Below are positions 1 through 64,000 of a stretch of 64,000 nt of DNA, in pieces. This DNA is from Streptomyces sp. NBC_00250 (GTDB taxonomy: Bacteria > Actinomycetota > Actinomycetes > Streptomycetales > Streptomycetaceae). The translations under genes and the position numbers were made by a program. The DNA lies in NCBI RefSeq assembly GCF_036192275.1, contig NZ_CP108088.1, forward strand, positions 6,139,501-6,203,500. Reading direction: 5' to 3'. How positions within the stretch are numbered: the stretch's first letter is position 1; each line of letters starts with the position of its first letter. The notes beneath the pieces are model-generated. The model had not been told where the DNA came from. It ran no database searches and saw only the letters and a list, made by a program, of their open reading frames with translations.

Positions 1-295
1 CGACGCGTTCATCATCCTGGACGAGGCACAGAACACGAACCCCGAGCAGATGAAGATGTTCCTCACCCGCCTCGGCTTCGACTCGAAGATCGTCATCACC
101 GGTGACGTCACCCAGGTCGACCTGCCGAACGGGACGAAGAGCGGTCTGCGACAGGTCCGCGACATCCTGGACGGGGTCCAGGACGTCCACTTCTCGACGC
201 TCACGTCGCAGGATGTCGTCCGGCACAAGCTCGTCGGCCGTATCGTCGACGCGTACGAGCTGTACGACAGCCGCAACGGCCGCAACGGGAAGTAG
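1..295 (+). CDS. phoH: PhoH family ATPase, C-terminal part (5' end outside the window)
   Basis: The reading frame is open from base 2 and begins inside the ATPase core. The first residues include a Walker-B-like DEAQN box, followed by a GDVTQVDLP segment (sensor/motif III) and a C-terminal [15 protein letters not shown] helix; all three are hallmarks of PhoH-like RNA-associated P-loop ATPases. Only about 97 residues are inside the window. PhoH proteins are cytoplasmic and are commonly found directly before ybeY, as here (ybeY starts 10 nt after this stop), so a shared role in RNA metabolism is likely. The family's exact reaction is not settled. Confidence 0.93.
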
Positions 296-305
296 TTCCA
301 GCACC

Positions 306-803
306 ATGTCGATCGACGTCAACAACGAGTCCGGTACCGAGGTCGACGAGCAGGCGATCCTCGACATCGCCCGCTACGCGCTCGCGCGCATGCGCATCCA
401 CCCGCTTTCCGAGCTCTCGGTGATCGTCGTGGACGCGGAGGCGATGGAGCAGCTCCACATCCAGTGGATGGACCTGCCGGGCCCGACGGACGTCATGTCC
501 TTCCCGATGGACGAGCTGCGCCCGCCGGCGAAGGACGACGAGGAGCCCCCGCAGGGGCTCCTCGGCGACATCGTGCTCTGCCCCGAGGTCGCCACCCAGC
601 AGGGCAAGGACGCGCCGACGGAGCACTCCATGGACGAGGAGCTCCAGCTGCTCACCGTCCACGGCGTGCTCCACCTCCTCGGGTACGACCACGAGGAGCC
701 CGACGAGAAGGCCGAGATGTTCGGCCTCCAGGCGGCGATCGTCGACGGCTGGCGCGCGGAGAAGGGCCTCACCGGCCCGTCCCCGGCGCCGACCGTCTCC
801 TGA
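306..803 (+). CDS. ybeY: rRNA maturation endoribonuclease YbeY
   Basis: Single-strand-specific metallo-endoribonuclease acting in 16S rRNA 3' maturation and ribosome quality control (family knowledge). The 165-residue product has the diagnostic zinc motif [11 protein letters not shown] near residues 120-130 (three His ligands) and a DVMSFP segment near residue 58, both universal in YbeY. The ATG at 306 is chosen because the N-terminus MSIDVNNES is typical of actinobacterial YbeY. A longer open frame upstream only shadows phoH. It sits between phoH and a CBS-domain membrane protein, with 10-nt and 5-nt gaps, so the three genes are probably co-transcribed. Confidence 0.95.
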
Positions 804-808
804 CCCCG

Positions 809-2104
809 ATGGACGTTTCGCTGATCCTCGGCGCGGTGGCCCTGGTCGTCGTGGCCTGGCTCGCCGCCTGCGCCGAGGCCGGTCTCGCGCGCGTCACCAG
901 CTTCCGCGCCGCCGAGGCCGTACGGTCCGGCCGGCGCGGGGCCGAGAAGCTCGCCCAGGTCGCCTCCGACCCGACCCGCTATCTCAACGTGGCGCTGCTC
1001 GTCCGTGTCGCCTGCGAGATGGCGGCCGGCGTCCTCGTCACGTACGCCTGCCTCGAAGCCTTCCCGGAGACCTGGGAGGCGCTGCTCGTCGCCATGGGCG
1101 TGATGGTCCTCGTGTCGTACGTGGCCGTCGGCGTCTCACCGCGCACGATCGGCCGCCAGCACCCGCTGAACACGGCGACGGCCGCCGCGTACGTACTGCT
1201 GCCGCTGGCCCGCATCATGGGGCCGATCCCGCAGCTGCTCATCCTCATCGGCAACGCGCTGACGCCCGGCAAGGGCTTCCGCAAGGGCCCGTTCGCCTCC
1301 GAGGCGGAGCTGCGGGCCATGGTGGACCTCGCCGAGCAGGAGTCGCTGATCGAGGACGACGAGCGCCGGATGGTGCACTCCGTCTTCGAGCTGGGCGACA
1401 CGCTCGTACGGGAGGTCATGGTGCCCCGCACCGACCTCGTCTGCATCGAGCGGTACAAGACGATCCGTCAGGCCCTCACCCTCGCGCTGCGCTCCGGCTT
1501 CTCCCGGATCCCCGTCACCGGGGAGAACGAGGACGACATCGTCGGCATCGTGTATCTGAAGGACCTCGTCCGCAAGACGCACATCAACCGCGAGTCCGAG
1601 TCGGACCTCGTGTCGACCGCGATGCGGGCCGCCGCCTTCGTGCCCGACACCAAGAACGCGGGTGACCTGCTGCGCGAGATGCAGCAGGAGCGCAACCACG
1701 TCGCCGTCGTCATCGACGAGTACGGCGGCACGGCCGGCATCGTCACCATCGAGGACATCCTGGAGGAGATCGTCGGCGAGATCACCGACGAGTACGACCG
1801 GGAGCTTCCGCCGGTCCAGGACCTCGGCGAGGGCATCCACCGGGTCACCGCGCGCCTCGACATCGGCGACCTCGGCGAGCTGTACGGTCTGGGGCCCGAC
1901 GAGTACGACGACGAGGACGTGGAGACCGTCGGCGGTCTGCTCGCGAAGGCGCTCGGCAGGGTTCCGATCGCGGGCGCGAAGGCGGTCGTGGAGCTGCCGG
2001 ACGGGCGTTCGCTGCGGCTCACGGCCGAGTCCCCGGCCGGCCGGCGGAACAAGATCGTCACCGTTCTCGTCGAACCGCTGGAACCGGAGGAGAGCACGGA
2101 ATGA
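809..2104 (+). CDS. CNNM/CBS-domain membrane protein (hemolysin C / CorC family)
   Basis: 431 residues. The N-terminal third (about 1-155) is a DUF21/CNNM transmembrane region with several hydrophobic segments. Two CBS domains follow (about 200-325; note VPRTDLVCIE and DEYGGTAGIVTIEDILEEI), then a CorC_HlyC domain at the C-terminus. Family members are linked to divalent-cation transport or homeostasis in the cytoplasmic membrane; the older hemolysin name is not supported as a function. The ATG starts 5 nt after the ybeY stop, and the 3' end overlaps the next gene by ATGA, which indicates translational coupling. Confidence 0.92.
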   Translation: MDVSLILGAVALVVVAWLAACAEAGLARVTSFRAAEAVRSGRRGAEKLAQVASDPTRYLNVALLVRVACEMAAGVLVTYACLEAFPETWEALLVAMGVMVLVSYVAVGVSPRTIGRQHPLNTATAAAYVLLPLARIMGPIPQLLILIGNALTPGKGFRKGPFASEAELRAMVDLAEQESLIEDDERRMVHSVFELGDTLVREVMVPRTDLVCIERYKTIRQALTLALRSGFSRIPVTGENEDDIVGIVYLKDLVRKTHINRESESDLVSTAMRAAAFVPDTKNAGDLLREMQQERNHVAVVIDEYGGTAGIVTIEDILEEIVGEITDEYDRELPPVQDLGEGIHRVTARLDIGDLGELYGLGPDEYDDEDVETVGGLLAKALGRVPIAGAKAVVELPDGRSLRLTAESPAGRRNKIVTVLVEPLEPEESTE

Positions 2105-2454
2105 CCCCCGACGAGCTGCGCGTCTTCTGCCTGGACTTCAACGACGCGACGGAGGAGTTCCCGTTCGGGCCCGACGTCTCCGTCTTCAAGGTCGCCGGGA
2201 AGCTGTTCGCGCTCTCGTGGCTCGAATCCGAGCCGCTGCGGGTCAACCTCAAGTGTGATCCGGACGAGGCGGTACGGCTCCGCGAGGAGCATCCGGCGGT
2301 CGCCCCCGGCTATCACATGAACAAGCGGCACTGGAACACGGTGACCGTGGGAGAGCTCCCGGACCGGATGGTCCGGGAGCTCGTCGAGGACTCGTACGAC
2401 CTGGTGGTCGCGGGTCTGCCGAAGGCCGTACGGCTCCGCCTCGACAGGCCGTAG
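2101..2454 (+). CDS. MmcQ/YjbR family protein
   Basis: A 117-residue single-domain protein. It has the features of the MmcQ/YjbR (CyaY-like fold) family: an acidic start, the FPFGPDVSVFKVAGKLFAL block, VNLKCDP, and the C-terminal HMNKRHWNTV segment. Some members are described as DNA-binding, but no catalytic role is established. The start codon overlaps the stop of the CBS protein (ATGA), so it is the last gene of the phoH-ybeY-CBS operon. It converges with the MFS gene on the other strand, with only 19 nt between the two stops. Confidence 0.88.
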   Translation: MTPDELRVFCLDFNDATEEFPFGPDVSVFKVAGKLFALSWLESEPLRVNLKCDPDEAVRLREEHPAVAPGYHMNKRHWNTVTVGELPDRMVRELVEDSYDLVVAGLPKAVRLRLDRP

Positions 2455-2473
2455 CTCTCCACGCGGCCTGGGT

Positions 2474-3877
2474 TCAGGACTTGCGCCGCAGGCCGAGGGC
2501 GACCAGGGCCGCCGTGCCGAGGACGATGGCCGCGTCCAGGACCAGGACCGTGCGGACGCCCCCGAACAGATCACCGCCCGTGGTGGCGAGCACGCCGAGC
2601 AGCGGGATGCCGATGGTGAGGCCGACCTGCTGGGTGGTGGTGACCAGGCCGGTCGCCAGGCCCTGCTCCTCGTCCGGGACACCGGAGGTGACGGTCAGTC
2701 CGTACGAGATGATCGCGCCGAGGTGGCACATCGAGGCCAGCGAGACCGCGACGGTCGCCAGGACCACGCCCGACTCCTCGCCCAGACCGAGCAGCGCGGC
2801 CGTCAGCACGCCCTGCCCGGCCAGCGAGCCGACCAGGGTGGCACGGGCGCCGATCCGGCCGATCACCTTCGGCGCGAGCAGGCCGGCCACGACCGACATC
2901 ACGCCCTGTACACCGAAGATCAGTCCGGTCGCGAAGGCCGACAGGTCCAGCGTCTCCTGCAGGTACAGGGTGAGGACGAAGACGACGGTCGACATCATCG
3001 AGAAGGTGATCAGGCCGCCCAGGTTGCCGAAGGCGACCGTGCGGCGGCGCAGCATCGGCAGCGAGACCAGCGGGGCCGGGTGCCGGGACTCGACCCGCAC
3101 GAACACCGCGAGCAGCACGATGCCCGCGACCAGGGTGAACAGCACGTCCGTGCCGCCGAAGCCCCGCTCGGCCGCCGTCGACAGGGAGTAGATCAGGGCG
3201 AGCAGACCACCGGTGACGGTCACCGCGCCGGGCACGTCGAGCCGGGGCCGCTCGGGGGTGCGGGACTCGGGGAGCAGGCCGGGGGCCAGCGGCAGCACGA
3301 TCACGGCGAACAGGGTGAGCAGACCCATGGTGGAGCGCCAGCCGAGGGTGTCCGTCATGACACCGCCGAGGAGCATGCCGACGGTGAAGCCGAGCGAGAG
3401 CAGGGTGCCGGAGATGCCGAGCGCCTTGTCGCGCAGCGGCCCCTCGGGGAACGTCGTCGTCAGCAGGGACATGCCGGTGGGCACGATCGCGGCGGCGCCG
3501 ATGCCCTGGAGGGCGCGCCCGGTGAGGAAGGCGGCCGGGTTCCAGGCGAAGGTGGCGAGCAGCGAGGCCAGGCCGAAGAGGGCGAGTCCGGCGAGGAACA
3601 GCTTCTTGCGTCCGTAGAGGTCGCCGACGCGGCCGAAGAGGAGCAGGAAGCCGCCGGAGGGCAGTGCGAAGGCGGTGACGGCCCACTGGAGGGCGGACTG
3701 GCCGAGGCCGAGGTCGGCGCCGAGGACGGGCAGCGCCACGTTCAGCACGGAGAAGTCGAGCGCGACCATGAACTGGGCGGCGCACAGCACGAAGAGGATG
3801 AGCCGGGTGCGGCCGGTGAGCTTCGGGGGAGCGGCGGGGGCGAGGTCGTCCGTGGGCGGAGAGGTCAGGGTTGCCAT
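2474..3877 (-). CDS. MFS drug exporter (DHA2/EmrB-QacA type)
   Basis: 467 residues with 12-14 predicted membrane segments. The N-terminus carries the DHA2 signature LDFSVLNVALP, then an MFS motif A-like GRVGDLYGRKKLF loop around residue 85 and a motif C region with SLGFTVGMLLGG. Such proteins use the proton gradient to export small hydrophobic compounds; the substrate cannot be read from sequence. The ATG at 3877 was chosen because the longer open frame upstream only shadows the divergent gene. It is transcribed away from an HTH regulator (start 3992), which very likely controls it. Confidence 0.9.
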   Translation of the reverse strand: MATLTSPPTDDLAPAAPPKLTGRTRLILFVLCAAQFMVALDFSVLNVALPVLGADLGLGQSALQWAVTAFALPSGGFLLLFGRVGDLYGRKKLFLAGLALFGLASLLATFAWNPAAFLTGRALQGIGAAAIVPTGMSLLTTTFPEGPLRDKALGISGTLLSLGFTVGMLLGGVMTDTLGWRSTMGLLTLFAVIVLPLAPGLLPESRTPERPRLDVPGAVTVTGGLLALIYSLSTAAERGFGGTDVLFTLVAGIVLLAVFVRVESRHPAPLVSLPMLRRRTVAFGNLGGLITFSMMSTVVFVLTLYLQETLDLSAFATGLIFGVQGVMSVVAGLLAPKVIGRIGARATLVGSLAGQGVLTAALLGLGEESGVVLATVAVSLASMCHLGAIISYGLTVTSGVPDEEQGLATGLVTTTQQVGLTIGIPLLGVLATTGGDLFGGVRTVLVLDAAIVLGTAALVALGLRRKS

Positions 3878-3878
3878 G

Positions 3879-3913
3879 TCCCCACCTTCGGCGTCCGGGA
3901 ACAAGGGTGGGGA
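3879..3913. promoter_or_regulatory. Inverted repeat between divergent MFS and HTH genes (candidate operator)
   Basis: Arms TCCCCACC (3879-3886) and GGTGGGGA (3906-3913) are perfect 8-bp inverted repeats in the 114-bp divergent promoter region, immediately upstream of the MFS start codon. The position suggests an operator for the neighbouring MmyB-type regulator, but an mRNA hairpin is also possible. Nothing in the sequence proves protein binding. Confidence 0.4.
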
Positions 3914-3991
3914 GCGGGTACTTATCCTGTTGGTCGCACCACCAGGCACCACCGCCAGGCACCACCACGCATCCAGGGGGAGGAAGCACAC

Positions 3992-4879
3992 GTGGCCACC
4001 GCTCTCGAGAGCACCACGACGAAGCAGCACCGACTGGGCGAGCTGCGCGAGTTCCTGATGAGCCGTCGGGCCAGGGTGAGCCCCGCGGAGGCGGGCCTTC
4101 CGGACGGTGGCGCGCGCCGCCGGACACCGGGGCTGCGCCGGGAGGAGGTCGCGGTCCTCGCGGGCGTCGGCGTCTCCTGGTACCAGTGGCTGGAGCAGGG
4201 CCGGGACATCACGGTCTCGCCGCAGGTGCTCGACTCGGTGGCGCGGGTGCTGCGGCTGAGCCCGGCGGAGCGGCGTCACCTCTACGTCCTGGCGGCGCTG
4301 AACCCGCCGGCGCCGGAGACGGCCCCGGAGGACCGGGACATGTGCGACGGGCTGCGGCGGCTCATCGAGGCGTGGATGCCGTTTCCCGCGCACATCATGG
4401 ACGCGTACTGGAACACCGTCCTGTACAACGACGCGGCGGCGATCGTGCTCGGGATGGGCCCCGACATCGCGCAGAACTGCCTGGTCACCTTCTTCACCGA
4501 CCCGCTGTACCGCACCCGCATGACCCATTGGGAGGAGATCGCGCCCCGGGTCGTCGCCCAGTTCCGTTCGGCGTGCTCGGAGAGCCCCGAGGACGAGGGT
4601 TTCCGGCAGGTCGTCGAGGAGGTCAAGGAGCTGAGCCCGGAGTTCGCGGAGCTGTGGGAGCGGCGGGACGTGATCCCCGGCGGCCAGAACCGCAAGGAGC
4701 TGGAGCACCCGCTGGTCGGCACGCTGTACGTCGAGGCGACCCAGCTCAGGGTCCCGGCCCGCCCGGACCTGGTGATCGTGCTCCACACCCCGCTTCCGGA
4801 GGCCGGCACGGCGGAGAAGCTGGAGTGGCTGGTGTCGCCGGAGGGCCGCCGGGGGGCGATGTACCCGGTCGCGGGCTGA
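3992..4879 (+). CDS. HTH transcriptional regulator with MmyB-like ligand-binding domain
   Basis: 295 residues. An XRE-type helix-turn-helix occupies about residues 15-90, with the family signature RRTPGLRREEVAVLAGV then WYQWLEQGRDI. It is followed by an MmyB-like (PAS-fold) ligand-binding domain (about 110-290; note WEEIAPRVVAQFR and the ELWERRDV block). Start GTG 3992 is preceded by a strong ribosome-binding site (GGGGGAGG at 3976-3983). Family members usually repress an adjacent exporter or oxidoreductase; here that target is the divergent MFS gene. A second, paralogous MFS/regulator pair lies at 39121-41558. Confidence 0.9.
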   Translation: MATALESTTTKQHRLGELREFLMSRRARVSPAEAGLPDGGARRRTPGLRREEVAVLAGVGVSWYQWLEQGRDITVSPQVLDSVARVLRLSPAERRHLYVLAALNPPAPETAPEDRDMCDGLRRLIEAWMPFPAHIMDAYWNTVLYNDAAAIVLGMGPDIAQNCLVTFFTDPLYRTRMTHWEEIAPRVVAQFRSACSESPEDEGFRQVVEEVKELSPEFAELWERRDVIPGGQNRKELEHPLVGTLYVEATQLRVPARPDLVIVLHTPLPEAGTAEKLEWLVSPEGRRGAMYPVAG

Positions 4880-4968
4880 GTGCTCGGACGCGGTGGCCCG
4901 GCCCGGGGCCGGTCGCGGGCCGAGCCCTCGGACGTCGCGGGCCGACCCGGGGCCGGTCGCGGGCCGAG
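4864..4968. repeat. Three copies of a ~44-bp tandem repeat running out of a gene 3' end
   Basis: The block CCGGTCGCGGGC-(T/C)-GAG recurs at about 4866, 4910 and 4954 with a 44-bp period. The second and third copies share a perfect 23-bp stretch (4902-4924 and 4946-4968). The first copy is the last codons and stop of the HTH regulator gene, so the array looks like duplication of that 3' end into the intergenic region. A comparable arrangement occurs at 48835-49012. Confidence 0.75.
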
Positions 4969-4982
4969 TCCCGGGGCGGACC

Positions 4983-4988
4983 TATGCT
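4983..4988 (+). promoter_or_regulatory. -10 hexamer of a leaderless promoter
   Basis: TATGCT ends 7 nt before the ATG at 4996 and there is no usable ribosome-binding site, because the AGGGG at 4990-4994 is only 1 nt from the ATG. This spacing puts transcription start at the A of the start codon, the typical leaderless architecture of Streptomyces. Confidence 0.6.
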
Positions 4989-4995
4989 CAGGGGC

Positions 4996-5358
4996 ATGAC
5001 ACTCAGCAGCGAGCACGGCGACCTCGGCGCCGAGGACCTCAAGATCATCACCCTGGCGCGCAGCGCCCGCGCCCGTAACGGTGTGCCCGAGGGGGCCGCC
5101 GTACGGGACGAGACCGGTCGTACGTACGTGGCGGGGACCGTGGAGCTGGAGTCGCTCAAGCTGAGCGCGCTGCGGACCGCGGTCGCGATGGCCGTGGCCA
5201 GCGGCGCCCGGTCCCTGGAGGCGGCGGCCGTCGTGTCGAGCGCCGAGTCCGCGTCGGACGAGGACCGCGCGGCGGTACGGGACCTCGGCGGCCCGGAGAC
5301 CCCGGTCCTGCTGGCCGGCCCGGACGGACAGCTGCGCGTGGCGGTCACGGCGGGCTGA
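4996..5358 (+). CDS. Cytidine-deaminase-like protein lacking catalytic residues
   Basis: 120 residues, aligning by eye with the N-terminal two thirds of tetrameric cytidine deaminases: an LKIITLARSARARNGVPEGAAV block, DETGRTYVAGTVELESL, then LSALRTAVAMAVASG. In active enzymes the last block reads with a zinc-binding Cys followed by Ala-Glu (CAE). Here it is SAL, so the zinc ligand and the catalytic Glu are gone, and no PCxxC second zinc motif is present. The protein is therefore unlikely to deaminate cytidine. Products of this kind are often annotated as cytidine deaminase. A structural or regulatory role is possible but unknown. The start at 4996 fits a leaderless transcript. Confidence 0.75.
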   Translation: MTLSSEHGDLGAEDLKIITLARSARARNGVPEGAAVRDETGRTYVAGTVELESLKLSALRTAVAMAVASGARSLEAAAVVSSAESASDEDRAAVRDLGGPETPVLLAGPDGQLRVAVTAG

Positions 5359-5402
5359 GCGACTCGGCCGCCGCGCGCGCGAGCGGCGAGAACGGGACAT
5401 CG

Positions 5403-5430
5403 AGGGCCCGGCGCACACGCGCCGGGCCCT
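5403..5430 (+). terminator. Rho-independent-type hairpin after the deaminase-like gene
   Basis: Perfect 12-bp stem AGGGCCCGGCGC / GCGCCGGGCCCT with the loop ACAC. It is followed by a moderately T-rich run (TTTGTGTGTTTGTG, 5451 onward). It lies 45 nt after the stop codon at 5358. Confidence 0.8.
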
Positions 5431-5521
5431 TGCGCGTCACGGCGTTTGTGTGTTTGTGAAGGATCACCGCATCTTCTCTTGCCTTCCCATGCGGTCTGCG
5501 TCTCAATGAACAGCGGTTCGC

Positions 5522-5536
5522 CCGACGGACCGTCAG
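5522..5536 (-). promoter_or_regulatory. 15-bp palindromic motif, copy 1 (surface-protein locus)
   Basis: Read on the minus strand this is CTGACGGTCCGTCGG. It matches the pattern of the copy at 6196-6210 (CTGATGGGTCATCAG), giving a joint pattern CTGAyGGkyCrTCrG. It lies 65 bp upstream of the secreted-protein gene at 5601. Its recurrence before the next gene suggests an operator for a common, unidentified regulator. Confidence 0.5.
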
Positions 5537-5600
5537 ATCTCCATCATCCACGCAGTGTCCGCACCCCTGCGTTCGCCATCGGAAGGGGTTCGAACTCGCC

Positions 5601-6077
5601 ATGAGAAGCAGAAGCACCTTAGGGACCGTCGCGGTCATCGCCGGAGGACTCGCCGCCGCCTCGCTCGCCTTCGCGCCGACGGCCGCCGCCGTCTCGCCGG
5701 GGTCGGCCACGGCGACGTACGACTGCGGTTCGTGGGGCGGCGGCAGCGCCACCCTCGTCGCGACGCAGAACGGCACGGCCGCGACCATCACCCTCACCTC
5801 GTCCGTGACGACGCCGATCCCGGTCGGCGCCGACCAGATCAACGCCACGCTGACGCTGGCCAAGGCCGGTGGCGGCACACGGGTCTTCAGCGGCAAGAAG
5901 AACCCGGCGCTCCCCGTGGGTCCCGTGACCATCGGCCCCCTCAGCGGGACCGTGGCCTCCGGCGACAGCCTCAACTCGTACTTCGCGGGTGTCGCCCTCA
6001 AGATGGTGATCTTCGGGGTCACGGTGAACTGTGACGCGTTGACCTCGCAGTCGCCCGGCCCGTTCGTCTTCAGCTGA
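5601..6077 (+). CDS. Secreted beta-rich protein, homologous to the N-terminal domain of the next gene product
   Basis: 158 residues with a classical signal peptide (basic start MRSRS, hydrophobic stretch, AxA site near residue 30: PTAAA-VSPG). The mature part is Thr/Val/Gly-rich with two cysteines (TYDCGSW and VNCDAL), probably one disulfide. The segment with KKNPALPVGPVTIG corresponds to a KKNPPVPGKG segment in the following protein, so the two share a domain. The protein lacks catalytic motifs and a membrane anchor and should be released or held in the wall. Its neighbour carries a WxL-like region and the third gene is a DUF916 protein, suggesting a surface complex. Function unknown. Confidence 0.75.
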   Translation: MRSRSTLGTVAVIAGGLAAASLAFAPTAAAVSPGSATATYDCGSWGGGSATLVATQNGTAATITLTSSVTTPIPVGADQINATLTLAKAGGGTRVFSGKKNPALPVGPVTIGPLSGTVASGDSLNSYFAGVALKMVIFGVTVNCDALTSQSPGPFVFS

Positions 6078-6092
6078 GCCCCGCACCAACCG

Positions 6093-6121
6093 GACCGGTG
6101 TCGCCCTGGGCGGCACCGGTC
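6093..6121 (+). terminator. Hairpin after the first secreted-protein gene
   Basis: GACCGGTG (6093-6100) pairs with CACCGGTC (6114-6121), with a further inner CGCC/GGCG pairing. It lies 16 nt after the stop at 6077. There is no strong T tract, so efficiency is uncertain. Confidence 0.55.
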
Positions 6122-6185
6122 TCCGTCGTGTTCCGGCACCTGGAAGGGGTGGCTGACCTGGGGAAACGCCTTGGATTCGAGGATC

Positions 6186-6210
6186 TTGACAGTATCTGAT
6201 GGGTCATCAG
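6186..6210 (+). promoter_or_regulatory. -35 element plus 15-bp palindromic motif, copy 2
   Basis: A consensus -35 TTGACA (6186-6191) runs straight into CTGATG-GGT-CATCAG (6196-6210), a perfect 6-bp inverted repeat. The same pattern occurs upstream of the preceding gene on the other strand. A protein bound here would cover the promoter spacer, as expected of a repressor site. Confidence 0.55.
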
Positions 6211-6292
6211 TCGATGTCTTTCGCTTGCATTGACTTCTCTCCGCCCGCAGCCGTCAATGGCGCCCACTCATCCCTCAGGAGGGGGCACACCC

Positions 6293-7624
6293 ATGGCACT
6301 CACCCGATCCCGGGCGGCGGCCCGAAGACGGCGCTGGACCGCCGTCCTCGGCGCCACCGCCCTCGCGGTCGCAGGAGGCGCGCTCGCGGCCCCGGCCGGC
6401 GCGACGACCACCTCCCAGCCGGTGGAATTCCAGACCCGCTGCGTCCCGCCGCCGATCGCCGGCATCCCGCCCATCACGGGCACCACCACCGCCGAGATCA
6501 CCGTCGACAAGGCCAGCCCCAAGGTCGGCGACACGGTCACGGTGACGTACACGATCACCAAGCCCGCCGCGTCCAACCCGGTCGACCTCGCACTCCCGGC
6601 CGACATCATGACGCCCAGCGGCAAGGTCACCCTCGGCGGCGCCCAGAGCGGCGCGGTCACCGTCAACGGCCCCAAGAAGAACCCGCCGGTCCCCGGCAAG
6701 GGCTCCTTCCCGGCCTTCTCGATGACCGGCACCTTCACCGTCACCCAGGCCGGGTCGATCACCCTCTCGCCCGGCGACTACAACATCCACACCAGCTACC
6801 TCATGGAGCTGGACACCCCCTGTACGGTGCTCGACCCGCCCGCCCCGGTCTCCGAGACGGTCGTCGCGAGCCCCGTGACCAACCCCAACACCCGCGCGCT
6901 GTCGCTCGACACCGCGTCCGGCGACCCGGGCGTCCGGGTGACCGTCAACGGTTCCAAGTTCACCCCGCTCACCGACGTCACCGTCGTCGGCCGCGCCGGG
7001 GCGGCGGAGACCGCCGACAAGATGACCGTCACGACCGACAGCGAGGGCTCCTTCGCCGCCCGTCTGAAGGTCAACGACGTGGCGACCACCGGGATCGTGG
7101 CCTACGAGGGTGCGGCCTGGGACCCCGACAAGGGAGCGGGACCCGCCGCGTACAAGGTCGTCGTACCGGCCCCGCCGAACAGCCAGACGATCACCGCGGC
7201 CGTCACCGCCGGCGAGCTGTCCATGACCCAGGCCGGGGACGCCGTCGAGCTGTCGTCCGTCGACTTCGGTCAGGGCGGCGCGGCGACCGGCGCCCTCAAG
7301 ACGGTGACGGTCAAGGACTTCCGCGGCGGCCCCGCGGGCTGGTCCCTCACCGGCAAGGTCACCGACTTCACCGGCACCGGCGGCTCCATCGGCGCCGGGA
7401 ACCTCAGCTGGAGCCCGGCCTGCACCGCCAAGGCCGGCAGTCCCAGCGCCTGCGCGGCCGGCTCGTCCGGTCCGGTCGGCAGCGGCGGCGCGACCCTCGC
7501 GTCCACGCCGAACGGCGCCCTCACGGGCGGCGAGTTCACGATCGACGCGGGGCTCTCCCTCGACGTCCCGGCCTTCACGGCGCCGGGCTCGTACGCGGGC
7601 GTGCTGACGCTCACCCTGTCCTGA
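6293..7624 (+). CDS. Secreted surface protein with WxL-like C-terminal region
   Basis: 443 residues. The ATG at 6293 follows a strong ribosome-binding site (CAGGAGGGGG) and encodes a twin-basic signal peptide cleaved near PAGA-TTTS (about residue 38). Domain 1 (about 40-200) resembles the preceding gene product (KKNPPVPGKG segment, paired Cys). The middle domain carries IPT/TIG-like SGDPGVRVTVNGSKF repeats. The C-terminal about 160 residues have GGPAGWSLTGKVTDF ... LSWSP and end in GSYAGVLTLTLS, which resembles the WxL wall-binding domain known from Firmicutes. It is followed after 62 nt by a DUF916 protein, the usual partner of WxL proteins. It is probably part of a cell-surface complex; ligand unknown. 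Confidence 0.7.
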   Translation: MALTRSRAAARRRRWTAVLGATALAVAGGALAAPAGATTTSQPVEFQTRCVPPPIAGIPPITGTTTAEITVDKASPKVGDTVTVTYTITKPAASNPVDLALPADIMTPSGKVTLGGAQSGAVTVNGPKKNPPVPGKGSFPAFSMTGTFTVTQAGSITLSPGDYNIHTSYLMELDTPCTVLDPPAPVSETVVASPVTNPNTRALSLDTASGDPGVRVTVNGSKFTPLTDVTVVGRAGAAETADKMTVTTDSEGSFAARLKVNDVATTGIVAYEGAAWDPDKGAGPAAYKVVVPAPPNSQTITAAVTAGELSMTQAGDAVELSSVDFGQGGAATGALKTVTVKDFRGGPAGWSLTGKVTDFTGTGGSIGAGNLSWSPACTAKAGSPSACAAGSSGPVGSGGATLASTPNGALTGGEFTIDAGLSLDVPAFTAPGSYAGVLTLTLS

Positions 7625-7686
7625 CCACCGTGCGGGCCGGGCGCGCACCCGGCCGGCCCGCTCCGCACCCCGGGGGTTTCCGACTC

Positions 7687-8655
7687 GTGCGCACGCTGTA
7701 CGTACTTCTCCTGAGCGCCCTGCTCCTGCTCCTGGGCCTCGCCCCGCACGCCCAGGCCGCCGAGAACGGCGAGTGGGCCGTCTATCCGGCCGCCGCCCAG
7801 CTGGGCAGCCGCCCCTACTTCTTCCTCACCGCCGACCCCGGCTCCACGGTCACCGACCGGGTCACCGTCGCCAACAAGACGGCCGCCCCGCTGACCTTCC
7901 GGCTCTACGGCGCCGACGCCTACAACACCGACCGGGACGGCGGCTTCGCCGTCCGCACCCAGCGCGAGAAGCAGACCGGCGCCGGTGCCTGGATCAAGCC
8001 CGAGCGGACCCGGATCACCGTCCCGGCCCGCTCCGCCGTCACCGTCCGGTACACGCTGGCCGTCCCCGCCGACGCCGATCCCGGCGACCACCCCGGGGCC
8101 CTCGTCGCCCTCGACGAGCGGATCAGCCCCGGCGGGAAGGGCTCCGTCGCCATGGGCGTCCAGCGCGCCGTCGCCGCCCGTCTCTACCTGCGGGTCAACG
8201 GGCCGACCGTCCCCGCCCTCGCCGTCGAGGACGTCACGCTCGACCAGGACCGGCCGCTGGTCCCCGGCGCCGGTTCGAGCAGCGCGGTCGTCTCGTACAC
8301 GCTGCACAACCGGGGCAACGTGACCCTCAACCCCAAGGTCGCCCTCCGCGCGGAGGGCCTCTTCGGCCGCACCCTCCTCGACCGCGACCTGGCCAAGGTG
8401 CCCTCCGAGCTGCTGCCCCGGCAGAAGATCCGGCTCACCGAGCGCTGGACCGGCTCCCCGCAGCTCGACTGGGGTGACGTGACCCTCACCGCCACCGCGA
8501 AGGACGTGCGGGAGACCGGCACGGTGTCCTTCCTCGCCCTGCCCTGGCTCGCCGCCGCGACCCTGGTCGTGGGGGGTGCCGCGGGCCTTTTCGGCCTGCG
8601 GATCCGCAGGCGCCGGACGGTCCGTACGGAGCCGAGTGCGTACGTGAGTACGTGA
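7687..8655 (+). CDS. DUF916-type (WxL partner) membrane-anchored surface protein
   Basis: 322 residues. GTG start at 7687, a signal peptide with an L-rich core (LLLSALLLLLGLA, cleavage near AQA-AENG), an extracellular Ig-like domain of the DUF916 kind (about 30-150; note SYxL-like VTDRVTVANKTAAPLTFRLYG and DADPGDHPGALVAL), a second Ig-like domain (about 160-270; YTLHNRGNVTLNPKV), one membrane helix (about 280-300) and a basic cytoplasmic tail. DUF916 proteins bind peptidoglycan and tether WxL proteins (knowledge from Firmicutes). The position directly after the WxL-like gene supports the same role here. Confidence 0.75.
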   Translation: MRTLYVLLLSALLLLLGLAPHAQAAENGEWAVYPAAAQLGSRPYFFLTADPGSTVTDRVTVANKTAAPLTFRLYGADAYNTDRDGGFAVRTQREKQTGAGAWIKPERTRITVPARSAVTVRYTLAVPADADPGDHPGALVALDERISPGGKGSVAMGVQRAVAARLYLRVNGPTVPALAVEDVTLDQDRPLVPGAGSSSAVVSYTLHNRGNVTLNPKVALRAEGLFGRTLLDRDLAKVPSELLPRQKIRLTERWTGSPQLDWGDVTLTATAKDVRETGTVSFLALPWLAAATLVVGGAAGLFGLRIRRRRTVRTEPSAYVST

Positions 8656-8685
8656 GGCGGGCGCTCATCGGGGACAATGGCCCCC

Positions 8686-9627
8686 ATGAGCGCTCGCAAC
8701 CAAGAAACCGAAGCCGTCCACCGGGCCGGCTTCGCCTGCTTCGTCGGCCGCCCCAACGCGGGCAAGTCCACCCTTACGAACGCTCTGGTCGGCCAGAAGG
8801 TGGCCATCACCTCGAACCGGCCGCAGACCACCCGGCACACCGTCCGCGGCATCGTGCACCGCCCCGAGGCGCAGCTGATCCTGGTGGACACCCCCGGCCT
8901 CCACAAGCCGCGCACCCTCCTCGGCGAGCGGCTCAACGACGTCGTGCGCACCACCTGGGCCGAGGTCGACGTGATCGGCTTCTGCCTGCCCGCCGACCAG
9001 AAGCTCGGCCCCGGTGACAAGTTCATCGCCAAGGAACTCGCCGGGATCAAGAAGACCCCCAAGGTCGCGATCATCACCAAGACCGACCTGGTCGACTCCA
9101 AGACCCTCGCCGAGCAGCTGATCGCCGTCGACCAGCTCGGCAAGGAGCTGGGCTTCGAGTGGGCGCAGATCGTGCCGGTCTCGGCCGTCGGCAACAAGCA
9201 GGTCCAGCTCGTCGCCGACCTGCTGATCCCGCTGCTCCCGGAGTCCCCGCCGCTCTACCCGGAGGGCGACCTCACGGACGAGCCGGAGCAGGTCATGGTC
9301 GCGGAGCTGATCCGCGAGGCCGCGCTCGAAGGCGTACGGGACGAGCTGCCGCACTCCATCGCCGTGGTCGTCGAGGAGATGATCCCGCGCGAGAACCGCC
9401 CGGCGGACCGGCCGCTGCTCGACATCCACGCCAACGTGTACATCGAGCGCCCCAGCCAGAAGGGCATCATCATCGGCCCGAAGGGCAGCCGCCTCAAGGA
9501 GGTCGGCATGAAGTCCCGCAAGCACATCGAGGCGCTGCTCGGCACCCCGGTCTTCCTCGACCTCCACGTCAAGGTCGCGAAGGACTGGCAGCGCGACCCG
9601 AAGCAGCTGCGCAAGCTGGGCTTCTAG
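8686..9627 (+). CDS. era: GTPase Era
   Basis: Ribosome-assembly GTPase that binds the 3' end of 16S rRNA. The 313-residue product has G1 GRPNAGKST (residues 21-29), G3 DTPG, G4 TKTD (a variant of NKxD) and a C-terminal KH domain with IIIGPKGSRLKEVG. The start at 8686 is preferred over the in-frame ATG at 8677 because GACAAT (8673-8678) lies exactly 7 nt upstream, fitting a leaderless mRNA, and the N-terminus MSARNQETEA is typical. It is separated from its common partner recO by about 15 kb here. Confidence 0.96.
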   Translation: MSARNQETEAVHRAGFACFVGRPNAGKSTLTNALVGQKVAITSNRPQTTRHTVRGIVHRPEAQLILVDTPGLHKPRTLLGERLNDVVRTTWAEVDVIGFCLPADQKLGPGDKFIAKELAGIKKTPKVAIITKTDLVDSKTLAEQLIAVDQLGKELGFEWAQIVPVSAVGNKQVQLVADLLIPLLPESPPLYPEGDLTDEPEQVMVAELIREAALEGVRDELPHSIAVVVEEMIPRENRPADRPLLDIHANVYIERPSQKGIIIGPKGSRLKEVGMKSRKHIEALLGTPVFLDLHVKVAKDWQRDPKQLRKLGF

Positions 9628-9677
9628 AGCGATCCGCACCCGTCGACTTCCCGGTCACCGCGTGCCAGCATGGCGCG

Positions 9678-11021
9678 GTGACAAAGATCGTCAAGGGGGG
9701 AAACCTGCCGGTCCCCGGGCAGGTGTGGCGGATCGCGGTCGTCCGGCGGGCCGGCGGCGACGGGGTGCCGGAGGTCGACGCCTCGGCCCTGCTGCTCGAC
9801 GCCTCGGGCAGGGTCAGGGGCGACGGTGACCTGGTCTTCTACAACCAGCCCGCGCACGCGTCCGGCGCGGTGCGCCTGACCGGGCAGGCGCGGGACGAGG
9901 AGCAGCGGGTCGCCGACTGGCTGGAGATCGACACCGCGCTCGTGGAGCCCGCCGTCCAGCGCATCGTGATCACCGCCTCCTCCGACGAGGGGACGTTCGG
10001 CCAGGTGCCAGGGCTCCACATCCGGACGATCAGCGCCGGCACCGGCGAGCAGCTGGCGCTGTACGAGGTCGACGACGCGAGCACCGAGACGGCGTTCGTC
10101 CTCGGCGAGTTCTACCGGCGCGACGGGGCGTGGAAGTTCCGCGCCGTGGGCCAGGGGTGGGACTCCGGCCTCGTCGGCCTCGCCGAGGATTTCGGCATCG
10201 TGGGCGGGGACCCGGAGCCCGCCCCCGACGACGAGCCCGTGCACGACGGCGGGCCCGACCCGATCGACGAGCCCGTCTCCGTCGGCGCCTCTCCGGAGGC
10301 CATCCCCGAGGAGCTCCTCGCCAAGGTCCGGGAGGCCGAGGCCGAGGCCGCCCTCGTACGGACACCGCCGCAGGTCCCCGCACAGCGTCTCCCGCGGACC
10401 GGCCCGCGGTCGGACGCCGAGCTGTTCGGCGGGGACTTCCCGGACTTCGTCCGCAGCGGCGAGGGCAAGGCCGACATCACCGTCGACGTGCCGATCCCGG
10501 CCGGTTACGTCGTCGTCGAATCGACCCGGAAGGGCGACGGCTACTTCGCCGTGCACAGCATCGGCGAGAAGGGCGAAAGCGACGCCCTGCTCGCGAACAC
10601 GCTGCTGAAGGACCAGGGGGCCCGTCGGGTCCTGCGGTACGACGGCAAGGCCCCGCTGCGCCTGCGCGTGAGCGCCTACGGCGAGTCGTGGACGGTCGCC
10701 GTCCGTCCGGTGAGCACCGTGGAGGTCCTCGACGGCATTGCCGAGGGGCGGGGCTCCGACGTGCTGCTGTACACGGGCCCGGCCGGCCTGCTCTCCTCCC
10801 GGCTCCGCACGAGGCTCGGCTTCGAGTGGTTCAACGTGCACGGCTACGAGCCGGACGGCCGCGATCACCTGCTCGCCAACGAGGCGAGCAGGTTCCCCCG
10901 GGAGACGCGTCCCCTGCCCGAGGGGCCCCTGCTCGTGCAGCTCGTCAGCGCCGACGGGGACTGGTCCCTGAAGGTCCGGCCGCCGAAGGAGAGCAGGTTC
11001 TGGCGGCGCGCCTCCCGCTGA
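9678..11021 (+). CDS. TerD-domain stress protein with long C-terminal extension
   Basis: 447 residues. The first about 190 form a TerD (tellurium-resistance/stress) domain: VTKIVKGGNLPVPGQ start, DASALLLDASGRVRGDGDLVFYNQP, an acidic calcium-site-like IDTALVEPAVQRIVI region and GEFYRRDGAWKFRAVGQG. An acidic, proline-rich linker (about 195-270) leads to an unassigned C-terminal beta-rich region (about 280-430), which looks internally repetitive (RVLRYDGKAPLRLRVSAYGESWTV then LLVQLVSADGDWSLKV). Usual TerD proteins have about 190 residues, so the extension is notable. Start GTG 9678 fits a leaderless or weak-RBS start. It is convergent with the emfourin gene. Confidence 0.85.
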   Translation: MTKIVKGGNLPVPGQVWRIAVVRRAGGDGVPEVDASALLLDASGRVRGDGDLVFYNQPAHASGAVRLTGQARDEEQRVADWLEIDTALVEPAVQRIVITASSDEGTFGQVPGLHIRTISAGTGEQLALYEVDDASTETAFVLGEFYRRDGAWKFRAVGQGWDSGLVGLAEDFGIVGGDPEPAPDDEPVHDGGPDPIDEPVSVGASPEAIPEELLAKVREAEAEAALVRTPPQVPAQRLPRTGPRSDAELFGGDFPDFVRSGEGKADITVDVPIPAGYVVVESTRKGDGYFAVHSIGEKGESDALLANTLLKDQGARRVLRYDGKAPLRLRVSAYGESWTVAVRPVSTVEVLDGIAEGRGSDVLLYTGPAGLLSSRLRTRLGFEWFNVHGYEPDGRDHLLANEASRFPRETRPLPEGPLLVQLVSADGDWSLKVRPPKESRFWRRASR

Positions 11022-11024
11022 GGC

Positions 11025-11276
11025 CTACGCGCCCTCCTTGAGGACCCTCGTGACGAGGGTCCTCTGCGCCTCCGAGAGGCGGGGGTCGCAGCAGCGGACG
11101 GTGACGCCGTCGATCGTGATCTCGTAGGAGAAGCCGTCCGGGACGCCCCGGACGTCGCCGTCACCGTCGGCGAGGACGACGGCGGCCAGAGACTCCCACT
11201 CGGCGTCCGTGACCACCACCTCCGCCGACCGCTCGATGCCCGCGAAACCGCCCGTGCGCCGCACTCGAATCCGCAT
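11025..11276 (-). CDS. Emfourin-type protease inhibitor (protealysin inhibitor family)
   Basis: An 83-residue protein starting MRIRVRRTGGFAGI, followed by a WESLAAVVLAD helix and YEITIDGVTVRCCDPRLSEAQRTLV. This size, start and gene neighbour match emfourin (M4in), a slow tight-binding inhibitor of protealysin-like M4 proteases. It lies 21 nt downstream of an intracellular-type M4 protease gene on the same strand, so the two are probably co-transcribed as an enzyme-inhibitor pair. The shift between the active protease and the complex could regulate intracellular proteolysis. The family assignment is from memory of sequence features. Confidence 0.85.
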   Translation of the reverse strand: MRIRVRRTGGFAGIERSAEVVVTDAEWESLAAVVLADGDGDVRGVPDGFSYEITIDGVTVRCCDPRLSEAQRTLVTRVLKEGA

Positions 11277-11297
11277 GGGACCTGTGTACCAGCCGGA

Positions 11298-12350
11298 TCA
11301 GTCGGTCGGTACGCCCACCGCCGACCAGGCCTTCAGGACGGCCTGGATCTCCTCGCCGTCGCCGTACCGCGACCGCGCCGCCGCCACCGTGGCCGCCGCG
11401 AACTCGGAGAAGCGGGCCTCGGGGGTGAGCGTCCCGCCGGTCATCACGTCGTACCAGATCTGCCCGGCGCGATCCCAGGCGTTCCCGCCGAGTTCGGTCG
11501 CGGCCAGGTAGAAGGCGTGGTTGGGGATGCCGGAGTTGATGTGGACGCCGCCGTTGTCGCGGCCGGTGCGGACGTAGTCGTCCATGTGGCCGGGCTGCGG
11601 GTCCTTGCCGAGGACGTCGTCGTCGTACGCGGTGCCCGGGGCCTTCATGGAGCGCAGGGCCGTCCCCTCCACGTTCGGGTGGAAGAGGCCCTCGCCGATG
11701 AGCCAGTCGGCGGCGTCGGCGGACTGGCCGAGCGCGTACTGCTTCACGAGGGAGCCGAAGACGTCGGAGACGGACTCGTTGAGGGCGCCGGACTGGCTGA
11801 AGTACTCCAGGTTCGCCGAGTACTGGGTGAATCCGTGGGCCAGCTCGTGGCCGATGACGTCGACGGGGAGGGTGAAGTCGAGGAAGATCTCGTCGTCGCC
11901 GTCGCCGAACACCATCTGCTCGCCGTTCCAGAAGGCGTTGCCGTAGTTCTCGTCGTAGTGGACGGAGGCGAGCAGCGGCAGTCCGGCGCCGTCGATCGAG
12001 TTGTGCCCGAAGGCGTTCAGGAAGAGGTCGAAGGTGGCGCCCAGACCGGCGTACGCCCGGTTGACGGTGGCGTCCCCGGTCGCCGCGTCGCCCTCGCCGC
12101 GGACCTTGGCGCCGGGCAGGTCGGTGCCGCGCTCGCAGTCGTAGATCGTGCGGTGCGGCTTGCCGGCCTCGGCGGGACCGAGCGTGGGGGCGGTGCCGGG
12201 CAGCGGCAGGATCCGGAACGTACGGGCCGAGGCGTCCGCGACGAGGGTGCGGCGCGCGGCGGCGGCGACGGCCGGGTTCGAGGAGTGCGCCAGGTGCTCC
12301 AGGAGGTGCGGGGGGACGATCGAGCAGAAGGCAGGCGTCTGGGGAGTCAT
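11298..12350 (-). CDS. Protealysin-like M4 family zinc metalloprotease
   Basis: 350 residues and no signal peptide, unlike secreted thermolysins. The N-terminus carries the short protealysin-type propeptide motif IVPPHLLEHLA. The catalytic domain has the zinc site VIGHELAHGFTQY (about residue 168), the third ligand Glu in GALNESVSDVFG, and the C-terminal active-site His in NGGVHINSGIPNHAFY. Start ATG 12350 was chosen because it gives the conserved MTPQTPAFCSIVPP beginning; longer frames shadow leuA. The protein is expected to act in the cytoplasm or leave by an unknown route, and is paired with emfourin downstream. Confidence 0.92.
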   Translation of the reverse strand: MTPQTPAFCSIVPPHLLEHLAHSSNPAVAAAARRTLVADASARTFRILPLPGTAPTLGPAEAGKPHRTIYDCERGTDLPGAKVRGEGDAATGDATVNRAYAGLGATFDLFLNAFGHNSIDGAGLPLLASVHYDENYGNAFWNGEQMVFGDGDDEIFLDFTLPVDVIGHELAHGFTQYSANLEYFSQSGALNESVSDVFGSLVKQYALGQSADAADWLIGEGLFHPNVEGTALRSMKAPGTAYDDDVLGKDPQPGHMDDYVRTGRDNGGVHINSGIPNHAFYLAATELGGNAWDRAGQIWYDVMTGGTLTPEARFSEFAAATVAAARSRYGDGEEIQAVLKAWSAVGVPTD

Positions 12351-12493
12351 CCTCGCAATGTGGCACTGCGTGAGCCCACTGTCACGGGATGAGACGAGGA
12401 TTGGCGAAATGGAGTGATGCGTCACTGTTCGGCCTTGACGCGGACGCCGTCCCGCATACTGATACGGGGCGTCCGTCTCCGGCGTCCCTGGGC

Positions 12494-12509
12494 TAGGCTG
12501 CGGCACATC
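12494..12509 (+). promoter_or_regulatory. -10 region of the leuA leader transcript
   Basis: TAGGCT (12494-12499) lies 10 nt before the leader-peptide ATG at 12510. The transcript therefore probably begins at or within a few nucleotides of that ATG, leaving no room for a ribosome-binding site. Confidence 0.55.
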
Positions 12510-12557
12510 ATGCGTTTCGGGCTGCTTCTCCTTAGCTGCCGCGGCGAGGGCCTGTAG
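12510..12557 (+). CDS. leuA leader peptide (attenuator), 15 residues
   Basis: A 15-codon ORF, MRFGLLLLSCRGEGL, with four consecutive Leu codons (CTG CTT CTC CTT) at positions 5-8 and a fifth Leu as the last codon. It lies 87 nt upstream of leuA. Ribosome stalling at the Leu run under leucine limitation is the expected sensor. Such Leu-rich leaders before leuA are known in Streptomyces. The ORF is too short for usual gene finders. The downstream fold that would couple stalling to leuA expression was not resolved by eye. Confidence 0.85.
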   Translation: MRFGLLLLSCRGEGL

Positions 12558-12623
12558 TCGTAGGCCGACCCCCTCCCCGCGGGACCTGGTGTTGCGTTCG
12601 ACAGTCGGCCGTCCCTCCCGTAG

Positions 12624-14408
<1,785 letters not shown>

Positions 14409-14422
14409 CCCGCTCCGCACCG

Positions 14423-14458
14423 GACCGCCCCGCCCCCTTCCGAGGGGGCGGGGCGGTC
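14423..14458 (+). terminator. Strong intrinsic terminator of leuA
   Basis: A perfect 15-bp stem (14423-14437 with 14444-14458; arms rich in CCGCCCC and GGGGCGG) around the loop TTCCGA, starting 15 nt after the leuA stop. Confidence 0.9.
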
Positions 14459-14464
14459 TCGTAT

Positions 14465-14478
14465 GTGAGCTGCGTCAC
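14465..14478. promoter_or_regulatory. Crp-type GTGA-N6-TCAC site (candidate)
   Basis: GTGA-GCTGCG-TCAC is a perfect symmetric match to the core of the Crp consensus. It lies about 160 bp upstream of the choice-of-anchor A gene at 14638. Short motifs of this kind also occur by chance, so only experiment could confirm it. Confidence 0.35.
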
Positions 14479-14637
14479 GGTTTCAGGTTCGCTTAAGGAA
14501 GATCATCACGCCATGTCGGAATCAGTGGCATATCAGGTGAGTTGACGGCACATCGGGGAATGGCGGATGGTCCACTCGTCCCCTCGGACACACCCCCCAC
14601 GCGCCCCCTTCGTCACCTCCCTGACCTGGAGTTTCGC

Positions 14638-15996
14638 ATGCGCACGACCGCTGCCGTGGCCGCCGTTCTCGCGGTGACCGGTGCCGCCATCGGCTGGGCC
14701 CCCGTCGCCTCCGCCGCCGAGTCCGCCACCACCACCGAGTGCGTGACGCAGCCGCTCGGCACGGCCGGTCTCTACGCCGAGTTCGTCGAGAAGAACTCCA
14801 CCCGCCACTCGGACTCCGAGGGCGCGGTCGCGGTCGGCGGTGACGCCACCTTCGGCGACCCGAAGCAGCCCTCCGGCTTCTCCATCGGTCACAAGCTCAC
14901 CGGCGCCGACCTCGCCAAGCTGCCCGGCGGCCACAGCCTCGTCGTCGGCGGCACGCTCTACGCGAACCAGGTCGTCCTCGACAACGGCACGGGCATCGCC
15001 GGCAAGGTCGTCGACCGCTCCACCCCGGGCGCGGGCTTCGGCGTCGACGGCGACAAGGTCGCGACGGGCGCCTCCCCGGTCGACTTCGGCAAGGAGTTCG
15101 CCGAACTGCGCGCGCTGTCCACCGGCTGGGCGGGCGTCAAGCCCAACGGCACGGTCTCCGCGGACCCGAGCGGGCAGGGCGTCTTCCTCACCGGCACCGA
15201 CGCGAAGCTGAACGTCTTCGCCGTGAACGCCTCCGACCTGGAGAAGGCCGGCGCGATATCCCTCAAGGTCCCGGCCGGCTCCTCCACCCTCGTGAACGTC
15301 CTCGGCGACTCGTACGACATGCACGCGAAGCCGACCTACGGCGTGTGGATCTGGGACGAGCAGGCCAACGGCTTCGTCCAGGACGACTACGCCTCCGGCA
15401 GCGACGCCTTCAAGCAGGTCCGCTCCCGGCTGCTGTGGAACTTCCCGCAGGCCGAGACGGTCAAGAAGAACTACTCCTCCTGGCCCGGCACCATCCTGGC
15501 CCCCAACGCCGCCGTCTCCATGGGCAGCGCGACCTACGGCCCCGGCCACGTCAACGGCTCCGTCATCGCCGAGTCGCTCGACACGGTCCCCGGCGCCGAG
15601 ACCCACCAGATGAACTTCACCGGCTGCCTCCCGAAGGAGACCACGCCGGGCCCGGTCGTCACCCCGGAGCCCCCGACGCCGACCGAGACCACCGTCCCCA
15701 CCCCGTCGGCCACCCCCGACACCCCCGAGGCCACCCCCAGCGAGGGCGGCTCGACGCCCACGGCGACGGCGACGACCCCCGGCGGGTCCGCCTCCCCGTC
15801 CACCCCCGCCACCCCGGGGGAGGCCACCACCGCCCCGGCGGGCACCCCGACCCCGGCGCCGTCCGCCACCCCGGAGGGTGATCTCGCGACGACCGGTTCG
15901 GCCATCGGACCCGGTGCGATCGGCGCCGCCGTGGCCGCCGTCCTCGTCGGCGGAGGCTTCCTGGCCTTCGCAAAGCGCCGTCGCCGCGCCTCCTGA
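14638..15996 (+). CDS. Choice-of-anchor A surface protein with LATTG sortase signal
   Basis: 452 residues. Signal peptide (cleavage near ASA-AESAT), then a choice-of-anchor A domain (about 45-330; note GLYAEFVEKNSTRHSDSEGAV and VYGTILAP-like WPGTILAPNAAVSM), then a Pro/Thr/Ser-rich wall-spanning linker (about 335-420). The C-terminal sorting signal is LATTG, a hydrophobic helix and the basic tail KRRRRAS. LAxTG is the recognition motif of class E sortases in Streptomyces, so the protein is probably covalently attached to peptidoglycan by an enzyme encoded elsewhere. Ligand unknown. Confidence 0.88.
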   Translation: MRTTAAVAAVLAVTGAAIGWAPVASAAESATTTECVTQPLGTAGLYAEFVEKNSTRHSDSEGAVAVGGDATFGDPKQPSGFSIGHKLTGADLAKLPGGHSLVVGGTLYANQVVLDNGTGIAGKVVDRSTPGAGFGVDGDKVATGASPVDFGKEFAELRALSTGWAGVKPNGTVSADPSGQGVFLTGTDAKLNVFAVNASDLEKAGAISLKVPAGSSTLVNVLGDSYDMHAKPTYGVWIWDEQANGFVQDDYASGSDAFKQVRSRLLWNFPQAETVKKNYSSWPGTILAPNAAVSMGSATYGPGHVNGSVIAESLDTVPGAETHQMNFTGCLPKETTPGPVVTPEPPTPTETTVPTPSATPDTPEATPSEGGSTPTATATTPGGSASPSTPATPGEATTAPAGTPTPAPSATPEGDLATTGSAIGPGAIGAAVAAVLVGGGFLAFAKRRRRAS

Positions 15997-16048
15997 ACGG
16001 TGACGTGTCTCGGCCATCTCCACGGTGAAGTCCTGACGGGGTGCTGAC

Positions 16049-16073
16049 GCCACATCAAGGATGTGGCTAACAT
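16049..16073 (+). promoter_or_regulatory. 8-bp inverted repeat abutting a -10 element
   Basis: GCCACATC-AAG-GATGTGGC (16049-16067) is a perfect inverted repeat that touches TAACAT (16068-16073), a good -10 hexamer for the following TerB-domain gene. A factor bound there would occupy the promoter spacer. Alternatively it could terminate the upstream surface-protein gene, but it lacks a T tract. Confidence 0.45.
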
Positions 16074-16117
16074 CACGCCAACGCCGGCAGTGCAGCCGGG
16101 CCGTTGAGGAGGTGCGT

Positions 16118-16810
16118 GTGCGGTCTGCCCGGAATTCACGTGGTGGGAAAGTGGGCGTCTGCGGAATCCGCACCTCCTGGAACACGGTCGGAGACGGCGA
16201 GTTCTTCTGCGAGGAGTGCGGAGGCGACCGCAATTACCGGCGCCGCACCGGCCGCCGCAGGTTCGCCGTCCTGGGCGTCCCGGTCCTGCCCCGGGGCTGT
16301 ACGGGCCCCGTCGTCGAATGCGCGGCCTGTCACACGCACTTCGGCACGGAGGTGCTCGACCACCCGACGACCAGCCGTTTCTCGGCGATGCTGCGGGACG
16401 CCGTGCACACCGTCGCGCTCGCCGTGCTCGCGGCCGGCGGCACCGACTCGCGCGCGGTCCTCGACCGGGCCGTGAGCGCGGTGCGGTCCGCCGGCTTCGC
16501 CGAGTGCACGGCCGTCCAGCTCGTCGACCTCGTCGAGGCCCTGGAGGCCGACACCGGGCGCTTCATGCCCGAGGTGAACCCCGAGGGGGCGCTCCTCGCG
16601 ATCGAGCTGCACGAGGCCCTGGAGCCGCTGACCCCGCACCTGGCACCCTCCGGGCGGGAGTCGATCCTGCTCCAGGCCGCCCGGATCGCCCTCGCCGACG
16701 GGGCCTACAGCCCGGCCGAGCGGGAGGTCCTGGGGACGGTCGGGAACGCGCTCGCGCTCGCTCCGGACGATGTCGTCAGGCTGCTCGCCTCGGCCAGGAC
16801 CGTGGCGTAG
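16118..16810 (+). CDS. TerB-family protein with N-terminal zinc ribbon
   Basis: About 230 residues. The N-terminus has a zinc-ribbon-like set of cysteines (FFCEECGGDRNY ... VECAACHTHFG) and the remainder is an alpha-helical TerB domain (about 90-230; note LRDAVHTVALAVLAAGG and ARIALADGAYSPAEREVL). TerB domains occur in stress and membrane-associated tellurite systems. GTG 16118 was chosen because GAGGAGG ends 5 nt upstream (16106-16112); GTG 16112 is the alternative. The combination resembles zinc-ribbon/TerB proteins common in Streptomyces. Partner unknown; the TerD gene at 9678 is not adjacent. Confidence 0.75.
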   Translation: MRSARNSRGGKVGVCGIRTSWNTVGDGEFFCEECGGDRNYRRRTGRRRFAVLGVPVLPRGCTGPVVECAACHTHFGTEVLDHPTTSRFSAMLRDAVHTVALAVLAAGGTDSRAVLDRAVSAVRSAGFAECTAVQLVDLVEALEADTGRFMPEVNPEGALLAIELHEALEPLTPHLAPSGRESILLQAARIALADGAYSPAEREVLGTVGNALALAPDDVVRLLASARTVA

Positions 16811-16819
16811 GACGATCCG

Positions 16820-18199
16820 CTACGGCTCGATGTTCTGGTTCAGCCGGAACACGTTGTCGGGGTCGTACGCGCGCTTCACCGTCCGCAGCCGGTCGTAGTT
16901 CTGGCGGTAGTTGACCCGCACCCGGTCCTGGTCGTCGGTGTCCATGAAGTTGACGTACCCGCCCTCCTGGGTGTGCGGGCGCAGCGCCGTGTCGTAGGCG
17001 CGGGTCCAGGCGATGTTGTCGTCCGAGTCCGCCGGGTCGGTCCAGGTGCCGCCGAAGGAGTGCGAGAAGTCGGCGTCGCGGTAGGCGAACGCGGTGTCCT
17101 CCGGGCCCATGCGGTGGCAGGCGCCGTCGATCGGGAAGATCGCCGTGTCCGATTCGAGGGACGGCATCGTGGCGCCGTACTCCATGTGGGCCGCGATGGC
17201 GCCGTCGGAGAGCCCGCGGCTGAAGTTGCCCTTCCAGTAGTGGTAGAGCCCCGGCGGCAGCTGCTCGTCGAAGAGGGTGTTGATCACCGGGTACGGCATC
17301 CGCTCCATGAACCGGCCGATGACCGGACCCAGCCCGTCCAGGCGGGCGAGGACCTTCTCGTCCTCCGCCTCCGGGCCGCTGAAGCAGGTGAACGCGGCGC
17401 AGATCGGGCGGCCGTGCCAGCGTTCGGGAAGGAACGGTTCCTCCGGGCCGAGCGCGAGGACGAGGATCGAGTTCAGCTCCCAGGGCGCCACCGTGATCAT
17501 CTCCTGCCAGGCCCGGGCCACGCCCCCGTCGAGCGGGTAGCAGCTCAGACCGCCGAAGACGTCCGTCACCGGGTGCAGCCGGTAGGCGAGGGAGACGGCG
17601 ACCCCGAAGTTCCCGCCGCCGCCGCGCAGCGCCCAGAACAGGTCCGGGTGCCGCTCGTTGTCACAGGAGACCAGCGCGCCCTCGGCGGTCACCACGTCCG
17701 CCGCGATCAGGTTGTCGCAGCTCAGACCGTAGCGGCGGGCCAGGTGGCCCATGCCGCCGCCGAGCGTGAGGCCGCCGATCCCGGTCGTGGAGACCACCCC
17801 GCCGGTGGTGGCGAGCCCGAAGGCGTGGGTGGCGTGGTTGAAGTCGCCCCAGGTGGCGCCGCCCTCGGCCCGTGCGGTACGGGCCGCCGGGTCGACCCTG
17901 ACCCCCCGCATCCGGGACAGGTCGACGACGAGGCCGTCGTCCACGGTGCCGAATCCGGCGACCGAGTGGGAGCCGCCGCGCACCGCCAGCGGGAGCTCGT
18001 GCTCCCGGGCGTACCGCACCGCCGCCATCACGTCGCCGGCGTCCACGGCGTGGACGACGACGGCCGGGCGGCGGTCGTGCAGGGCGTTGTAGACCCGGCG
18101 GGACTCGTCGTACGACGGGTCGTCGCGGGTCACGACGGTGCCGCGCACGGCACCGCGGAGCGTGTCGGGAGTGGTCTGGGGGCCGGTCGTGGTGGTCAT
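16820..18199 (-). CDS. FAD-linked oxidoreductase (berberine-bridge-enzyme-like)
   Basis: 459 residues. An FAD-binding PCMH domain (about 45-215) carries RGGSHSVAG, whose His is the usual 8-alpha-histidyl FAD attachment site, then GGLTLGGGMGHLARRYGLSCDN. A C-terminal BBE domain (about 415-459) ends YDPDNVFRLNQNIEP. These enzymes oxidise alcohols, sugars or secondary metabolites using covalently bound FAD; the substrate is not evident. No signal peptide is visible. It is convergent with the TerB gene and no pathway genes are adjacent. Confidence 0.88.
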   Translation of the reverse strand: MTTTTGPQTTPDTLRGAVRGTVVTRDDPSYDESRRVYNALHDRRPAVVVHAVDAGDVMAAVRYAREHELPLAVRGGSHSVAGFGTVDDGLVVDLSRMRGVRVDPAARTARAEGGATWGDFNHATHAFGLATTGGVVSTTGIGGLTLGGGMGHLARRYGLSCDNLIAADVVTAEGALVSCDNERHPDLFWALRGGGGNFGVAVSLAYRLHPVTDVFGGLSCYPLDGGVARAWQEMITVAPWELNSILVLALGPEEPFLPERWHGRPICAAFTCFSGPEAEDEKVLARLDGLGPVIGRFMERMPYPVINTLFDEQLPPGLYHYWKGNFSRGLSDGAIAAHMEYGATMPSLESDTAIFPIDGACHRMGPEDTAFAYRDADFSHSFGGTWTDPADSDDNIAWTRAYDTALRPHTQEGGYVNFMDTDDQDRVRVNYRQNYDRLRTVKRAYDPDNVFRLNQNIEP

Positions 18200-18294
18200 G
18201 TCTCCGGTCTAGCCCGGTGGCCGCCCGGGACGCATCGCCGGAACCACCCATGTACCGGCGGCGGGCCCCCATGGGCCGTTCGGACCATGCCGCG

Positions 18295-20028
18295 TCACAG
18301 GAGGGAGTGCGCGTACGCGTAGGCCGTGGCCGAGGCGCGGGAGCCGACGCCCAGCTTGGCGAAGATGTTGTTCAGGTGCCGGGCGACCGTGTGCTCGCTG
18401 ATCACCAGCTCACGGGCGATGTCCTTGTTCGTCCCGCCGGAGGCGACGAGCCGCAGCACCTGGGCCTCCCGCGCGGTGAGCCCGCCCGGCAGCCGCCGCC
18501 GTGACCCGCCGCTGACCAGCGCCGCCGCGCGCCGGGCGTCCGGTACGGCCCCGAGACGTTCGAAGACCGCCCGCGCGGTGCCCAGCTCCAGGCGGGCCGC
18601 CTCCTCGTCGCCGGCGGCCCGGTCGGCCGCCGCGAGCAGCATCCGCACCTGCGCGGCCTCGTACGGCACGCGCAGTTCCAGCCACCCGGCGAGCGCCCGG
18701 CGCAACGGGAGCAGGGCGTCGGGTCCCTTCTCGGCGAGGGCCACCGAGCCGAGGGCCGTGTCGGCCAGGGCACGCAGCAGCGGTACGTCTCCGTCCCCGG
18801 CGAGTGCGTCGAGCTCCTTCGCGGCACGCGCCGCTCCGGCCACGTCACGGACGGCGAGGGCCACCTCCGTACGGGCGGCGAGCAGCCGGGCCCGGCCCAG
18901 GACGTCGTGGTCGGGGTCGTTCCGGCAGGCCAGGGCCAGGTCGACGCCCGCCACCGCCGCCTCGGCCCGGCCCTGCGCGAGGCGGAGGAGGGCGAGGCCC
19001 GGCTGCGGGATCCGGCCCAGTTCGTGGGCGTGCCCGTACGAGACGGCGGCCGCTTCCAGGCGGCCCTGGCGCCGCTGGACGTCTCCGGCGGCGTAGTACG
19101 CGGCGGCGGCCGACTCCAGACAGTCCACCGGCACCTCGCGGCAGGCCTGCCGGGCCTCCGCCTCGGCGAGTGCCCAGGCCCCGAGGAGGTCGAGGACCTC
19201 GACGCGGTGGGCCCGGCAGACGCCCCGGAAGGGGTTCTCGCCGGAGGGGACGGTCATGGGGAGCGGGCCGGGGGTACGGGCGGCTGCCGTCGTGTCGTCG
19301 GCCGGCGGGTGGCCCGACCAGGGCGGGGCGCACCACTCCATCGCCGCGTTCGTCCACTCCACGGCCCGGGAGAGGTCGGCGGCCTCCATGCACTGGGTCA
19401 GGGCCAGGCAGTACAGCCAGCCCGTGACCATGCCGCTCAGTTCGCCCGCGACCACCGCGCACATGGCGTCGTCGAGGAGGGCGAGGCCCTCGGCCCTGCG
19501 GCCGGCCGCGAGGAGCACATGGGACTCGGCCTGGCGGCTGAGGGCGAGGAGGTCGGGGCTGCCGGAGGCGAGGGCGAGGGCGGTCATGCGGCGGGTCGCG
19601 GCGAGGGCGGCCTCGTGGTCGCCGTGTGCCTCGGCCTCCTCGGACGTCGTCCAGGCCAGGAAGCACTGCTCCGGGCAGTCCGGGAAGTCCTCCAGGTGGT
19701 GCCGGGCGCGGTGGAGCCAGCCGGCCGCCGCCGCGGGCCGCCCGAGGCTCGCGTACTCGTAGTGCAGCCACCAGGAGGTGAGTCCGGCGCCCCGGTGGTC
19801 GTCGGCCGCGAGATAGGCGGCGTGCGCGCGGAGCCGGGCGGTGACGGACTCGTCGACGTGCCCGGACCACCAGGCGGAGTCGGCGAGGACGGTGAGGTCG
19901 TCGGCGGTCAGGCCGCGCGATGGGTGCCGGTCGTGGTCGTGCAGCAGTTCGTACGCCTCTGCCCAGGACTCACGGGCGGCGGCGTCCCTGGCGCGTTCGA
20001 CCGCGTCGGTCGTGGTGGGTGCGGACAT
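18295..20028 (-). CDS. LuxR-family transcriptional regulator (large, helical-repeat type)
   Basis: 577 residues. The C-terminus (about 515-577) is a LuxR/GerE helix-turn-helix with [25 protein letters not shown] and [11 protein letters not shown]. The rest is a long alpha-helical, TPR-like region rich in Ala/Leu ([17 protein letters not shown] and similar units) and lacks an N-terminal Walker A ATPase, so it is not a complete LAL regulator. Target genes are not evident. A perfect 19-bp hairpin ends 4 nt before the ATG and contains the ribosome-binding region. Confidence 0.85.
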
Positions 20029-20032
20029 GGCT

Positions 20033-20078
20033 CTCGCCCCTTCCCGGTCCTTTCAGGGTAGGACCGGGAAGGGGCGAG
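20033..20078 (-). terminator. 19-bp hairpin between fprA and the LuxR-type gene
   Basis: A perfect inverted repeat, 20033-20051 with 20060-20078 and an 8-nt loop. It lies 20 nt downstream of the fprA stop and directly before the LuxR-type start codon (20028), all on the minus strand. Its 3' arm contains GGGAAGGGG, the only ribosome-binding-like sequence for the downstream gene. It probably terminates fprA transcripts and may also limit translation of read-through message. Confidence 0.85.
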
Positions 20079-20098
20079 GGCCCGCGAAGGCGCAGGCC

Positions 20099-21469
20099 TT
20101 ACTCGATGGCGCCGCTCGCGCGCAGCATGTCCTCGCGCTCGACGATCTTGATGCGCTCGCGGCCCTGCGGCTCGCCGAGCGCCTTCTCGGCGGCGTCCAG
20201 GGCGTACCAGCCCTCCCACGTGGTGTACGTGAGGCCCTTGCCCTCCAGGAAGGACACGACCGCGTCCGTCTCCGGGGTGTCGGGGGTGAGCAGGCGCCCG
20301 TTGGCGAAGTCGTCCAGGAGGTTCGCCACGGTCTCGTTGGCGTCGCCCTTGGTGTGGCCGATGAGGCCGACGGGGCCGCGGCGGATCCAGCCGGTGCAGT
20401 ACGTGGAGGCCATGTGCTCGCCGGTCTCCTCGATGACCCGGCCGCCCTCGTCCGGGACGGTGCCGCTGACGGCGTCCCAGGGCAGCTTGGGCAGCTCGTC
20501 GGAGAGGTAGCCGACGGCGCGGTAGACGGCCTGGACGTCCCAGTCGGTGGTCTGGCCGGTGCCCTTGACGTTGCCCGTGCCGTCCAGCTCGGTGCGCTCG
20601 GTGCGCAGGCCGACGACCTGGCCGTCCTCGCCGAGGATCTCGACGGGCGACTCGAAGAAGTGCAGGAAGAGCTTGTGCGGGCGGTCGCCGACGTCGCGGA
20701 TCGCCCAGTTCTCCAGAGTCTTGGCGACCATGTCGGTCTGCTTGTTCTTGCGCCGCTCGGCGATCGAGCCGTCGTCGTAGTCGATGTCCTCGGGGTTGAC
20801 GATGACCTCGATGGTGGGCGAGTGGTCCAGCTCGCGCAGCTCCATGGGGCTGAACTTGGCCTGGGCCGGGCCGCGGCGTCCGAAGACGTGGATCTCGACG
20901 GCCTTGTTGGCCTTGAGGCCGTCGTAGACGTTCGCCGGGATCTCGGTCGGCAGCAGCTCGTCGCCGGTCTTGGCGAGGATGCGGGCGATGTCGAGGGCCA
21001 CGTTGCCGACGCCGAGGACGGCGACCTTCTCCGCTTCGAGCGGCCAGGTGCGCGGGACGTCCGGGTGGCCGTCGTACCAGGAGGCGAAGTCGGCGGCGCC
21101 GTACGAGCCGTCCAGCTCGACACCGGGGATGCTCAGCGGGCGGTCGGCCATGGCGCCGGTCGAGAAGATCACGGCGTCGTAGAAGGCGCGCAGGTCGTCG
21201 AGGTGTATGTCGGTGCCGTAGTCGATGTTGCCGAAGAGGCGGACCTGCGGCTTGTCGAGGACCTGGTGGAGGGCGTTGACGATGCCCTTGATGCGCGGGT
21301 GGTCGGGGGCGACGCCGTAACGGATGAGGCCGAAGGGGGCGGGCATCCGCTCGAAGAGGTCGATGGACACACCCGGCTCGGCGGCGGCCTCGGACTTCAG
21401 CAGCGCATCGGCGGCGTAGATTCCGGCGGGGCCGGCGCCGACGATCGCGACCCGGAGGGGGCGGGGCAT
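20099..21469 (-). CDS. fprA: Ferredoxin-NADP(+) reductase, FprA type
   Basis: 456 residues. Two dinucleotide-binding folds are visible: VAIVGAGPAGIYAAD at the N-terminus for FAD, and VAVLGVGNVALDIAR near residue 155 for NADPH. MPAPFGLIRYGVAPDH and the C-terminal TGWIRRGPVGLIGHTKGDANETV are typical of adrenodoxin-reductase-like FprA of actinomycetes. The enzyme moves electrons from NADPH to ferredoxins and so serves cytochromes P450 and other redox partners in the cytoplasm. A possible iron-responsive box lies upstream at 21516. Confidence 0.94.
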   Translation of the reverse strand: MPRPLRVAIVGAGPAGIYAADALLKSEAAAEPGVSIDLFERMPAPFGLIRYGVAPDHPRIKGIVNALHQVLDKPQVRLFGNIDYGTDIHLDDLRAFYDAVIFSTGAMADRPLSIPGVELDGSYGAADFASWYDGHPDVPRTWPLEAEKVAVLGVGNVALDIARILAKTGDELLPTEIPANVYDGLKANKAVEIHVFGRRGPAQAKFSPMELRELDHSPTIEVIVNPEDIDYDDGSIAERRKNKQTDMVAKTLENWAIRDVGDRPHKLFLHFFESPVEILGEDGQVVGLRTERTELDGTGNVKGTGQTTDWDVQAVYRAVGYLSDELPKLPWDAVSGTVPDEGGRVIEETGEHMASTYCTGWIRRGPVGLIGHTKGDANETVANLLDDFANGRLLTPDTPETDAVVSFLEGKGLTYTTWEGWYALDAAEKALGEPQGRERIKIVEREDMLRASGAIE

Positions 21470-21515
21470 GACTGGGTTCCCTTCGCAAGCGACGTGGCGG
21501 CGAAGCCGCCGACAC

Positions 21516-21529
21516 TTAGGTCACCCTAA
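21516..21529 (-). promoter_or_regulatory. Possible DtxR/IdeR-family iron box upstream of fprA
   Basis: Read on the minus strand this is TTAGG-GTGA-CCTAA, a perfect 5-bp inverted repeat. It matches the inner 14 bp of the actinobacterial iron box (TTAGG-CTAA-CCTAA) at 12 of 14 positions, but the outer TTAGG half of the 19-bp box is not preserved. It is 47 bp before the fprA start, in promoter position. This implies iron-dependent repression of fprA, which is an inference. Confidence 0.45.
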
Positions 21530-21606
21530 ATAATCCCGGGAGCGGAGTGGTACCCGCCCCCGGTCTATGGCCTCATAAGGCGGACTTATGACTTCCATAA
21601 GCGGTG

Positions 21607-22440
21607 CTAGGTGGTGCCGGAGATCGCCTCGGGGTCGACGAACGCCATGACGGTCAGTGCGATCATGCCGACGAACGCGGCGAGCCCGAAGAGGGCGAAG
21701 AACAGTCCGAGGCAGAGTTCCCCGCGGCGGAACAGGGCGGCCCTCGGGAGGGCGACGTTCCCCGGGTCGACGGGGTCGTAGCTGACCTTGACGGCCATGC
21801 CGCCCGCCCAGGTGAACACGTGGCGGATCAGCCCGGCCGGGTCCGTGTAGAGGTACATCCCCGGCCTCTCCGGGACCTCGGCCGCGAAGGTCGTGATGCC
21901 GTGCCGGATCAGACGCCACTCGCGGTACCAGTTGGCCAGCGCGTTCGAGCCGATGGCGAGGACCGCCGTCGAGACGAGGCCTCCGGGTATGAGGCTCAGC
22001 AGGAGGATCGGCTCCCCGGCGACGGCGACGAGTACGCACAGGGCGGCGAGCAGTCCGAGGGCGCCGGCCGACCCCCACAGGATGCGGCGCAGTTTCCTCG
22101 CCCGCCGGGTCAGGGGGAGGGGGCGCGTCTCGACGAGGGCGGTCCCGTCGGCCGTCGTGTCCCGCCCGGTCGTCCCGGGCAGCGAGGCGTTCACGGTCGC
22201 GGCGAACATGGTGCCCGCCGCCTCGCTCACCCCGTTGATCCTGTGCACGTACCGCGTGGCTCCCGCCGGAGCCGTCAGCTCGACGGTGACCGTCCGCCCC
22301 GCGGCCGTGATCTGCTCGATCGCCGCCAGCGGGATGAGCGCCTGCTCGTGCGGCAGGCTCAGGAGCAGTGCGTCGCCGTCGAGCTGGAGGCAGGTCCTCC
22401 CGGCCCCCTGGATGACGGGGGTGGACGGGGTGATGGGCAT
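21607..22440 (-). CDS. Membrane protein of unknown function (paralogue of the 22593 gene)
   Basis: 277 residues. The N-terminal about 100 residues form a soluble beta-rich, PH-like region (LQLDGDALLLSLPHEQALIPLAAIEQI). Two membrane segments follow (about 120-165), then a DUF3592-like block (YREWRLIRHGITTFAAEV ... LYTDPAGLIRHVFTWAGG ... KVSYDPVDPGNV), and a final hydrophobic pair at the C-terminus. The neighbouring gene at 22593 has the same layout (IPLAAVARVRAGGGVVEIELTA; RRDGSTATAEF; RVSYLPHAPH). No enzyme motif is seen. Confidence 0.7.
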   Translation of the reverse strand: MPITPSTPVIQGAGRTCLQLDGDALLLSLPHEQALIPLAAIEQITAAGRTVTVELTAPAGATRYVHRINGVSEAAGTMFAATVNASLPGTTGRDTTADGTALVETRPLPLTRRARKLRRILWGSAGALGLLAALCVLVAVAGEPILLLSLIPGGLVSTAVLAIGSNALANWYREWRLIRHGITTFAAEVPERPGMYLYTDPAGLIRHVFTWAGGMAVKVSYDPVDPGNVALPRAALFRRGELCLGLFFALFGLAAFVGMIALTVMAFVDPEAISGTT

Positions 22441-22531
22441 GACGGAGAGGGTAGGGCGTGATCACGCACGGCTGAACCCCTCCGGTCCCCGGGGTTCACT
22501 GCACCCGCTGGACGACCTGTCCGGTGCCGTG

Positions 22532-22568
22532 GAGCCCGGCGCCCACCGCAGAGCCCGGCGCCCACCGC
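22532..22568. repeat. Two 18-bp direct repeats with overlapping hairpin
   Basis: GAGCCCGGCGCCCACCGC occurs at 22532-22549 and again at 22551-22568. The second copy continues into GGTGGCGCCGGGG, so it can also fold into a GC-rich stem (one bulged C) and may serve as terminator for the 22593 gene on the minus strand. Confidence 0.75.
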
Positions 22569-22592
22569 GGTGGCGCCGGGGGCCCGCCCTTC

Positions 22593-23387
22593 TCAGTCGC
22601 CGAGCGACAGGACGACACCGAAGATCCCGCCCGTGCAGACGGCCGCTCCGGCCAGGAGCAGTGTCACGAGGCCGACCAGTCGCCCGGGCGTCAGGGCGGT
22701 GACGGCGCGGTGCGGGGCGTGCGGCAGGTAACTCACCCGGACCTCGCCGCCGCCGCTCTTCGAGGTGTACGTGTGGCTCCGCCCGGTCGCGTCCGTGTAC
22801 CGGTACACCCGACGGGCCCTCCTGCCGTCCGTCCGGTGGGAGAACTCCGCCGTCGCCGTGCTGCCGTCCCGCCGGTAGGACCACCGCCGGTGGAGCGCAT
22901 GGCCGGCATTGAAGGCGAGGGCGGCCCCCACGAAGGCGACGGGACCGGCGAAGACGAGGGCCCAGCCGTACTCGCCATGGTCGGCCGACCGCCGCACGTC
23001 GCGGTAGAGCATGCCCAGCAGCACGAGAGCGCAGAGCGCGGCCCCGCCCCACTCCGCGATCCGCCGCGGGAGCGGGACGGGTGTGAGCCGGCTGACGACG
23101 ATTTCGGAGCCGTCGCTCACCGTTCCGTGCTCGGGGAGGGCGGCGGTGACGGCCTCGGCGAAGGCGGTGGCGTCCGCCGCGCTCGCGCTCTCGACGCGGT
23201 ACGTGACCGCCTCGTCCTCGTCGAGCGCGGTCAGCTCGATCTCGACGACCCCGCCTCCGGCGCGGACGCGCGCGACGGCTGCCAGGGGTATGTGGTGCTC
23301 CCCGTCCGCCTGGCGGAGGTTCACGGCCCCACCCTCGAACCGGAGGGTGGCGTCGCTGCCGCCGCGCAGCACGACCGGCGTCGTCAT
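22593..23387 (-). CDS. Membrane protein of unknown function (paralogue of the 21607 gene)
   Basis: 264 residues from ATG 23387. N-terminal soluble region with PLAAVARVRAGGGVVEIELTA, membrane segments at about 110-160, a DUF3592-like stretch (YRRDGSTATAEFSHRTDGRR then YRYTDATGRSHTYTS and EVRVSYLP) and a C-terminal hydrophobic helix. Its start codon overlaps the stop of the upstream DUF397 gene (ATGA), so the two are translationally coupled. The link with a DUF397/Scr1-type regulatory module is unusual; function unknown. Confidence 0.72.
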   Translation of the reverse strand: MTTPVVLRGGSDATLRFEGGAVNLRQADGEHHIPLAAVARVRAGGGVVEIELTALDEDEAVTYRVESASAADATAFAEAVTAALPEHGTVSDGSEIVVSRLTPVPLPRRIAEWGGAALCALVLLGMLYRDVRRSADHGEYGWALVFAGPVAFVGAALAFNAGHALHRRWSYRRDGSTATAEFSHRTDGRRARRVYRYTDATGRSHTYTSKSGGGEVRVSYLPHAPHRAVTALTPGRLVGLVTLLLAGAAVCTGGIFGVVLSLGD

Positions 23388-23578
23388 CTCTTGATGCCGG
23401 CGACGAACGCGGTCCACGCGGCGGCGGGGACGAGGAGGGCGGGGCCGGTGGGGTTCTTGCTGTCGCGGACGGGGACGACACCGGGGACGTCGTGCGAGAC
23501 CTCGATGCAGTCGCCGCCGTCGCCGTCGCTGTAGGAGCTCTTGAACCAGTGGCTGTCGGTCAGGCCGTACTCGGGCAT
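23384..23578 (-). CDS. DUF397 domain-containing protein
   Basis: 64 residues with the full DUF397 pattern: WFKSSYSDGDGGDCIEVSHDVPGVVPVRDSKNPTG is read in order, ending AAWTAFVAGIKR. DUF397 proteins are small partners of Scr1-like HTH regulators in Streptomyces and are proposed to act in regulatory switches. The gene overlaps by 19 nt the 3' end of a decayed Scr1-type regulator (23560-24154) and overlaps the downstream membrane-protein gene by 4 nt. Confidence 0.9.
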   Translation of the reverse strand: MPEYGLTDSHWFKSSYSDGDGGDCIEVSHDVPGVVPVRDSKNPTGPALLVPAAAWTAFVAGIKR

Positions 23579-24154
23579 CGTCTGCAGTCCTCCGCCGCCG
23601 ACTCGATCAGTGCGAGGGACGCCTCCGGCGACAGTGTGGCGACCCTGAGCAGATCGTAGGCGCGCTGTGCCTGCTTCACCACTGCCGGATCGTCGAGGAG
23701 CGTGCCCGAAAACCCCGTCTCCGCATAGGCGGTTGGCGGCTGGTCCTGGAACTCCATGAGCTTGAGCGAGCCGGTCATGTAGGCGTGCGCGCCGACCGAT
23801 CGGGGCAGGACGGTCACCAATGCCCGGCACCACCGTCGGCGCGAACTCGCAGATCTTCGTCGCCACCGACTCCAGCTCCGCCACCTCGTGGAAATAAGAG
23901 GCGTACGGCGACTTGTCGATGAGTCGGCGACACGTCCGTTCGAAAATGCCGCCGGTTTGCAGGACCTCGTCGATTCGCATTGCCACATCCAGCTGCGGCT
24001 TTCGAATTCCCTGCTCGAACAGGCCGATGTAGGCGCCCGAGACGAACACCAGTCCGCCCAGTTCTTCCCGGGTAAGGCCCGCAGCCTCTCTGCGCTCCTT
24101 CAGTACCTCCCCGAAGAACACCCATGCGCTGTCTTGCTGCTTGCCTTTGGCCAT
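23560..24154 (-). pseudogene. Scr1-like HTH regulator, broken by internal deletion and frameshift
   Basis: The frame starting at 24154 encodes an XRE HTH (WVFFGEVLKERREAAGLTREELGGLV, read in part) through EFAPTVVPG. Intact Scr1 proteins then continue for about 100 residues before a segment like VQVLP..GAHAYMTGS. Here that continuation is missing, and the homologous C-terminal part (VTVLPRSVGAHAYMTGSLKL ... LALIESAAEDC) is in a different frame ending at 23560. The junction lies near 23815-23825. The remaining product would be a truncated HTH with an unrelated tail, so loss of function is likely unless a sequencing error is involved. Confidence 0.8.
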
Positions 24155-24286
24155 GGGCTAACTTCCCAAGCCTGCGCCGTAGTTGTACGACCTGCGCATC
24201 TGTCGATTCTACGGATCCGCCCCCACCCTGGTGAGGCGAAGCAGGAAATGGATTCAGAAAGGCATACGTTGGTGAAGGAAGACATC

Positions 24287-24508
24287 ATGAAGACGACCAC
24301 GGGGGCCATCGACGTCGCACAAGAGGCAGTGACGGAATTGCGCGAGGCGCTCGCGAGGGCCGGAATCCGGCTTCCCTCGCTCGGGCTCGACGTCGTCACC
24401 CTCGCCGCCGATCCTCCGAGGCCGCTCGTCGCATTGGGATGCTGCACGGTGGAAACGGCCCGGCTCCTCGCCGCCGCCGTCCTGCCGGGGGAGGAGGACC
24501 GGTCATGA
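24287..24508 (+). CDS. Small conserved-type protein, unknown function
   Basis: 73 residues from ATG 24287, preceded by GAAGGA at 24274-24279 with 7-nt spacing (an in-frame ATG at 24248 would add 13 residues). Reads MKTTTGAIDVAQEAVTELR, then ALARAGIRLPSLGLDV and a C-terminal VALGCCTVETARLLAAAV. It overlaps the next gene by ATGA and is divergent from the broken Scr1-like gene. Such small pairs are usual companions of Scr1/DUF397 loci. No motif indicates a reaction. Confidence 0.6.
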   Translation: MKTTTGAIDVAQEAVTELREALARAGIRLPSLGLDVVTLAADPPRPLVALGCCTVETARLLAAAVLPGEEDRS

Positions 24509-24720
24509 CACTGCCCATCGGGTCGTACGTCGTCGAGATCCGCACCGGGCGGGTCGGGAGGGTCATGGGGCACGAGGGGCCCTACGTCCAGGTCCGGCCG
24601 CTGGGTGGCGGGCGGGAATGGGACGTGGAGCCCGACGGGGTACGAGAGGCGACCTCGGCCGAGCGGCTGAGCGCGGCCACGGCGCACGTGAACGCGCGGA
24701 GTCGCGGCGAGGTGCCCTGA
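24505..24720 (+). CDS. Small conserved protein, unknown function
   Basis: 71 residues, MTLPIGSYVVEIRTGRVGRVMG and GHEGPYVQVRPLGGGREWD being the recognisable core, a small SH3-like beta-barrel pattern by eye. The start overlaps the stop of the preceding ORF (ATGA), so translation is coupled. A strong terminator follows at 24742, indicating a two-gene operon. Proteins of this type often sit beside Scr1/DUF397 modules in Streptomyces. Function unknown. Confidence 0.65.
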   Translation: MTLPIGSYVVEIRTGRVGRVMGHEGPYVQVRPLGGGREWDVEPDGVREATSAERLSAATAHVNARSRGEVP

Positions 24721-24741
24721 CTCCGCATCGTGCGGAACCAG

Positions 24742-24777
24742 GGACGCCCGGCCGGGAGGGAACCCGGCCGGGCGTCC
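24742..24777 (+). terminator. Intrinsic terminator after the two small ORFs
   Basis: A perfect 15-bp stem GGACGCCCGGCCGGG / CCCGGCCGGGCGTCC with loop AGGGAA, 22 nt after the stop. The remaining 225 bp up to recO (24778-25002) contain no recognisable gene. Confidence 0.88.
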
Positions 24778-24990
24778 GTCGTACCGAGGGTGCCCGGGTC
24801 GGCGCGGCGGGAGGTCGCGTACGAACACGGGCTTGAGGTGCTTCTCCGGCAGGGCCTCCGGCGGAGCCGGGCCGGGCCGGTCGCGGGACCGAACAGCTCC
24901 AGGCGCTGATCGCCGCCGCCGCCGAGGGCTGCTCCCCGGGCGCCGGGCCGCCGTCACCCCGTACCGGTCCGGAGGCTCCCTCCCGTACGC

Positions 24991-24996
24991 GAGAAT
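24991..24996 (+). promoter_or_regulatory. -10 hexamer of a leaderless recO promoter
   Basis: GAGAAT ends 6 nt before the recO ATG and there is no ribosome-binding site in between. This matches the pattern seen at era, dus and the globin gene. Confidence 0.5.
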
Positions 24997-25002
24997 GGGC
25001 GC

Positions 25003-25752
25003 ATGAGTCTGTTCCGTGACGACGGCATCGTGCTGCGCACCCAGAAGCTGGGTGAAGCGGACCGCATCATCACGATCCTCACGCGCGGTCACGGGCGCGT
25101 ACGCGCTGTCGCGCGCGGGGTCCGGCGGACCAAGTCGAAGTTCGGCGCGCGACTCGAACCGTTCTCGCACGTGGACGTGCAGTTCTTCGCCCGGGGGAGT
25201 GAGCTGATCGGGCGCGGCCTGCCGCTCTGCACCCAGAGCGAGACCATCGCCGCCTACGGCAGCGGCATCGTCACCGACTACGCCCGCTACACCGCCGGCA
25301 CCGCCATGCTGGAAACGGCGGAACGGTTCACCGACCACGAGGGCGAGCCCGCCGTGCAGCAGTACCTGCTGCTCGTGGGCGGTCTGCGGACCCTCGCCCG
25401 GGGCGAGCACGCACCCCACCTCATCCTGGACGCCTTCCTCCTCCGCTCGCTCGCCGTGAACGGCTACGCGCCCAGCTTCGACGACTGTGCCAAATGTGGA
25501 CTTCACGGCCCCAACCGGTTCTTTTCGGTCGCGGCAGGTGGCGTCATATGCGGCGACTGCCGGCCGGCCGGAAGCGTCGTACCCTCTGCGGAGGCCATCG
25601 GCCTGCTCAGCGCGCTGCTCACCGGCGACTGGGCGACGGCGGACGCGTGTGAGCCGCGTCACGTCAGGGAGGGCAGCGGACTCGTGTCCGCCTATCTGCA
25701 CTGGCACCTGGAGCGCGGCCTGCGCTCGCTGCGGTACGTAGAGAAAAGCTAG
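25003..25752 (+). CDS. recO: DNA repair protein RecO
   Basis: Recombination mediator that helps load RecA on gaps coated with single-strand-binding protein. 249 residues. The N-terminal OB fold starts [24 protein letters not shown], and a C-terminal helical domain contains four cysteines in two CxxC pairs (CAKCGLHG ... CGDC, about residues 163-186) that can bind zinc. It is followed after 17 nt by uppS, the usual order in actinomycetes, and probably shares its transcript. Confidence 0.95.
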
Positions 25753-25769
25753 GTAGGAGAGACCACGTC

Positions 25770-26594
25770 ATGGCCATCGCACGACTGCTCGGTCGCCAGC
25801 GCCGGGAGTACAGCACCCCCGAGCCGCACCCCTCCGGTGCCCGGCCGCCGAAGCTCCAGTCCGAGCTGGTCCCCGAGCACGTCGCGATCGTCATGGACGG
25901 CAACGGCCGCTGGGCCAAGGAGCGCGGCCTGCCCCGCACCGAGGGCCACAAGGTCGGCGCCGAGCAGGTGCTCGACGTGCTCCAGGGCGCGATCGAGATG
26001 GGCGTGGGCTCGATCTCGCTGTACGCCTTCTCCACCGAGAACTGGAAGCGCTCGCCCGAGGAGGTGCGCTTCCTGATGAACTTCAACCGCGACTTCATCC
26101 GCAAGTCCCGCGACCAGCTCGACTCGCTCGGCGTGCGGGTGCGCTGGGTCGGCCGGATGCCCAAGCTGTGGAAGTCGGTGGCCAAGGAGCTCCAGATCGC
26201 GCAGGAGCAGACCAAGGACAACACCAAGCTCACGCTGTACTTCTGCATGAACTACGGCGGCCGCGCGGAGCTCACGGACGCGGCGCAGGCGATGGGCGAG
26301 GACGTGAAGGCGGGCCGCCTCGACCCGGCGAAGATCACCGAGAAGACCATCCAGAAGTACCTCTACTACCCGGACATGCCGGACGTGGACCTGTTCCTGC
26401 GGCCCAGCGGCGAGCAGCGCACCTCCAACTACCTGATCTGGCAGAGCGCGTACGCCGAGATGGTCTTCCAGGACGTGCTGTGGCCCGACTTCGACCGCCG
26501 CGACCTGTGGCGGGCCTGTGTCGAGTACGCCCAGCGCGACCGCCGCTTCGGCGGCGTCGACCCGGCCGACATGGCCGTCCTCGAAAAGGGCTGA
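25770..26594 (+). CDS. uppS: Isoprenyl transferase (cis-polyprenyl diphosphate synthase)
   Basis: Makes the cis-polyprenyl diphosphate carrier lipid used in wall synthesis by adding isopentenyl diphosphate units. 274 residues. [20 protein letters not shown] carries the catalytic Asp and phosphate-binding Asn-Gly-Arg; [12 protein letters not shown] and the C-terminal [21 protein letters not shown] are family signatures. Start ATG 25770 follows a GTAGGAGAG ribosome-binding site. Located directly after recO. Confidence 0.96.
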
Positions 26595-26606
26595 GCCGAA
26601 GCCGAC

Positions 26607-26646
26607 GACGAGGCGCCCACCGTCCTCGGACGGTGGGCGCCTCGTC
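26607..26646. terminator. Bidirectional terminator between uppS and the M4 protease gene
   Basis: A perfect 18-bp stem with loop CTCG lies between the convergent stop codons at 26594 and 26653, serving both genes. Confidence 0.9.
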
Positions 26647-26652
26647 ATGTGA

Positions 26653-29376
26653 TCAGGAGCAGGTGCCGGCGAAGGTCTTCCGGGTCACCACGTCCGTCGA
26701 GGCGGCCGTCGTGTCCAGCCAGGCCGCGCGCTGCCCGTCACCGAGCGCCGGGGCCAGCTGCATGCCCGAGGAGCAGGAGATCCGCTGGAATTCCGGGGTG
26801 CCGTCGACGACGTCCGCGAGCGGAGCCGCGTACACCTTGCCGATCTTCCCGGTCCAGCCGCCCAGCGCGCCCGAGGCGTCGTACGTCGAGTAGGCGAAGT
26901 ACTCGTCGCTGACGGAGAACTGGCCGCCGTAGGTCGTGCCCGGCTTCTTCAGCGACGCGCGCTTCGTGAGGTCGGAGAGCGGCGCCGAGTAGAACGAGTC
27001 GAGGCGGAAGAGGAAGGCCGTGGTCTCGCGCCAGAAGACCCGGTCCTTCGACAGCTGCACGTCGGTGATCTCGCCGAGCGCGAAGCTCGTCATCTTCTGC
27101 CGCTTGGTCTCGCCGGTGGCGATGTCGTACACGTTGACGAACTTGCCGCGCTCGTCGCGCCAGGCGACCGTGCCGTGCTTCATCGTCAGGTTGGTGGCGT
27201 CCGAACCGACCGCCGGGGTCAGGTTCACCGTCGTGCCGTCACGGTCCAGGAGCATGACGTCCGACTCGGCGCCCTCGCGGCTGATGTAGGCGAGGCGGCC
27301 GTCGGCGGTCGCGGGCTCCAGCTCGTCCGCGGGGCCGTCGACCAGCTTCCGGATCTTGCCGTGGCCCTTGTCCTTCGCCGTCCAGACACCGACCGAGTCG
27401 GCGGTGATCCGGGTGAAGACGATCCGGTCGTCGTCGACCGACGGGTCGAGGAGGTAGGCGTCCTTCTCGGCCAGTTCGTGGTCCGACGTCCCGTGCTCCT
27501 TCGAGAAGCGGCCGACGGTGATGCCGAAGGCCGCGCTGTTCGCGCCCCAGGCCTCCGCCGAGCCGTGGCCGATCGCGTACACGTCGCCGCTGATCTGCGC
27601 GGCCTGCTCGTCGACGCCGCTGTACACCTCGTACGCGGGCAGGACGTCGGCGGCGACCGTCCGGCCGTCGTGGGTGCCGCCGCGCTTCTCCCAGCCCTCC
27701 CGGATGCCGTGGGCCTCGAAGGCGGCGTCGATCACGGCCAGGTCGGCCTTGGAGACCTTGAGGGACTTCGCGGCCAGTGTGACCGCGTTCCGCATGTCGC
27801 TGAAACCGGAGAGCGGGGTGAGGTAGTTCTGCGCGGCCCGGTAGACGATCCGGTCGGCGAGCTTCGTGTCCATGCTCTTGCGCATGTCCCACATCGCGCC
27901 GGACACGACGGTGGAGTTGAGGTGCACCCCGCCGTTGTCGATGTCGAGCGAGGCCGGGAGGTAGTCCTCGCCCGCGACCCGGCCGTCGTTCATGTCGCGC
28001 AGGGCGCACTCGGCGAGCGGCTTGGTGCCGTTGCAGAGGTACTCGCCGATCAGGCCCGAGGTCGGGTCGGTCATGGCGACGCCCTTGTCGGCGGTCTCCA
28101 TGGCGTTGCCGAAGTAGTCCGAGATCGCCTCGTTGAGCGCGCCGGACTGATTGAGGTAGACCAGCCCCGCGCTGTGCTCGGTGACGCCGTGCGCCATCTC
28201 GTGGCCGACGACGTCGAGCCCGACCGACAGCGGTACGCCGTTCATGTGGCCGTACACCATCTTGGTGCCGTCCCAGAAGGCGTTCGCGTAGTCCTTGCCG
28301 CTCCTGGCGACGTTGACGACGGAGTGGATCGTGCCGCCCTTGCCGTCGACACCGTCCCGGCCGAGCTGGTCCTTGAGGTACTCGTAGACCTTGCTCGCGT
28401 TGACGTGGGCGTCGACCGCACCCGAGCTCGTCGCCGTACCGGCGAAACGGTTCGTCGGGGAGGAGACGATCGTGGTGCCCTCCCTCACCGGGCCGTTGGC
28501 GACGTCCAGATAGCTCTGGCGGTTCGCGTCGTACGTGATGACCTGGCCGCCGGTCACCGGGAACATCGCCCGCGCCGAGTCGACCAGGGTGTACGAGCCG
28601 TCCGTCTCCTTGTTGACGTCGAGCGGGGTCTCCGTGCCGTCGACGCGGACGCCCGTGCCCTTCTCGGGGGCGGCCGTCGCGGCGTCGATGTTGTTGTACG
28701 AGAGGGCGATGCCGCCGGCGTGGGCGTCGACGAAGACCTCCTGGCGCAGCGGCTCACCGGCCGCCGTCGCACCGGTCACCGTGAAGTGCCAGGCAAGACG
28801 GCCGCCGTCGGCGCCCGGCAGGACGGTCAGGCCGTGGCGCTCGGTCGCCGTGCCCTCGGCGGCCGCGAGGCGGGTGTCGAGGGTGAGCATCCGCCGCTCG
28901 GCGGTGGCCTCGGTGACCTTCGGGGTGGTGGAGACGGTCAGCTCCGGGTAGAGCGTGCCGGTCGCCGAGGTCACGTGCTGACCTCCGTCGGCCGCCTCCG
29001 TCTGCACTGCGTACTCGGCGCCGAAGACCGGCACGCCGTTCCGCTTCTGCCGGAAACGGACCGAGGCCTGACCGCCGTCGGCGCTCGTCCTGACCGTCGC
29101 GAGGTCGGTCTCCGGCACGCGGTACGTGTCCTGGTGGGCCTTCAGATGGGCGCGGGCCGCCTCGGCCGGGGTGCCCCGGCGGGTGGTGGCGCCGTCGAGG
29201 CCCTGGGTCATGCGGGGCGCGACCACCGCCTCCGGCGCCTCCTGTGTGGCGGCCGGGGTGGGCTCGTTCACCTCCTCGGCCTGCGCCGGAGCGGTCAGCA
29301 GCACCGAACCGGTGGCCGCCATGACCACACCGGTCGCGAGCATCCGGCGTATCCGTCGGGTTCTCTGAGTCCTCAC
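26653..29376 (-). CDS. Large secreted M4 (thermolysin-type) metalloprotease
   Basis: 907 residues from GTG 29376. Signal peptide with RRIRR start and cleavage near PAQA-EEVN; an FTP/PepSY propeptide (about 60-240); an M4 catalytic domain with the zinc site VVGHEMAHGVTEH at about residue 390, Glu ligand in GALNEAISDYFG and catalytic His in NGGVHLNSTVVSGA; and a C-terminal extension of about 330 residues that looks like a TolB-type beta-propeller (repeated LAYISREG, TVAWRDERG, VFWRETTA strands). Typical thermolysins lack this propeller. The neighbouring TrmB/LuxR-type regulator may control it. The 5' leader can form a hairpin over the ribosome-binding site. Confidence 0.9.
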   Translation of the reverse strand: MRTQRTRRIRRMLATGVVMAATGSVLLTAPAQAEEVNEPTPAATQEAPEAVVAPRMTQGLDGATTRRGTPAEAARAHLKAHQDTYRVPETDLATVRTSADGGQASVRFRQKRNGVPVFGAEYAVQTEAADGGQHVTSATGTLYPELTVSTTPKVTEATAERRMLTLDTRLAAAEGTATERHGLTVLPGADGGRLAWHFTVTGATAAGEPLRQEVFVDAHAGGIALSYNNIDAATAAPEKGTGVRVDGTETPLDVNKETDGSYTLVDSARAMFPVTGGQVITYDANRQSYLDVANGPVREGTTIVSSPTNRFAGTATSSGAVDAHVNASKVYEYLKDQLGRDGVDGKGGTIHSVVNVARSGKDYANAFWDGTKMVYGHMNGVPLSVGLDVVGHEMAHGVTEHSAGLVYLNQSGALNEAISDYFGNAMETADKGVAMTDPTSGLIGEYLCNGTKPLAECALRDMNDGRVAGEDYLPASLDIDNGGVHLNSTVVSGAMWDMRKSMDTKLADRIVYRAAQNYLTPLSGFSDMRNAVTLAAKSLKVSKADLAVIDAAFEAHGIREGWEKRGGTHDGRTVAADVLPAYEVYSGVDEQAAQISGDVYAIGHGSAEAWGANSAAFGITVGRFSKEHGTSDHELAEKDAYLLDPSVDDDRIVFTRITADSVGVWTAKDKGHGKIRKLVDGPADELEPATADGRLAYISREGAESDVMLLDRDGTTVNLTPAVGSDATNLTMKHGTVAWRDERGKFVNVYDIATGETKRQKMTSFALGEITDVQLSKDRVFWRETTAFLFRLDSFYSAPLSDLTKRASLKKPGTTYGGQFSVSDEYFAYSTYDASGALGGWTGKIGKVYAAPLADVVDGTPEFQRISCSSGMQLAPALGDGQRAAWLDTTAASTDVVTRKTFAGTCS

Positions 29377-29380
29377 GAAG

Positions 29381-29435
29381 CCCTCCCCATCACACACGTT
29401 CGCGAGGGCCGGAAGGACCCTCGCGACTGATGGGG
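29381..29435 (-). promoter_or_regulatory. Nested inverted repeat covering the protease ribosome-binding site
   Basis: In the protease leader (minus strand), outer arms CCCCATCA (29435-29428) and TGATGGGG (29392-29385) enclose inner arms CGCGAGGG (29425-29418) and CCCTCGCG (29408-29401) around a 9-nt loop. The 3' outer arm overlaps the GGGGAGGG ribosome-binding site (29388-29381), 4 nt from the GTG. The folded form would hide it. Confidence 0.55.
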
Positions 29436-29521
29436 TCGATGGTTCGGTAGGTGAGGTTCCGCTTACAAGGGGTGAGACACGGCGCAAAACCGCCCAGGCG
29501 TAAAGCCGCCTCGCTCCGCCG

Positions 29522-30571
29522 TCACGGTGCCGGCAGCCAGCCCGACTCCGAGGCGTGCCAGCCGAGTTGGAACCGGGTCGCCGCCCCCACCGACTCCATC
29601 AGCTCGTGCAGCCGCCGCTGCACCGTCCGGTGCCCGATCCCCAACTGCCGGGCGATCGCCGCGTCCGTGAGCCCCACATGCAGCAGCGCCACGATCTGCC
29701 GGTCCACCGGATCGAGCGGCCCCGGCCCCTCGGACTCCGACCCCCGGACGGCCGGACTCAACTCCCGGCCGAGCGCGAAGTACTGCTCGAACAGCGAGAT
29801 CAGGGCCGTGAGCAGACCGCTGCGGTGCACCACGAGGGCCACCGGCTCCTCGACCGTCTCGTCCCGCGCCGGATCCAGCGGCAGCAGGGCCACGTCCTCG
29901 TCGACCAGCACCAGCTTGATCGGCAGCGACTCCGTCACCGCGATCCGCTGACCCTCCGACGCCAGGGCGGTGAGCCACCGGGCCGCCCGGGGCTCCTCCA
30001 GCCACGCGCGCGCCACCACCGCCCGCACGACCACGCCCCGGCGCATCGCGTCGCGCTCGACCGCGTCGAGGTTGTCCTCGAAGCTGATCGCGACCGTCCT
30101 GCCCATCGCCGGCACCAGCGACCGCAGCTCGTGCCGCGCCTTCCGCTGCATCTCCACCAGCCGCCGCCGGATCGCCGCCGCCCCCGTCAGAACCTCCACC
30201 GGGACGCCGCCGGTCAGGGACGACGCCGCCGCCCGGTGCCGCTCGGCCAGCTCGGAGACGAAATGCTCGACCCGGTGCAGCGCGGACCGGCGCGACTCCA
30301 GGAGCGGGCCGAGCGCGAGGACGGGCGACGCGGCCCGGTACCGTACGCCGTCCCCGTCCCGCTCGGCACTCGCGAGCCCCCGGTCGACCAGCCCCTGGAG
30401 TGCGCGGACGACCGCCCCGGGGTCCGTGCCGGGCTCCGTGACCGACGCCGGGACGCTGTCCGGCCGGTCGACGAGCAGCCGGTAGACGGCGTCCTGCTCG
30501 GCGTCGAGACCCAGGAGCGAGAGCAGCGAGGAATCGGGGGCCGCAGGCAGGTCCTTCGGCGTGCTCTCCAT
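29522..30571 (-). CDS. TrmB/LuxR-type hybrid transcriptional regulator
   Basis: 349 residues. The N-terminus resembles the TrmB winged helix (LGLDAEQDAVYRLLVDRPDSVPA ... VVRALQGLVDRGL, about 18-75). The middle is a phospholipase-D-like/TrmB effector region (VPVEVLTGAAAIRRRLVEM ... VVVRAVVARAWL). The C-terminus (about 285-345) is a LuxR-like HTH (DRQIVALLHVGLTDAAIARQLGIGHRTVQRRL). Such regulators often sit beside secreted hydrolases in Streptomyces. This one lies 145 bp downstream of the protease promoter region on the same strand and could control it. The effector ligand is unknown. Confidence 0.85.
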   Translation of the reverse strand: MESTPKDLPAAPDSSLLSLLGLDAEQDAVYRLLVDRPDSVPASVTEPGTDPGAVVRALQGLVDRGLASAERDGDGVRYRAASPVLALGPLLESRRSALHRVEHFVSELAERHRAAASSLTGGVPVEVLTGAAAIRRRLVEMQRKARHELRSLVPAMGRTVAISFEDNLDAVERDAMRRGVVVRAVVARAWLEEPRAARWLTALASEGQRIAVTESLPIKLVLVDEDVALLPLDPARDETVEEPVALVVHRSGLLTALISLFEQYFALGRELSPAVRGSESEGPGPLDPVDRQIVALLHVGLTDAAIARQLGIGHRTVQRRLHELMESVGAATRFQLGWHASESGWLPAP

Positions 30572-30656
30572 GCGCTTCCCCTCCCGCGGCCGACGACGGG
30601 GGTCAGGCTAAGGGGGATGATCGAAAACCGGTACGGTGCCCGGCTGTTCGTACCGC

Positions 30657-30662
30657 TACGCT
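30657..30662 (+). promoter_or_regulatory. -10 hexamer of a leaderless promoter
   Basis: TACGCT lies exactly 7 nt before the GTG start at 30670, with no ribosome-binding site in the gap. Confidence 0.55.
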
Positions 30663-30669
30663 CTCCGCC

Positions 30670-31215
30670 GTGAACGAAGCGACGGACAACGGCACCCGGG
30701 ACGGGCTCGAACTCGTCTACCCCCCGGTCTTCACGGACGTGAGCGAGGCGGTACGGGTCCGTCTGCGGGCCACCCGATGGTGGCGGGTCCTGCGGTGGAC
30801 GGCCCGCGGCGCCTGTGTGCTCGCCCTCGCCGTCGCGGCCCTGGAGCTGCTGGTCGTGCGCGACCCGGATCCGGGGACGGCGGTGGTGATGACCCTGCTC
30901 GGCCTCCTGGCCGTGTCCGCCGCGGAGGTGCTGCCCTGGGCGACCGCCCGCAGCCTCTTCCTGATGATCCGGTCGCAGGGCGAGGCGAGGGCCCTCGTGG
31001 ACGCGGACGGCGGACGGTGGATCACCCGGGACACCGACGTCGTGATCCGCTGGGCCATGCTGCCCCAGTACGTCGAGACCCCCCGGCTCTTCGTCCTGCT
31101 CACCGCGCGGCGGACCGGCACCGGCTTCGCGTACCTGCCCAAGAGCGGGTTCGCCGACCCGGCCGACGCCGACCGGCTGCGGGCGGTCCTCGACCGGCAC
31201 ATCACCAGGAGATGA
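30670..31215 (+). CDS. YcxB-like membrane protein
   Basis: 181 residues from GTG 30670. Two membrane helices (about 48-95), then a C-terminal YcxB-type cytoplasmic domain with WITRDTDVVIRWAMLPQYVETPRLFVLL and FAYLPKSGFADPADADRLRAVL, the usual ending of this family. No enzymatic role is known. The gene is monocistronic, divergent from the TrmB/LuxR regulator and followed by a bidirectional terminator shared with zur. Confidence 0.75.
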   Translation: MNEATDNGTRDGLELVYPPVFTDVSEAVRVRLRATRWWRVLRWTARGACVLALAVAALELLVVRDPDPGTAVVMTLLGLLAVSAAEVLPWATARSLFLMIRSQGEARALVDADGGRWITRDTDVVIRWAMLPQYVETPRLFVLLTARRTGTGFAYLPKSGFADPADADRLRAVLDRHITRR

Positions 31216-31216
31216 C

Positions 31217-31264
31217 CGAACGAGGCGGCCCGTACCGGAGATCCGGTACGGGCCGCCTCGTTCG
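31217..31264. terminator. 22-bp bidirectional terminator hairpin
   Basis: A perfect 22-bp stem (31217-31238 with 31243-31264), loop AGAT, between the convergent stops at 31215 and 31277. Confidence 0.92.
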
Positions 31265-31276
31265 TCGCCTGTCAGG

Positions 31277-31687
31277 TCACTTGCCGGCGCAGTCCGCGCA
31301 CGTGCCGAAGATCTCCACCGTGTGCGCCACGTTCACGAAGCCGTGCTCCGAGGCGATCGTCTCGGCCCACTGCTCCACCATCGGGCCCTCCACCTCCACG
31401 GCCTTGCCGCAGAGACGGCACACCAGGTGGTGGTGGTGGTCGCCGGTCGAGCAGCGGCGGTACACCGTCTCGCCCTCGCTGGTGCGCAGCGCGTCGACCT
31501 CGCCCGCGTCCGCGAGGGACTGCAGCGTGCGGTAGACGGTGGTGAGGCCGACCGAGTCGCCGCGGTGCTTGAGCATGTCGTGCAGCTCCTGGGCGCTGCG
31601 GAACTCGTCCACCTCGTTCAGTGCCGCGGAGACGGCGGCACGCTGCTTGGTCGAGCGGCCTCGTACGGGGGGTCCTGCCGTCACCAC
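31277..31687 (-). CDS. zur: Fur-family zinc uptake regulator Zur
   Basis: 136 residues. An N-terminal winged helix (FRSAQELHDMLKHRGDSVGLTTVYRTL) is followed by a metal-binding dimerisation domain with the HHHHLVCRLCG and CADC motifs. The two CxxC pairs form the structural zinc site. Zur represses zinc import genes when zinc is sufficient. GTG 31687 is chosen because AAGGAGG ends 5 nt upstream; the adjacent GTG 31684 is equally possible. The gene lies just downstream of znuB, and Zur-like sites are present before znuA, so it probably controls its own cluster. Confidence 0.95.
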   Translation of the reverse strand: MVTAGPPVRGRSTKQRAAVSAALNEVDEFRSAQELHDMLKHRGDSVGLTTVYRTLQSLADAGEVDALRTSEGETVYRRCSTGDHHHHLVCRLCGKAVEVEGPMVEQWAETIASEHGFVNVAHTVEIFGTCADCAGK

Positions 31688-31758
31688 GGGGGCCTCCTTG
31701 AATGCTTGTCTGCCCCCGCCATTCTGCCAGCCCCCCACGCACCTGAGTCCGGGCCGGA

Positions 31759-32652
31759 TCAGACCTTCACGTCGTCCGAGGGCCGCCGGGTGGCCGGAAC
31801 CGGTGCGTCACAGCTCTCCGCGCCCGCCTCGGCCGCCCGCGCCCGCCGTTTGGCGAGCGGTGTGGCGAGCAGGGTGAGCAGGACGAACACCCCGATCGCG
31901 TACAGAACGATCGTCGCGCCGGGCGGCACGTCCTGGTAGTACGAGGTGACCGTGCCCGCCAGGGTGACGGTGATGCCCGTCACCACCGCGAGGACGAAGG
32001 TCGCGCGGAAGGACTTCGACAGCTGCTGGGCCGCCGCGACCGGCACCACCATGAGCGCGCTGACCAGGAGCAGGCCGACGACCCGCATGGCGACCGTGAC
32101 GGTCACCGCGGCCGTCACCGCGATCAGCAGGTTCAGGGCCCGCACAGGGAGGCCGGTGACGCGGGCGAACTCCTCGTCCTGACTGACCGCGAAGAGCTGC
32201 CGGCGCAGACCGACCGTGACCAGGACCACGAAGGCGGCCAGGATCGCGATGGCGGTGATGTCCTCGGTGGAGACCGTGGAGAGCGAGCCGAAGAGGTACG
32301 AGCTGAGGTTGGCGTTGGAACCGGTCGGCGAGAGGTTGATCAGCAGGACGCCGCCGGCCATGCCGCCGTAGAAGAGCAGCGCGAGCGCGAGGTCGCCGCG
32401 GGTCTTCCCGTACGCCCGGATCAGCTCCATGGCGACCGAGCCGACGACGGCGACGGCGGTCGCCATCCAGACCGGGCTGGAGTTCAGGAGGAAGCCGAGG
32501 CCGACACCGGTCATGGCGACATGGCCGATGCCGTCGCCCATCAGCGCCTGTCGGCGCTGGACCAGGTAGATGCCCACGGCGGGCGCGGTGATGCCGACGA
32601 GCACGGCCGCGAGGAGCGCGCGCTGCATGAAGGCGAGCTGGAGGATTTCCAT
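31759..32652 (-). CDS. znuB: Zinc ABC transporter, permease
   Basis: 297 residues with about eight membrane helices of the ABC-3 family. Signatures include YLVQRRQALMGDGIGHVAM near residue 30 and VGLLLVSALMVVPVAAAQQLS near residue 195, which forms the contact with the ATPase. It carries zinc across the cytoplasmic membrane together with ZnuC and the binding protein ZnuA. It is the third gene of the znuA-znuC-znuB run, 16 nt after znuC, and is followed by zur. Confidence 0.95.
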   Translation of the reverse strand: MEILQLAFMQRALLAAVLVGITAPAVGIYLVQRRQALMGDGIGHVAMTGVGLGFLLNSSPVWMATAVAVVGSVAMELIRAYGKTRGDLALALLFYGGMAGGVLLINLSPTGSNANLSSYLFGSLSTVSTEDITAIAILAAFVVLVTVGLRRQLFAVSQDEEFARVTGLPVRALNLLIAVTAAVTVTVAMRVVGLLLVSALMVVPVAAAQQLSKSFRATFVLAVVTGITVTLAGTVTSYYQDVPPGATIVLYAIGVFVLLTLLATPLAKRRARAAEAGAESCDAPVPATRRPSDDVKV

Positions 32653-32668
32653 GATCAGGTCAGCTTCC

Positions 32669-33442
32669 TCAGGTCAGCAGACCCGTACGGAGCGGCTCCC
32701 CGGCCGCGTGCGGATGGACGTGGTCGTGGCCCGGCAGCGCGTGCTGGCCGAGCGCCTCGGGCGGCGGGCCGTCATGGACGACACAGCCGTCGCGGAGCAC
32801 GACCGCGCGGTCGATCAGGGGCTCCAGCGGGCCCAGCTCGTGCAGGACGAGGAGGACGGAGGTGCCGCCGGCGACCTGCTCGCGCAGGGTCGAGGCGAGG
32901 ATCTCCTGGCTGGCCAGGTCGACGCCGGCCATCGGCTCGTCCATGATCAGGAGCTCGGGCTCGGAGGCGAGCGCGCGGGCGATCAGGACCCGCTGGTGCT
33001 GGCCGCCGGAGAGGGCGGAGACGGAGTCCTTGGCGCGGTCGGCGAGGCCGACGAGACCGATGGCCCGCTCGACGGCGGCCTTGTCGTCCTTGGTCAGCCA
33101 GCCGAACCTGCGGCGGGAGAGCCGGCCGGAGGCGACGACCTCGCGGATGGTGGCGGGGACGCCGCTCGCCGCGGTGGTGCGCTGGGGCACGTAACCGACC
33201 CGGGCCCAGTCGCGGAACCGCTTCCGCTCCGTGCCGAACAGCTCGATCGTGCCGCCGGTCAGCGGCACCTGGCCGATGACGGAGCGGACCGCGGTGGACT
33301 TGCCGGAGCCGTTGGCGCCCAGCAGCGCGACGACCTCACCGCGCCGGACGGTGAGGTCGACGCCCCGGAGGACGGGCCGGGCGCCGAGGGCCGCCGAGGC
33401 TCCGCGGACGGAGATGACGGGTTCCGCTTCGGGGGCTGCCAT
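32669..33442 (-). CDS. znuC: Zinc ABC transporter, ATP-binding protein
   Basis: 257 residues. Walker A GANGSGKST at 42-50, signature LSGGQHQR, Walker B LLIMDEP and switch His in VLHELG. Energises zinc import by ZnuB/ZnuA. Start ATG 33442 is preceded by AGGAGG; a longer frame from GTG 33472 would overlap znuA. The C-terminus is His-rich (HALPGHDHVHPHA), plausibly a metal-binding tail. Position between znuA and znuB in one operon. Confidence 0.95.
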   Translation of the reverse strand: MAAPEAEPVISVRGASAALGARPVLRGVDLTVRRGEVVALLGANGSGKSTAVRSVIGQVPLTGGTIELFGTERKRFRDWARVGYVPQRTTAASGVPATIREVVASGRLSRRRFGWLTKDDKAAVERAIGLVGLADRAKDSVSALSGGQHQRVLIARALASEPELLIMDEPMAGVDLASQEILASTLREQVAGGTSVLLVLHELGPLEPLIDRAVVLRDGCVVHDGPPPEALGQHALPGHDHVHPHAAGEPLRTGLLT

Positions 33443-33468
33443 GGCTCGTACCTCCTGCTGTGCTGTGA

Positions 33469-34458
33469 TCACTTGGCGCCGAGAGCCTTCTGCAGCGCGG
33501 CGAGGTTGGACCGCATGACCTCGATGTAGTCATCGCCCTTGGAGGTCTCCGTGATTCCCTCCAGCGGGTCGAGCACGTCGGTCTTGAGGCCGGCGTCGCC
33601 CGCGAGGGTCTTGGCGGTCTTGTCGCTCGCGAGGGTCTCGAAGAAGACGGTGGTGACCTTGTCCTTCTTCGCGATGTCCTGGAGTTCCTTGATCCGGGCG
33701 GGGCTCGGCTCGGACTCGGGGTCGATGCCGGAGATGCCCTCCTGGTCCAGCCCGTACCGCTCGGCGAGGTAGCCGAAGGCGGAGTGGGTGGTGATGAAGG
33801 TCTTCGTCGCGGTGTTCTTCAGACCGGTCGCGAAGTCGGTGTCGAGGTCGCCGAGCTTCTTGACCAGCGCGTCGGTGTTCTTCCTGTAGTCGGCGGCGTT
33901 CGCCGGGTCGGCTTTCTCCAGTGCGGTGCCGACACCCTTGGCGACCTCGGCGTACTTCACGGGGTCGAGCCAGATGTGCGGGTCGGCGCCGGCCTCGGAG
34001 CCGTGGTCGTGACCGGCTTCCTCTTCCGCGTGCTCGCCTTCGGCGTGGTCGTGGCCCGCGTGGCCGACCTCGGTGCCGTGGGCCTCGAGCTTGGTGAGGG
34101 TGGCGGCGTCGACGGTGTTCTCGACGCCGGCCTGGGCGATCGCGTCGTCGACGGCGGGCTGGACGCCCTTGAGGTAGAGGACGACGTCGGCCTCGCCGAG
34201 CTCGCCGATCTGCCTCGGCTTGAGCTCCAGGTCGTGGGGTTCGACGCCGGGCTTGGTGAGCGTCTCGACGGCGACGTGGCCGCCGCCTATCTGCTCGGCC
34301 AGGTACTGCATGGGGTAGAACGACGCCACCACGTCCAGCTTGCCGTCGCTGCCCTTGTCGGCCGCGTCGGAGGTGCCGCCGCAGGCGGAGAGGGTCACGA
34401 GCCCGAGCGCGACGGCTCCGGCGACGGCGGTGGTGGGTATCAGGCGGCGTACGTTCAT
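33469..34458 (-). CDS. znuA: Zinc ABC transporter, substrate-binding lipoprotein
   Basis: 329 residues. Lipoprotein signal with lipobox LSAC at about residue 25, then a cluster A-1 metal-binding fold. A His/Glu-rich loop (GHAGHDHAEGEHAEEEAGHDHG, read in two parts, about 115-145) is typical of zinc-specific members. LDPVKYAEVA, HSAFGYLAERYG and FFETLASDKT are further family blocks. It captures zinc outside the membrane for ZnuBC. Start ATG 34458 fits a leaderless transcript with -10 GAAAAT; ATG 34467 is the alternative. Two Zur-like sites overlap its promoter. Confidence 0.94.
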   Translation of the reverse strand: MNVRRLIPTTAVAGAVALGLVTLSACGGTSDAADKGSDGKLDVVASFYPMQYLAEQIGGGHVAVETLTKPGVEPHDLELKPRQIGELGEADVVLYLKGVQPAVDDAIAQAGVENTVDAATLTKLEAHGTEVGHAGHDHAEGEHAEEEAGHDHGSEAGADPHIWLDPVKYAEVAKGVGTALEKADPANAADYRKNTDALVKKLGDLDTDFATGLKNTATKTFITTHSAFGYLAERYGLDQEGISGIDPESEPSPARIKELQDIAKKDKVTTVFFETLASDKTAKTLAGDAGLKTDVLDPLEGITETSKGDDYIEVMRSNLAALQKALGAK

Positions 34459-34472
34459 GACACTCATTTTCA
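34458..34472 (-). promoter_or_regulatory. Zur-like operator overlapping -10 and start of znuA
   Basis: On the minus strand TGAAAATGAGTGTCA follows the pattern TGAxAATxxxTxxCA. It covers the -10 hexamer GAAAAT and ends at the znuA start codon. A bound repressor would block RNA polymerase. Confidence 0.7.
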
Positions 34473-34479
34473 ACAAAAC

Positions 34480-34494
34480 TGGAAACGATTGTCA
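34480..34494 (-). promoter_or_regulatory. Second Zur-like operator over the znuA -35 element
   Basis: On the minus strand TGACAATCGTTTCCA has the same pattern and overlaps the consensus -35 TTGACA, placed 18 nt before the -10. It starts 22 bp (two helical turns) from the first site, so two dimers could bind the same DNA face. Confidence 0.7.
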
Positions 34495-34624
34495 ATTGTC
34501 GTACGTGTGGCTCCGCCCACGAGCCCCCTCGGAGGATCCGCGTACCGAACCGATTTGATACGGGGGGTGCGGGCGCCGGTAACCTGAGGCATTCGCACTT
34601 CGTCGTCGTAATGAAGAGAGCACC

Positions 34625-36007
<1,383 letters not shown>

Positions 36008-36023
36008 GTCTGTTCGTACGCAC

Positions 36024-36064
36024 GGGAAAGCCCCCGGTTCCGACTCGGAACCGGGGGCTTTCCC
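36024..36064. terminator. 18-bp terminator between glyS and the membrane-protein gene
   Basis: A perfect 18-bp stem (36024-36041 with 36047-36064), loop GACTC, between the convergent stops at 36007 and 36071. Confidence 0.92.
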
Positions 36065-36070
36065 CTGCCG

Positions 36071-36814
36071 TCAGGCGGCCGCCGCCGCCGCCGCCGCCGC
36101 CGCGGCCTCGGCCTGGCGCCGCGCGCCCTCGGCCGCGCGACGCTTGCCGAACCAGGCCGTCCACACGCCCAGGGCGCCGAGCACCCCGTAGATCATGACC
36201 GGGCTCAGGGTGACCATAGTCTTCGTCGGCAGCGCGTAGGCGAGGGCGACGCGAACGGCCGCCTCGACCACGTACGCCACGCCCCACACCAGCGTCATCG
36301 TGCGCATGGTGGAGCGGAAGCCCTCGTACTGCCACATGCCGTTCCACCAGGCGGTGCTCGCCGGGGTGCCGTCGGTGGCGAACTTGCGGCCGAAGTAGAA
36401 CATCAGCGGCCGCGGCGCCAGCAGGGTGGCCAGGCAGAGCAGCCCGAACAGGCCCGTCATGCCCGAGTCCTTGATCAGCAACGCGCGGCCGGTGTGCGCG
36501 CCGATCAGGGAGACGAGGGCCGTGATCACCAGGAACACCAGGGTCACGACGGCGAACTCGTCGATCTTGCGCCGCCAGGCGACCATGATCGCGCTGTCCA
36601 GGACCGGCCAGGCGCTGCCGGCGAGCAGGGCGGCGAACTCGGACCAACCGTGGTCCTCGGTCAGGGTGTTGTACGTGAGGATCGGCGCGACGACGTTGAG
36701 CCCGATGGTCAGGACCCAGCCGATCGCCGAGGCGGCCCCGGAGCGGGCCGGCGGCCCGGGTCGTTCGTCGGTCGCTGTGGCCGGTACGGCCGGTGGCCCC
36801 TCGTGCGCGGACAT
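36071..36814 (-). CDS. VC0807-like membrane protein with polyalanine tail
   Basis: 247 residues with about six membrane helices (for example WVLTIGLNVVAPILTYNTL, FAVVTLVFLVITALVSLIG, LFGLLCLATLLA). FYFGRKFATDGTPASTAWWNGMW, read in part, is characteristic of the VC0807 family. Function unknown. The C-terminus is charged, then ends in 12 consecutive alanines encoded by a run of GCC/GCG codons (about 36074-36112), a triplet microsatellite prone to length change. It has a ribosome-binding site (GGGGGAACC) before ATG 36814. Confidence 0.8.
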   Translation of the reverse strand: MSAHEGPPAVPATATDERPGPPARSGAASAIGWVLTIGLNVVAPILTYNTLTEDHGWSEFAALLAGSAWPVLDSAIMVAWRRKIDEFAVVTLVFLVITALVSLIGAHTGRALLIKDSGMTGLFGLLCLATLLAPRPLMFYFGRKFATDGTPASTAWWNGMWQYEGFRSTMRTMTLVWGVAYVVEAAVRVALAYALPTKTMVTLSPVMIYGVLGALGVWTAWFGKRRAAEGARRQAEAAAAAAAAAAA

Positions 36815-36918
36815 GGTTCCCCCTGGGAGCGTCTTCTGGTGCGGTCTGAAGGACGCTAGTCAGGATCCGGACAGGGAACGGAAAAGTCCGAGCCAAATGA
36901 TCTTCAAAAGGGTGCGGG

Positions 36919-37509
36919 TCAGGCTCGCAGCGCGCGCTGGGTCAGGGAGATGACCGCCGCGAACGCGTCCTCGATGTCCGTGGTCGACCAGTCGGCGGCG
37001 TGCGCGGGGTCGTGGAAACGGTCGGTGGCGTCGAAGACCGCCCGCGCCGTCGTCGCGTAGTCCCGCTCCGGTGCGGCGAACACCCCCTCGCGGTGGCCGT
37101 CCTCCACGATGCGGGCGATCTGCTCCACCAGGTGCTCCTCGTGCCGGTGGACCACCGCGCTGTTCTCGCCGATCAGCACCTGGAAGGTGGCCATCAGCTC
37201 CGGGTCGCCGCCCGCCTTGCGGCGCTTCAGGGTGAAGAGCTCGGTCAGCCAGCCCGTCAGCCGCTCGTCGGCGGACCCCGACGCCTCGGTGTACGGCCGG
37301 AGCGCGACGATCGTCCGTTCGAGCCACCGCTCGGTCACCGCCTCGCGCAGTGCCGCCTTGGTGCGGAAGTGGCGGTAGACGCTGCCGTGACTCACGCCGA
37401 GAACCCGGGCCACGTCCACGACGGTCGCCTTCGCCGGCCCGTAGCGCCGCAGCACCTCCTCGGTGGCTTCGAGGATGCGCTCTGCGGTCAGGGTCTCGGT
37501 GGCGGCCAT
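36919..37509 (-). CDS. TetR-family transcriptional regulator
   Basis: 196 residues. N-terminal HTH with RILEATEEVLRRYGPAKATVVDVARVLGVSHGSVYRHF, read in segments, at about 10-50; the C-terminal ligand-binding domain is divergent. It is encoded 41 nt downstream of an aldo/keto reductase gene on the same strand, and a 22-bp palindrome with TGACAG half-sites lies upstream of that gene, with related TGACAG...GTCA sequence just before this start (37514-37528). Autoregulation of the pair is likely. Confidence 0.88.
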   Translation of the reverse strand: MAATETLTAERILEATEEVLRRYGPAKATVVDVARVLGVSHGSVYRHFRTKAALREAVTERWLERTIVALRPYTEASGSADERLTGWLTELFTLKRRKAGGDPELMATFQVLIGENSAVVHRHEEHLVEQIARIVEDGHREGVFAAPERDYATTARAVFDATDRFHDPAHAADWSTTDIEDAFAAVISLTQRALRA

Positions 37510-37550
37510 GGAATGACAGTACCCGTCAGTCGTCGCCGTCCCGGGGCCGG

Positions 37551-38588
37551 TCAGTGCTCGCTGTCCAGGTGTGCCATCTGTGCTGCCGGGTACCGCTCGC
37601 CGACCGCCGCGCCCGCCGGGACGGCCTTCTCGATCGCGGCCAGGTCGGCGGCGTCGAGCGTGATGTCCAGGGCGCCGAGGGCTTCCGCGAGCCGGTCCCG
37701 GCGGCGGGCGCCCACCAGCGGGACGATGTCCGCGCCCTGTCGCCCGGCCTGGGCGAGGACCCAGGCGATCGCGGTCTGCGCGACCGTCACGCCCTTGGCC
37801 TCGGCGAGCGCCCGCAGCCGGTCCACCAGGTCCAGGTTCCGCTGGAGGTTCTCGCCCTGGAAGCGCGGACTCATGCCCCGGAAGTCGTTCGCCGCCAGCT
37901 CCCGGTCCCGGCTGAAGTGGCCGCTGATCAGTCCGCGCGACAGCACCCCGTACGCCGTGATGCCTATGCCGAGCTCGCGCGCGGTCGGCAGGATCTTCTC
38001 CTCGATGGAGCGGGAGATCAGCGAGTACTCGATCTGGAGGTCCGCGATCGGGGCCACGGCCGCCGCCCGGCGCAGGGTGTCCGCGCCGACCTCGGAGAGC
38101 CCGATGTGCCGCACGTGCCCCGCCTCGACCAGCTCGGCGATGGCGCCGACGGTCTCCTCGATCGGCACGTCCGGGTCGACGCGGGCGATCCGGTAGATGT
38201 CGATGTGGCCGGTGCCCAGGCGCTGGAGCGAGTAGGCCGCGAAGTTCTTCACGGCGGCCGGCCGCCCGTCGTACCCGGTGAAGCCGCCCTCGACCGTGCG
38301 GAGCGCGCCGAACTTCACGCTGGTCAGCGCCTGCTCGCGGGCGGCGACGGGCGCGCTCCGCAGCGCCTCGGCGATCAGCAGTTCGTTGTGCCCCATCCCG
38401 TAGAAGTCGCCCGTGTCGAGCAGGGTCACCCCCGCGTCCAGGGCGGCGTGGATCGTCGCGATCGACTCGGCGCGGTCGCTCTCGCCGTACAGCGCGGACA
38501 TGCCCATGCAGCCGAGGCCGAGGGCGGAGACCCGCGGGCCGGTGGTGCCGAGCGGGCGGGTGGGGACGGGCTGCCTGGTGGTGGTCAT
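37551..38588 (-). CDS. Aldo/keto reductase
   Basis: 345 residues, a TIM-barrel NADPH-dependent carbonyl reductase. [14 protein letters not shown] at the N-terminus, [14 protein letters not shown] (catalytic Asp and Tyr), [10 protein letters not shown] with nearby Lys, and the C-terminal [18 protein letters not shown] cofactor-binding block are all present. Start ATG 38588 follows AGGAGAC. Substrate unknown. Co-directional with the TetR gene at 36919, which probably represses it. Confidence 0.92.
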
Positions 38589-38650
38589 GGCTGTCTCCTG
38601 GGGTTCGGGAGGGGACGGACGGTGTGACACGACAACCATGACATGACCGA

Positions 38651-38672
38651 TGACAGATTTCAATATCTGTCA
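38651..38672. promoter_or_regulatory. 22-bp palindrome upstream of the aldo/keto reductase gene
   Basis: Perfect 8-bp arms TGACAGAT and ATCTGTCA with the spacer TTCAAT, 63 bp before the aldo/keto reductase start. Size and symmetry fit a TetR-family operator; the TetR gene is in the same cluster. Confidence 0.7.
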
Positions 38673-38723
38673 TTCGTTCGGGTGGGGCAGAGAAAACCGA
38701 GTGCCGTCGCCAAGGGGCCGGGG

Positions 38724-38729
38724 TAGCGT
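38724..38729 (+). promoter_or_regulatory. -10 hexamer of a leaderless promoter for a nine-residue ORF
   Basis: TAGCGT lies exactly 7 nt before ATG 38737, the same spacing as at the era and TSUP genes. Confidence 0.55.
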
Positions 38730-38736
38730 CACCGGC

Positions 38737-38766
38737 ATGAATGCGTTCTTCCAGATCTACGAGTGA
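38737..38766 (+). CDS. Nine-residue leaderless ORF upstream of DUF6243
   Basis: ATG through TGA encodes MNAFFQIYE. It begins exactly where transcription should start for the promoter hexamer at 38724. It ends 60 nt before the DUF6243 gene. It is too short for gene finders. It may be a leader peptide affecting expression of the next gene, or a translated mRNA 5' end of no function. Conservation of the peptide in related genomes would tell. Confidence 0.5.
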   Translation: MNAFFQIYE

Positions 38767-38826
38767 GAGCCGTCGCCGGCAGAGATCCAGCTCGACCACA
38801 GCCCACCTCAGCGACGGGAGAACACC

Positions 38827-39045
38827 ATGTCCAAGAGCCGCAACAACCTCCTGGGCGTCGGAGGACAGCGCAAGAAGCTGTCCCGCGCCGACCAGCACGG
38901 CAGCGGTCAGACCCGCACGGCGGCCCAGCGTTCCGCCGACGACCGCAAGCAGGACCTCCTGAAGAAGATGCGCGAGCGCACCCAGGGAGCCGACGCCACC
39001 GGGACCACGGCCGGCGCCGACACCACGGGCACCGGCCAGGAGTAG
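38827..39045 (+). CDS. DUF6243 family protein
   Basis: 72 residues, basic and polar, starting MSKSRNNLLGVGGQRKKLSR, then ADQHGSGQTRTAAQRSADDRK and LLKKMRER, ending in a Gly/Thr/Ala-rich tail. This start is typical of DUF6243, a small Streptomyces family of unknown function that is probably intrinsically disordered. ATG 38827 has a GGGAG ribosome-binding site. A strong terminator follows. It may be co-transcribed with the nine-residue ORF at 38737. Confidence 0.85.
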   Translation: MSKSRNNLLGVGGQRKKLSRADQHGSGQTRTAAQRSADDRKQDLLKKMRERTQGADATGTTAGADTTGTGQE

Positions 39046-39062
39046 CCGCGGCCACCGCGTGA

Positions 39063-39099
39063 CGAAGGGCCCGAGGCGTTCGCCGCCTCGGGCCCTTCG
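39063..39099. terminator. 16-bp terminator after DUF6243
   Basis: A perfect stem CGAAGGGCCCGAGGCG / CGCCTCGGGCCCTTCG with loop TTCGC, between the convergent stops at 39045 and 39121. Confidence 0.9.
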
Positions 39100-39120
39100 C
39101 CCGTCTCGACCCCCTGTCCG

Positions 39121-40563
39121 CTACCGCACCGTCCTCGGCAGACGCAGTGCCAGCAGGGCCGTGAACAGCGCCATCGCCAGCTGGAGGAGGACCGTCACCG
39201 TCAGGGGCGTGCCCGAGTCGGCCGGGGCGGAGGCGGTGAGGCTCAGGTAGAGGGTGCCCAGGGTGGCGACGCCCAGGGTCAGCGCCGTCTGCTGGGTGGT
39301 CACCATCACGCCGCTGCCCACGCCCGCCCGTTCCGCCGGCACCTCGGAGAGCACCACCCGGAAGAGCACCGGGAGCTGGAGGCCCTGCCCGATGCCCGCG
39401 ATCGCCATGCCCGGAAGCAGGCCGAGCACCGACATGTCCGGCCAGGAGCGCCAGGCGGTCAGGGCGATCAGCCCGAGGCCGAGGGCCTGGAGCAGGGCGC
39501 CCGCCACCACCACGCGCGTGCCCCAGCGCCGCACCAGCCGGGGACCCGCGAGCGAGGTCCCGAAGAAGGCCACCGCCATCGGGACGAGCGCCAGGCCCGA
39601 GGCGACCGCGCCCAGGCCCAGACCCTGCTGGAGCGCCACCGCGATCACGAACATGAAGCCGCCGAAACCGCCCGACAGCGGCAGGACGAGGAGCAGCCCG
39701 CGCCGCAGCGAGACCAGGTCGAGCAGGCTCGGCGGGACCAGCGGGGTGCGGCCCCGGCGGTCCGCCCGCCGCTCCACCCACCAGAAGGCCGCCGCGGCGA
39801 ACGGTGACACCGCGAGGGAGACCCAGGTCCACAGCGGCCAGCCCGCGGCCCGGCCCTCCGTCAGCGGTGCGAGCAGGGTGATCAGCGCGAGGGCGAGCAG
39901 CAGCGTTCCCGCCACGTCCACCGGCGCCGGGCGGTCCGACCGGGTCTCCGGGACCGTACGGACGGCCAGGACGAGGCCCACCACCGCCACCGGCACGTTC
40001 ACCAGGAACACCGCACGCCAGCCGGAGCCCGCGAGGTCGGCCGCCACGAGCACCCCGCCCAGGATCTGCCCGGTCACCATGGAGAGCCCCGCGGTCGCCC
40101 CGTACAGGCTCAGCGCCTTGGCCCGCCGGGCGCCCTCCGTCGAGGAGTGGATGGTCGCGAGGACCTGCGGCAGCATCAGCGCCGCCGCCGCGCCCTGCGC
40201 CACCCGCGCCCCGACCAGCGTCCAGGCGTCCGGGGCGACACCGCAGGCGAGCGAGGTGAGGCCGAAGGCCGCCATGCCCGCGAGGAAGAGCCGGCGGCGC
40301 CCGAAGAGGTCGCCGAGCCGCCCGCCCAGGACGAGCAGGACGGCGTACGACAGTCCGTAACCGGCCACGATCAGTTCGAGGAGCGCCGGGCCCGCCGCCA
40401 GGTCGTGGTCGATGGACGGCAGGGCGACGTTGACGATGAAGAAGTCGATCAGGGGCAGCGCGGCCCCGAGGAGGACGGTGAACAGGCCGAGGGCGCCGAG
40501 CGCCGGACGGCTGTCGGGGACGGCCGGGGTGCCGGCTCTGGGAGAAACGGAGGTCGAAGTCAC
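39121..40563 (-). CDS. MFS exporter (DHA2 type)
   Basis: 480 residues, about 14 membrane segments. LIDFFIVNVALPSIDHDL is the DHA2 motif D1 region, GGRLGDLFGRRRLFLAG the motif A loop, and LSMVTGQILGGVLVAADL resembles motif C. Proton-driven export of an unknown compound is expected. GTG start 40563. Divergent from an MmyB-type HTH regulator; the intergenic region carries two CTGGTAC-type sites. The same organisation is found at 2474-4879. Confidence 0.9.
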   Translation of the reverse strand: MTSTSVSPRAGTPAVPDSRPALGALGLFTVLLGAALPLIDFFIVNVALPSIDHDLAAGPALLELIVAGYGLSYAVLLVLGGRLGDLFGRRRLFLAGMAAFGLTSLACGVAPDAWTLVGARVAQGAAAALMLPQVLATIHSSTEGARRAKALSLYGATAGLSMVTGQILGGVLVAADLAGSGWRAVFLVNVPVAVVGLVLAVRTVPETRSDRPAPVDVAGTLLLALALITLLAPLTEGRAAGWPLWTWVSLAVSPFAAAAFWWVERRADRRGRTPLVPPSLLDLVSLRRGLLLVLPLSGGFGGFMFVIAVALQQGLGLGAVASGLALVPMAVAFFGTSLAGPRLVRRWGTRVVVAGALLQALGLGLIALTAWRSWPDMSVLGLLPGMAIAGIGQGLQLPVLFRVVLSEVPAERAGVGSGVMVTTQQTALTLGVATLGTLYLSLTASAPADSGTPLTVTVLLQLAMALFTALLALRLPRTVR

Positions 40564-40590
40564 GCATCCGACGATCCGCCGCCTCTCAGC

Positions 40591-40622
40591 CTGGTACCAG
40601 AGTGTCTTTATCCTGGTACAAG
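40591..40622. promoter_or_regulatory. Two CTGGTACCAG-type sites between divergent MFS and HTH genes
   Basis: CTGGTACCAG (40591-40600) is a perfect 10-bp palindrome. CTGGTACAAG (40613-40622) is a second copy with one change. They are 22 bp apart, two turns of the helix, in the 101-bp divergent promoter region, which suggests an operator of two adjacent sites. Confidence 0.65.
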
Positions 40623-40664
40623 CACTACCTGGCGACGGGCTGACCGCCCCGGCACCCTGGGAGC

Positions 40665-41558
40665 GTGACGACCATGAAGACGGCCGGACCCGGTACGCGA
40701 CGACACGAACTCGCCGCCTTCCTGCGCAGCCGCCGCGAGCGCATCACCCCCGAGCAGGTCGGCCTGCCCCGGGGGCGCCGCCGCCGCACCCCCGGCCTGC
40801 GCCGCGAGGAGGTCGCCCACCTCTCCGCCGTCGGCGTCACCTGGTACACCTGGCTGGAGCAGGCCCGTGACATCCAGGTCTCCCCGCAGGTCCTGGACGC
40901 GCTCGCCGCCGCGCTGCTCCTCGACCCGACCGAGCGGAGCCACCTCTTCGCCCTCGCCGGGCAGGCCGACCCGCACCCCGGCGCGCCCTGCCCGGCCGTG
41001 ACGCCCGCGCTGCGCGCGCTCCTGGAGCAGCTGGAGCCCGTCCCGGCCGCCGTCCAGAACAGCCGCTTCGACTTCCTCGCCCACAACCGGACCTTCGGGC
41101 GACTCTTCTGCGACCTGGACGCGCTGCCCCGCGAGGACCGCAACTCCCTGTGGCTCGCCTTCACCGACAACGACTTCCGGGCCGCGGCCACCGACCTTCC
41201 GGACCTCCTGCCCATCCTCGCCGGGAAGCTGCGCGCCTCGATGGCCGAGCACCTGGCCGAGCCCGCCTGGAAGGCGCTGGTCCAGCGGCTCGAAGCGGCC
41301 TCGCCGGAGTTCCGGGAGATCTGGGCGCGGCACGATGTGGTCGCCCCGGGCGGTCGCACCAAGGTCATCCACAACGCGCACGTGGGCGTGCTCAAGTTCG
41401 AGCACACCAACCTCTGGCTCGGCCCGACCGCCGGGCCGCACCTCGTCACCTACGTCCCCGTCGACGACGCGACCCGCGCCGGAGTCCAACGGCTGCTGGA
41501 CTTCGTCGTACGCGAACAGGAGATCCGTCGGGACGACGAGGCCCTCACCGCCGCCTGA
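40665..41558 (+). CDS. HTH transcriptional regulator with MmyB-like ligand-binding domain
   Basis: 297 residues from GTG 40665 (ATG 40674 is a possible alternative). XRE-type HTH with RRRRTPGLRREEVAHLSAVG and WYTWLEQARDIQVSPQVLDAL (about 15-95), followed by an MmyB-type domain (about 110-290). It is clearly related to the regulator at 3992. It probably represses the divergent MFS gene through the CTGGTAC sites. Its 3' end overlaps the 3' end of the convergent MFS gene by 14 nt (41545-41558). Confidence 0.9.
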   Translation: MTTMKTAGPGTRRHELAAFLRSRRERITPEQVGLPRGRRRRTPGLRREEVAHLSAVGVTWYTWLEQARDIQVSPQVLDALAAALLLDPTERSHLFALAGQADPHPGAPCPAVTPALRALLEQLEPVPAAVQNSRFDFLAHNRTFGRLFCDLDALPREDRNSLWLAFTDNDFRAAATDLPDLLPILAGKLRASMAEHLAEPAWKALVQRLEAASPEFREIWARHDVVAPGGRTKVIHNAHVGVLKFEHTNLWLGPTAGPHLVTYVPVDDATRAGVQRLLDFVVREQEIRRDDEALTAA

Positions 41559-43002
41559 GGCCCGTGCCCGCCCCCGCCCCCACCTGAGGCCCGTCCTCCG
41601 TCTCCAGGCACCGTGCCGTCCGTTGCGCCGTACGCCGGGCCCACTTTCCGCTGGTCAACGCGCCGACCGCGAGGACGGCGAGGCCGCAGGCCGTCACGAC
41701 CCAGTACGCCGGCCTCGCCGCCGCCACGTAGTCGTCCGGGGACATCCCGGCGCCCACGCCCGCCGCGAGCACCGCGCCGACGACCGCCACCCCGAGGGTC
41801 TGGCCGACCTGGCGGCTCGTCGAGGCCACCGCCGCCGCCACCCCGGCCTGCGCGCGGGGCATCCCGGAGACGGCGGTGTTGGTGATGGGGGCGTTCACCA
41901 GCCCGAAGCCGATGCCGAAGGCCACGTAGCCGGTGAAGAGCAGCGGATCACGGGTCTCAGCCCCGAAGGCGGCGAAGAGCAGCGCCCCCGCCGCCATCGC
42001 CGTGCCCGCGAGGAGCAGCGGCAGACGGGGCCCACGCGCGCCCGTGAGCCGCCCCGACAGCGGCGCGAAGACGAAGGTCATGCCCGCCATCGGCAGCATG
42101 TACAGGCCGGCGTCCATCGGGGAGAGGCCGCGTACCTCCTGGAGGTACAGGGTGTTCAGGAACAGGAAGCCGCCGAACCCCGCGAAGGCGCAGATCGCGA
42201 CGACGGTGGCCCCGCTGAACGGCGCGCTGCGGAAGAACCGCAGGTCGATGAGGGGCTCGCGGCGTCTCGGCTCGTACACGAGCAGTCCGACGAGCGCCCC
42301 GGCCGCGATCCCCGCGAAGAGCGGGTCGGTCTCGATGATCGCGTACGTCAGCGAGCCGAGGAGGGCCGCCACCAGGAGCTGTCCGACGGGGTCCGGGCGC
42401 CGGGGCCGGGGGGCGCGGGACTCGGGGACGTACCGCAGGGTGAGGAGCAGGGCGAGGAGGGCGACCGGCAGGTTGACCCAGAAGATCGCCCGCCAGCCGA
42501 CCGACTCGACGAGCGCACCGCCCACCAGCGGCCCCAGGGCCAGGGAGATGCCGACGACCGCGCCCCAGACGCCGATGGCACGCGCGCGTGCGGCGGGTTC
42601 GGTGAAGGTGTTGGTGATGATCGACATGGCGACCGGGTTGAGCATCGAGCCGCCCACCGCCTGCACGGCGCGGAAGGCGATCAGCGCCTCCAGGTTCGGG
42701 GCGAGGGAGCAGAGCAGCGAGCCGAGTGCGAAGACGACGAGGCCGGTGACGAAGACCTTGCGGCGGCCGATGCGGTCGGCGGTGGAGCCCGCGAGCATGA
42801 GCAGCGAGGCGAGGACGAGGGTGTACGCGTCGATGACCCACTGCAGACCGGAGACGGAGGCGCCCAGGTCGCGCCGCAGGGAGGGCAGGGCGACGTTCAG
42901 GGCGGTGTTGTCCAGGCTGACGATCAGCAGACTCATGCAGCAGATCGCCAGGACGACGAGCTGCCGGCCCCGGGGGAGCTGCGGGCGTGTGAGCTCTGGC
43001 AT
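41545..43002 (-). CDS. MFS exporter (DHA2/EmrB-QacA type)
   Basis: 485 residues with 14 predicted membrane segments. LIVSLDNTALNVALPSLRRDL is the DHA2 N-terminal signature (read in part), AGSTADRIGRRKVF the motif A loop, GISLALGPLVGGALV motif C. Expected to export lipophilic compounds. ATG 43002 lies 6 nt after a TACTAT hexamer, so the mRNA is probably leaderless. Only 52 bp separate it from the dus start on the opposite strand. The C-terminal codons overlap the end of the HTH gene. Confidence 0.9.
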   Translation of the reverse strand: MPELTRPQLPRGRQLVVLAICCMSLLIVSLDNTALNVALPSLRRDLGASVSGLQWVIDAYTLVLASLLMLAGSTADRIGRRKVFVTGLVVFALGSLLCSLAPNLEALIAFRAVQAVGGSMLNPVAMSIITNTFTEPAARARAIGVWGAVVGISLALGPLVGGALVESVGWRAIFWVNLPVALLALLLTLRYVPESRAPRPRRPDPVGQLLVAALLGSLTYAIIETDPLFAGIAAGALVGLLVYEPRRREPLIDLRFFRSAPFSGATVVAICAFAGFGGFLFLNTLYLQEVRGLSPMDAGLYMLPMAGMTFVFAPLSGRLTGARGPRLPLLLAGTAMAAGALLFAAFGAETRDPLLFTGYVAFGIGFGLVNAPITNTAVSGMPRAQAGVAAAVASTSRQVGQTLGVAVVGAVLAAGVGAGMSPDDYVAAARPAYWVVTACGLAVLAVGALTSGKWARRTAQRTARCLETEDGPQVGAGAGTGLRRR

Positions 43003-43008
43003 GTTCGG

Positions 43009-43014
43009 ATAGTA
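43009..43014 (-). promoter_or_regulatory. -10 hexamer of the leaderless MFS promoter
   Basis: TACTAT on the minus strand, 6 nt before ATG 43002. Immediately upstream is a TTAGTTAG sequence that may be part of an operator. Confidence 0.55.
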
Positions 43015-43042
43015 CGGCTAACTAATGACCGCCGCAGTGCGC

Positions 43043-43048
43043 GACAAT
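43043..43048 (+). promoter_or_regulatory. -10 hexamer of the leaderless dus promoter
   Basis: GACAAT, 6 nt before ATG 43055. It is identical in sequence and nearly in spacing to the era and globin promoters, and back to back with the divergent MFS promoter. Confidence 0.55.
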
Positions 43049-43054
43049 GGCCCA

Positions 43055-44191
43055 ATGACCGCGTTCTCCCCTCTCGCCATCGGGCCGCACATCGTGCAGC
43101 CGCCGGTGGTGCTCGCCCCGATGGCCGGCATCACCAACGCCCCCTTCCGTACCCTCTGCCGCGAGTTCAGCGGCGGCAAGGGGCTGTTCGTGAGCGAGAT
43201 GATCACGACACGCGCCCTGGTCGAGCGCAACGAGAAGACGATGCAGCTCATCCGCTTCGACGCGACCGAGCAGCCGCGCTCGATCCAGCTGTACGGGGTG
43301 GACCCCGTGACGGTGGGCAAGGCCGTGCGGATGATCGTCGACGAGGACCTCGCCGACCACATCGACCTGAACTTCGGCTGCCCGGTCCCCAAGGTGACCC
43401 GGAAGGGCGGCGGCTCGGCCCTGCCCTACAAGCGGCCGCTGCTGCGCGCGATCCTGAACGAGGCCGTGACCAACGCGGGCGACCTGCCGGTCACGATGAA
43501 GATGCGCAAGGGCATCGACGACGACCACATCACGTATCTGGACGCGGGCCGGATCGCGGTGGAGGAGGGCGTCACGGCGATCGCCCTGCACGGGCGGACG
43601 GCGGCCCAGCACTACGGCGGCACGGCGGACTGGGACGCGATCGCGCGCCTCAAGGAGCACGTGCCGGAGATCCCGGTCCTCGGCAACGGCGACATCTGGT
43701 CCGCCGACGACGCCCTGCGGATGATGCGGGAGACGGGCTGCGACGGCGTGGTCGTCGGGCGCGGCTGCCTGGGGCGGCCGTGGCTCTTCGCGGACCTGGT
43801 GGCGGGTTTCGAGGGCACGGGGGCCTATGCGGCTCCCGGGCTGCGGGTGGTCGCGGACGCGATGGTGCGGCACGCGCGGCTGCTCGGGGAGTGGCTCGGC
43901 GACGAGGCACGCGGTGTCATCGACTTCCGCAAGCATGTGGCCTGGTACCTGAAGGGCTTCTCGGTGGGCTCCGAGATGCGCAAGAAGCTGGCGATCACCT
44001 CTTCCCTCGACGAACTGAGCGCTCAGTTGAGCGAGCTGGACCTGGACCAGTCGTGGCCGGTCGGTGCGGACGGTCCTCGGGGTCGTACGTCCGGAAACAA
44101 CCGAGTTGTCCTGCCGGACGGCTGGTTGAAGGACCCGTACGACTGCTCCGGCGTGAGCGAGGAAGCCGAGCTGGACACGTCCGGCGGCTGA
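43055..44191 (+). CDS. dusB: tRNA-dihydrouridine synthase
   Basis: FMN enzyme that reduces specific uridines of tRNA with NADPH. 378 residues. VVLAPMAGITNAPFRTLCREF at the N-terminus (read in part), the Dus signature DLNFGCPVPKVTRKGGGSAL with the catalytic Cys in NFGCP, TMKMRKGIDD, and LHGRTAAQHYGGTADW. The C-terminal helical RNA-binding domain contains DFRKHVAWYLKGF. ATG 43055 is favoured over ATG 43025 because of the -10 at 43043. The substrate subclass (DusB-type) is inferred. Confidence 0.94.
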   Translation: MTAFSPLAIGPHIVQPPVVLAPMAGITNAPFRTLCREFSGGKGLFVSEMITTRALVERNEKTMQLIRFDATEQPRSIQLYGVDPVTVGKAVRMIVDEDLADHIDLNFGCPVPKVTRKGGGSALPYKRPLLRAILNEAVTNAGDLPVTMKMRKGIDDDHITYLDAGRIAVEEGVTAIALHGRTAAQHYGGTADWDAIARLKEHVPEIPVLGNGDIWSADDALRMMRETGCDGVVVGRGCLGRPWLFADLVAGFEGTGAYAAPGLRVVADAMVRHARLLGEWLGDEARGVIDFRKHVAWYLKGFSVGSEMRKKLAITSSLDELSAQLSELDLDQSWPVGADGPRGRTSGNNRVVLPDGWLKDPYDCSGVSEEAELDTSGG

Positions 44192-44289
44192 GATTCGGCC
44201 TCGATTCGGCCTTTCCGGGGGAGTGATCCTCGCCACCCTTGAGGGGGGTGGTGCTCAGATGAGCAGGTTACAAACGGCTGCATCGCCTG
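44192..44289 (+). other. Structured non-coding stretch between dus and its terminator
   Basis: No ORF. Several short helices can form: CCACC/GGTGG around 44235-44252, and the palindrome TGCTCA-GA-TGAGCA at about 44252-44265. Together with the T-tailed terminator at 44290-44317 this could be the 3' untranslated region of dus or a small RNA. Confidence 0.4.
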
Positions 44290-44317
44290 AAGGGTGGCAC
44301 GGGGTGCCACCCTTTTT
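44290..44317 (+). terminator. Intrinsic terminator with T tract downstream of dus
   Basis: AAGGGTGGCAC / GTGCCACCCTT, 11-bp stem, loop GGG, followed directly by five T (44313-44317). This is the most classical terminator in the window. Confidence 0.92.
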
Positions 44318-44337
44318 GCGTTCAAGACTTGAACGCA
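44317..44337. promoter_or_regulatory. 21-bp palindrome upstream of ppdK
   Basis: Perfect 10-bp arms TGCGTTCAAG and CTTGAACGCA around one central A, starting at the last T of the dus terminator and 221 bp before the ppdK start. The even-handed symmetry argues for a dimeric regulator. The regulator is unknown. Confidence 0.6.
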
Positions 44338-44557
44338 AGTGCTCGTATGCGCGCTCATGTGAGCGACTTCCCTCTGGTTTGGGTCATGTCGTCTTCGGGG
44401 TCTGAAACCGGAAGCTACTTCTCGGTTACTTTCGAAGTGCTGGCGGACGGGTGGTTAAGGCCACGTGACCGCTAGGCGTACCTCCCCAGAAGCCTTCGAT
44501 CTGGGTATGTTCCTCGCCGTCAGGGCAGCCAACCGAGTCATCGAGGAGTCGGGACCC

Positions 44558-47269
<2,712 letters not shown>

Positions 47270-47419
47270 GTCCTGCTGAACGGGGGGTCAGGAGCGGCGG
47301 TCGGGCCCTCCTGAACCCCCGTTCAGCAGCGGGAATCACGGAACCACCCCGGTACCACCGGGGTCGTCGTCGGTCATCTCTCCACCCTCACCGACGGGCG
47401 GCGGCTCCGGAATCACAGA

Positions 47420-47459
47420 GACGGGACGGACACCTTTGTGCGGAGGTGTCCGTCCCGTC
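47420..47459 (+). terminator. 16-bp terminator downstream of ppdK
   Basis: GACGGGACGGACACCT / AGGTGTCCGTCCCGTC with an 8-nt loop, followed by GTTTGTTTGTT. It lies 150 nt after the ppdK stop. Confidence 0.88.
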
Positions 47460-47836
47460 GTTTGTTTGTTGAGCGGATGTGAGTAGTTGTTCAATTGCGC
47501 CTGATTGAATTATTGGCCATTGAACTTCTTCGCTTCCTCACCGCAAAGAATGGTGCGGGCGCGACCTCCGGATCCCCACCCGGAGGCCGCGCCCTTTACC
47601 GATGCCGGGCAGGTGAGCCGCAACCTCGCCGACCGCCGCCGGACGGGCAAAGCCCCCCACGGTCTTCACCACGTCACCTCGGTCCTGAAGGTTTCCTGCC
47701 CGACCCGTACAGCTTTTCGGTTCCGCCCCGATTGCCGCGATGCTTTTCAACTGTGGCTGAAACACCCTGGTAACGTGCTGTGATGCTGTGCATACTCGTC
47801 GTCGGGGGTGGTTGCGAGTGCACAGGTGGGGACGTC
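47460..47836. other. 377-bp gene-free, locally AT-rich region with a second hairpin
   Basis: No convincing ORF is seen. Bases 47480-47530 are unusually AT-rich and contain GTTCAAT (47489-47495), ATTGAAT (47504-47510) and ATTGAAC (47519-47525), which can pair alternatively. A GC-rich hairpin follows, GGGCGCG-A-CCTCCGG / CCGGAGG-C-CGCGCCC (47557-47594), ending in TTT. This could be a small RNA with its terminator. The promoter of the next gene occupies the right end (TAACGT at 47771). Confidence 0.45.
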
Positions 47837-48859
47837 ATGCTGCGGATTCATTTCACCGGAAACGACTTGGCGGGGGTGCGGACCGCCGCCCGGCCCGATG
47901 TTCTGTGGGAAACGATTCTGAGTTTTCACCGTTTAAGGGACCGGCGCGGCCCCGTCGTCTTCGGAGAATGGCGCTCCGAAACCCGGATGCGGCTCGGCGG
48001 TGAGACCCGTCTCCTCGCGGCTCTCGTCCCCAGCCGCGGCTATTTTCCCGACTTCCTGACGCCTCCGGAGGGCGTCCACGGGCTCGACGAGGGCCTCCAG
48101 GCGATCCGTGCCACCGACGCCGGCCGACTGCGCGGCGAGCTCTCGCTGCTCGCCGCCGACCGGTCCGGCGGGCGGACCGTACCCCATTCGCTGCGTGCCC
48201 TCGCCGACGGCGGCGCGGAGCCCTTCGACCGGCTCGTGGGGGCGCTGCGGAGCTATCACCGGGCCGCCGTGGAGCCGTACTGGCCGCACATCCGGGCCCG
48301 CGTCGAGGCCGACCGGGCCCGCCGCGGCCGGGCGCTCCTGGACGGCGGCGCCGACGAGCTCCTCGCCTCGCTGCCGCCGATGCTGCGCTGGCGCGCGCCC
48401 GTCCTGGAGGCCGACTACCCGGTCGACCGGGACGTCCACCTCGACGGGCGGGGACTGCTGCTGCAGCCCTCGTACTTCTGCCGGGGGACCCCCGTCGTGC
48501 TGCGCGATCCCGCGCTGCCGCCGGTCCTCGTCTACCCGGTCACCCACGGCGAGGCGCCGACCGTCCGCGCGCCCGGCGGCTCCTCGCTCGCCAAGCTGGT
48601 CGGCCAGACCCGCTCGGCCGTCCTGCACGCCATCGGCGACGGCGGTACGACGAGCGAACTCGCCCGCCGGGCCGGGGTGTCGCTCGCCTCGGCGAGCCAG
48701 CACGCGGGCGTCCTGCGCGAGGCCGGGCTCATCGCGACCCTGCGCCACGGCAACGCGGTCCTGCACACACTGACGCCGTTGGGCGCCGCCCTGCTCGGCG
48801 GCGCCCAACGGACGGTGGATCTGCGGGTCTACGCGCGAAACGGGCCCGCCGCGTCGTAG
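47837..48859 (+). CDS. DUF5937 / ArsR-type winged-helix regulator
   Basis: 340 residues from ATG 47837 (MLRIHFTGNDLAGVR...). An N-terminal DUF5937 region (about 1-235) contains PVVFGEWRSETRMRLGG and PSRGYFPDFLTPPEG. The C-terminal ArsR-like winged helix (about 255-325) has KLVGQTRSAVLHAIGDGGTTSELARRAGVSLASASQHAGVL, read in parts. GGTGGGG precedes the start. A leaderless alternative at ATG 47783 (TAACGT 6 nt upstream) would add 18 residues including three Cys (LVVGGGCECTGG). Target unknown. Its last codons form the first unit of the repeat at 48835. Confidence 0.85.
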   Translation: MLRIHFTGNDLAGVRTAARPDVLWETILSFHRLRDRRGPVVFGEWRSETRMRLGGETRLLAALVPSRGYFPDFLTPPEGVHGLDEGLQAIRATDAGRLRGELSLLAADRSGGRTVPHSLRALADGGAEPFDRLVGALRSYHRAAVEPYWPHIRARVEADRARRGRALLDGGADELLASLPPMLRWRAPVLEADYPVDRDVHLDGRGLLLQPSYFCRGTPVVLRDPALPPVLVYPVTHGEAPTVRAPGGSSLAKLVGQTRSAVLHAIGDGGTTSELARRAGVSLASASQHAGVLREAGLIATLRHGNAVLHTLTPLGAALLGGAQRTVDLRVYARNGPAAS

Positions 48860-49012
48860 GTCCGGCGCGAAACGGGGCCGCGCGGCACGGGTCCGCGCGA
48901 AACGGGCCCGCGCCGCGCCGTGGGTGTCACGCGCGGAACGGGCCCGTCGCGTCGTGGCCGTCAGTCGCGGAAGGGCCCGTCGCCGGGCGGCCGTCAGGTG
49001 CGGAACGGGCCC
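48835..49012. repeat. Six degenerate copies of a ~33-bp repeat between convergent genes
   Basis: The core GCG(A/G)AA(C/G)GGGCCCG, with variants, starts at 48835, 48867, 48897, 48933, 48967 and 49000 (spacings 32, 30, 36, 34, 33). The first copy is the last codons of the DUF5937 gene and the last is the final codons (GPFRT) of the DUF839 gene on the other strand, so the array fills the entire gap between them. Confidence 0.85.
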
Positions 49013-50151
49013 GTCACCTCGTAGGTGATGCCGCCGGAGGAACTGCCGCTGGTGCCCCGCTGGCTGGAGAAGTACAGCCGCGTGCCGTCGGGGGAGAAGG
49101 CGGGGCCGGTGATCTCCGAGGAGGACTGACCGCTGACCCGCAGGAACGGGGCGACGACGTCGTCCGGGGTGATCACGCAGATCTCCAGGTTGCCGCCGTC
49201 CTCGGCGACGAACAGGTCACCGGAGGAGGTGCCGGTGACGTTGTCGACACCCGTGAGCGGGGCGCCGCCGCCGACGACGAGCGAGTCGTCGTAGGCCAGC
49301 TCGTACGTGCCGGAGGCCAGGTTGACCTGCCAGACGCGGTTGTCGCCCTTGGTGGTGAACCAGACGGTGTCGTTCGCGTAGTAGCAGCCCTCGCCGCCGG
49401 TGAAGCGCTTGGCGCCGGAGACCTGGTTGCGGGTGGTGGTCGGGGAGCCGTCCGGGTCCGGCACGTTCTGCCAGGTGAAGGTGCCGGAGGTGGCGGTGGA
49501 GGCCTTGAAGACCTGGAGGGTGCCGGAGGAGAGGTTGCCCCAGGTGGTGGGGATGAAGCGGTAGAAGCAGCCGTCCGTCTCGTCCTCGGTCAGGTAGATC
49601 ACCTTGCGGACCGGGTCGGCGGCGGCGGCCTCGTGCTTGAAGCGGCCCATGGCGTCGCGGCGGTAGGCGGTGCCGCCCCACGGGTTCGACTCGTAGACGT
49701 AGCCGAGGGACACCTCCTCGCAGGAGAGCCAGGTGTTCCACGGGGTGGCGCCGCCGGCACAGTTCTGCCGGGTGCCGGAGAGGATGCGGTACGCGCCGGT
49801 GATCGTGCCGGACGCATCGAACTTCACCGCGCTCGCGCCGCCGCTCGGGTTGATCTCCGAGTTCGACACGTAGATCCAGCCCGTGCCGTCGACGAAGCAG
49901 GCGCCGCCGTCGGGGGCGTTGTGCCAGGTGTACGAGGTGCCCGGGACCGACTGGCCGGACCGGGCGATCACCCGGCTGGTGAACCCGGCGGGCAGCAGGA
50001 TGCCGTTGGCGTCCGCCGCGCCGAGTGCTCCGTACGGGCCCGCGCCCGGCTGGGCGGGGGCGGCGAAGGCCGCGCCGTGCCACAGGCTGCCGCCGAAGGC
50101 GGCGGCCGACGTGCCGATGACCGCTCCACGCAGGAAACTGCGTCGCTCCAC
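48994..50151 (-). CDS. TAT-exported DUF839 (PhoX-like) protein
   Basis: 385 residues. The start MERRSFLRGAVIGTSAAAFGG is a twin-arginine signal (first part read), cleavage near AFA-APAQ. The mature protein is a beta-propeller of the DUF839/PhoX type: NAPDGGACFVDGTGWIYVSNSE, LSCEEVSLGYVYE, EGCYYANDTVWFTTKGDNRVW (in parts), and a final ITGPAFSPDGTRLYFSSQRG. PhoX phosphatases are calcium/iron enzymes; whether this one is a phosphatase is uncertain because full metal ligands were not verified. It is monocistronic, with PHO-box-like repeats upstream at 50237. Confidence 0.82.
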   Translation of the reverse strand: MERRSFLRGAVIGTSAAAFGGSLWHGAAFAAPAQPGAGPYGALGAADANGILLPAGFTSRVIARSGQSVPGTSYTWHNAPDGGACFVDGTGWIYVSNSEINPSGGASAVKFDASGTITGAYRILSGTRQNCAGGATPWNTWLSCEEVSLGYVYESNPWGGTAYRRDAMGRFKHEAAAADPVRKVIYLTEDETDGCFYRFIPTTWGNLSSGTLQVFKASTATSGTFTWQNVPDPDGSPTTTRNQVSGAKRFTGGEGCYYANDTVWFTTKGDNRVWQVNLASGTYELAYDDSLVVGGGAPLTGVDNVTGTSSGDLFVAEDGGNLEICVITPDDVVAPFLRVSGQSSSEITGPAFSPDGTRLYFSSQRGTSGSSSGGITYEVTGPFRT

Positions 50152-50236
50152 GTCTCACTCCTGAGAAGGGTGGTGAACCGCCCCGCCACGCCGGTCGGGC
50201 GACGGGGTCGCGCGCTTCCGGAACCTAGGAGTACGG

Positions 50237-50265
50237 AATTGACTGTGCATCAACAAGCGGTGAAG
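50237..50265 (-). promoter_or_regulatory. PHO-box-like direct repeats upstream of the DUF839 gene (candidate)
   Basis: On the minus strand CTTCACC, GTTGATG and GTCAATT follow each other at exact 11-bp intervals (50265, 50254, 50243 downward), resembling the GTTCACC units recognised by PhoP. Only the first is a close match (6 of 7), so this is weak evidence. It is about 86 bp before the start. Confidence 0.3.
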
Positions 50266-50358
50266 GGGAAGCGGCGGCTACCCGGCGGGGCGTCGAGGTC
50301 GGTGCCGGGGGCGGACTTCGGGCCATGGCGGTCCCCGCACACCTGCTCGATCCGGTAC

Positions 50359-50438
50359 GCCTGCTCGCCTGCTCGCCTGCCCGCCTGCCCGCCTGCCCGC
50401 CTGCCCGGCGGCCTGGCGGCCCGGCGGCCCGGAGGCCG
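50359..50438. repeat. Two adjacent 8-bp tandem arrays upstream of the globin gene
   Basis: Six units of GCCTGCYC (50359-50406) are followed directly by GGCGGCCT, GGCGGCCC, GGCGGCCC and GGAGGCCG (50407-50438). The period stays at 8 bp throughout, which is not a multiple of 3, so the block is not coding. Confidence 0.9.
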
Positions 50439-50481
50439 GAGGCGGGGACCTTCGGCACTTGGGCGTCGACCGCCGGGACGG

Positions 50482-50487
50482 GACAAT
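50482..50487 (+). promoter_or_regulatory. -10 hexamer of the leaderless globin promoter
   Basis: GACAAT, 6 nt before ATG 50494, no ribosome-binding site. Confidence 0.55.
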
Positions 50488-50493
50488 GGACCC

Positions 50494-50943
50494 ATGAGCG
50501 CCAGCCGGGACATCCGTGATCGTGACGACCTCGACGTGTTGCTGCGCCGTTTCTACTCCGCCGCCTTCGCCGACCCGCTCATCGGGCCCTTCTTCACCGA
50601 GATCGCCGGGACCGACCTGGAGGCCCATCTGCCGCGCATCACCGACTTCTGGGAGCGCGCCCTCCTCCGTACCGCCGACTACGGGCGCGACGCCTTCGCC
50701 CCGCACGCCGCGCTCCACTCCGCCCGGCCCCTCACCGCCGCCCACTTCGGGCGCTGGGTGCAGCTCTGGCACGCCTGCGTCGACGGCCTCCACACCGGGC
50801 CCCGGGCCGAGCGGGCCAAGGCGCAGGGCGAGCGGATCGCGCTCGCCCTGCTGCGGCGGCTCGCCGGGCCCGGGGCGGACACGGCGGGCTCCGGCGGCGG
50901 GTTCGTACCCTTGGCGGCCCTTGAGCTGCGGTCGGTGGCCTGA
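50494..50943 (+). CDS. Group III truncated haemoglobin
   Basis: 149 residues. DLDVLLRRFYSAAFADPLIGPFF is the N-terminal globin signature (read in part), ITDFWERALLRTADY the C-E region, and FGRWVQLWHACVDGLHTGP contains the proximal-side segment; HxxLH with LWxxCVD is typical of group III (trHbP) rather than groups I/II. Likely a cytoplasmic haem protein involved in oxygen or nitric oxide chemistry; nitrite reductase genes lie about 4 kb away, which may or may not be relevant. The start at 50494 agrees with a leaderless promoter. Confidence 0.9.
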   Translation: MSASRDIRDRDDLDVLLRRFYSAAFADPLIGPFFTEIAGTDLEAHLPRITDFWERALLRTADYGRDAFAPHAALHSARPLTAAHFGRWVQLWHACVDGLHTGPRAERAKAQGERIALALLRRLAGPGADTAGSGGGFVPLAALELRSVA

Positions 50944-51055
50944 GCGCGAAAAATCTTCGGGAGAGCGATGAGTTACGGGCGGGACGCCCGTCTTACCTCT
51001 CGAAAGCGCCGGAACGCACCCAGCGGGCCGGCCGGCCGAAGGAAGAGAGCGCATC

Positions 51056-51469
51056 ATGGCCCCGCAGATGATCTTCGTGAACCTGCCCGTCAAGAGTGTC
51101 GACGCCAGCAAGGCCTTCTTCGAGAAGCTCGGGTTCTCCAGCAATCCGCAGTTCAGCGACGAGACCACCGCCTGTGTGGTCTTCAGCGACACGATCTTCG
51201 CGATGCTGCTCGAAGAGCCCAAGTTCACGTCGTTCATGGCGCCCGGCAAGGAGATCTCCGACGCGACCAAGACCACCGAGGTCCTGGTCACCCTCAGCGC
51301 CGAGAGCCGTGAGAAGTGCGACGAGCTGGCCGACGCCGCCCTCGCCGCCGGCGGCACCCCGGCCAAGGAGCCGATGAACCTCGGCTTCATGTACGGCCGC
51401 TCCTTCGCCGACCTGGACGGCCACCAGTGGGAGGTCTTCTGGATGGACCCGGCGGCCGCCCAGGGCTGA
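51056..51469 (+). CDS. VOC-family (glyoxalase-fold) protein
   Basis: 137 residues. MIFVNLPVKSVDASKAFFEKLGF and DLDGHQWEVFWMDP are the opening and closing strands of a vicinal-oxygen-chelate fold (first string read in part). The C-terminal Glu of WEVFW is a possible metal ligand. The family includes lyases, dioxygenases and resistance proteins; this subgroup is usually called lactoylglutathione-lyase-like with no proven reaction. A ribosome-binding site (GGAAGAGAG) precedes ATG 51056. Convergent with the SDR gene. Confidence 0.88.
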   Translation: MAPQMIFVNLPVKSVDASKAFFEKLGFSSNPQFSDETTACVVFSDTIFAMLLEEPKFTSFMAPGKEISDATKTTEVLVTLSAESREKCDELADAALAAGGTPAKEPMNLGFMYGRSFADLDGHQWEVFWMDPAAAQG

Positions 51470-51484
51470 GCCCGGCGCCCTGCG

Positions 51485-52246
51485 TCAGGCGGAGACGCCG
51501 CCGTCGATCACCAGGTCCGTGCCGACGGCGGAGCCGGCCGCGTCCGACGCGAGGTACAGCACGGCCGCCGCCACCTCGGCGGCGGAGGAGATCCGGCCCA
51601 GCGGCGACTCCTGCTTCATCCGGACCTCCCGCTCGGCCTCCGTCTCGCCGGGCCGCAGCGACATCGACGACTCCGAGGCGCCGGGGCTGACCGCGTTGAT
51701 CCGGACCCCGTCGGCGATGTGGTCGAGGGCCGCGGCCCTGGTCAGCGCCGAGACGGCCGCCTTCGAGACCTGGTAGCCGAAGACTCCGGGGATCCGGACG
51801 TGCGGGCCCAGGTTCGACGCGATGTTCACGATCGCCCCGCCGCCGTGCGCCCGCATGTGCGCCACCTCGGCCTGCAGGGCGTGCAGCACCCCCGTGACGT
51901 TGATGTCGAGCAGCGTCTGCCAGTCGTCCAGGGGGAAGTCGGCGGCGCTGTGGCCGCCCCGGAAGACCCCCGCGTTGTTCACGGCCACGTCGAGACCGCC
52001 GAAGACCTCGACCGTACGCCGGACCAGCTCCCGTACGGACCCGGCGCTGGCGACGTCGGCGGTGACGGCCGCGGCGGTGCCCCCGGCGGCCTCGATCAGG
52101 CCGACCGTCCCCGCGAGGGGCTCGGCGGTACGGCCGGCGACGACGACCTTCGCGCCCTCGGCGGCGAAGGCGAGCGCGATGGCCCGGCCGAGCCCGGAAC
52201 CGGCCCCGGTGACGAGGACGACGCGGTCGGTGAAGCGTGCGGTCAT
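51485..52246 (-). CDS. Short-chain dehydrogenase/reductase
   Basis: 253 residues, classical SDR: cofactor motif VTGAGSGLGRAIA near residue 14, NNAG, catalytic Ser in NIASNLGPHV, YQVSK (Tyr and Lys), and the C-terminal PLGRISSAAEVAAAVLYLASDAA. The substrate is unknown. ATG 52246 selected by the usual MTARFTDRVVLVTGAG start. It lies 89 bp downstream of an MFS gene on the same strand; the gap holds a 9-bp tandem repeat. A TetR gene upstream may control both. Confidence 0.93.
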   Translation of the reverse strand: MTARFTDRVVLVTGAGSGLGRAIALAFAAEGAKVVVAGRTAEPLAGTVGLIEAAGGTAAAVTADVASAGSVRELVRRTVEVFGGLDVAVNNAGVFRGGHSAADFPLDDWQTLLDINVTGVLHALQAEVAHMRAHGGGAIVNIASNLGPHVRIPGVFGYQVSKAAVSALTRAAALDHIADGVRINAVSPGASESSMSLRPGETEAEREVRMKQESPLGRISSAAEVAAAVLYLASDAAGSAVGTDLVIDGGVSA

Positions 52247-52280
52247 GTCGGTCAACTCCCGTGTGTTCGCTTTTACTTGG

Positions 52281-52334
52281 CTTGCTGTGCCTGCTGTGCC
52301 TGCTGTGCCTGCTGTGCTTGCTGTGCTTGCTGTG
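52281..52334. repeat. Six 9-bp tandem repeats between the MFS and SDR genes
   Basis: Six head-to-tail copies of C(T/C)TGCTGTG occupy 52281-52334, right up to the MFS stop codon (52336-52338). The variants are only T/C at the second position, so the array looks young. Confidence 0.92.
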
Positions 52335-52335
52335 C

Positions 52336-53733
52336 TCACCGGGCTTGCTCGGTGCGGATCGTGGTGGCGGCGAGTGCCGCGAACAGGACGGCGGCCGCCG
52401 CGAGTGACACCGCGTCCCCGCCGAGGGTGAGCAGCGCGGCGAAGACCACGGTCGGGCCGAGCTCCATCGCCGTGTTCAGGACGCCGCCCGCCAGACCCGC
52501 CCGGTGCGCCGGGACGCCCTCGGTGGCCAGGACGGCGGCGGCCGCGAAGGACAGCGCGCCGCCGGCCGGCAGCAGGAGCAGGCCGGGGAGCAGCCCGTAC
52601 GCGTACGGGACGGAGGTGTCGAAGCCGGTCGCGGCGAGCAGTCCGAGCCCGGCCGCCGCCGTCGCGAGCCCGGCCGCGGTCACGCGCCGGGGGCCGTATC
52701 GCCCGATCAGCGGGCCCGCGAGCCGTCCCGAGCCGAGCAGGGCGACGGCGAAGGGCGCGAACGCGGCGGAGGCCGCCGGTGCGTTCCAGCCGCGCTGCTG
52801 CTGGAAGGAGAGCGAGAGCAGCACGAAGACGGTCGCCGTGCCGGCCGCCGTGAGGCCGATCGCCGCCAGGCCCAGGGCCCGCCGGCCGTCGCGCAGGAAG
52901 TCCGGCGGCAGGAGCGGGTCGGCGGTGCGTCGCTCCACGGCCCCGAACGCGGCCAGGAGGACGAGCCCGGCGAGGAGGGGTGCGAGGACCGGGGCGGAGC
53001 CCCAGGGGTGGGCGTCGGTGAGGACGAGCCCGTAACTGGCGAGCGTGATCCCGGCGGTGGCGAGCAGAGCGCCGGGGAGGTCGAGGGACCGGCTCTTCGT
53101 GGCCTTCCCGGTCGGCCTGCCGGGTTCGGCTCCGGGCAGCACGCGCGGCGCGAGGAGCAGGGCCACGAGGGTCACCGCCACCGGGACCGCGAACGTGCCG
53201 CGCCAGGACGTGGCCCCCGCGATCACCCCCGAGAGCAGGTTCCCCGCCGTCGCGCCGAGCACGGAGAGCCCGCCCCAGGTGGCCATCGCCCTGCCGTACG
53301 CGGCCGGTTCGGGGAACAGGGACCGGAGCAGCGCCATCGCCGCGGGGGCGACGAGCGCCGCGCCCACGCCCTGCCCGAACCGGGTGGCGAGCAGCGTCTC
53401 GTACCCGGTGGTGAGCGGCGCGAGGGCGGAGGCGGCGCCGAAGAGCAGCAGTCCGGTGGTGAGGATCCGGCGCCCGCCGAAGCGGTCCGCGAGGCGTCCG
53501 CCGAAGAGGAGCAGTCCGGCGAAAGTCAGCCCGTAGGCGGCGCTCAGCAGGATCAACTGGGGGCGGTCGAGCCGGAATTCGGCGCCGATGCGGGGGAGGG
53601 GCACGGCGAGTGAGGCGAGCGTGAAGATGAGCGTCATCTGTACGGCCCCGAGGAGCGCGAAGCCGCGCCGGGACGGTGGCCCCGTCTCCGCCGGTCGTTC
53701 GGCGACCGCCTCTGTCACGTGAAGTGTCCCCAC
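52336..53733 (-). CDS. MFS transporter
   Basis: 465 residues, 12 membrane segments. GGRLADRFGGRRILTTGLLL is motif A, and MATWGGLSVLGATAGNLLSG the motif C region. Related to sugar/drug MFS exporters. GTG start 53733 follows GGGGGATGG. Located with an SDR gene downstream and a TetR gene upstream on the same strand; a TGTAC-N6-GTACA palindrome (53746-53761) lies in front of the start, so repression by that TetR protein is likely. Confidence 0.88.
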   Translation of the reverse strand: MGTLHVTEAVAERPAETGPPSRRGFALLGAVQMTLIFTLASLAVPLPRIGAEFRLDRPQLILLSAAYGLTFAGLLLFGGRLADRFGGRRILTTGLLLFGAASALAPLTTGYETLLATRFGQGVGAALVAPAAMALLRSLFPEPAAYGRAMATWGGLSVLGATAGNLLSGVIAGATSWRGTFAVPVAVTLVALLLAPRVLPGAEPGRPTGKATKSRSLDLPGALLATAGITLASYGLVLTDAHPWGSAPVLAPLLAGLVLLAAFGAVERRTADPLLPPDFLRDGRRALGLAAIGLTAAGTATVFVLLSLSFQQQRGWNAPAASAAFAPFAVALLGSGRLAGPLIGRYGPRRVTAAGLATAAAGLGLLAATGFDTSVPYAYGLLPGLLLLPAGGALSFAAAAVLATEGVPAHRAGLAGGVLNTAMELGPTVVFAALLTLGGDAVSLAAAAVLFAALAATTIRTEQAR

Positions 53734-53745
53734 GACCCATCCCCC

Positions 53746-53761
53746 TGTACTTGACCGTACA
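53746..53761. promoter_or_regulatory. TGTAC-N6-GTACA palindrome upstream of the MFS gene
   Basis: Perfect 5-bp arms spaced by TTGACC, 13 bp before the MFS GTG. The neighbouring TetR-family regulator ends 50 bp upstream. Position at the transcription start region fits a repressor site. Confidence 0.55.
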
Positions 53762-53810
53762 TTCCATAATTATCGCCGAGGAATGGGCGCCCCCCGTGGG
53801 CGCCCATTCC

Positions 53811-54395
53811 TCAGTCCAGCAGGCCCAGCGCCTGTTCCGCCGCGTCCCTGACCCTGGCCGGGTCGCTCGACGCCTTGCCGACCACCCGGATCCCCTGGAG
53901 CAGGACCAGGAGCATCCGCGCCAGGGCCCGCGGGTCCCGGTCGGCCGGGAGCTCGCCCCCGGCGCGGGCCCGGGTGAGCGCCGCGTACAGGAGCGTCTCG
54001 ACCTGCTCCCAGCTGAGCTCGACCCGGCGGGCCACCGCCGTGTCGTGCGGACCCAGTTCCGCCGCCGAGTTGGTGACGAAACAGCCGTTCAGGCGCTCCC
54101 CGTCGGCCGACGCCTCGGCGGCGAACCGCCGTACGAGCGTGCGGACGGCCGGCAGGGCCGGGCCCGGCGCCGACAGCTCCTCGACGAGCCGCGGATCGCG
54201 GGTCTCCAGGTAGCGGTCCATCGCCTTCAGGTACAGATCGTGCTTGTTCCCGAAGGTCGCGTAGATGCTGGCCCGGCCGACGCCGAGGCGCTCCACGAGG
54301 TCCGACATCGTCGTCGCCTCGTAGCCGCGCGCCCAGAACAGTTCGAGCGCGGCCTGGAGCGCGGCGTCGGGATCGAATTCCTTGGTCCTGGCCAC
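53811..54395 (-). CDS. TetR-family transcriptional regulator
   Basis: 194 residues from GTG 54395. HTH: PDAALQAALELFWARGYEATTMSDLVERLGVGRASIYATFGNK, read in segments, about 8-50; the C-terminal TetR_C domain has NGCFVTNSAAELGPHD. A TACGGT hexamer 6 nt before the GTG suggests a leaderless mRNA; a longer frame from 54431 is less likely. It is followed on the same strand by an MFS and an SDR gene, its probable targets, and is downstream of nirD. Confidence 0.9.
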   Translation of the reverse strand: MARTKEFDPDAALQAALELFWARGYEATTMSDLVERLGVGRASIYATFGNKHDLYLKAMDRYLETRDPRLVEELSAPGPALPAVRTLVRRFAAEASADGERLNGCFVTNSAAELGPHDTAVARRVELSWEQVETLLYAALTRARAGGELPADRDPRALARMLLVLLQGIRVVGKASSDPARVRDAAEQALGLLD

Positions 54396-54432
54396 AGAGA
54401 GACCGTACGACTGTCTGGAACGATCGGTCAAG

Positions 54433-54789
54433 TTAGTTCAGGCGTACCGGGAACACCGTCACCGTCACCTCGTCGTCGTCCAGGCACCGGCCCGTCTCCA
54501 GGTCGAAGCGCTGCTTCAGGAGCGGCGAGGCCACGAACGGCCGCCCGTCCGCCGATCCGACCAGCCCCCGGGAGAGCACCTGCGCCCCCGAGAACGGGTC
54601 GCGGTTGTCGATCGCGTACACGCGGCCCGACCGGTCCCGGAAGACCGCCACCTGCCGGCCGTCCGGCAGCAGTGCCGCCACGCCCCGGCCCGGGGTCAGC
54701 CGGGCCTCCTCGCAGACCGCCACCCAGGAGTCGGGGGAGGGGGAGATTTCGAGCGTCGTCGTGAGAGTCGTGGTCGTGAGGGTCGTCAT
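54433..54789 (-). CDS. nirD: Nitrite reductase small subunit
   Basis: 118 residues. Rieske-like fold without all cluster ligands, as usual for NirD: WVAVCEEARLTPGRGVAALL, VFRDRSGRVYAIDNRDPFSGA and SPLLKQRFDLETGRCLDD. With NirB it forms the NADH-dependent assimilatory nitrite reductase. The N-terminal stretch MTTLTTTTLTTTLEIS is a low-complexity Thr/Leu repeat encoded by repeated GACGACCCTC-like units. ATG overlaps the nirB stop (ATGA), so translation is coupled. Confidence 0.93.
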   Translation of the reverse strand: MTTLTTTTLTTTLEISPSPDSWVAVCEEARLTPGRGVAALLPDGRQVAVFRDRSGRVYAIDNRDPFSGAQVLSRGLVGSADGRPFVASPLLKQRFDLETGRCLDDDEVTVTVFPVRLN

Positions 54790-57314
54790 CGGGAGGAAGC
54801 CCCTTCCAGCGTGCTGTTCGTCCTGCCGAGCGTCAGGATCGTCAGGTCCGGCTTGATCTGGTCGCGCTCCGGCACGAAGCGGACCGAGGGGTCCGGTGCC
54901 TCCGGCGCGTTCACGAAGGAGACGAAGCGCCGCAGCCGCTCCGGGTCGTCCAGGGTCTGCGCCCACTCGTCCTGGTAGTCGGCGACGTGCGCCGCCATCA
55001 GCGCCTCCAGCTCGTCGCAGAGCCCGAGCGAGTCGTGCACCACCACGTCCTTGAGGTGGTCGAGCCCGCCGTCCAGGCGCTCCAGCCAGGTCGACGTCCG
55101 CTCAAGCCGGTCCGCCGTCCGGATGTAGAACATCAGGAACCGGTCGATCAGGCGCACCAGTTCGGCGTCCGACAGGTCCTGCGCGAGCAGATCCGCGTGG
55201 CGCGGGGTCGCGCCGCCGTTCCCGCCGACATACAGGTTCCAGCCGTTGGCCGTCGCGATGATCCCGAAGTCCTTCGACTGCGCCTCGGCGCACTCGCGGG
55301 CGCAGCCGGAGACCGCCGACTTGAGCTTGTGCGGGGCGCGCAGGCCCCGGTAGCGCAGCTCCAGCTGGATGGCCATCTTCACCGAGTCCTGGACGCCGTA
55401 CCGGCACCAGGTCTGCCCGACGCAGGACTTGATCGTGCGGAGCGCCTTGCCGTACGCGTGCCCCGACTCGAAGCCCGCGTCGACCAGGCGAGTCCAGATC
55501 GCCGGCAGATGGTCCACCCGGGCGCCGAAGAGGTCGATCCGCTGGCCGCCGGTGATCTTCGTGTAGAGGCCGAAGTCGCGGGCCACCTCGCCGATCACGA
55601 TCAGCTTGTCCGGGGTGATCTCGCCGCCGGGGATGCGCGGTACGACCGAGTAGGAGCCGTTGCGCTGCATGTTGGCGAGGAAGTGGTCGTTGGTGTCCTG
55701 GAGGGAGGCCTGCTCGCCGTCCAGGATGTAGCCGTTGTTGAGGGAAGCCAGGATCGAGCCGACGGTCGGCTTGCAGACCTCGCAGCCCTCACCGCCCCGC
55801 GCCTCCTCCCGACCGTGCGAGTCGAGCAGCGCGGCGAAGGATGCGATCCGCAGGGTGCGGGCGATCTCGTACAGCTCGCTCCGGTTGTACGAGAAGCAGC
55901 CGCAGAGCCCCTTGTCGGCCGGCGCCGGCAGCAGCTTCTCGATGACCTTCACGCAACTGCCGCAGCCCGTACCGGCCTTGGTGCACTTCTTCACCTCGGC
56001 GAGCGAGGAGCACTCGCCGATCGCGTGCTTCGTCACGTTGTGGCAGGAGCAGATCACCGCGTCGTCCGGCAGTGCCGAAGGGCCGAGCGCCACCGGCGCG
56101 CCCGCGCCCGCCGGAAGGACCAGCTGCTCGGGGGAGACCGGCGGCACGGTGCCGGTGAGCGGGCGGAGCAGGCCGTACTGCTCGGCGTCGCCGACCAGGA
56201 CACCACCGAGGAGGACGCCCTCGCCGCTGATGACCAGCTTCTTGTAGACGCCCGAGCGGGAGTCGGAGTACACGACGTCGAGGCAGCCCTCGGCCGTGCC
56301 GTGTGCGTCGCCGAACGAGGCCACGTCCACGCCGAGCAGCTTCAGCTTCGTCGACATGTCGGCGCCGGTGAAGCCGTCGCCGGCCTCGTCCGCCAGGGTC
56401 GCGGCCACCGTCTGCGCCATCTCGTAGCCCGGCGCCACCAGGCCGTACACCCGCCCGTCGGTCGCCAGCGCGCACTCGCCGATCGCGAAGACCGCCGGGT
56501 CGGAGGTACGGCACTGCTCGTCGACCGCGATGCCGCCGCGCTCCCCGACGGTCAGTCCGCAGTCGCGGGCCAGCTGGTCCCGGGGCCGTACACCGGCCGA
56601 GAACACGACCATGTCCGTGGCCACTTCGGAGCCGTCCGACAGCTTCATGCCCGTCACGGCGCCGTCCGCCGTCACGACCTCCTGCGTGCCCGTCCCGGTG
56701 TGGACGGTCAGACCCATCCGCTCGATCGTGCGCAGCAGCGCGGCGCCGCCGCCCTCGTCGACCTGCACCGGCATCAGCCGCGGCGCGAACTCCACGACGT
56801 GGGTGTCGAGTCCGAGGCCCTTCAGCGCGCCGGCCGCCTCAAGGCCGAGCAGACCGCCGCCGACGACCGCGCCGGTCGTCGCCGTCTTCGCGTACTCCTC
56901 GATCGCGAGCAGGTCCTCGATCGTCCGGTAGACGAAACAGCCGCGGGCGTCCTTGCCGGGCACCGGCGGGACGAAGGGGTACGAGCCGGTGGCGAGGACG
57001 AGCGAGTCGTACGCGAAGACCCGCCCGGAGCGGGCGGTGACCGTACGGGCCTCCCGGTCCACCGACTCCGCCGGATCGCCCACGTACAGCTCGATGCCGT
57101 GCTTCTCCATGAAGCCCGCCTCGACCATCGAGAGGTCGTCCGGGGTCTTGCCGGCGAAGTACGAGGTCAGCTGGACGCGGTCGTAGGCGGGGCGCGGCTC
57201 CTCGCAGAGGACGACGATCCTGGCCCGCTCGGTGACACCGCGGTCGGCGAGCGACTCCAGGAACCGCTGGCCGACCATTCCGTGGCCGACCAGGACGATG
57301 GTGGGGGTGGTCAT
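54786..57314 (-). CDS. nirB: NADH-dependent nitrite reductase large subunit
   Basis: Reduces nitrite to ammonium in the cytoplasm. 842 residues: an N-terminal FAD/NAD(P)-binding reductase domain (IVLVGHGMVGQRFLESL; VVGGGLLGLEAAGALKGLG), a [2Fe-2S] BFD-like domain with CSCHN and CGSC (about residues 423-460), and the sirohaem/[4Fe-4S] domain (about 530-780) with the Cys pairs SCVGQTWC and SGCAREC near 625-675. It overlaps the upstream flavoprotein gene by ATGA and the downstream nirD by ATGA, so all three form one coupled operon with a GlnR-like box in front. Confidence 0.96.
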   Translation of the reverse strand: MTTPTIVLVGHGMVGQRFLESLADRGVTERARIVVLCEEPRPAYDRVQLTSYFAGKTPDDLSMVEAGFMEKHGIELYVGDPAESVDREARTVTARSGRVFAYDSLVLATGSYPFVPPVPGKDARGCFVYRTIEDLLAIEEYAKTATTGAVVGGGLLGLEAAGALKGLGLDTHVVEFAPRLMPVQVDEGGGAALLRTIERMGLTVHTGTGTQEVVTADGAVTGMKLSDGSEVATDMVVFSAGVRPRDQLARDCGLTVGERGGIAVDEQCRTSDPAVFAIGECALATDGRVYGLVAPGYEMAQTVAATLADEAGDGFTGADMSTKLKLLGVDVASFGDAHGTAEGCLDVVYSDSRSGVYKKLVISGEGVLLGGVLVGDAEQYGLLRPLTGTVPPVSPEQLVLPAGAGAPVALGPSALPDDAVICSCHNVTKHAIGECSSLAEVKKCTKAGTGCGSCVKVIEKLLPAPADKGLCGCFSYNRSELYEIARTLRIASFAALLDSHGREEARGGEGCEVCKPTVGSILASLNNGYILDGEQASLQDTNDHFLANMQRNGSYSVVPRIPGGEITPDKLIVIGEVARDFGLYTKITGGQRIDLFGARVDHLPAIWTRLVDAGFESGHAYGKALRTIKSCVGQTWCRYGVQDSVKMAIQLELRYRGLRAPHKLKSAVSGCARECAEAQSKDFGIIATANGWNLYVGGNGGATPRHADLLAQDLSDAELVRLIDRFLMFYIRTADRLERTSTWLERLDGGLDHLKDVVVHDSLGLCDELEALMAAHVADYQDEWAQTLDDPERLRRFVSFVNAPEAPDPSVRFVPERDQIKPDLTILTLGRTNSTLEGASSR

Positions 57315-58540
57315 GAGGAGCCTCCGTCGTGGGTGAGCAGGTGCAGCAGGGGGGCCTCGTCGGGCAGGGCTTCGTCGCCCTCCCAGGCCCGGGCGAGCGT
57401 GCCGACGGCGGCCAGGTCGCCGAGGAGGACGCCACCGACGAGGCGGTCTCCGCGGACGACGACCTTGCGGTAGGCGCGGCGGGTGGCGTCGGTGAGCTGG
57501 ACGACGTCGTCGCCGGGTTGCGGGGTGGCCTCGCCGAACGAGGCGAGGTCGAGGGGGGTGGGGCCGCCGAGGGTGAGGCGGGTGAGGGCGCGGGTCCCGG
57601 TGTATCGCCCGGCCTCGGGCGTGCCCGCACGAGGGTGGGCGGGGGGCGTCGATTCCGCCGCCAGCAGGTCCACCAGCGCGTCGGCCTGTTCCAGGGCCGG
57701 GCCCGCCAGGCCGTAGACGCGGCCCGCGTGTTCCGCGCAGTCGCCCACCGCGTGGATGTACGGGTCCGAGGTGCGGAGCTCGTCGTCGACCACGATGCCC
57801 GTGGACACCGCGAGGCCCGCCTCCCTCGCCAGGGCCACCCTCGGGCGTACCCCGCAGGCCAGGACCACGATCTGCGCGTCGAGGACGAAGCCGTCGGCCA
57901 GTTCGACCGCCGTCACCTCGCCGTCCCGCTGCCGCAGGCCGCTCACCCGGCACTCGGTGTGCACCTCGACCCCGAGGGACTCGACGTGCTCGTGGAGCAA
58001 GGCCGAGGCGTGCGCGTCCAGTTGGCGTTCCATCAGGCGTTCGCCCTGCTGGGTCAGAACCACCTCGGCGCCGAGCGCCGCCAGGGCCCGCGCCGCCGAG
58101 ACCCCGAGGAGTCCGCCGCCGATGACCACCGCCCGCGTCCCGGGCCGTACCCGGTCGCGCAGCGCCAGGCAGTCGTCGAGCGTACGGAAGGCGTGGACGC
58201 CCTCCGGCAGCTCCGCCCCGCGCAGTCCGCGCAGCGGCGGAAGGACCGGGTTGGAGCCGGTGGCCAGGACCAGTCGGTCGTAGCCGACGAGCGAGCCGTC
58301 CGCGCATTCCACCGTCCGCGCCGCCCGGTCGATCCGCACCGCCCGCACCCCGAGCCGTGCCGGCTCGCGGGTTCCGGGCAGTGCGATGACCTCGGGGGCG
58401 TACCGCCCGGCGAGGACGTCGGCGAGCAGCACCCTGTTGTAGGGGGCGTGCGGCTCCTCGCCGAGGAGGGTGACGGGCAGGCGCTGGGCGAGCCGGGCGC
58501 CCGCCGTTCCGCCCCCGACCACCACGATCCGTGTACTCAT
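57311..58540 (-). CDS. NAD(P)/FAD-dependent oxidoreductase of the nitrite reductase operon
   Basis: 409 residues. RIVVVGGGTAGARLAQRL at the N-terminus binds FAD, VVIGGGLLGVSAARALAALG near residue 140 binds NAD(P), and VHAVGDCAEH-like IHAVGDCAEHAG closes the FAD site. It resembles the reductase half of NirB and rubredoxin/assimilatory nitrate reductase electron-transfer subunits. As first gene of the operon (4-nt overlap with nirB) it probably supplies electrons for nitrate or nitrite reduction. No nitrate reductase catalytic subunit is in the window. Confidence 0.88.
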   Translation of the reverse strand: MSTRIVVVGGGTAGARLAQRLPVTLLGEEPHAPYNRVLLADVLAGRYAPEVIALPGTREPARLGVRAVRIDRAARTVECADGSLVGYDRLVLATGSNPVLPPLRGLRGAELPEGVHAFRTLDDCLALRDRVRPGTRAVVIGGGLLGVSAARALAALGAEVVLTQQGERLMERQLDAHASALLHEHVESLGVEVHTECRVSGLRQRDGEVTAVELADGFVLDAQIVVLACGVRPRVALAREAGLAVSTGIVVDDELRTSDPYIHAVGDCAEHAGRVYGLAGPALEQADALVDLLAAESTPPAHPRAGTPEAGRYTGTRALTRLTLGGPTPLDLASFGEATPQPGDDVVQLTDATRRAYRKVVVRGDRLVGGVLLGDLAAVGTLARAWEGDEALPDEAPLLHLLTHDGGSS

Positions 58541-58563
58541 ACCGGGAAGCGTGCGCGGCCGGT

Positions 58564-58601
58564 GTTACCCGACGGCATCCCGACTGTTTCCCGTACGGAA
58601 C
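58564..58601 (-). promoter_or_regulatory. GlnR-type box upstream of the nitrite reductase operon
   Basis: On the minus strand GTTCC-N6-GAAAC-N6-GATGC-N6-GTAAC, four 5-bp elements at exact 11-bp steps. GAAAC and GTAAC are consensus elements of the actinobacterial GlnR box. It lies 24-61 bp before the start codon, as expected for activation under nitrogen limitation. Confidence 0.75.
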
Positions 58602-58744
58602 GCTGATCTCCGTCCCCGGCCCCGACCGCTGTGAGGCCGGGCGGGGCGGCCGTCAGGATTAACCCGTGGTCAGGCTCGGCTCAAGCCAGGCTTAAGGATC
58701 GCGGGGACGGAGCTGAGCTGGGGATTCCCGTATACGGGCGGACC

Positions 58745-58750
58745 TACTGT
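58745..58750 (+). promoter_or_regulatory. -10 hexamer of a leaderless promoter
   Basis: TACTGT, exactly 7 nt before GTG 58758; this decides the start over the in-frame GTG at 58749, which lies inside the hexamer. Confidence 0.55.
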
Positions 58751-58757
58751 GCCGGAT

Positions 58758-60167
58758 GTGACCACCGAGGCCAGCCACCCTCTTTACGTACCCCTCCCCC
58801 GTCAGCCGGTCCACGCCCCGGCCCCCGCACCCCCGATACCGGCCCCGCCCGCTCCCGCCCTGCGGCTCGCTCCCGAGCGTCTGCGGACCGCGATCCTCGC
58901 CGGCGCCGGGGCGGTGGCCCTCCTGTGGGGTGTCCAGGCCCGGCCCTCCGCCCGCCTGGACGCCTTCTTCGCGTCCGGCGCCCACCTCACCGGCCTCCTC
59001 GCCGGCTACGGCGTCCTCGTCCTGCTGCTGCTCATGGCCCGCGTCCCGGCCGTCGAGCACGGCGTCGGCGCCGACCGGCTCGCCCGCTGGCACGCGCTCG
59101 GCGGCCGGTACGTCCTCGGTCTGATCGGCGCCCACGCGCTCCTCGCGCTCTGCGGTTACGCCGTGCACACCCGCACCGACCTGGTCACCGCCACCGGGGA
59201 CCTCCTCGCGTACGGGGCGATCGCCGCCGCCACCGCCGGCACCGCCCTCTTCGTCGCCGTCGGCATCACCTCCGCCCGGGCCGTGCGGAACCGGGTCCGC
59301 CACGAGACCTGGCGGGCGATCCACCTCGGCGGGCTCCTCGCCGCCGCCCTCGGCTTCGTCCACCAGCTCGCCGGACCCGACATCGCCGACAGCCTCCTCG
59401 TCCGCTGGCTCTGGTCGATGGCCCACGGCACCGTCGCCGTCCTCCTCGTCTGGTACCGGCTCGTCGTCCCCGTCCGCGCCGCCCTCCGCCACGAGCTGCG
59501 GGTCGTCGAGGTCCGCGACGAAGGGCCCGGGGTCGTCTCGGTCCTCGTCCGGGGCAGGGGAGTGGCCCGGCTGCGGGCCGAACCCGGCCAGTTCTTCCGC
59601 TGGCGCTTCCTGCGGCGCGGGCTCTGGGCGACCGCCCTGCCCTTCTCCCTCTCCGCGCCCGTCCGCGACGACACCCTGCGGATCACCGTCAAGGCCCTCG
59701 GCGACCACACCCGCCGCATCCGGCGCCTCCGCCCCGGCGTCCGGGTCCTCGCCTCCGGCCCCTTCGGCGCGCTCACCGCCCACCGCCGCACCCGCCGCAA
59801 GGTCCTGCTGCTCGCCGGAGGCGTCGGCATCACCCCGCTGCGCGCCCTCTTCGAGACGCTGCCCGGCGGGCCCGGCGACGTGACCCTGCTCTACCGGGCC
59901 TCGGACGCGGCCGGTCTCGTCCTGCGCGAGGAGCTGGAGGCCATCGCCCGCGAACGGCAGGCCGCCCTCCACTTCCTCCTCGGCCGCTCGGACGACTCCT
60001 TCGACCCCCTCGCCCCGCGCGCCCTGCGCCACCTGGTGCCGGACCTCGCCGTCCACGACGTGTACCTGTGCGGGCCGCCCGCGATGGCGCGCGCCGCCAC
60101 CGCCAACCTGATCCGGGCCGGGGTTCCGGCCTCCCGCATCCACAGCGAGGACTTCGACCATGCCTAG
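58758..60167 (+). CDS. Ferric-reductase-like transmembrane oxidoreductase
   Basis: 469 residues. A Pro-rich N-terminus (about 1-40), six membrane helices of the ferric reductase-like type (about 45-230) with His residues for haem (WHALGGRYVLG, GAHALLALCGY, HETWRAIHLG, GFVHQLAG), then a ferredoxin-reductase module with an FAD-binding barrel (PGQFFRWRFL, LPFSLSAP) and NAD-binding domain (LLAGGVGITPLRAL; YLCGPPAMARA). It passes electrons from NAD(P)H across the membrane. In relatives the next gene encodes an FMN-binding protein; here only a 63-residue ORF follows. Confidence 0.9.
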   Translation: MTTEASHPLYVPLPRQPVHAPAPAPPIPAPPAPALRLAPERLRTAILAGAGAVALLWGVQARPSARLDAFFASGAHLTGLLAGYGVLVLLLLMARVPAVEHGVGADRLARWHALGGRYVLGLIGAHALLALCGYAVHTRTDLVTATGDLLAYGAIAAATAGTALFVAVGITSARAVRNRVRHETWRAIHLGGLLAAALGFVHQLAGPDIADSLLVRWLWSMAHGTVAVLLVWYRLVVPVRAALRHELRVVEVRDEGPGVVSVLVRGRGVARLRAEPGQFFRWRFLRRGLWATALPFSLSAPVRDDTLRITVKALGDHTRRIRRLRPGVRVLASGPFGALTAHRRTRRKVLLLAGGVGITPLRALFETLPGGPGDVTLLYRASDAAGLVLREELEAIARERQAALHFLLGRSDDSFDPLAPRALRHLVPDLAVHDVYLCGPPAMARAATANLIRAGVPASRIHSEDFDHA

Positions 60168-60351
60168 ACACGGTGCCCCGCGCGTCCCCGCCGTCGAGCA
60201 GGCCCGCCGCCGGCTCGCCGCCGCCCTCCTCGGCGCCGGCGCGCTCGCCGCGACCCTCCTCACGGCCTCGGTCTCCCCGGCCGCGCCACCCGCCCCCGAC
60301 CGGGAACCGGGCGCCGCAAGCTCAGACGTAGCTCAACTCTCCAGAGATTGA
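60160..60351 (+). CDS. Short secreted or membrane ORF after the ferric reductase gene
   Basis: 63 residues, overlapping the reductase gene by 8 nt (ATGCCTAG). Basic start MPRHGAPRVPAVEQARRRLA, hydrophobic AALLGAGALAATLLTASV, AxA-like cleavage and only about 20 mature residues. In many actinomycetes this position holds an FMN-binding electron carrier with such a signal peptide, so the ORF may be a truncated remnant of one. No FMN motif remains. Low confidence that it is functional. Confidence 0.4.
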   Translation: MPRHGAPRVPAVEQARRRLAAALLGAGALAATLLTASVSPAAPPAPDREPGAASSDVAQLSRD

Positions 60352-60375
60352 TGGACGGGGCAACGATCGTCTCCC

Positions 60376-60381
60376 TAGGCT
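60376..60381 (+). promoter_or_regulatory. -10 hexamer of the leaderless TSUP promoter
   Basis: TAGGCT, exactly 7 nt before ATG 60389, no ribosome-binding site. Confidence 0.55.
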
Positions 60382-60388
60382 CACGGGC

Positions 60389-61174
60389 ATGCCCGAGATC
60401 TCGCTGACCACGCTTGTCCTGCTGTGCCTCGCCGCGCTCGTGGCGGGCTGGATCGACGCCGTGGTCGGCGGCGGCGGGCTGCTCCTGCTGCCCGCCCTGC
60501 TGCTCGGGCTGCCGAACGTCCAGGCCGCCCACATCCTCGGCACCAACAAGGCCGTCGCCATCGTCGGCACCACCGGGGCCGCGATCACCTATGTCCGCAA
60601 GGCGCCGGTGCAGGTCTGGACGGCGGTGCGCATCGGGCTCGCCGCCCTCACGGGCTCGATGGCCGGCGCGTTCTTCGCGGCCGGCATCAGCAGCGAGGTC
60701 CTGCGTCCGGTCATCATGGTCGTCCTGCTCGCCGTGGCCGCCTTCGTGATGTTGCGGCCCTCGTTCGGAGCGAAGGCCGAGGGGGAGGAGCGGGCGCCGC
60801 TGACCCGGGCCCGGATCGTGACCGCGATCGTCGTGGTCGGCGGTGGGATCGGCTTCTACGACGGTCTGTTCGGGCCGGGCACCGGCACCTTCCTGGTCCT
60901 CGCCCTGACCGCCGTTCTCCACCTCGACCTGGTGACGGCCTCCGCCACCGCGAAGATCGTCAACGTCTGCACCAACGCGGGCGCGCTCGCGATGTTCGCG
61001 TACCAGGGCAGCGTGTACTGGCAGCTGGCGGCCGTCATGGCGGTCTTCAACCTGATCGGCGGGACGGTCGGGGCGCGGATGGCGCTGAGCAAGGGCGCCG
61101 AGTTCGTGCGCGGGGTGCTGCTCGTCGTGGTGCTCTCGCTGGTCGCGAAGCTCGCCTTCGACCAGTGGGCCTGA
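60389..61174 (+). CDS. TSUP-family transporter (TauE/SafE type)
   Basis: 261 residues with about eight membrane helices. WIDAVVGGGGLLLLPALLL and ILGTNKAVAIVGTTGAAITY form the first TSUP repeat; GFYDGLFGPGTGTFLVLAL and ASATAKIVNVCTNAGALAMF the second. The family moves sulfite, sulfonates or other organic anions, usually outward; the substrate here is unknown. Its proximity to nitrite reductase is not evidence for nitrite transport. Monocistronic by spacing. Confidence 0.9.
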   Translation: MPEISLTTLVLLCLAALVAGWIDAVVGGGGLLLLPALLLGLPNVQAAHILGTNKAVAIVGTTGAAITYVRKAPVQVWTAVRIGLAALTGSMAGAFFAAGISSEVLRPVIMVVLLAVAAFVMLRPSFGAKAEGEERAPLTRARIVTAIVVVGGGIGFYDGLFGPGTGTFLVLALTAVLHLDLVTASATAKIVNVCTNAGALAMFAYQGSVYWQLAAVMAVFNLIGGTVGARMALSKGAEFVRGVLLVVVLSLVAKLAFDQWA

Positions 61175-61201
61175 CCTTCACCGGACCGGCCGACGGACCG
61201 G

Positions 61202-61819
61202 CTACCGCACCCCGATGAGGTGGCCGTACGCGACCACGTTCCCCTGGTAGCCGTTCTTCTTCGAGAAGCCGCCGCCGCAGGTGATCACCCGGATCTCCGC
61301 GCGGCCCGCCTCGCCGTACACCTTCCGGTCCGGGAATTCCTTGTTCTCGTAGACCTCGACCGCGTCGACCGTGAACACGGCCGTCCGCCCGTCCTGCCGG
61401 TCCACCTCGATCCGGTGGCCCTTCTTCAGCGCGCCGAGGGTGTAGAAGACGGCGGGTCCGTCGGCGTTGTCGACATGGCCCGCGACGATCGCCGTGCCCT
61501 TGGCGCCGGGCGGGGTGCCGTTCTCGTACCAGCCGGCCATGTTCCGGTTCCCGGCCGGCGGTACGTCGAGCGAACCGTCCGGGGCCAGACCCAGCCGCAT
61601 CATCGGGGTGTCCACATCGGTCTCGGGGATGCGCAGCCGGACCGGCGCCGAGGGAGGCAGCGGGTCGGCGGCGGCGTCGGTGTGCACGCTCGGCCCGGCG
61701 GCGAAGGCCTGCGCGGCCGACGGTACGGGCGGGGTGACCTGCTCCGAGCCGTTCTGGACGAGCCAGAGCCCGACGCAGACGGCCACGGCTATGCCCCAGC
61801 CCTTGCTCCTGTTGCTCAC
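61202..61819 (-). CDS. Class F sortase
   Basis: 205 residues from GTG 61819. One N-terminal membrane helix (GIAVAVCVGLWLVQNG), then a sortase barrel: IPETDVDTPMMRLGL, the catalytic His in AIVAGHVDNADGPAVF (about residue 113), the catalytic Cys in IRVITCGGGF (about 178) and a C-terminal NVVAYGHLIGVR that replaces the usual Arg strand. This is the pattern of class F sortases in actinobacteria. It probably anchors the protein encoded just upstream (61902). Confidence 0.88.
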   Translation of the reverse strand: MSNRSKGWGIAVAVCVGLWLVQNGSEQVTPPVPSAAQAFAAGPSVHTDAAADPLPPSAPVRLRIPETDVDTPMMRLGLAPDGSLDVPPAGNRNMAGWYENGTPPGAKGTAIVAGHVDNADGPAVFYTLGALKKGHRIEVDRQDGRTAVFTVDAVEVYENKEFPDRKVYGEAGRAEIRVITCGGGFSKKNGYQGNVVAYGHLIGVR

Positions 61820-61843
61820 CTGGGTTCCCTCGGGAGGTGTGGC

Positions 61844-61887
61844 CCTGCCCCCGCCGGGCCGTGTTCGGGCGCTCCGGCGGGGGCAGG
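61844..61887 (-). terminator. 14-bp hairpin between the substrate and sortase genes
   Basis: CCTGCCCCCGCCGG / CCGGCGGGGGCAGG with a 16-nt loop (61858-61873), just after the stop of the 61902 gene and 25 nt before the sortase start. It may attenuate expression from the first to the second gene. Confidence 0.65.
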
Positions 61888-61901
61888 ACGGGCGGACGGT
61901 C

Positions 61902-62408
61902 TCAGTGGCCCTGCGCGCCGCTCGCCCGGCGACGCAGGAGCCAGACCCCGCCCACGGCAGCTGCGGCCAGCACCGCCGCGCCTGCCGTGATCTGGGCGGT
62001 GTCGGGGCCCACACTGCCCCCGACACCGGTCTGGACGTGGCCGCTGGGACGCCGGTGCTTGACGGTCAGGTCGCCCCGGGCCGTCTTTCCGTTGTCGCAG
62101 GCCACGCTGATGCCGTACGTGCCGGCCTTGGCGTGCTCCGGTACGCGGAACTGTCCGACCACGACTTCCTTGTGCGTGCTCGGGTTCAGCTGGAACTCGC
62201 CCGCGCCGAGCGAGTTCGCGTCCCCTACGCCGTGACCGTGCTTGCCGCAGGCGAGCGTGTTGACGGTGACGGTGGTGCCGGGTTCGGCGTCGGAGGGGAA
62301 GAGTTCGAGCCACTCGGAGTCGTTGGCGAACGCCGAGGGGGCGGCGAGGACTCCGATCGCGGCGACCGTCAGCGCGGTACCGGTGAACAGGCGGACAGTG
62401 GTGCGCAT
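61902..62408 (-). CDS. Secreted protein with C-terminal sorting-type tail
   Basis: 168 residues. Signal peptide (cleavage near AFA-NDSE), a beta-rich domain with two Cys (TLACGKHG and SVACDNGK) probably in a disulfide, then HVQTGVGGSVGPD, a hydrophobic helix (AGAAVLAAAAVGGVWLL) and RRRASGAQGH. The VQTG-helix-basic tail arrangement is the likely sorting signal for the adjacent class F sortase. Function of the domain is unknown; spacing of 82 bp to the sortase suggests an operon. ATG 62408 follows GGAGGCC. Confidence 0.8.
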   Translation of the reverse strand: MRTTVRLFTGTALTVAAIGVLAAPSAFANDSEWLELFPSDAEPGTTVTVNTLACGKHGHGVGDANSLGAGEFQLNPSTHKEVVVGQFRVPEHAKAGTYGISVACDNGKTARGDLTVKHRRPSGHVQTGVGGSVGPDTAQITAGAAVLAAAAVGGVWLLRRRASGAQGH

Positions 62409-62679
62409 GGGGGGCCTCCGGGGCGCGCGAGCGGTCGAGCGGGGCGGTCCTCCCGGGAGGGACTTCCCGGAACGGCCTTCTGTGACCGAGATAAGAGCCG
62501 CCGCGCGCCCCTCGCCTGCTGATGAGGCATCAGGATTGGGCCGTCCGATACGGTGTGTCGCCTGGATTTCCCGCGTTCACGCAGGTCAGAGAGGGTGTCG
62601 TTGTGTCAGCTGACGCCCCGTGCCGAACGGGTGACCGGAGTCCGCGGGCCGGCAGCCGGCGGACCGGGTCACCTGCCGG

Positions 62680-63084
62680 TCAGACGCCCGTCAGGCCGGT
62701 GATCGCCGCCAGGGCCCACTCCTGCGCCCCCACCGTCGTACCGGCCACGACCCCCGTCGCGACGGGCGCGAGGGCGCCCCGGAGCGTGGCGAGCGCGCGG
62801 CGCAGCCTGGTCTCCTCGACGGGCTCGACACGGGTGATCTCGGCCAGGACCCCCTCGGCCGCGTCCTGGGTGTCCTGCCGGTCCTGCTCGGCGAGGCCGG
62901 CCCGGGGGAGCTGCCGGAGGAGCTCGTTCACCCGCTCGGCGAGTGCCTCGTACCCCGGCGCGACCGTGTTGTCGTTCTGCTGGTTCTGGGTGACGGTCTC
63001 GTTGCCCCAGGCGAACTGGGAGTGGGAGACGTCGCCGTTGAAGACCGGGCCGTCGTTGCCGGGTGTGCTCCGCTGCTCGTTCAT
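62680..63084 (-). CDS. Small protein with N-terminal QFAW motif, unknown function
   Basis: 134 residues. Residues 17-36 (GDVSHSQFAWGNETVTQNQQ) are nearly the same as the C-terminal motif of the upstream beta-helix protein. Residues 45-100 are helical and charged (LAERVNELLRQLPRAGLAEQDR). The C-terminus GALAPVATGVVAGTTVGAQEWA...AITGL is a hydrophobic, possibly membrane-active segment. The start codon overlaps the stop of the beta-helix gene (ATGA). The N/Q-rich motif recalls short amyloid-type or adaptor motifs that pair effectors with sensors; this is an inference. I do not recognise a named family with certainty. Confidence 0.7.
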   Translation of the reverse strand: MNEQRSTPGNDGPVFNGDVSHSQFAWGNETVTQNQQNDNTVAPGYEALAERVNELLRQLPRAGLAEQDRQDTQDAAEGVLAEITRVEPVEETRLRRALATLRGALAPVATGVVAGTTVGAQEWALAAITGLTGV

Positions 63085-64000
63085 GAGGGGGAACCGTCTC
63101 CTTCGGATGGCTGCTGGTTCTGGGTGACCACGTCGTTGCTCCAGGCGAACTGGGAATCATGGACATCGCCGTGGATGACCAGGCCGTGGTTGATGATCGT
63201 CGGTGGGGGCTCGGCCGGTGGAGCGCTCTTCCGGACCACGGGGAGCGACGTACGGAGCGAGACCAGTTCGACATGGCCGTTGTGCTGGACCGCTCTGCCC
63301 TGCGTGCCGCTCACCGAGCAGTCCACCAGGCGGCCGCTGCACCCGTTGTCGAAGACCGCCCCCGCGACGGCGCAATCCGCGAAGGTGCTGTGCGCGACGT
63401 CCACGTAGGAGGCGTCCCTGCCGCAGAGCCCGATCCCTTCCGAGTCGCTGACGGTCAGGTTCCTGGCGAAGAGTCTGCCGTTGCCCATCCCGATGGCGCC
63501 GCCGCTGCTCACGGTGCTCACCGCGCAGTCGTGCAGGAACAGTTGGGCGTCCTCGGTGACGCCGAAGCCCACGGTCCCGCGCTCCGCCGTGACCCGCCGC
63601 AGGGTGACCCTGGACTGGCCGGACGCGGTCACGGCGGGCAGGGTGAAGTCACGGAACAGCGTGTCGGTGAGGTCGGCCGTGGTGCCGCTGTCGCCCTGTG
63701 TCTCCAGGCCGGAGGGGCACCGTTCCACCCGGACATGATCGAACGAGGCGGCGGATCCGCTCCAGACCCGCAGCGCGACACTCGTCAGGTCCTCGACCCG
63801 GACGTTCCCGAAGCGGCCTCCGCCGCCCTCGCTGACCGCGATCCCGACGTTGCCGCCGGCGATGCGGCCGCCGTGCACCTCCGGCGCGCCGCCCCTGGTC
63901 GAGAACACGGCGATGTTCCCCGAGTTCAGCACCTGGCAGTCCTCGAACCGGCCTCGGGCCTCCGTCTGGACGTTGATGCCGGTGTCGCGGCAGTCGGTGA
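63081..64000 (-). CDS. Right-handed beta-helix repeat protein (5' end outside the window)
   Basis: The last about 306 residues are visible; the frame is open to the window edge (begins TDCRDTGINVQTEARGRFED). It consists of 20-25-residue parallel beta-helix coils (for example VHGGRIAGGNVGIAVSEGG, FGNVRVEDLTSVALRVWSG, VTLRRVTAERGTVGFGV, SYVDVAHSTFADCAVAGAVF). A linker with APPAEPPPTIIN leads to the C-terminal motif GDVHDSQFAWSNDVVTQNQQ, repeated at the start of the next gene product. No signal peptide or catalytic domain can be assessed because the N-terminus is missing. Translation is coupled to the downstream gene by ATGA. Confidence 0.85.
   Translation of the reverse strand, partial: TDCRDTGINVQTEARGRFEDCQVLNSGNIAVFSTRGGAPEVHGGRIAGGNVGIAVSEGGGGRFGNVRVEDLTSVALRVWSGSAASFDHVRVERCPSGLETQGDSGTTADLTDTLFRDFTLPAVTASGQSRVTLRRVTAERGTVGFGVTEDAQLFLHDCAVSTVSSGGAIGMGNGRLFARNLTVSDSEGIGLCGRDASYVDVAHSTFADCAVAGAVFDNGCSGRLVDCSVSGTQGRAVQHNGHVELVSLRTSLPVVRKSAPPAEPPPTIINHGLVIHGDVHDSQFAWSNDVVTQNQQPSEGDGSPS

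Follow-up and report, generated by a model that had tools for sequence, protein, structure and literature searches.

Organization of the locus

The window analyzed in this study, meaning the whole 64,000-nucleotide stretch of the Streptomyces sp. NBC_00250 genome (NZ_CP108088.1, positions 6,139,501 to 6,203,500), ends in two minus-strand genes, one for a right-handed beta-helix protein and the next for a small protein with a predicted four-helix domain, and each product carries one copy of the same short motif (Table 1). The beta-helix gene is the last of the window and extends past position 64000; read into the adjoining genome sequence, it encodes 568 residues in full, with its ATG at window-equivalent position 64787. 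The ATGA overlap between the two genes may couple their translation. The original prediction had pointed to this overlap and to a 20-residue segment found at residues 17–36 of the 134-residue small protein and again near the C-terminus of the beta-helix protein, and these placements, together with the coordinates and the strand, were all confirmed. The neighbors of the pair were judged by eye to be ordinary-looking genes. Elsewhere in the window, a perfect 18-nt inverted repeat was observed at 61381–61398 and 61882–61899, with arms 483 nt apart, one lying in a sortase-like gene and the other just upstream of that gene.

Table 1. Features of the gene pair at the end of the window.
Feature	Position	Strand	Basis
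Small protein gene, 134 aa (N-terminal motif and predicted four-helix domain)	62680..63084	-	Homologue searches, PADLOC, AlphaFold2
Predicted four-helix domain, residues 46–133 (helices 46–61, 66–83, 91–110, 118–133)	62686..62949	-	AlphaFold2
Motif copy B, residues 12–36 of the small protein	62977..63051	-	Motif profile; pLDDT < 50
20-residue segment of the original prediction, within motif copy B	62977–63036	-	
ATGA stop/start overlap (TGA 63081–63083, ATG 63082–63084)	63081..63084	-	
Right-handed beta-helix protein gene, 3' part in the window	63081..64000	-	Pfam Beta_helix 3.7e-18 (in-window part)
20-residue segment of the original prediction, copy A	63111–63170	-	
Motif copy A, residues 535–558 of the beta-helix protein, followed by a short tail	63114..63185	-	Motif profile, entropy
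Variable Pro-rich tether, residues 519–533, between beta-helix and motif	63189..63233	-	Column entropy

Conservation of the two motif copies

The 60-base segments of copies A and B were identical at 49 of 60 bases, exactly the number counted earlier by hand, and at 15 of 20 residues, and 67 of 82 bases were identical in the extended alignment of the two motif segments. When codons were shuffled (200 shuffles), no 60-mer of the small gene agreed at more than 39/60 bases with the beta-helix gene, of which the in-window part was compared. A search of the source genome with the motif profile revealed no third motif place better than E = 0.4. The 24-residue consensus GPVFxGxVxxxQxAWxNxxVxQxQ would suit a structure of short beta strands with turns.

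The motif was present in all 120 beta-helix homologues considered (the best 120 of 181), where 5–51 residues (median 5) separate its end from the C-terminus, and in 120/120 small-protein homologues (the best 120 of 193), where it starts 7–48 residues (median 7) after the N-terminus. The mean column entropy in the beta-helix family (61 sequences) was 1.70 for the tether (residues 517–533), 1.34 for the motif and 0.91 for the body; in the small protein, it was 0.96 for motif copy B compared with 1.05 for residues 42–134.

Pairing across genomes and chromosomal context

The motif profile was searched against 396 genomes from 236 genera, and five genomes were matched, all of them Streptomyces and each with exactly two matches that lay adjacent. 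Over 392 Streptomyces genomes, 65 matches at E up to 0.01 were obtained in 34 genomes, and 58 of these form 29 adjacent same-strand pairs, a pair being defined as two matches on the same strand and less than 1 kb apart. The motif thus occurs in many genomes with a bias toward protein termini, rather than being private to the window pair or randomly placed, as the original prediction required. Among the seven unpaired matches, three have an N-terminal extension (G048, G096, G150), one is a large fusion protein (G713, locus L087), one belongs to a decayed pair in which the beta-helix is detectable only over residues 97–249 (G243), one has a partner that scored under the cut-off (G755), and one is a weak match to a STAND protein in G096.

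The flanking genes of the window were found in 11 of 18 longer loci containing both genes, and other flanks in the remaining seven, one of which is a decayed pair; as three of the 18 were duplicated across two collections, these amount to 15 distinct loci, eight with the shared flanks and seven with others. The two genes thus remain together at the seven loci whose flanks are different. That they form one functional unit appears to be the best explanation of this arrangement.

Among ten loci read over 8–12 kb, the two Streptomyces pair loci had a second motif copy, and the other eight, seven of them from outside Streptomyces and one from within it, had a single copy. These single-copy loci weigh most heavily against the idea that two proteins are obligatory; they fit self-assembly, a partner located elsewhere, or a motif that binds its own four-helix domain. 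The two-protein module proposed originally is partly supported, with the 29 Streptomyces pairs in its favor and the single copies in 7/7 non-Streptomyces loci against a strict two-protein system.

The motif and four-helix unit

In the AlphaFold2 model of the small protein, residues 1–38, which include the motif, have pLDDT < 50, and the means of ten-residue blocks range from 72 to 86 over residues 41–134, so that the protein is predicted to consist of a disordered motif and a folded four-helix domain. Structure comparison returned generic bundles, and Pfam gave nothing above cut-off for the small protein. The end of the protein had been suggested to be hydrophobic and possibly membrane-active; this idea was not sustained, as the best 19-residue Kyte–Doolittle mean there is 1.37 and the model places the segment in the four-helix domain. 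Among the homologues (the best 120 of 193), a mean of 1.6 was reached in 4/120.

The distance from the motif end to the C-terminus is 91–103 residues in 200 of 201 proteins, the one exception (P0317) being without a motif match, and 0–226 residues precede the motif. As read from these sequences, the motif and the four-helix domain are a constant C-terminal unit that is also joined to other N-terminal regions. In records named Nocardia, Amycolatopsis, Actinosynnema, Saccharothrix and Clavibacter, the unit stands behind other N-terminal parts, including DUF1508, and among the loci read such forms are mostly unpaired. On plasmids of Saccharothrix, Nocardia and Clavibacter (L199–L202), the unit was observed with differing N-terminal regions, DUF1508 among them, and no second motif copy was found in about 12 kb. 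A further arrangement was seen at L087:5025-7133 (-), where the motif and the four-helix domain follow an N-terminal part of about 570 residues within a single 702-residue protein, for which Pfam gave nothing above cut-off.

Similarity of the small protein to defense families

Of 67 family members, 59 matched the PADLOC model of the phage-defense candidate PDC-M14B at E up to 0.1, the best of them at 2.1e-8, and the matches among the alignments inspected fell within model positions of about 151–269, covering the motif and the helices or, in the weaker ones, the helices alone. The small protein of the window matched at 7.6e-5 over model positions 157–251 of 267. The family thus shares the C-terminal unit of PDC-M14B, whose C-terminal half (about 151–254 of 267) aligns with the motif and the four-helix domain, whereas its N-terminal 150 positions are without a counterpart in the small protein and a full-length match is lacking in the window. 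Searches for PDC-M14B gave no match in 101 Streptomyces genomes (E up to 1e-5) or in 159 phylum-sampled genomes (E up to 1e-4); Methanosarcina acetivorans, used as the positive control for the genome searches, was matched.

The AbiTi model of PADLOC was matched weakly by 3/67 family members, best by P0114 (1.6e-4, 98 of 114 model positions), and not by the small protein of the window itself. On the basis of these alignments, the small protein appears to be a distant relative of phage-defense proteins. DUF5955 (PF19380) was also matched by 54/67 members at E up to 0.1; membership of the window protein was rejected at 16.4 bits, below the curated cut-off of 27.1, and the motif was absent from the eight DUF5955 proteins inspected by eye.

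The beta-helix protein and alternative upstream partners

As no hydrophobic N-terminal stretch was found in the beta-helix family, the beta-helix protein is probably cytosolic. The full-length protein matched 0 PADLOC families. Of the related actinobacterial beta-helix proteins at loci L098–L109, six were scanned (E 8e-23 to 2.5e-13), and in five of these six an AAA domain follows the beta-helix. These beta-helix/AAA+ fusions are related to the window protein in the beta-helix and differ from it in having the AAA domain where the window family has the Pro-rich tether and the motif. P0197, a homologue listed for the beta-helix family of the window, carries the record name 'stage V sporulation protein K'.

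A different upstream partner was found in 4 of the 29 Streptomyces pairs. Five loci (L058, L076, L079, L082, L089) have a different, smaller motif protein upstream that is helical-looking by eye, and no Pfam beta-helix match was obtained in the four of these five that were scanned. The PDC-M14B model was matched by one of four alternative upstream partners scanned, that of L039 (over the motif, 5.6e-4); the upstream proteins of L041, L042 and L089 and the downstream protein of L042 gave no match.

Covariation of the motif copies

The distances of motif A and motif B correlated when both protein bodies were taken into account (partial Mantel 0.27, p 0.001 from 2000 permutations, 49 pairs), and the within-pair motif identity of 0.571, compared with 0.524 between pairs, was reached by none of 5000 partner swaps. 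In the control comparisons, where the recomputed motif–motif partial correlation was 0.29, the small-protein motif gave at most 0.20 against 20 beta-helix windows, −0.09 against the tether and 0.02 against the last ten residues, and the beta-helix motif gave −0.25 to 0.17 against seven small-protein windows. Close relatives (body distance under 0.15) showed no covariation excess (0.004, 17 loci). The motif copies covary beyond shared ancestry, and the effect is modest.

At the residue level, 0.615 of the positions were shared within loci compared with 0.565 between loci (28 pairs), and codon identity at the shared residues was 0.751 within and 0.758 between loci (p 0.73, 28 pairs). Since residues are more alike within loci and codons are not, the codons give no indication that gene conversion has been general. 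For the pair in the window, the codons are identical at 14 of 15 shared residues, and local conversion may therefore have occurred there. A pair at L207:4410-6511 (-) has near-identical motif copies (GDVHNSQIAWGNExVTQ) that differ from those of most small proteins listed, and the locus is thus well suited as an example of either motif matching or conversion of a local kind.

Proposed mechanism and alternative explanations

The terminal bias of the motif, its sharing by adjacent genes, the covariation of its copies and the variety of partner scaffolds are as expected of a homotypic coupling motif. We give an even chance to the reading that such a motif links a beta-helix protein, serving as sensor or scaffold, to a four-helix effector resembling AbiTi, the two genes acting as one unit. 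The beta-helix protein would sense something or serve as a scaffold and would expose or cluster its tethered motif; physical contact between motifs, most likely homotypic and of beta type, possibly in a cross-beta or amyloid form, would then gather or template the small protein. The signal would pass in this direction to the four-helix domain, whose putative effector activity, by analogy with AbiTi, could be a toxic one leading to growth arrest or abortive infection, conceivably triggered by phage as part of defense. Several observations weigh against this reading: the unpaired motif copies; the modest covariation, with no excess among close relatives; the match of the window's small protein to PDC-M14B at no better than 7.6e-5 and its lack of a match to AbiTi; the absence of a defense-model match for the beta-helix protein; the single PDC-M14B match among the four alternative upstream partners scanned; the ordinary look of the neighboring genes; and the report that lactococcal AbiTi, unlike that of C. 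catus, was not toxic in E. coli (PMC3985639).

A wider version, which we put forward only tentatively, is that the motif family, possibly cross-beta, couples diverse sensors to an AbiTi-type four-helix effector, and that AbiT and PDC-M14 follow the same logic. The sensors in this wider version might be the beta-helix proteins, further small proteins, DUF1508 and N-terminal regions of other kinds. If it were true, AbiT would gain a mechanism in which the motif templates the assembly of a helical domain that arrests growth, with no NLR involved. The pair itself, in which a probably cytosolic beta-helix protein would stand in the place of the receptor and the small partner resembles a phage-defense candidate and AbiTi, would widen homotypic motif signaling beyond NLRs and suggest an assembly-based mechanism for AbiT.

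The pair could instead be a stable beta-helix/four-helix complex with a housekeeping or developmental role, the likeness to AbiTi and PDC-M14B being that of a common bundle preceded by an oligomerization motif. Such an assembly would suit the fixed chromosomal neighborhood of 11/18 loci, which is unlike that of a mobile defense gene, the lack of a PADLOC match to the beta-helix protein and the weak AbiTi scores. It is harder to reconcile with the patchy spread (34/392 Streptomyces genomes), the other neighborhoods of 7/18 loci, the occurrence of relatives of the unit on Nocardia, Saccharothrix and Clavibacter plasmids, and the match of 59/67 members to a defense-candidate model at E up to 0.1 over both motif and domain; we consider it unlikely.

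It is similarly doubtful, and marginally more so, that the motif docks on the four-helix domain following it, with the tail motif of the beta-helix protein competing with the small protein's own copy in a cycle of autoinhibition and release. The near-constant spacing from motif to C-terminus in 200/201 proteins, the loci without a second motif copy nearby and the mild covariation of motif A with the first small-protein helices (0.17, 0.16, 0.14) all point toward docking. Nevertheless, the model leaves the motif unfolded and off the domain (residues 1–38, pLDDT < 50), and the motif–motif value of 0.29 exceeds the motif–domain values, which are at most 0.17 and fall to between −0.25 and 0.01 in the later windows.

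A recent tandem duplication, the alternative kept in the original prediction, or a gene conversion, in either case of a functionless DNA segment, agrees with the adjacency of the copies and the 14/15 shared codons of the window pair, but is very improbable given that the motif is kept in 120/120 homologues on each side (the best 120 of 181 and the best 120 of 193) and beyond a variable tether, and that codon identity within loci equals that between loci (28 pairs).

Comparison with known systems

A literature search, with most subscription journals outside its scope, turned up no description of this pair, of such a family of coupling motifs, or of a motif that AbiTi has in common with the pair. 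The homotypic coupling of a beta-helix protein to a helical effector can be compared with several described systems. The BASS motifs found in Bell/NLR gene pairs were reportedly described by Dyrka et al. in 2020 (J Mol Biol). BASS pairs have a C-terminal motif copy in one gene and an N-terminal copy in its neighbor (PMC7889193, PMC8086366, PMC12261475), and bacterial amyloid or homotypic motif signaling is described around NLR receptors (PMC7889193). The window pair is alike in having a motif of 20–40 residues at the C-terminus and N-terminus of adjacent or overlapping genes, a helical effector-like domain and a filamentous bacterial host. It differs in that a beta-helix protein takes the place of the NLR (STAND) partner, Pfam having given Beta_helix for the one protein (in its in-window part and in its homologues), nothing above cut-off for the other and hence no NACHT or NB-ARC partner in the pair, and in that the motif of the helical protein is N-terminal, in contrast to the C-terminal motif of the Bell effector.

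The pair is therefore not a BASS/NLR member as defined, and on this comparison of layout and components membership is not claimed. The motif was also absent from 30 NB-ARC loci, AfsR-like by eye. The layout of a signaling pair that had been predicted is thus upheld by terminal bias, adjacent genes, covariation and varied partners, while its assignment to the NLR/BASS amyloid class is not supported. Separately, the N-terminus of a STAND/NB-ARC-like protein at L090:1641-3773 (-) resembles the motif at E 0.0098; it could be of BASS type and distantly akin to the motif, or the likeness may be due to chance.

AbiT of Lactococcus was reportedly described by Bouchard in 2002. AbiT consists of AbiTi and AbiTii, the products of two genes that together provide abortive infection in Lactococcus (PMC3985639, PMC3710099). 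Coprococcus catus AbiTi inhibited the growth of E. coli but the lactococcal protein had no such effect, and AbiTii did not protect against C. catus AbiTi (PMC3985639); AbiTii has an alpha+beta domain that also occurs before HEPN domains (PMC3710099). The window pair resembles AbiT in being two adjacent co-oriented genes with an ATGA overlap, and the unit aligns with the AbiTi model in its best member, P0114. It differs in that AbiTi was matched by 3/67 members of the family and not by the window's own protein, and in its partner, a beta-helix protein without a match to defense models, in whose in-window part Pfam revealed no AbiTii domain.

In the effector-associated domains (EADs) of bacterial conflict systems, adaptor copies are present on two proteins of one operon and have been proposed to couple them homotypically (PMC7159879). 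The Pfam matches listed for the small-protein family include no EAD, and EADs are domains, whereas the window motif is short and predicted to be disordered alone. With one adaptor copied on two proteins of an operon, EADs nevertheless provide a precedent for homotypic adaptors of the kind suggested for the beta-helix and four-helix pair.
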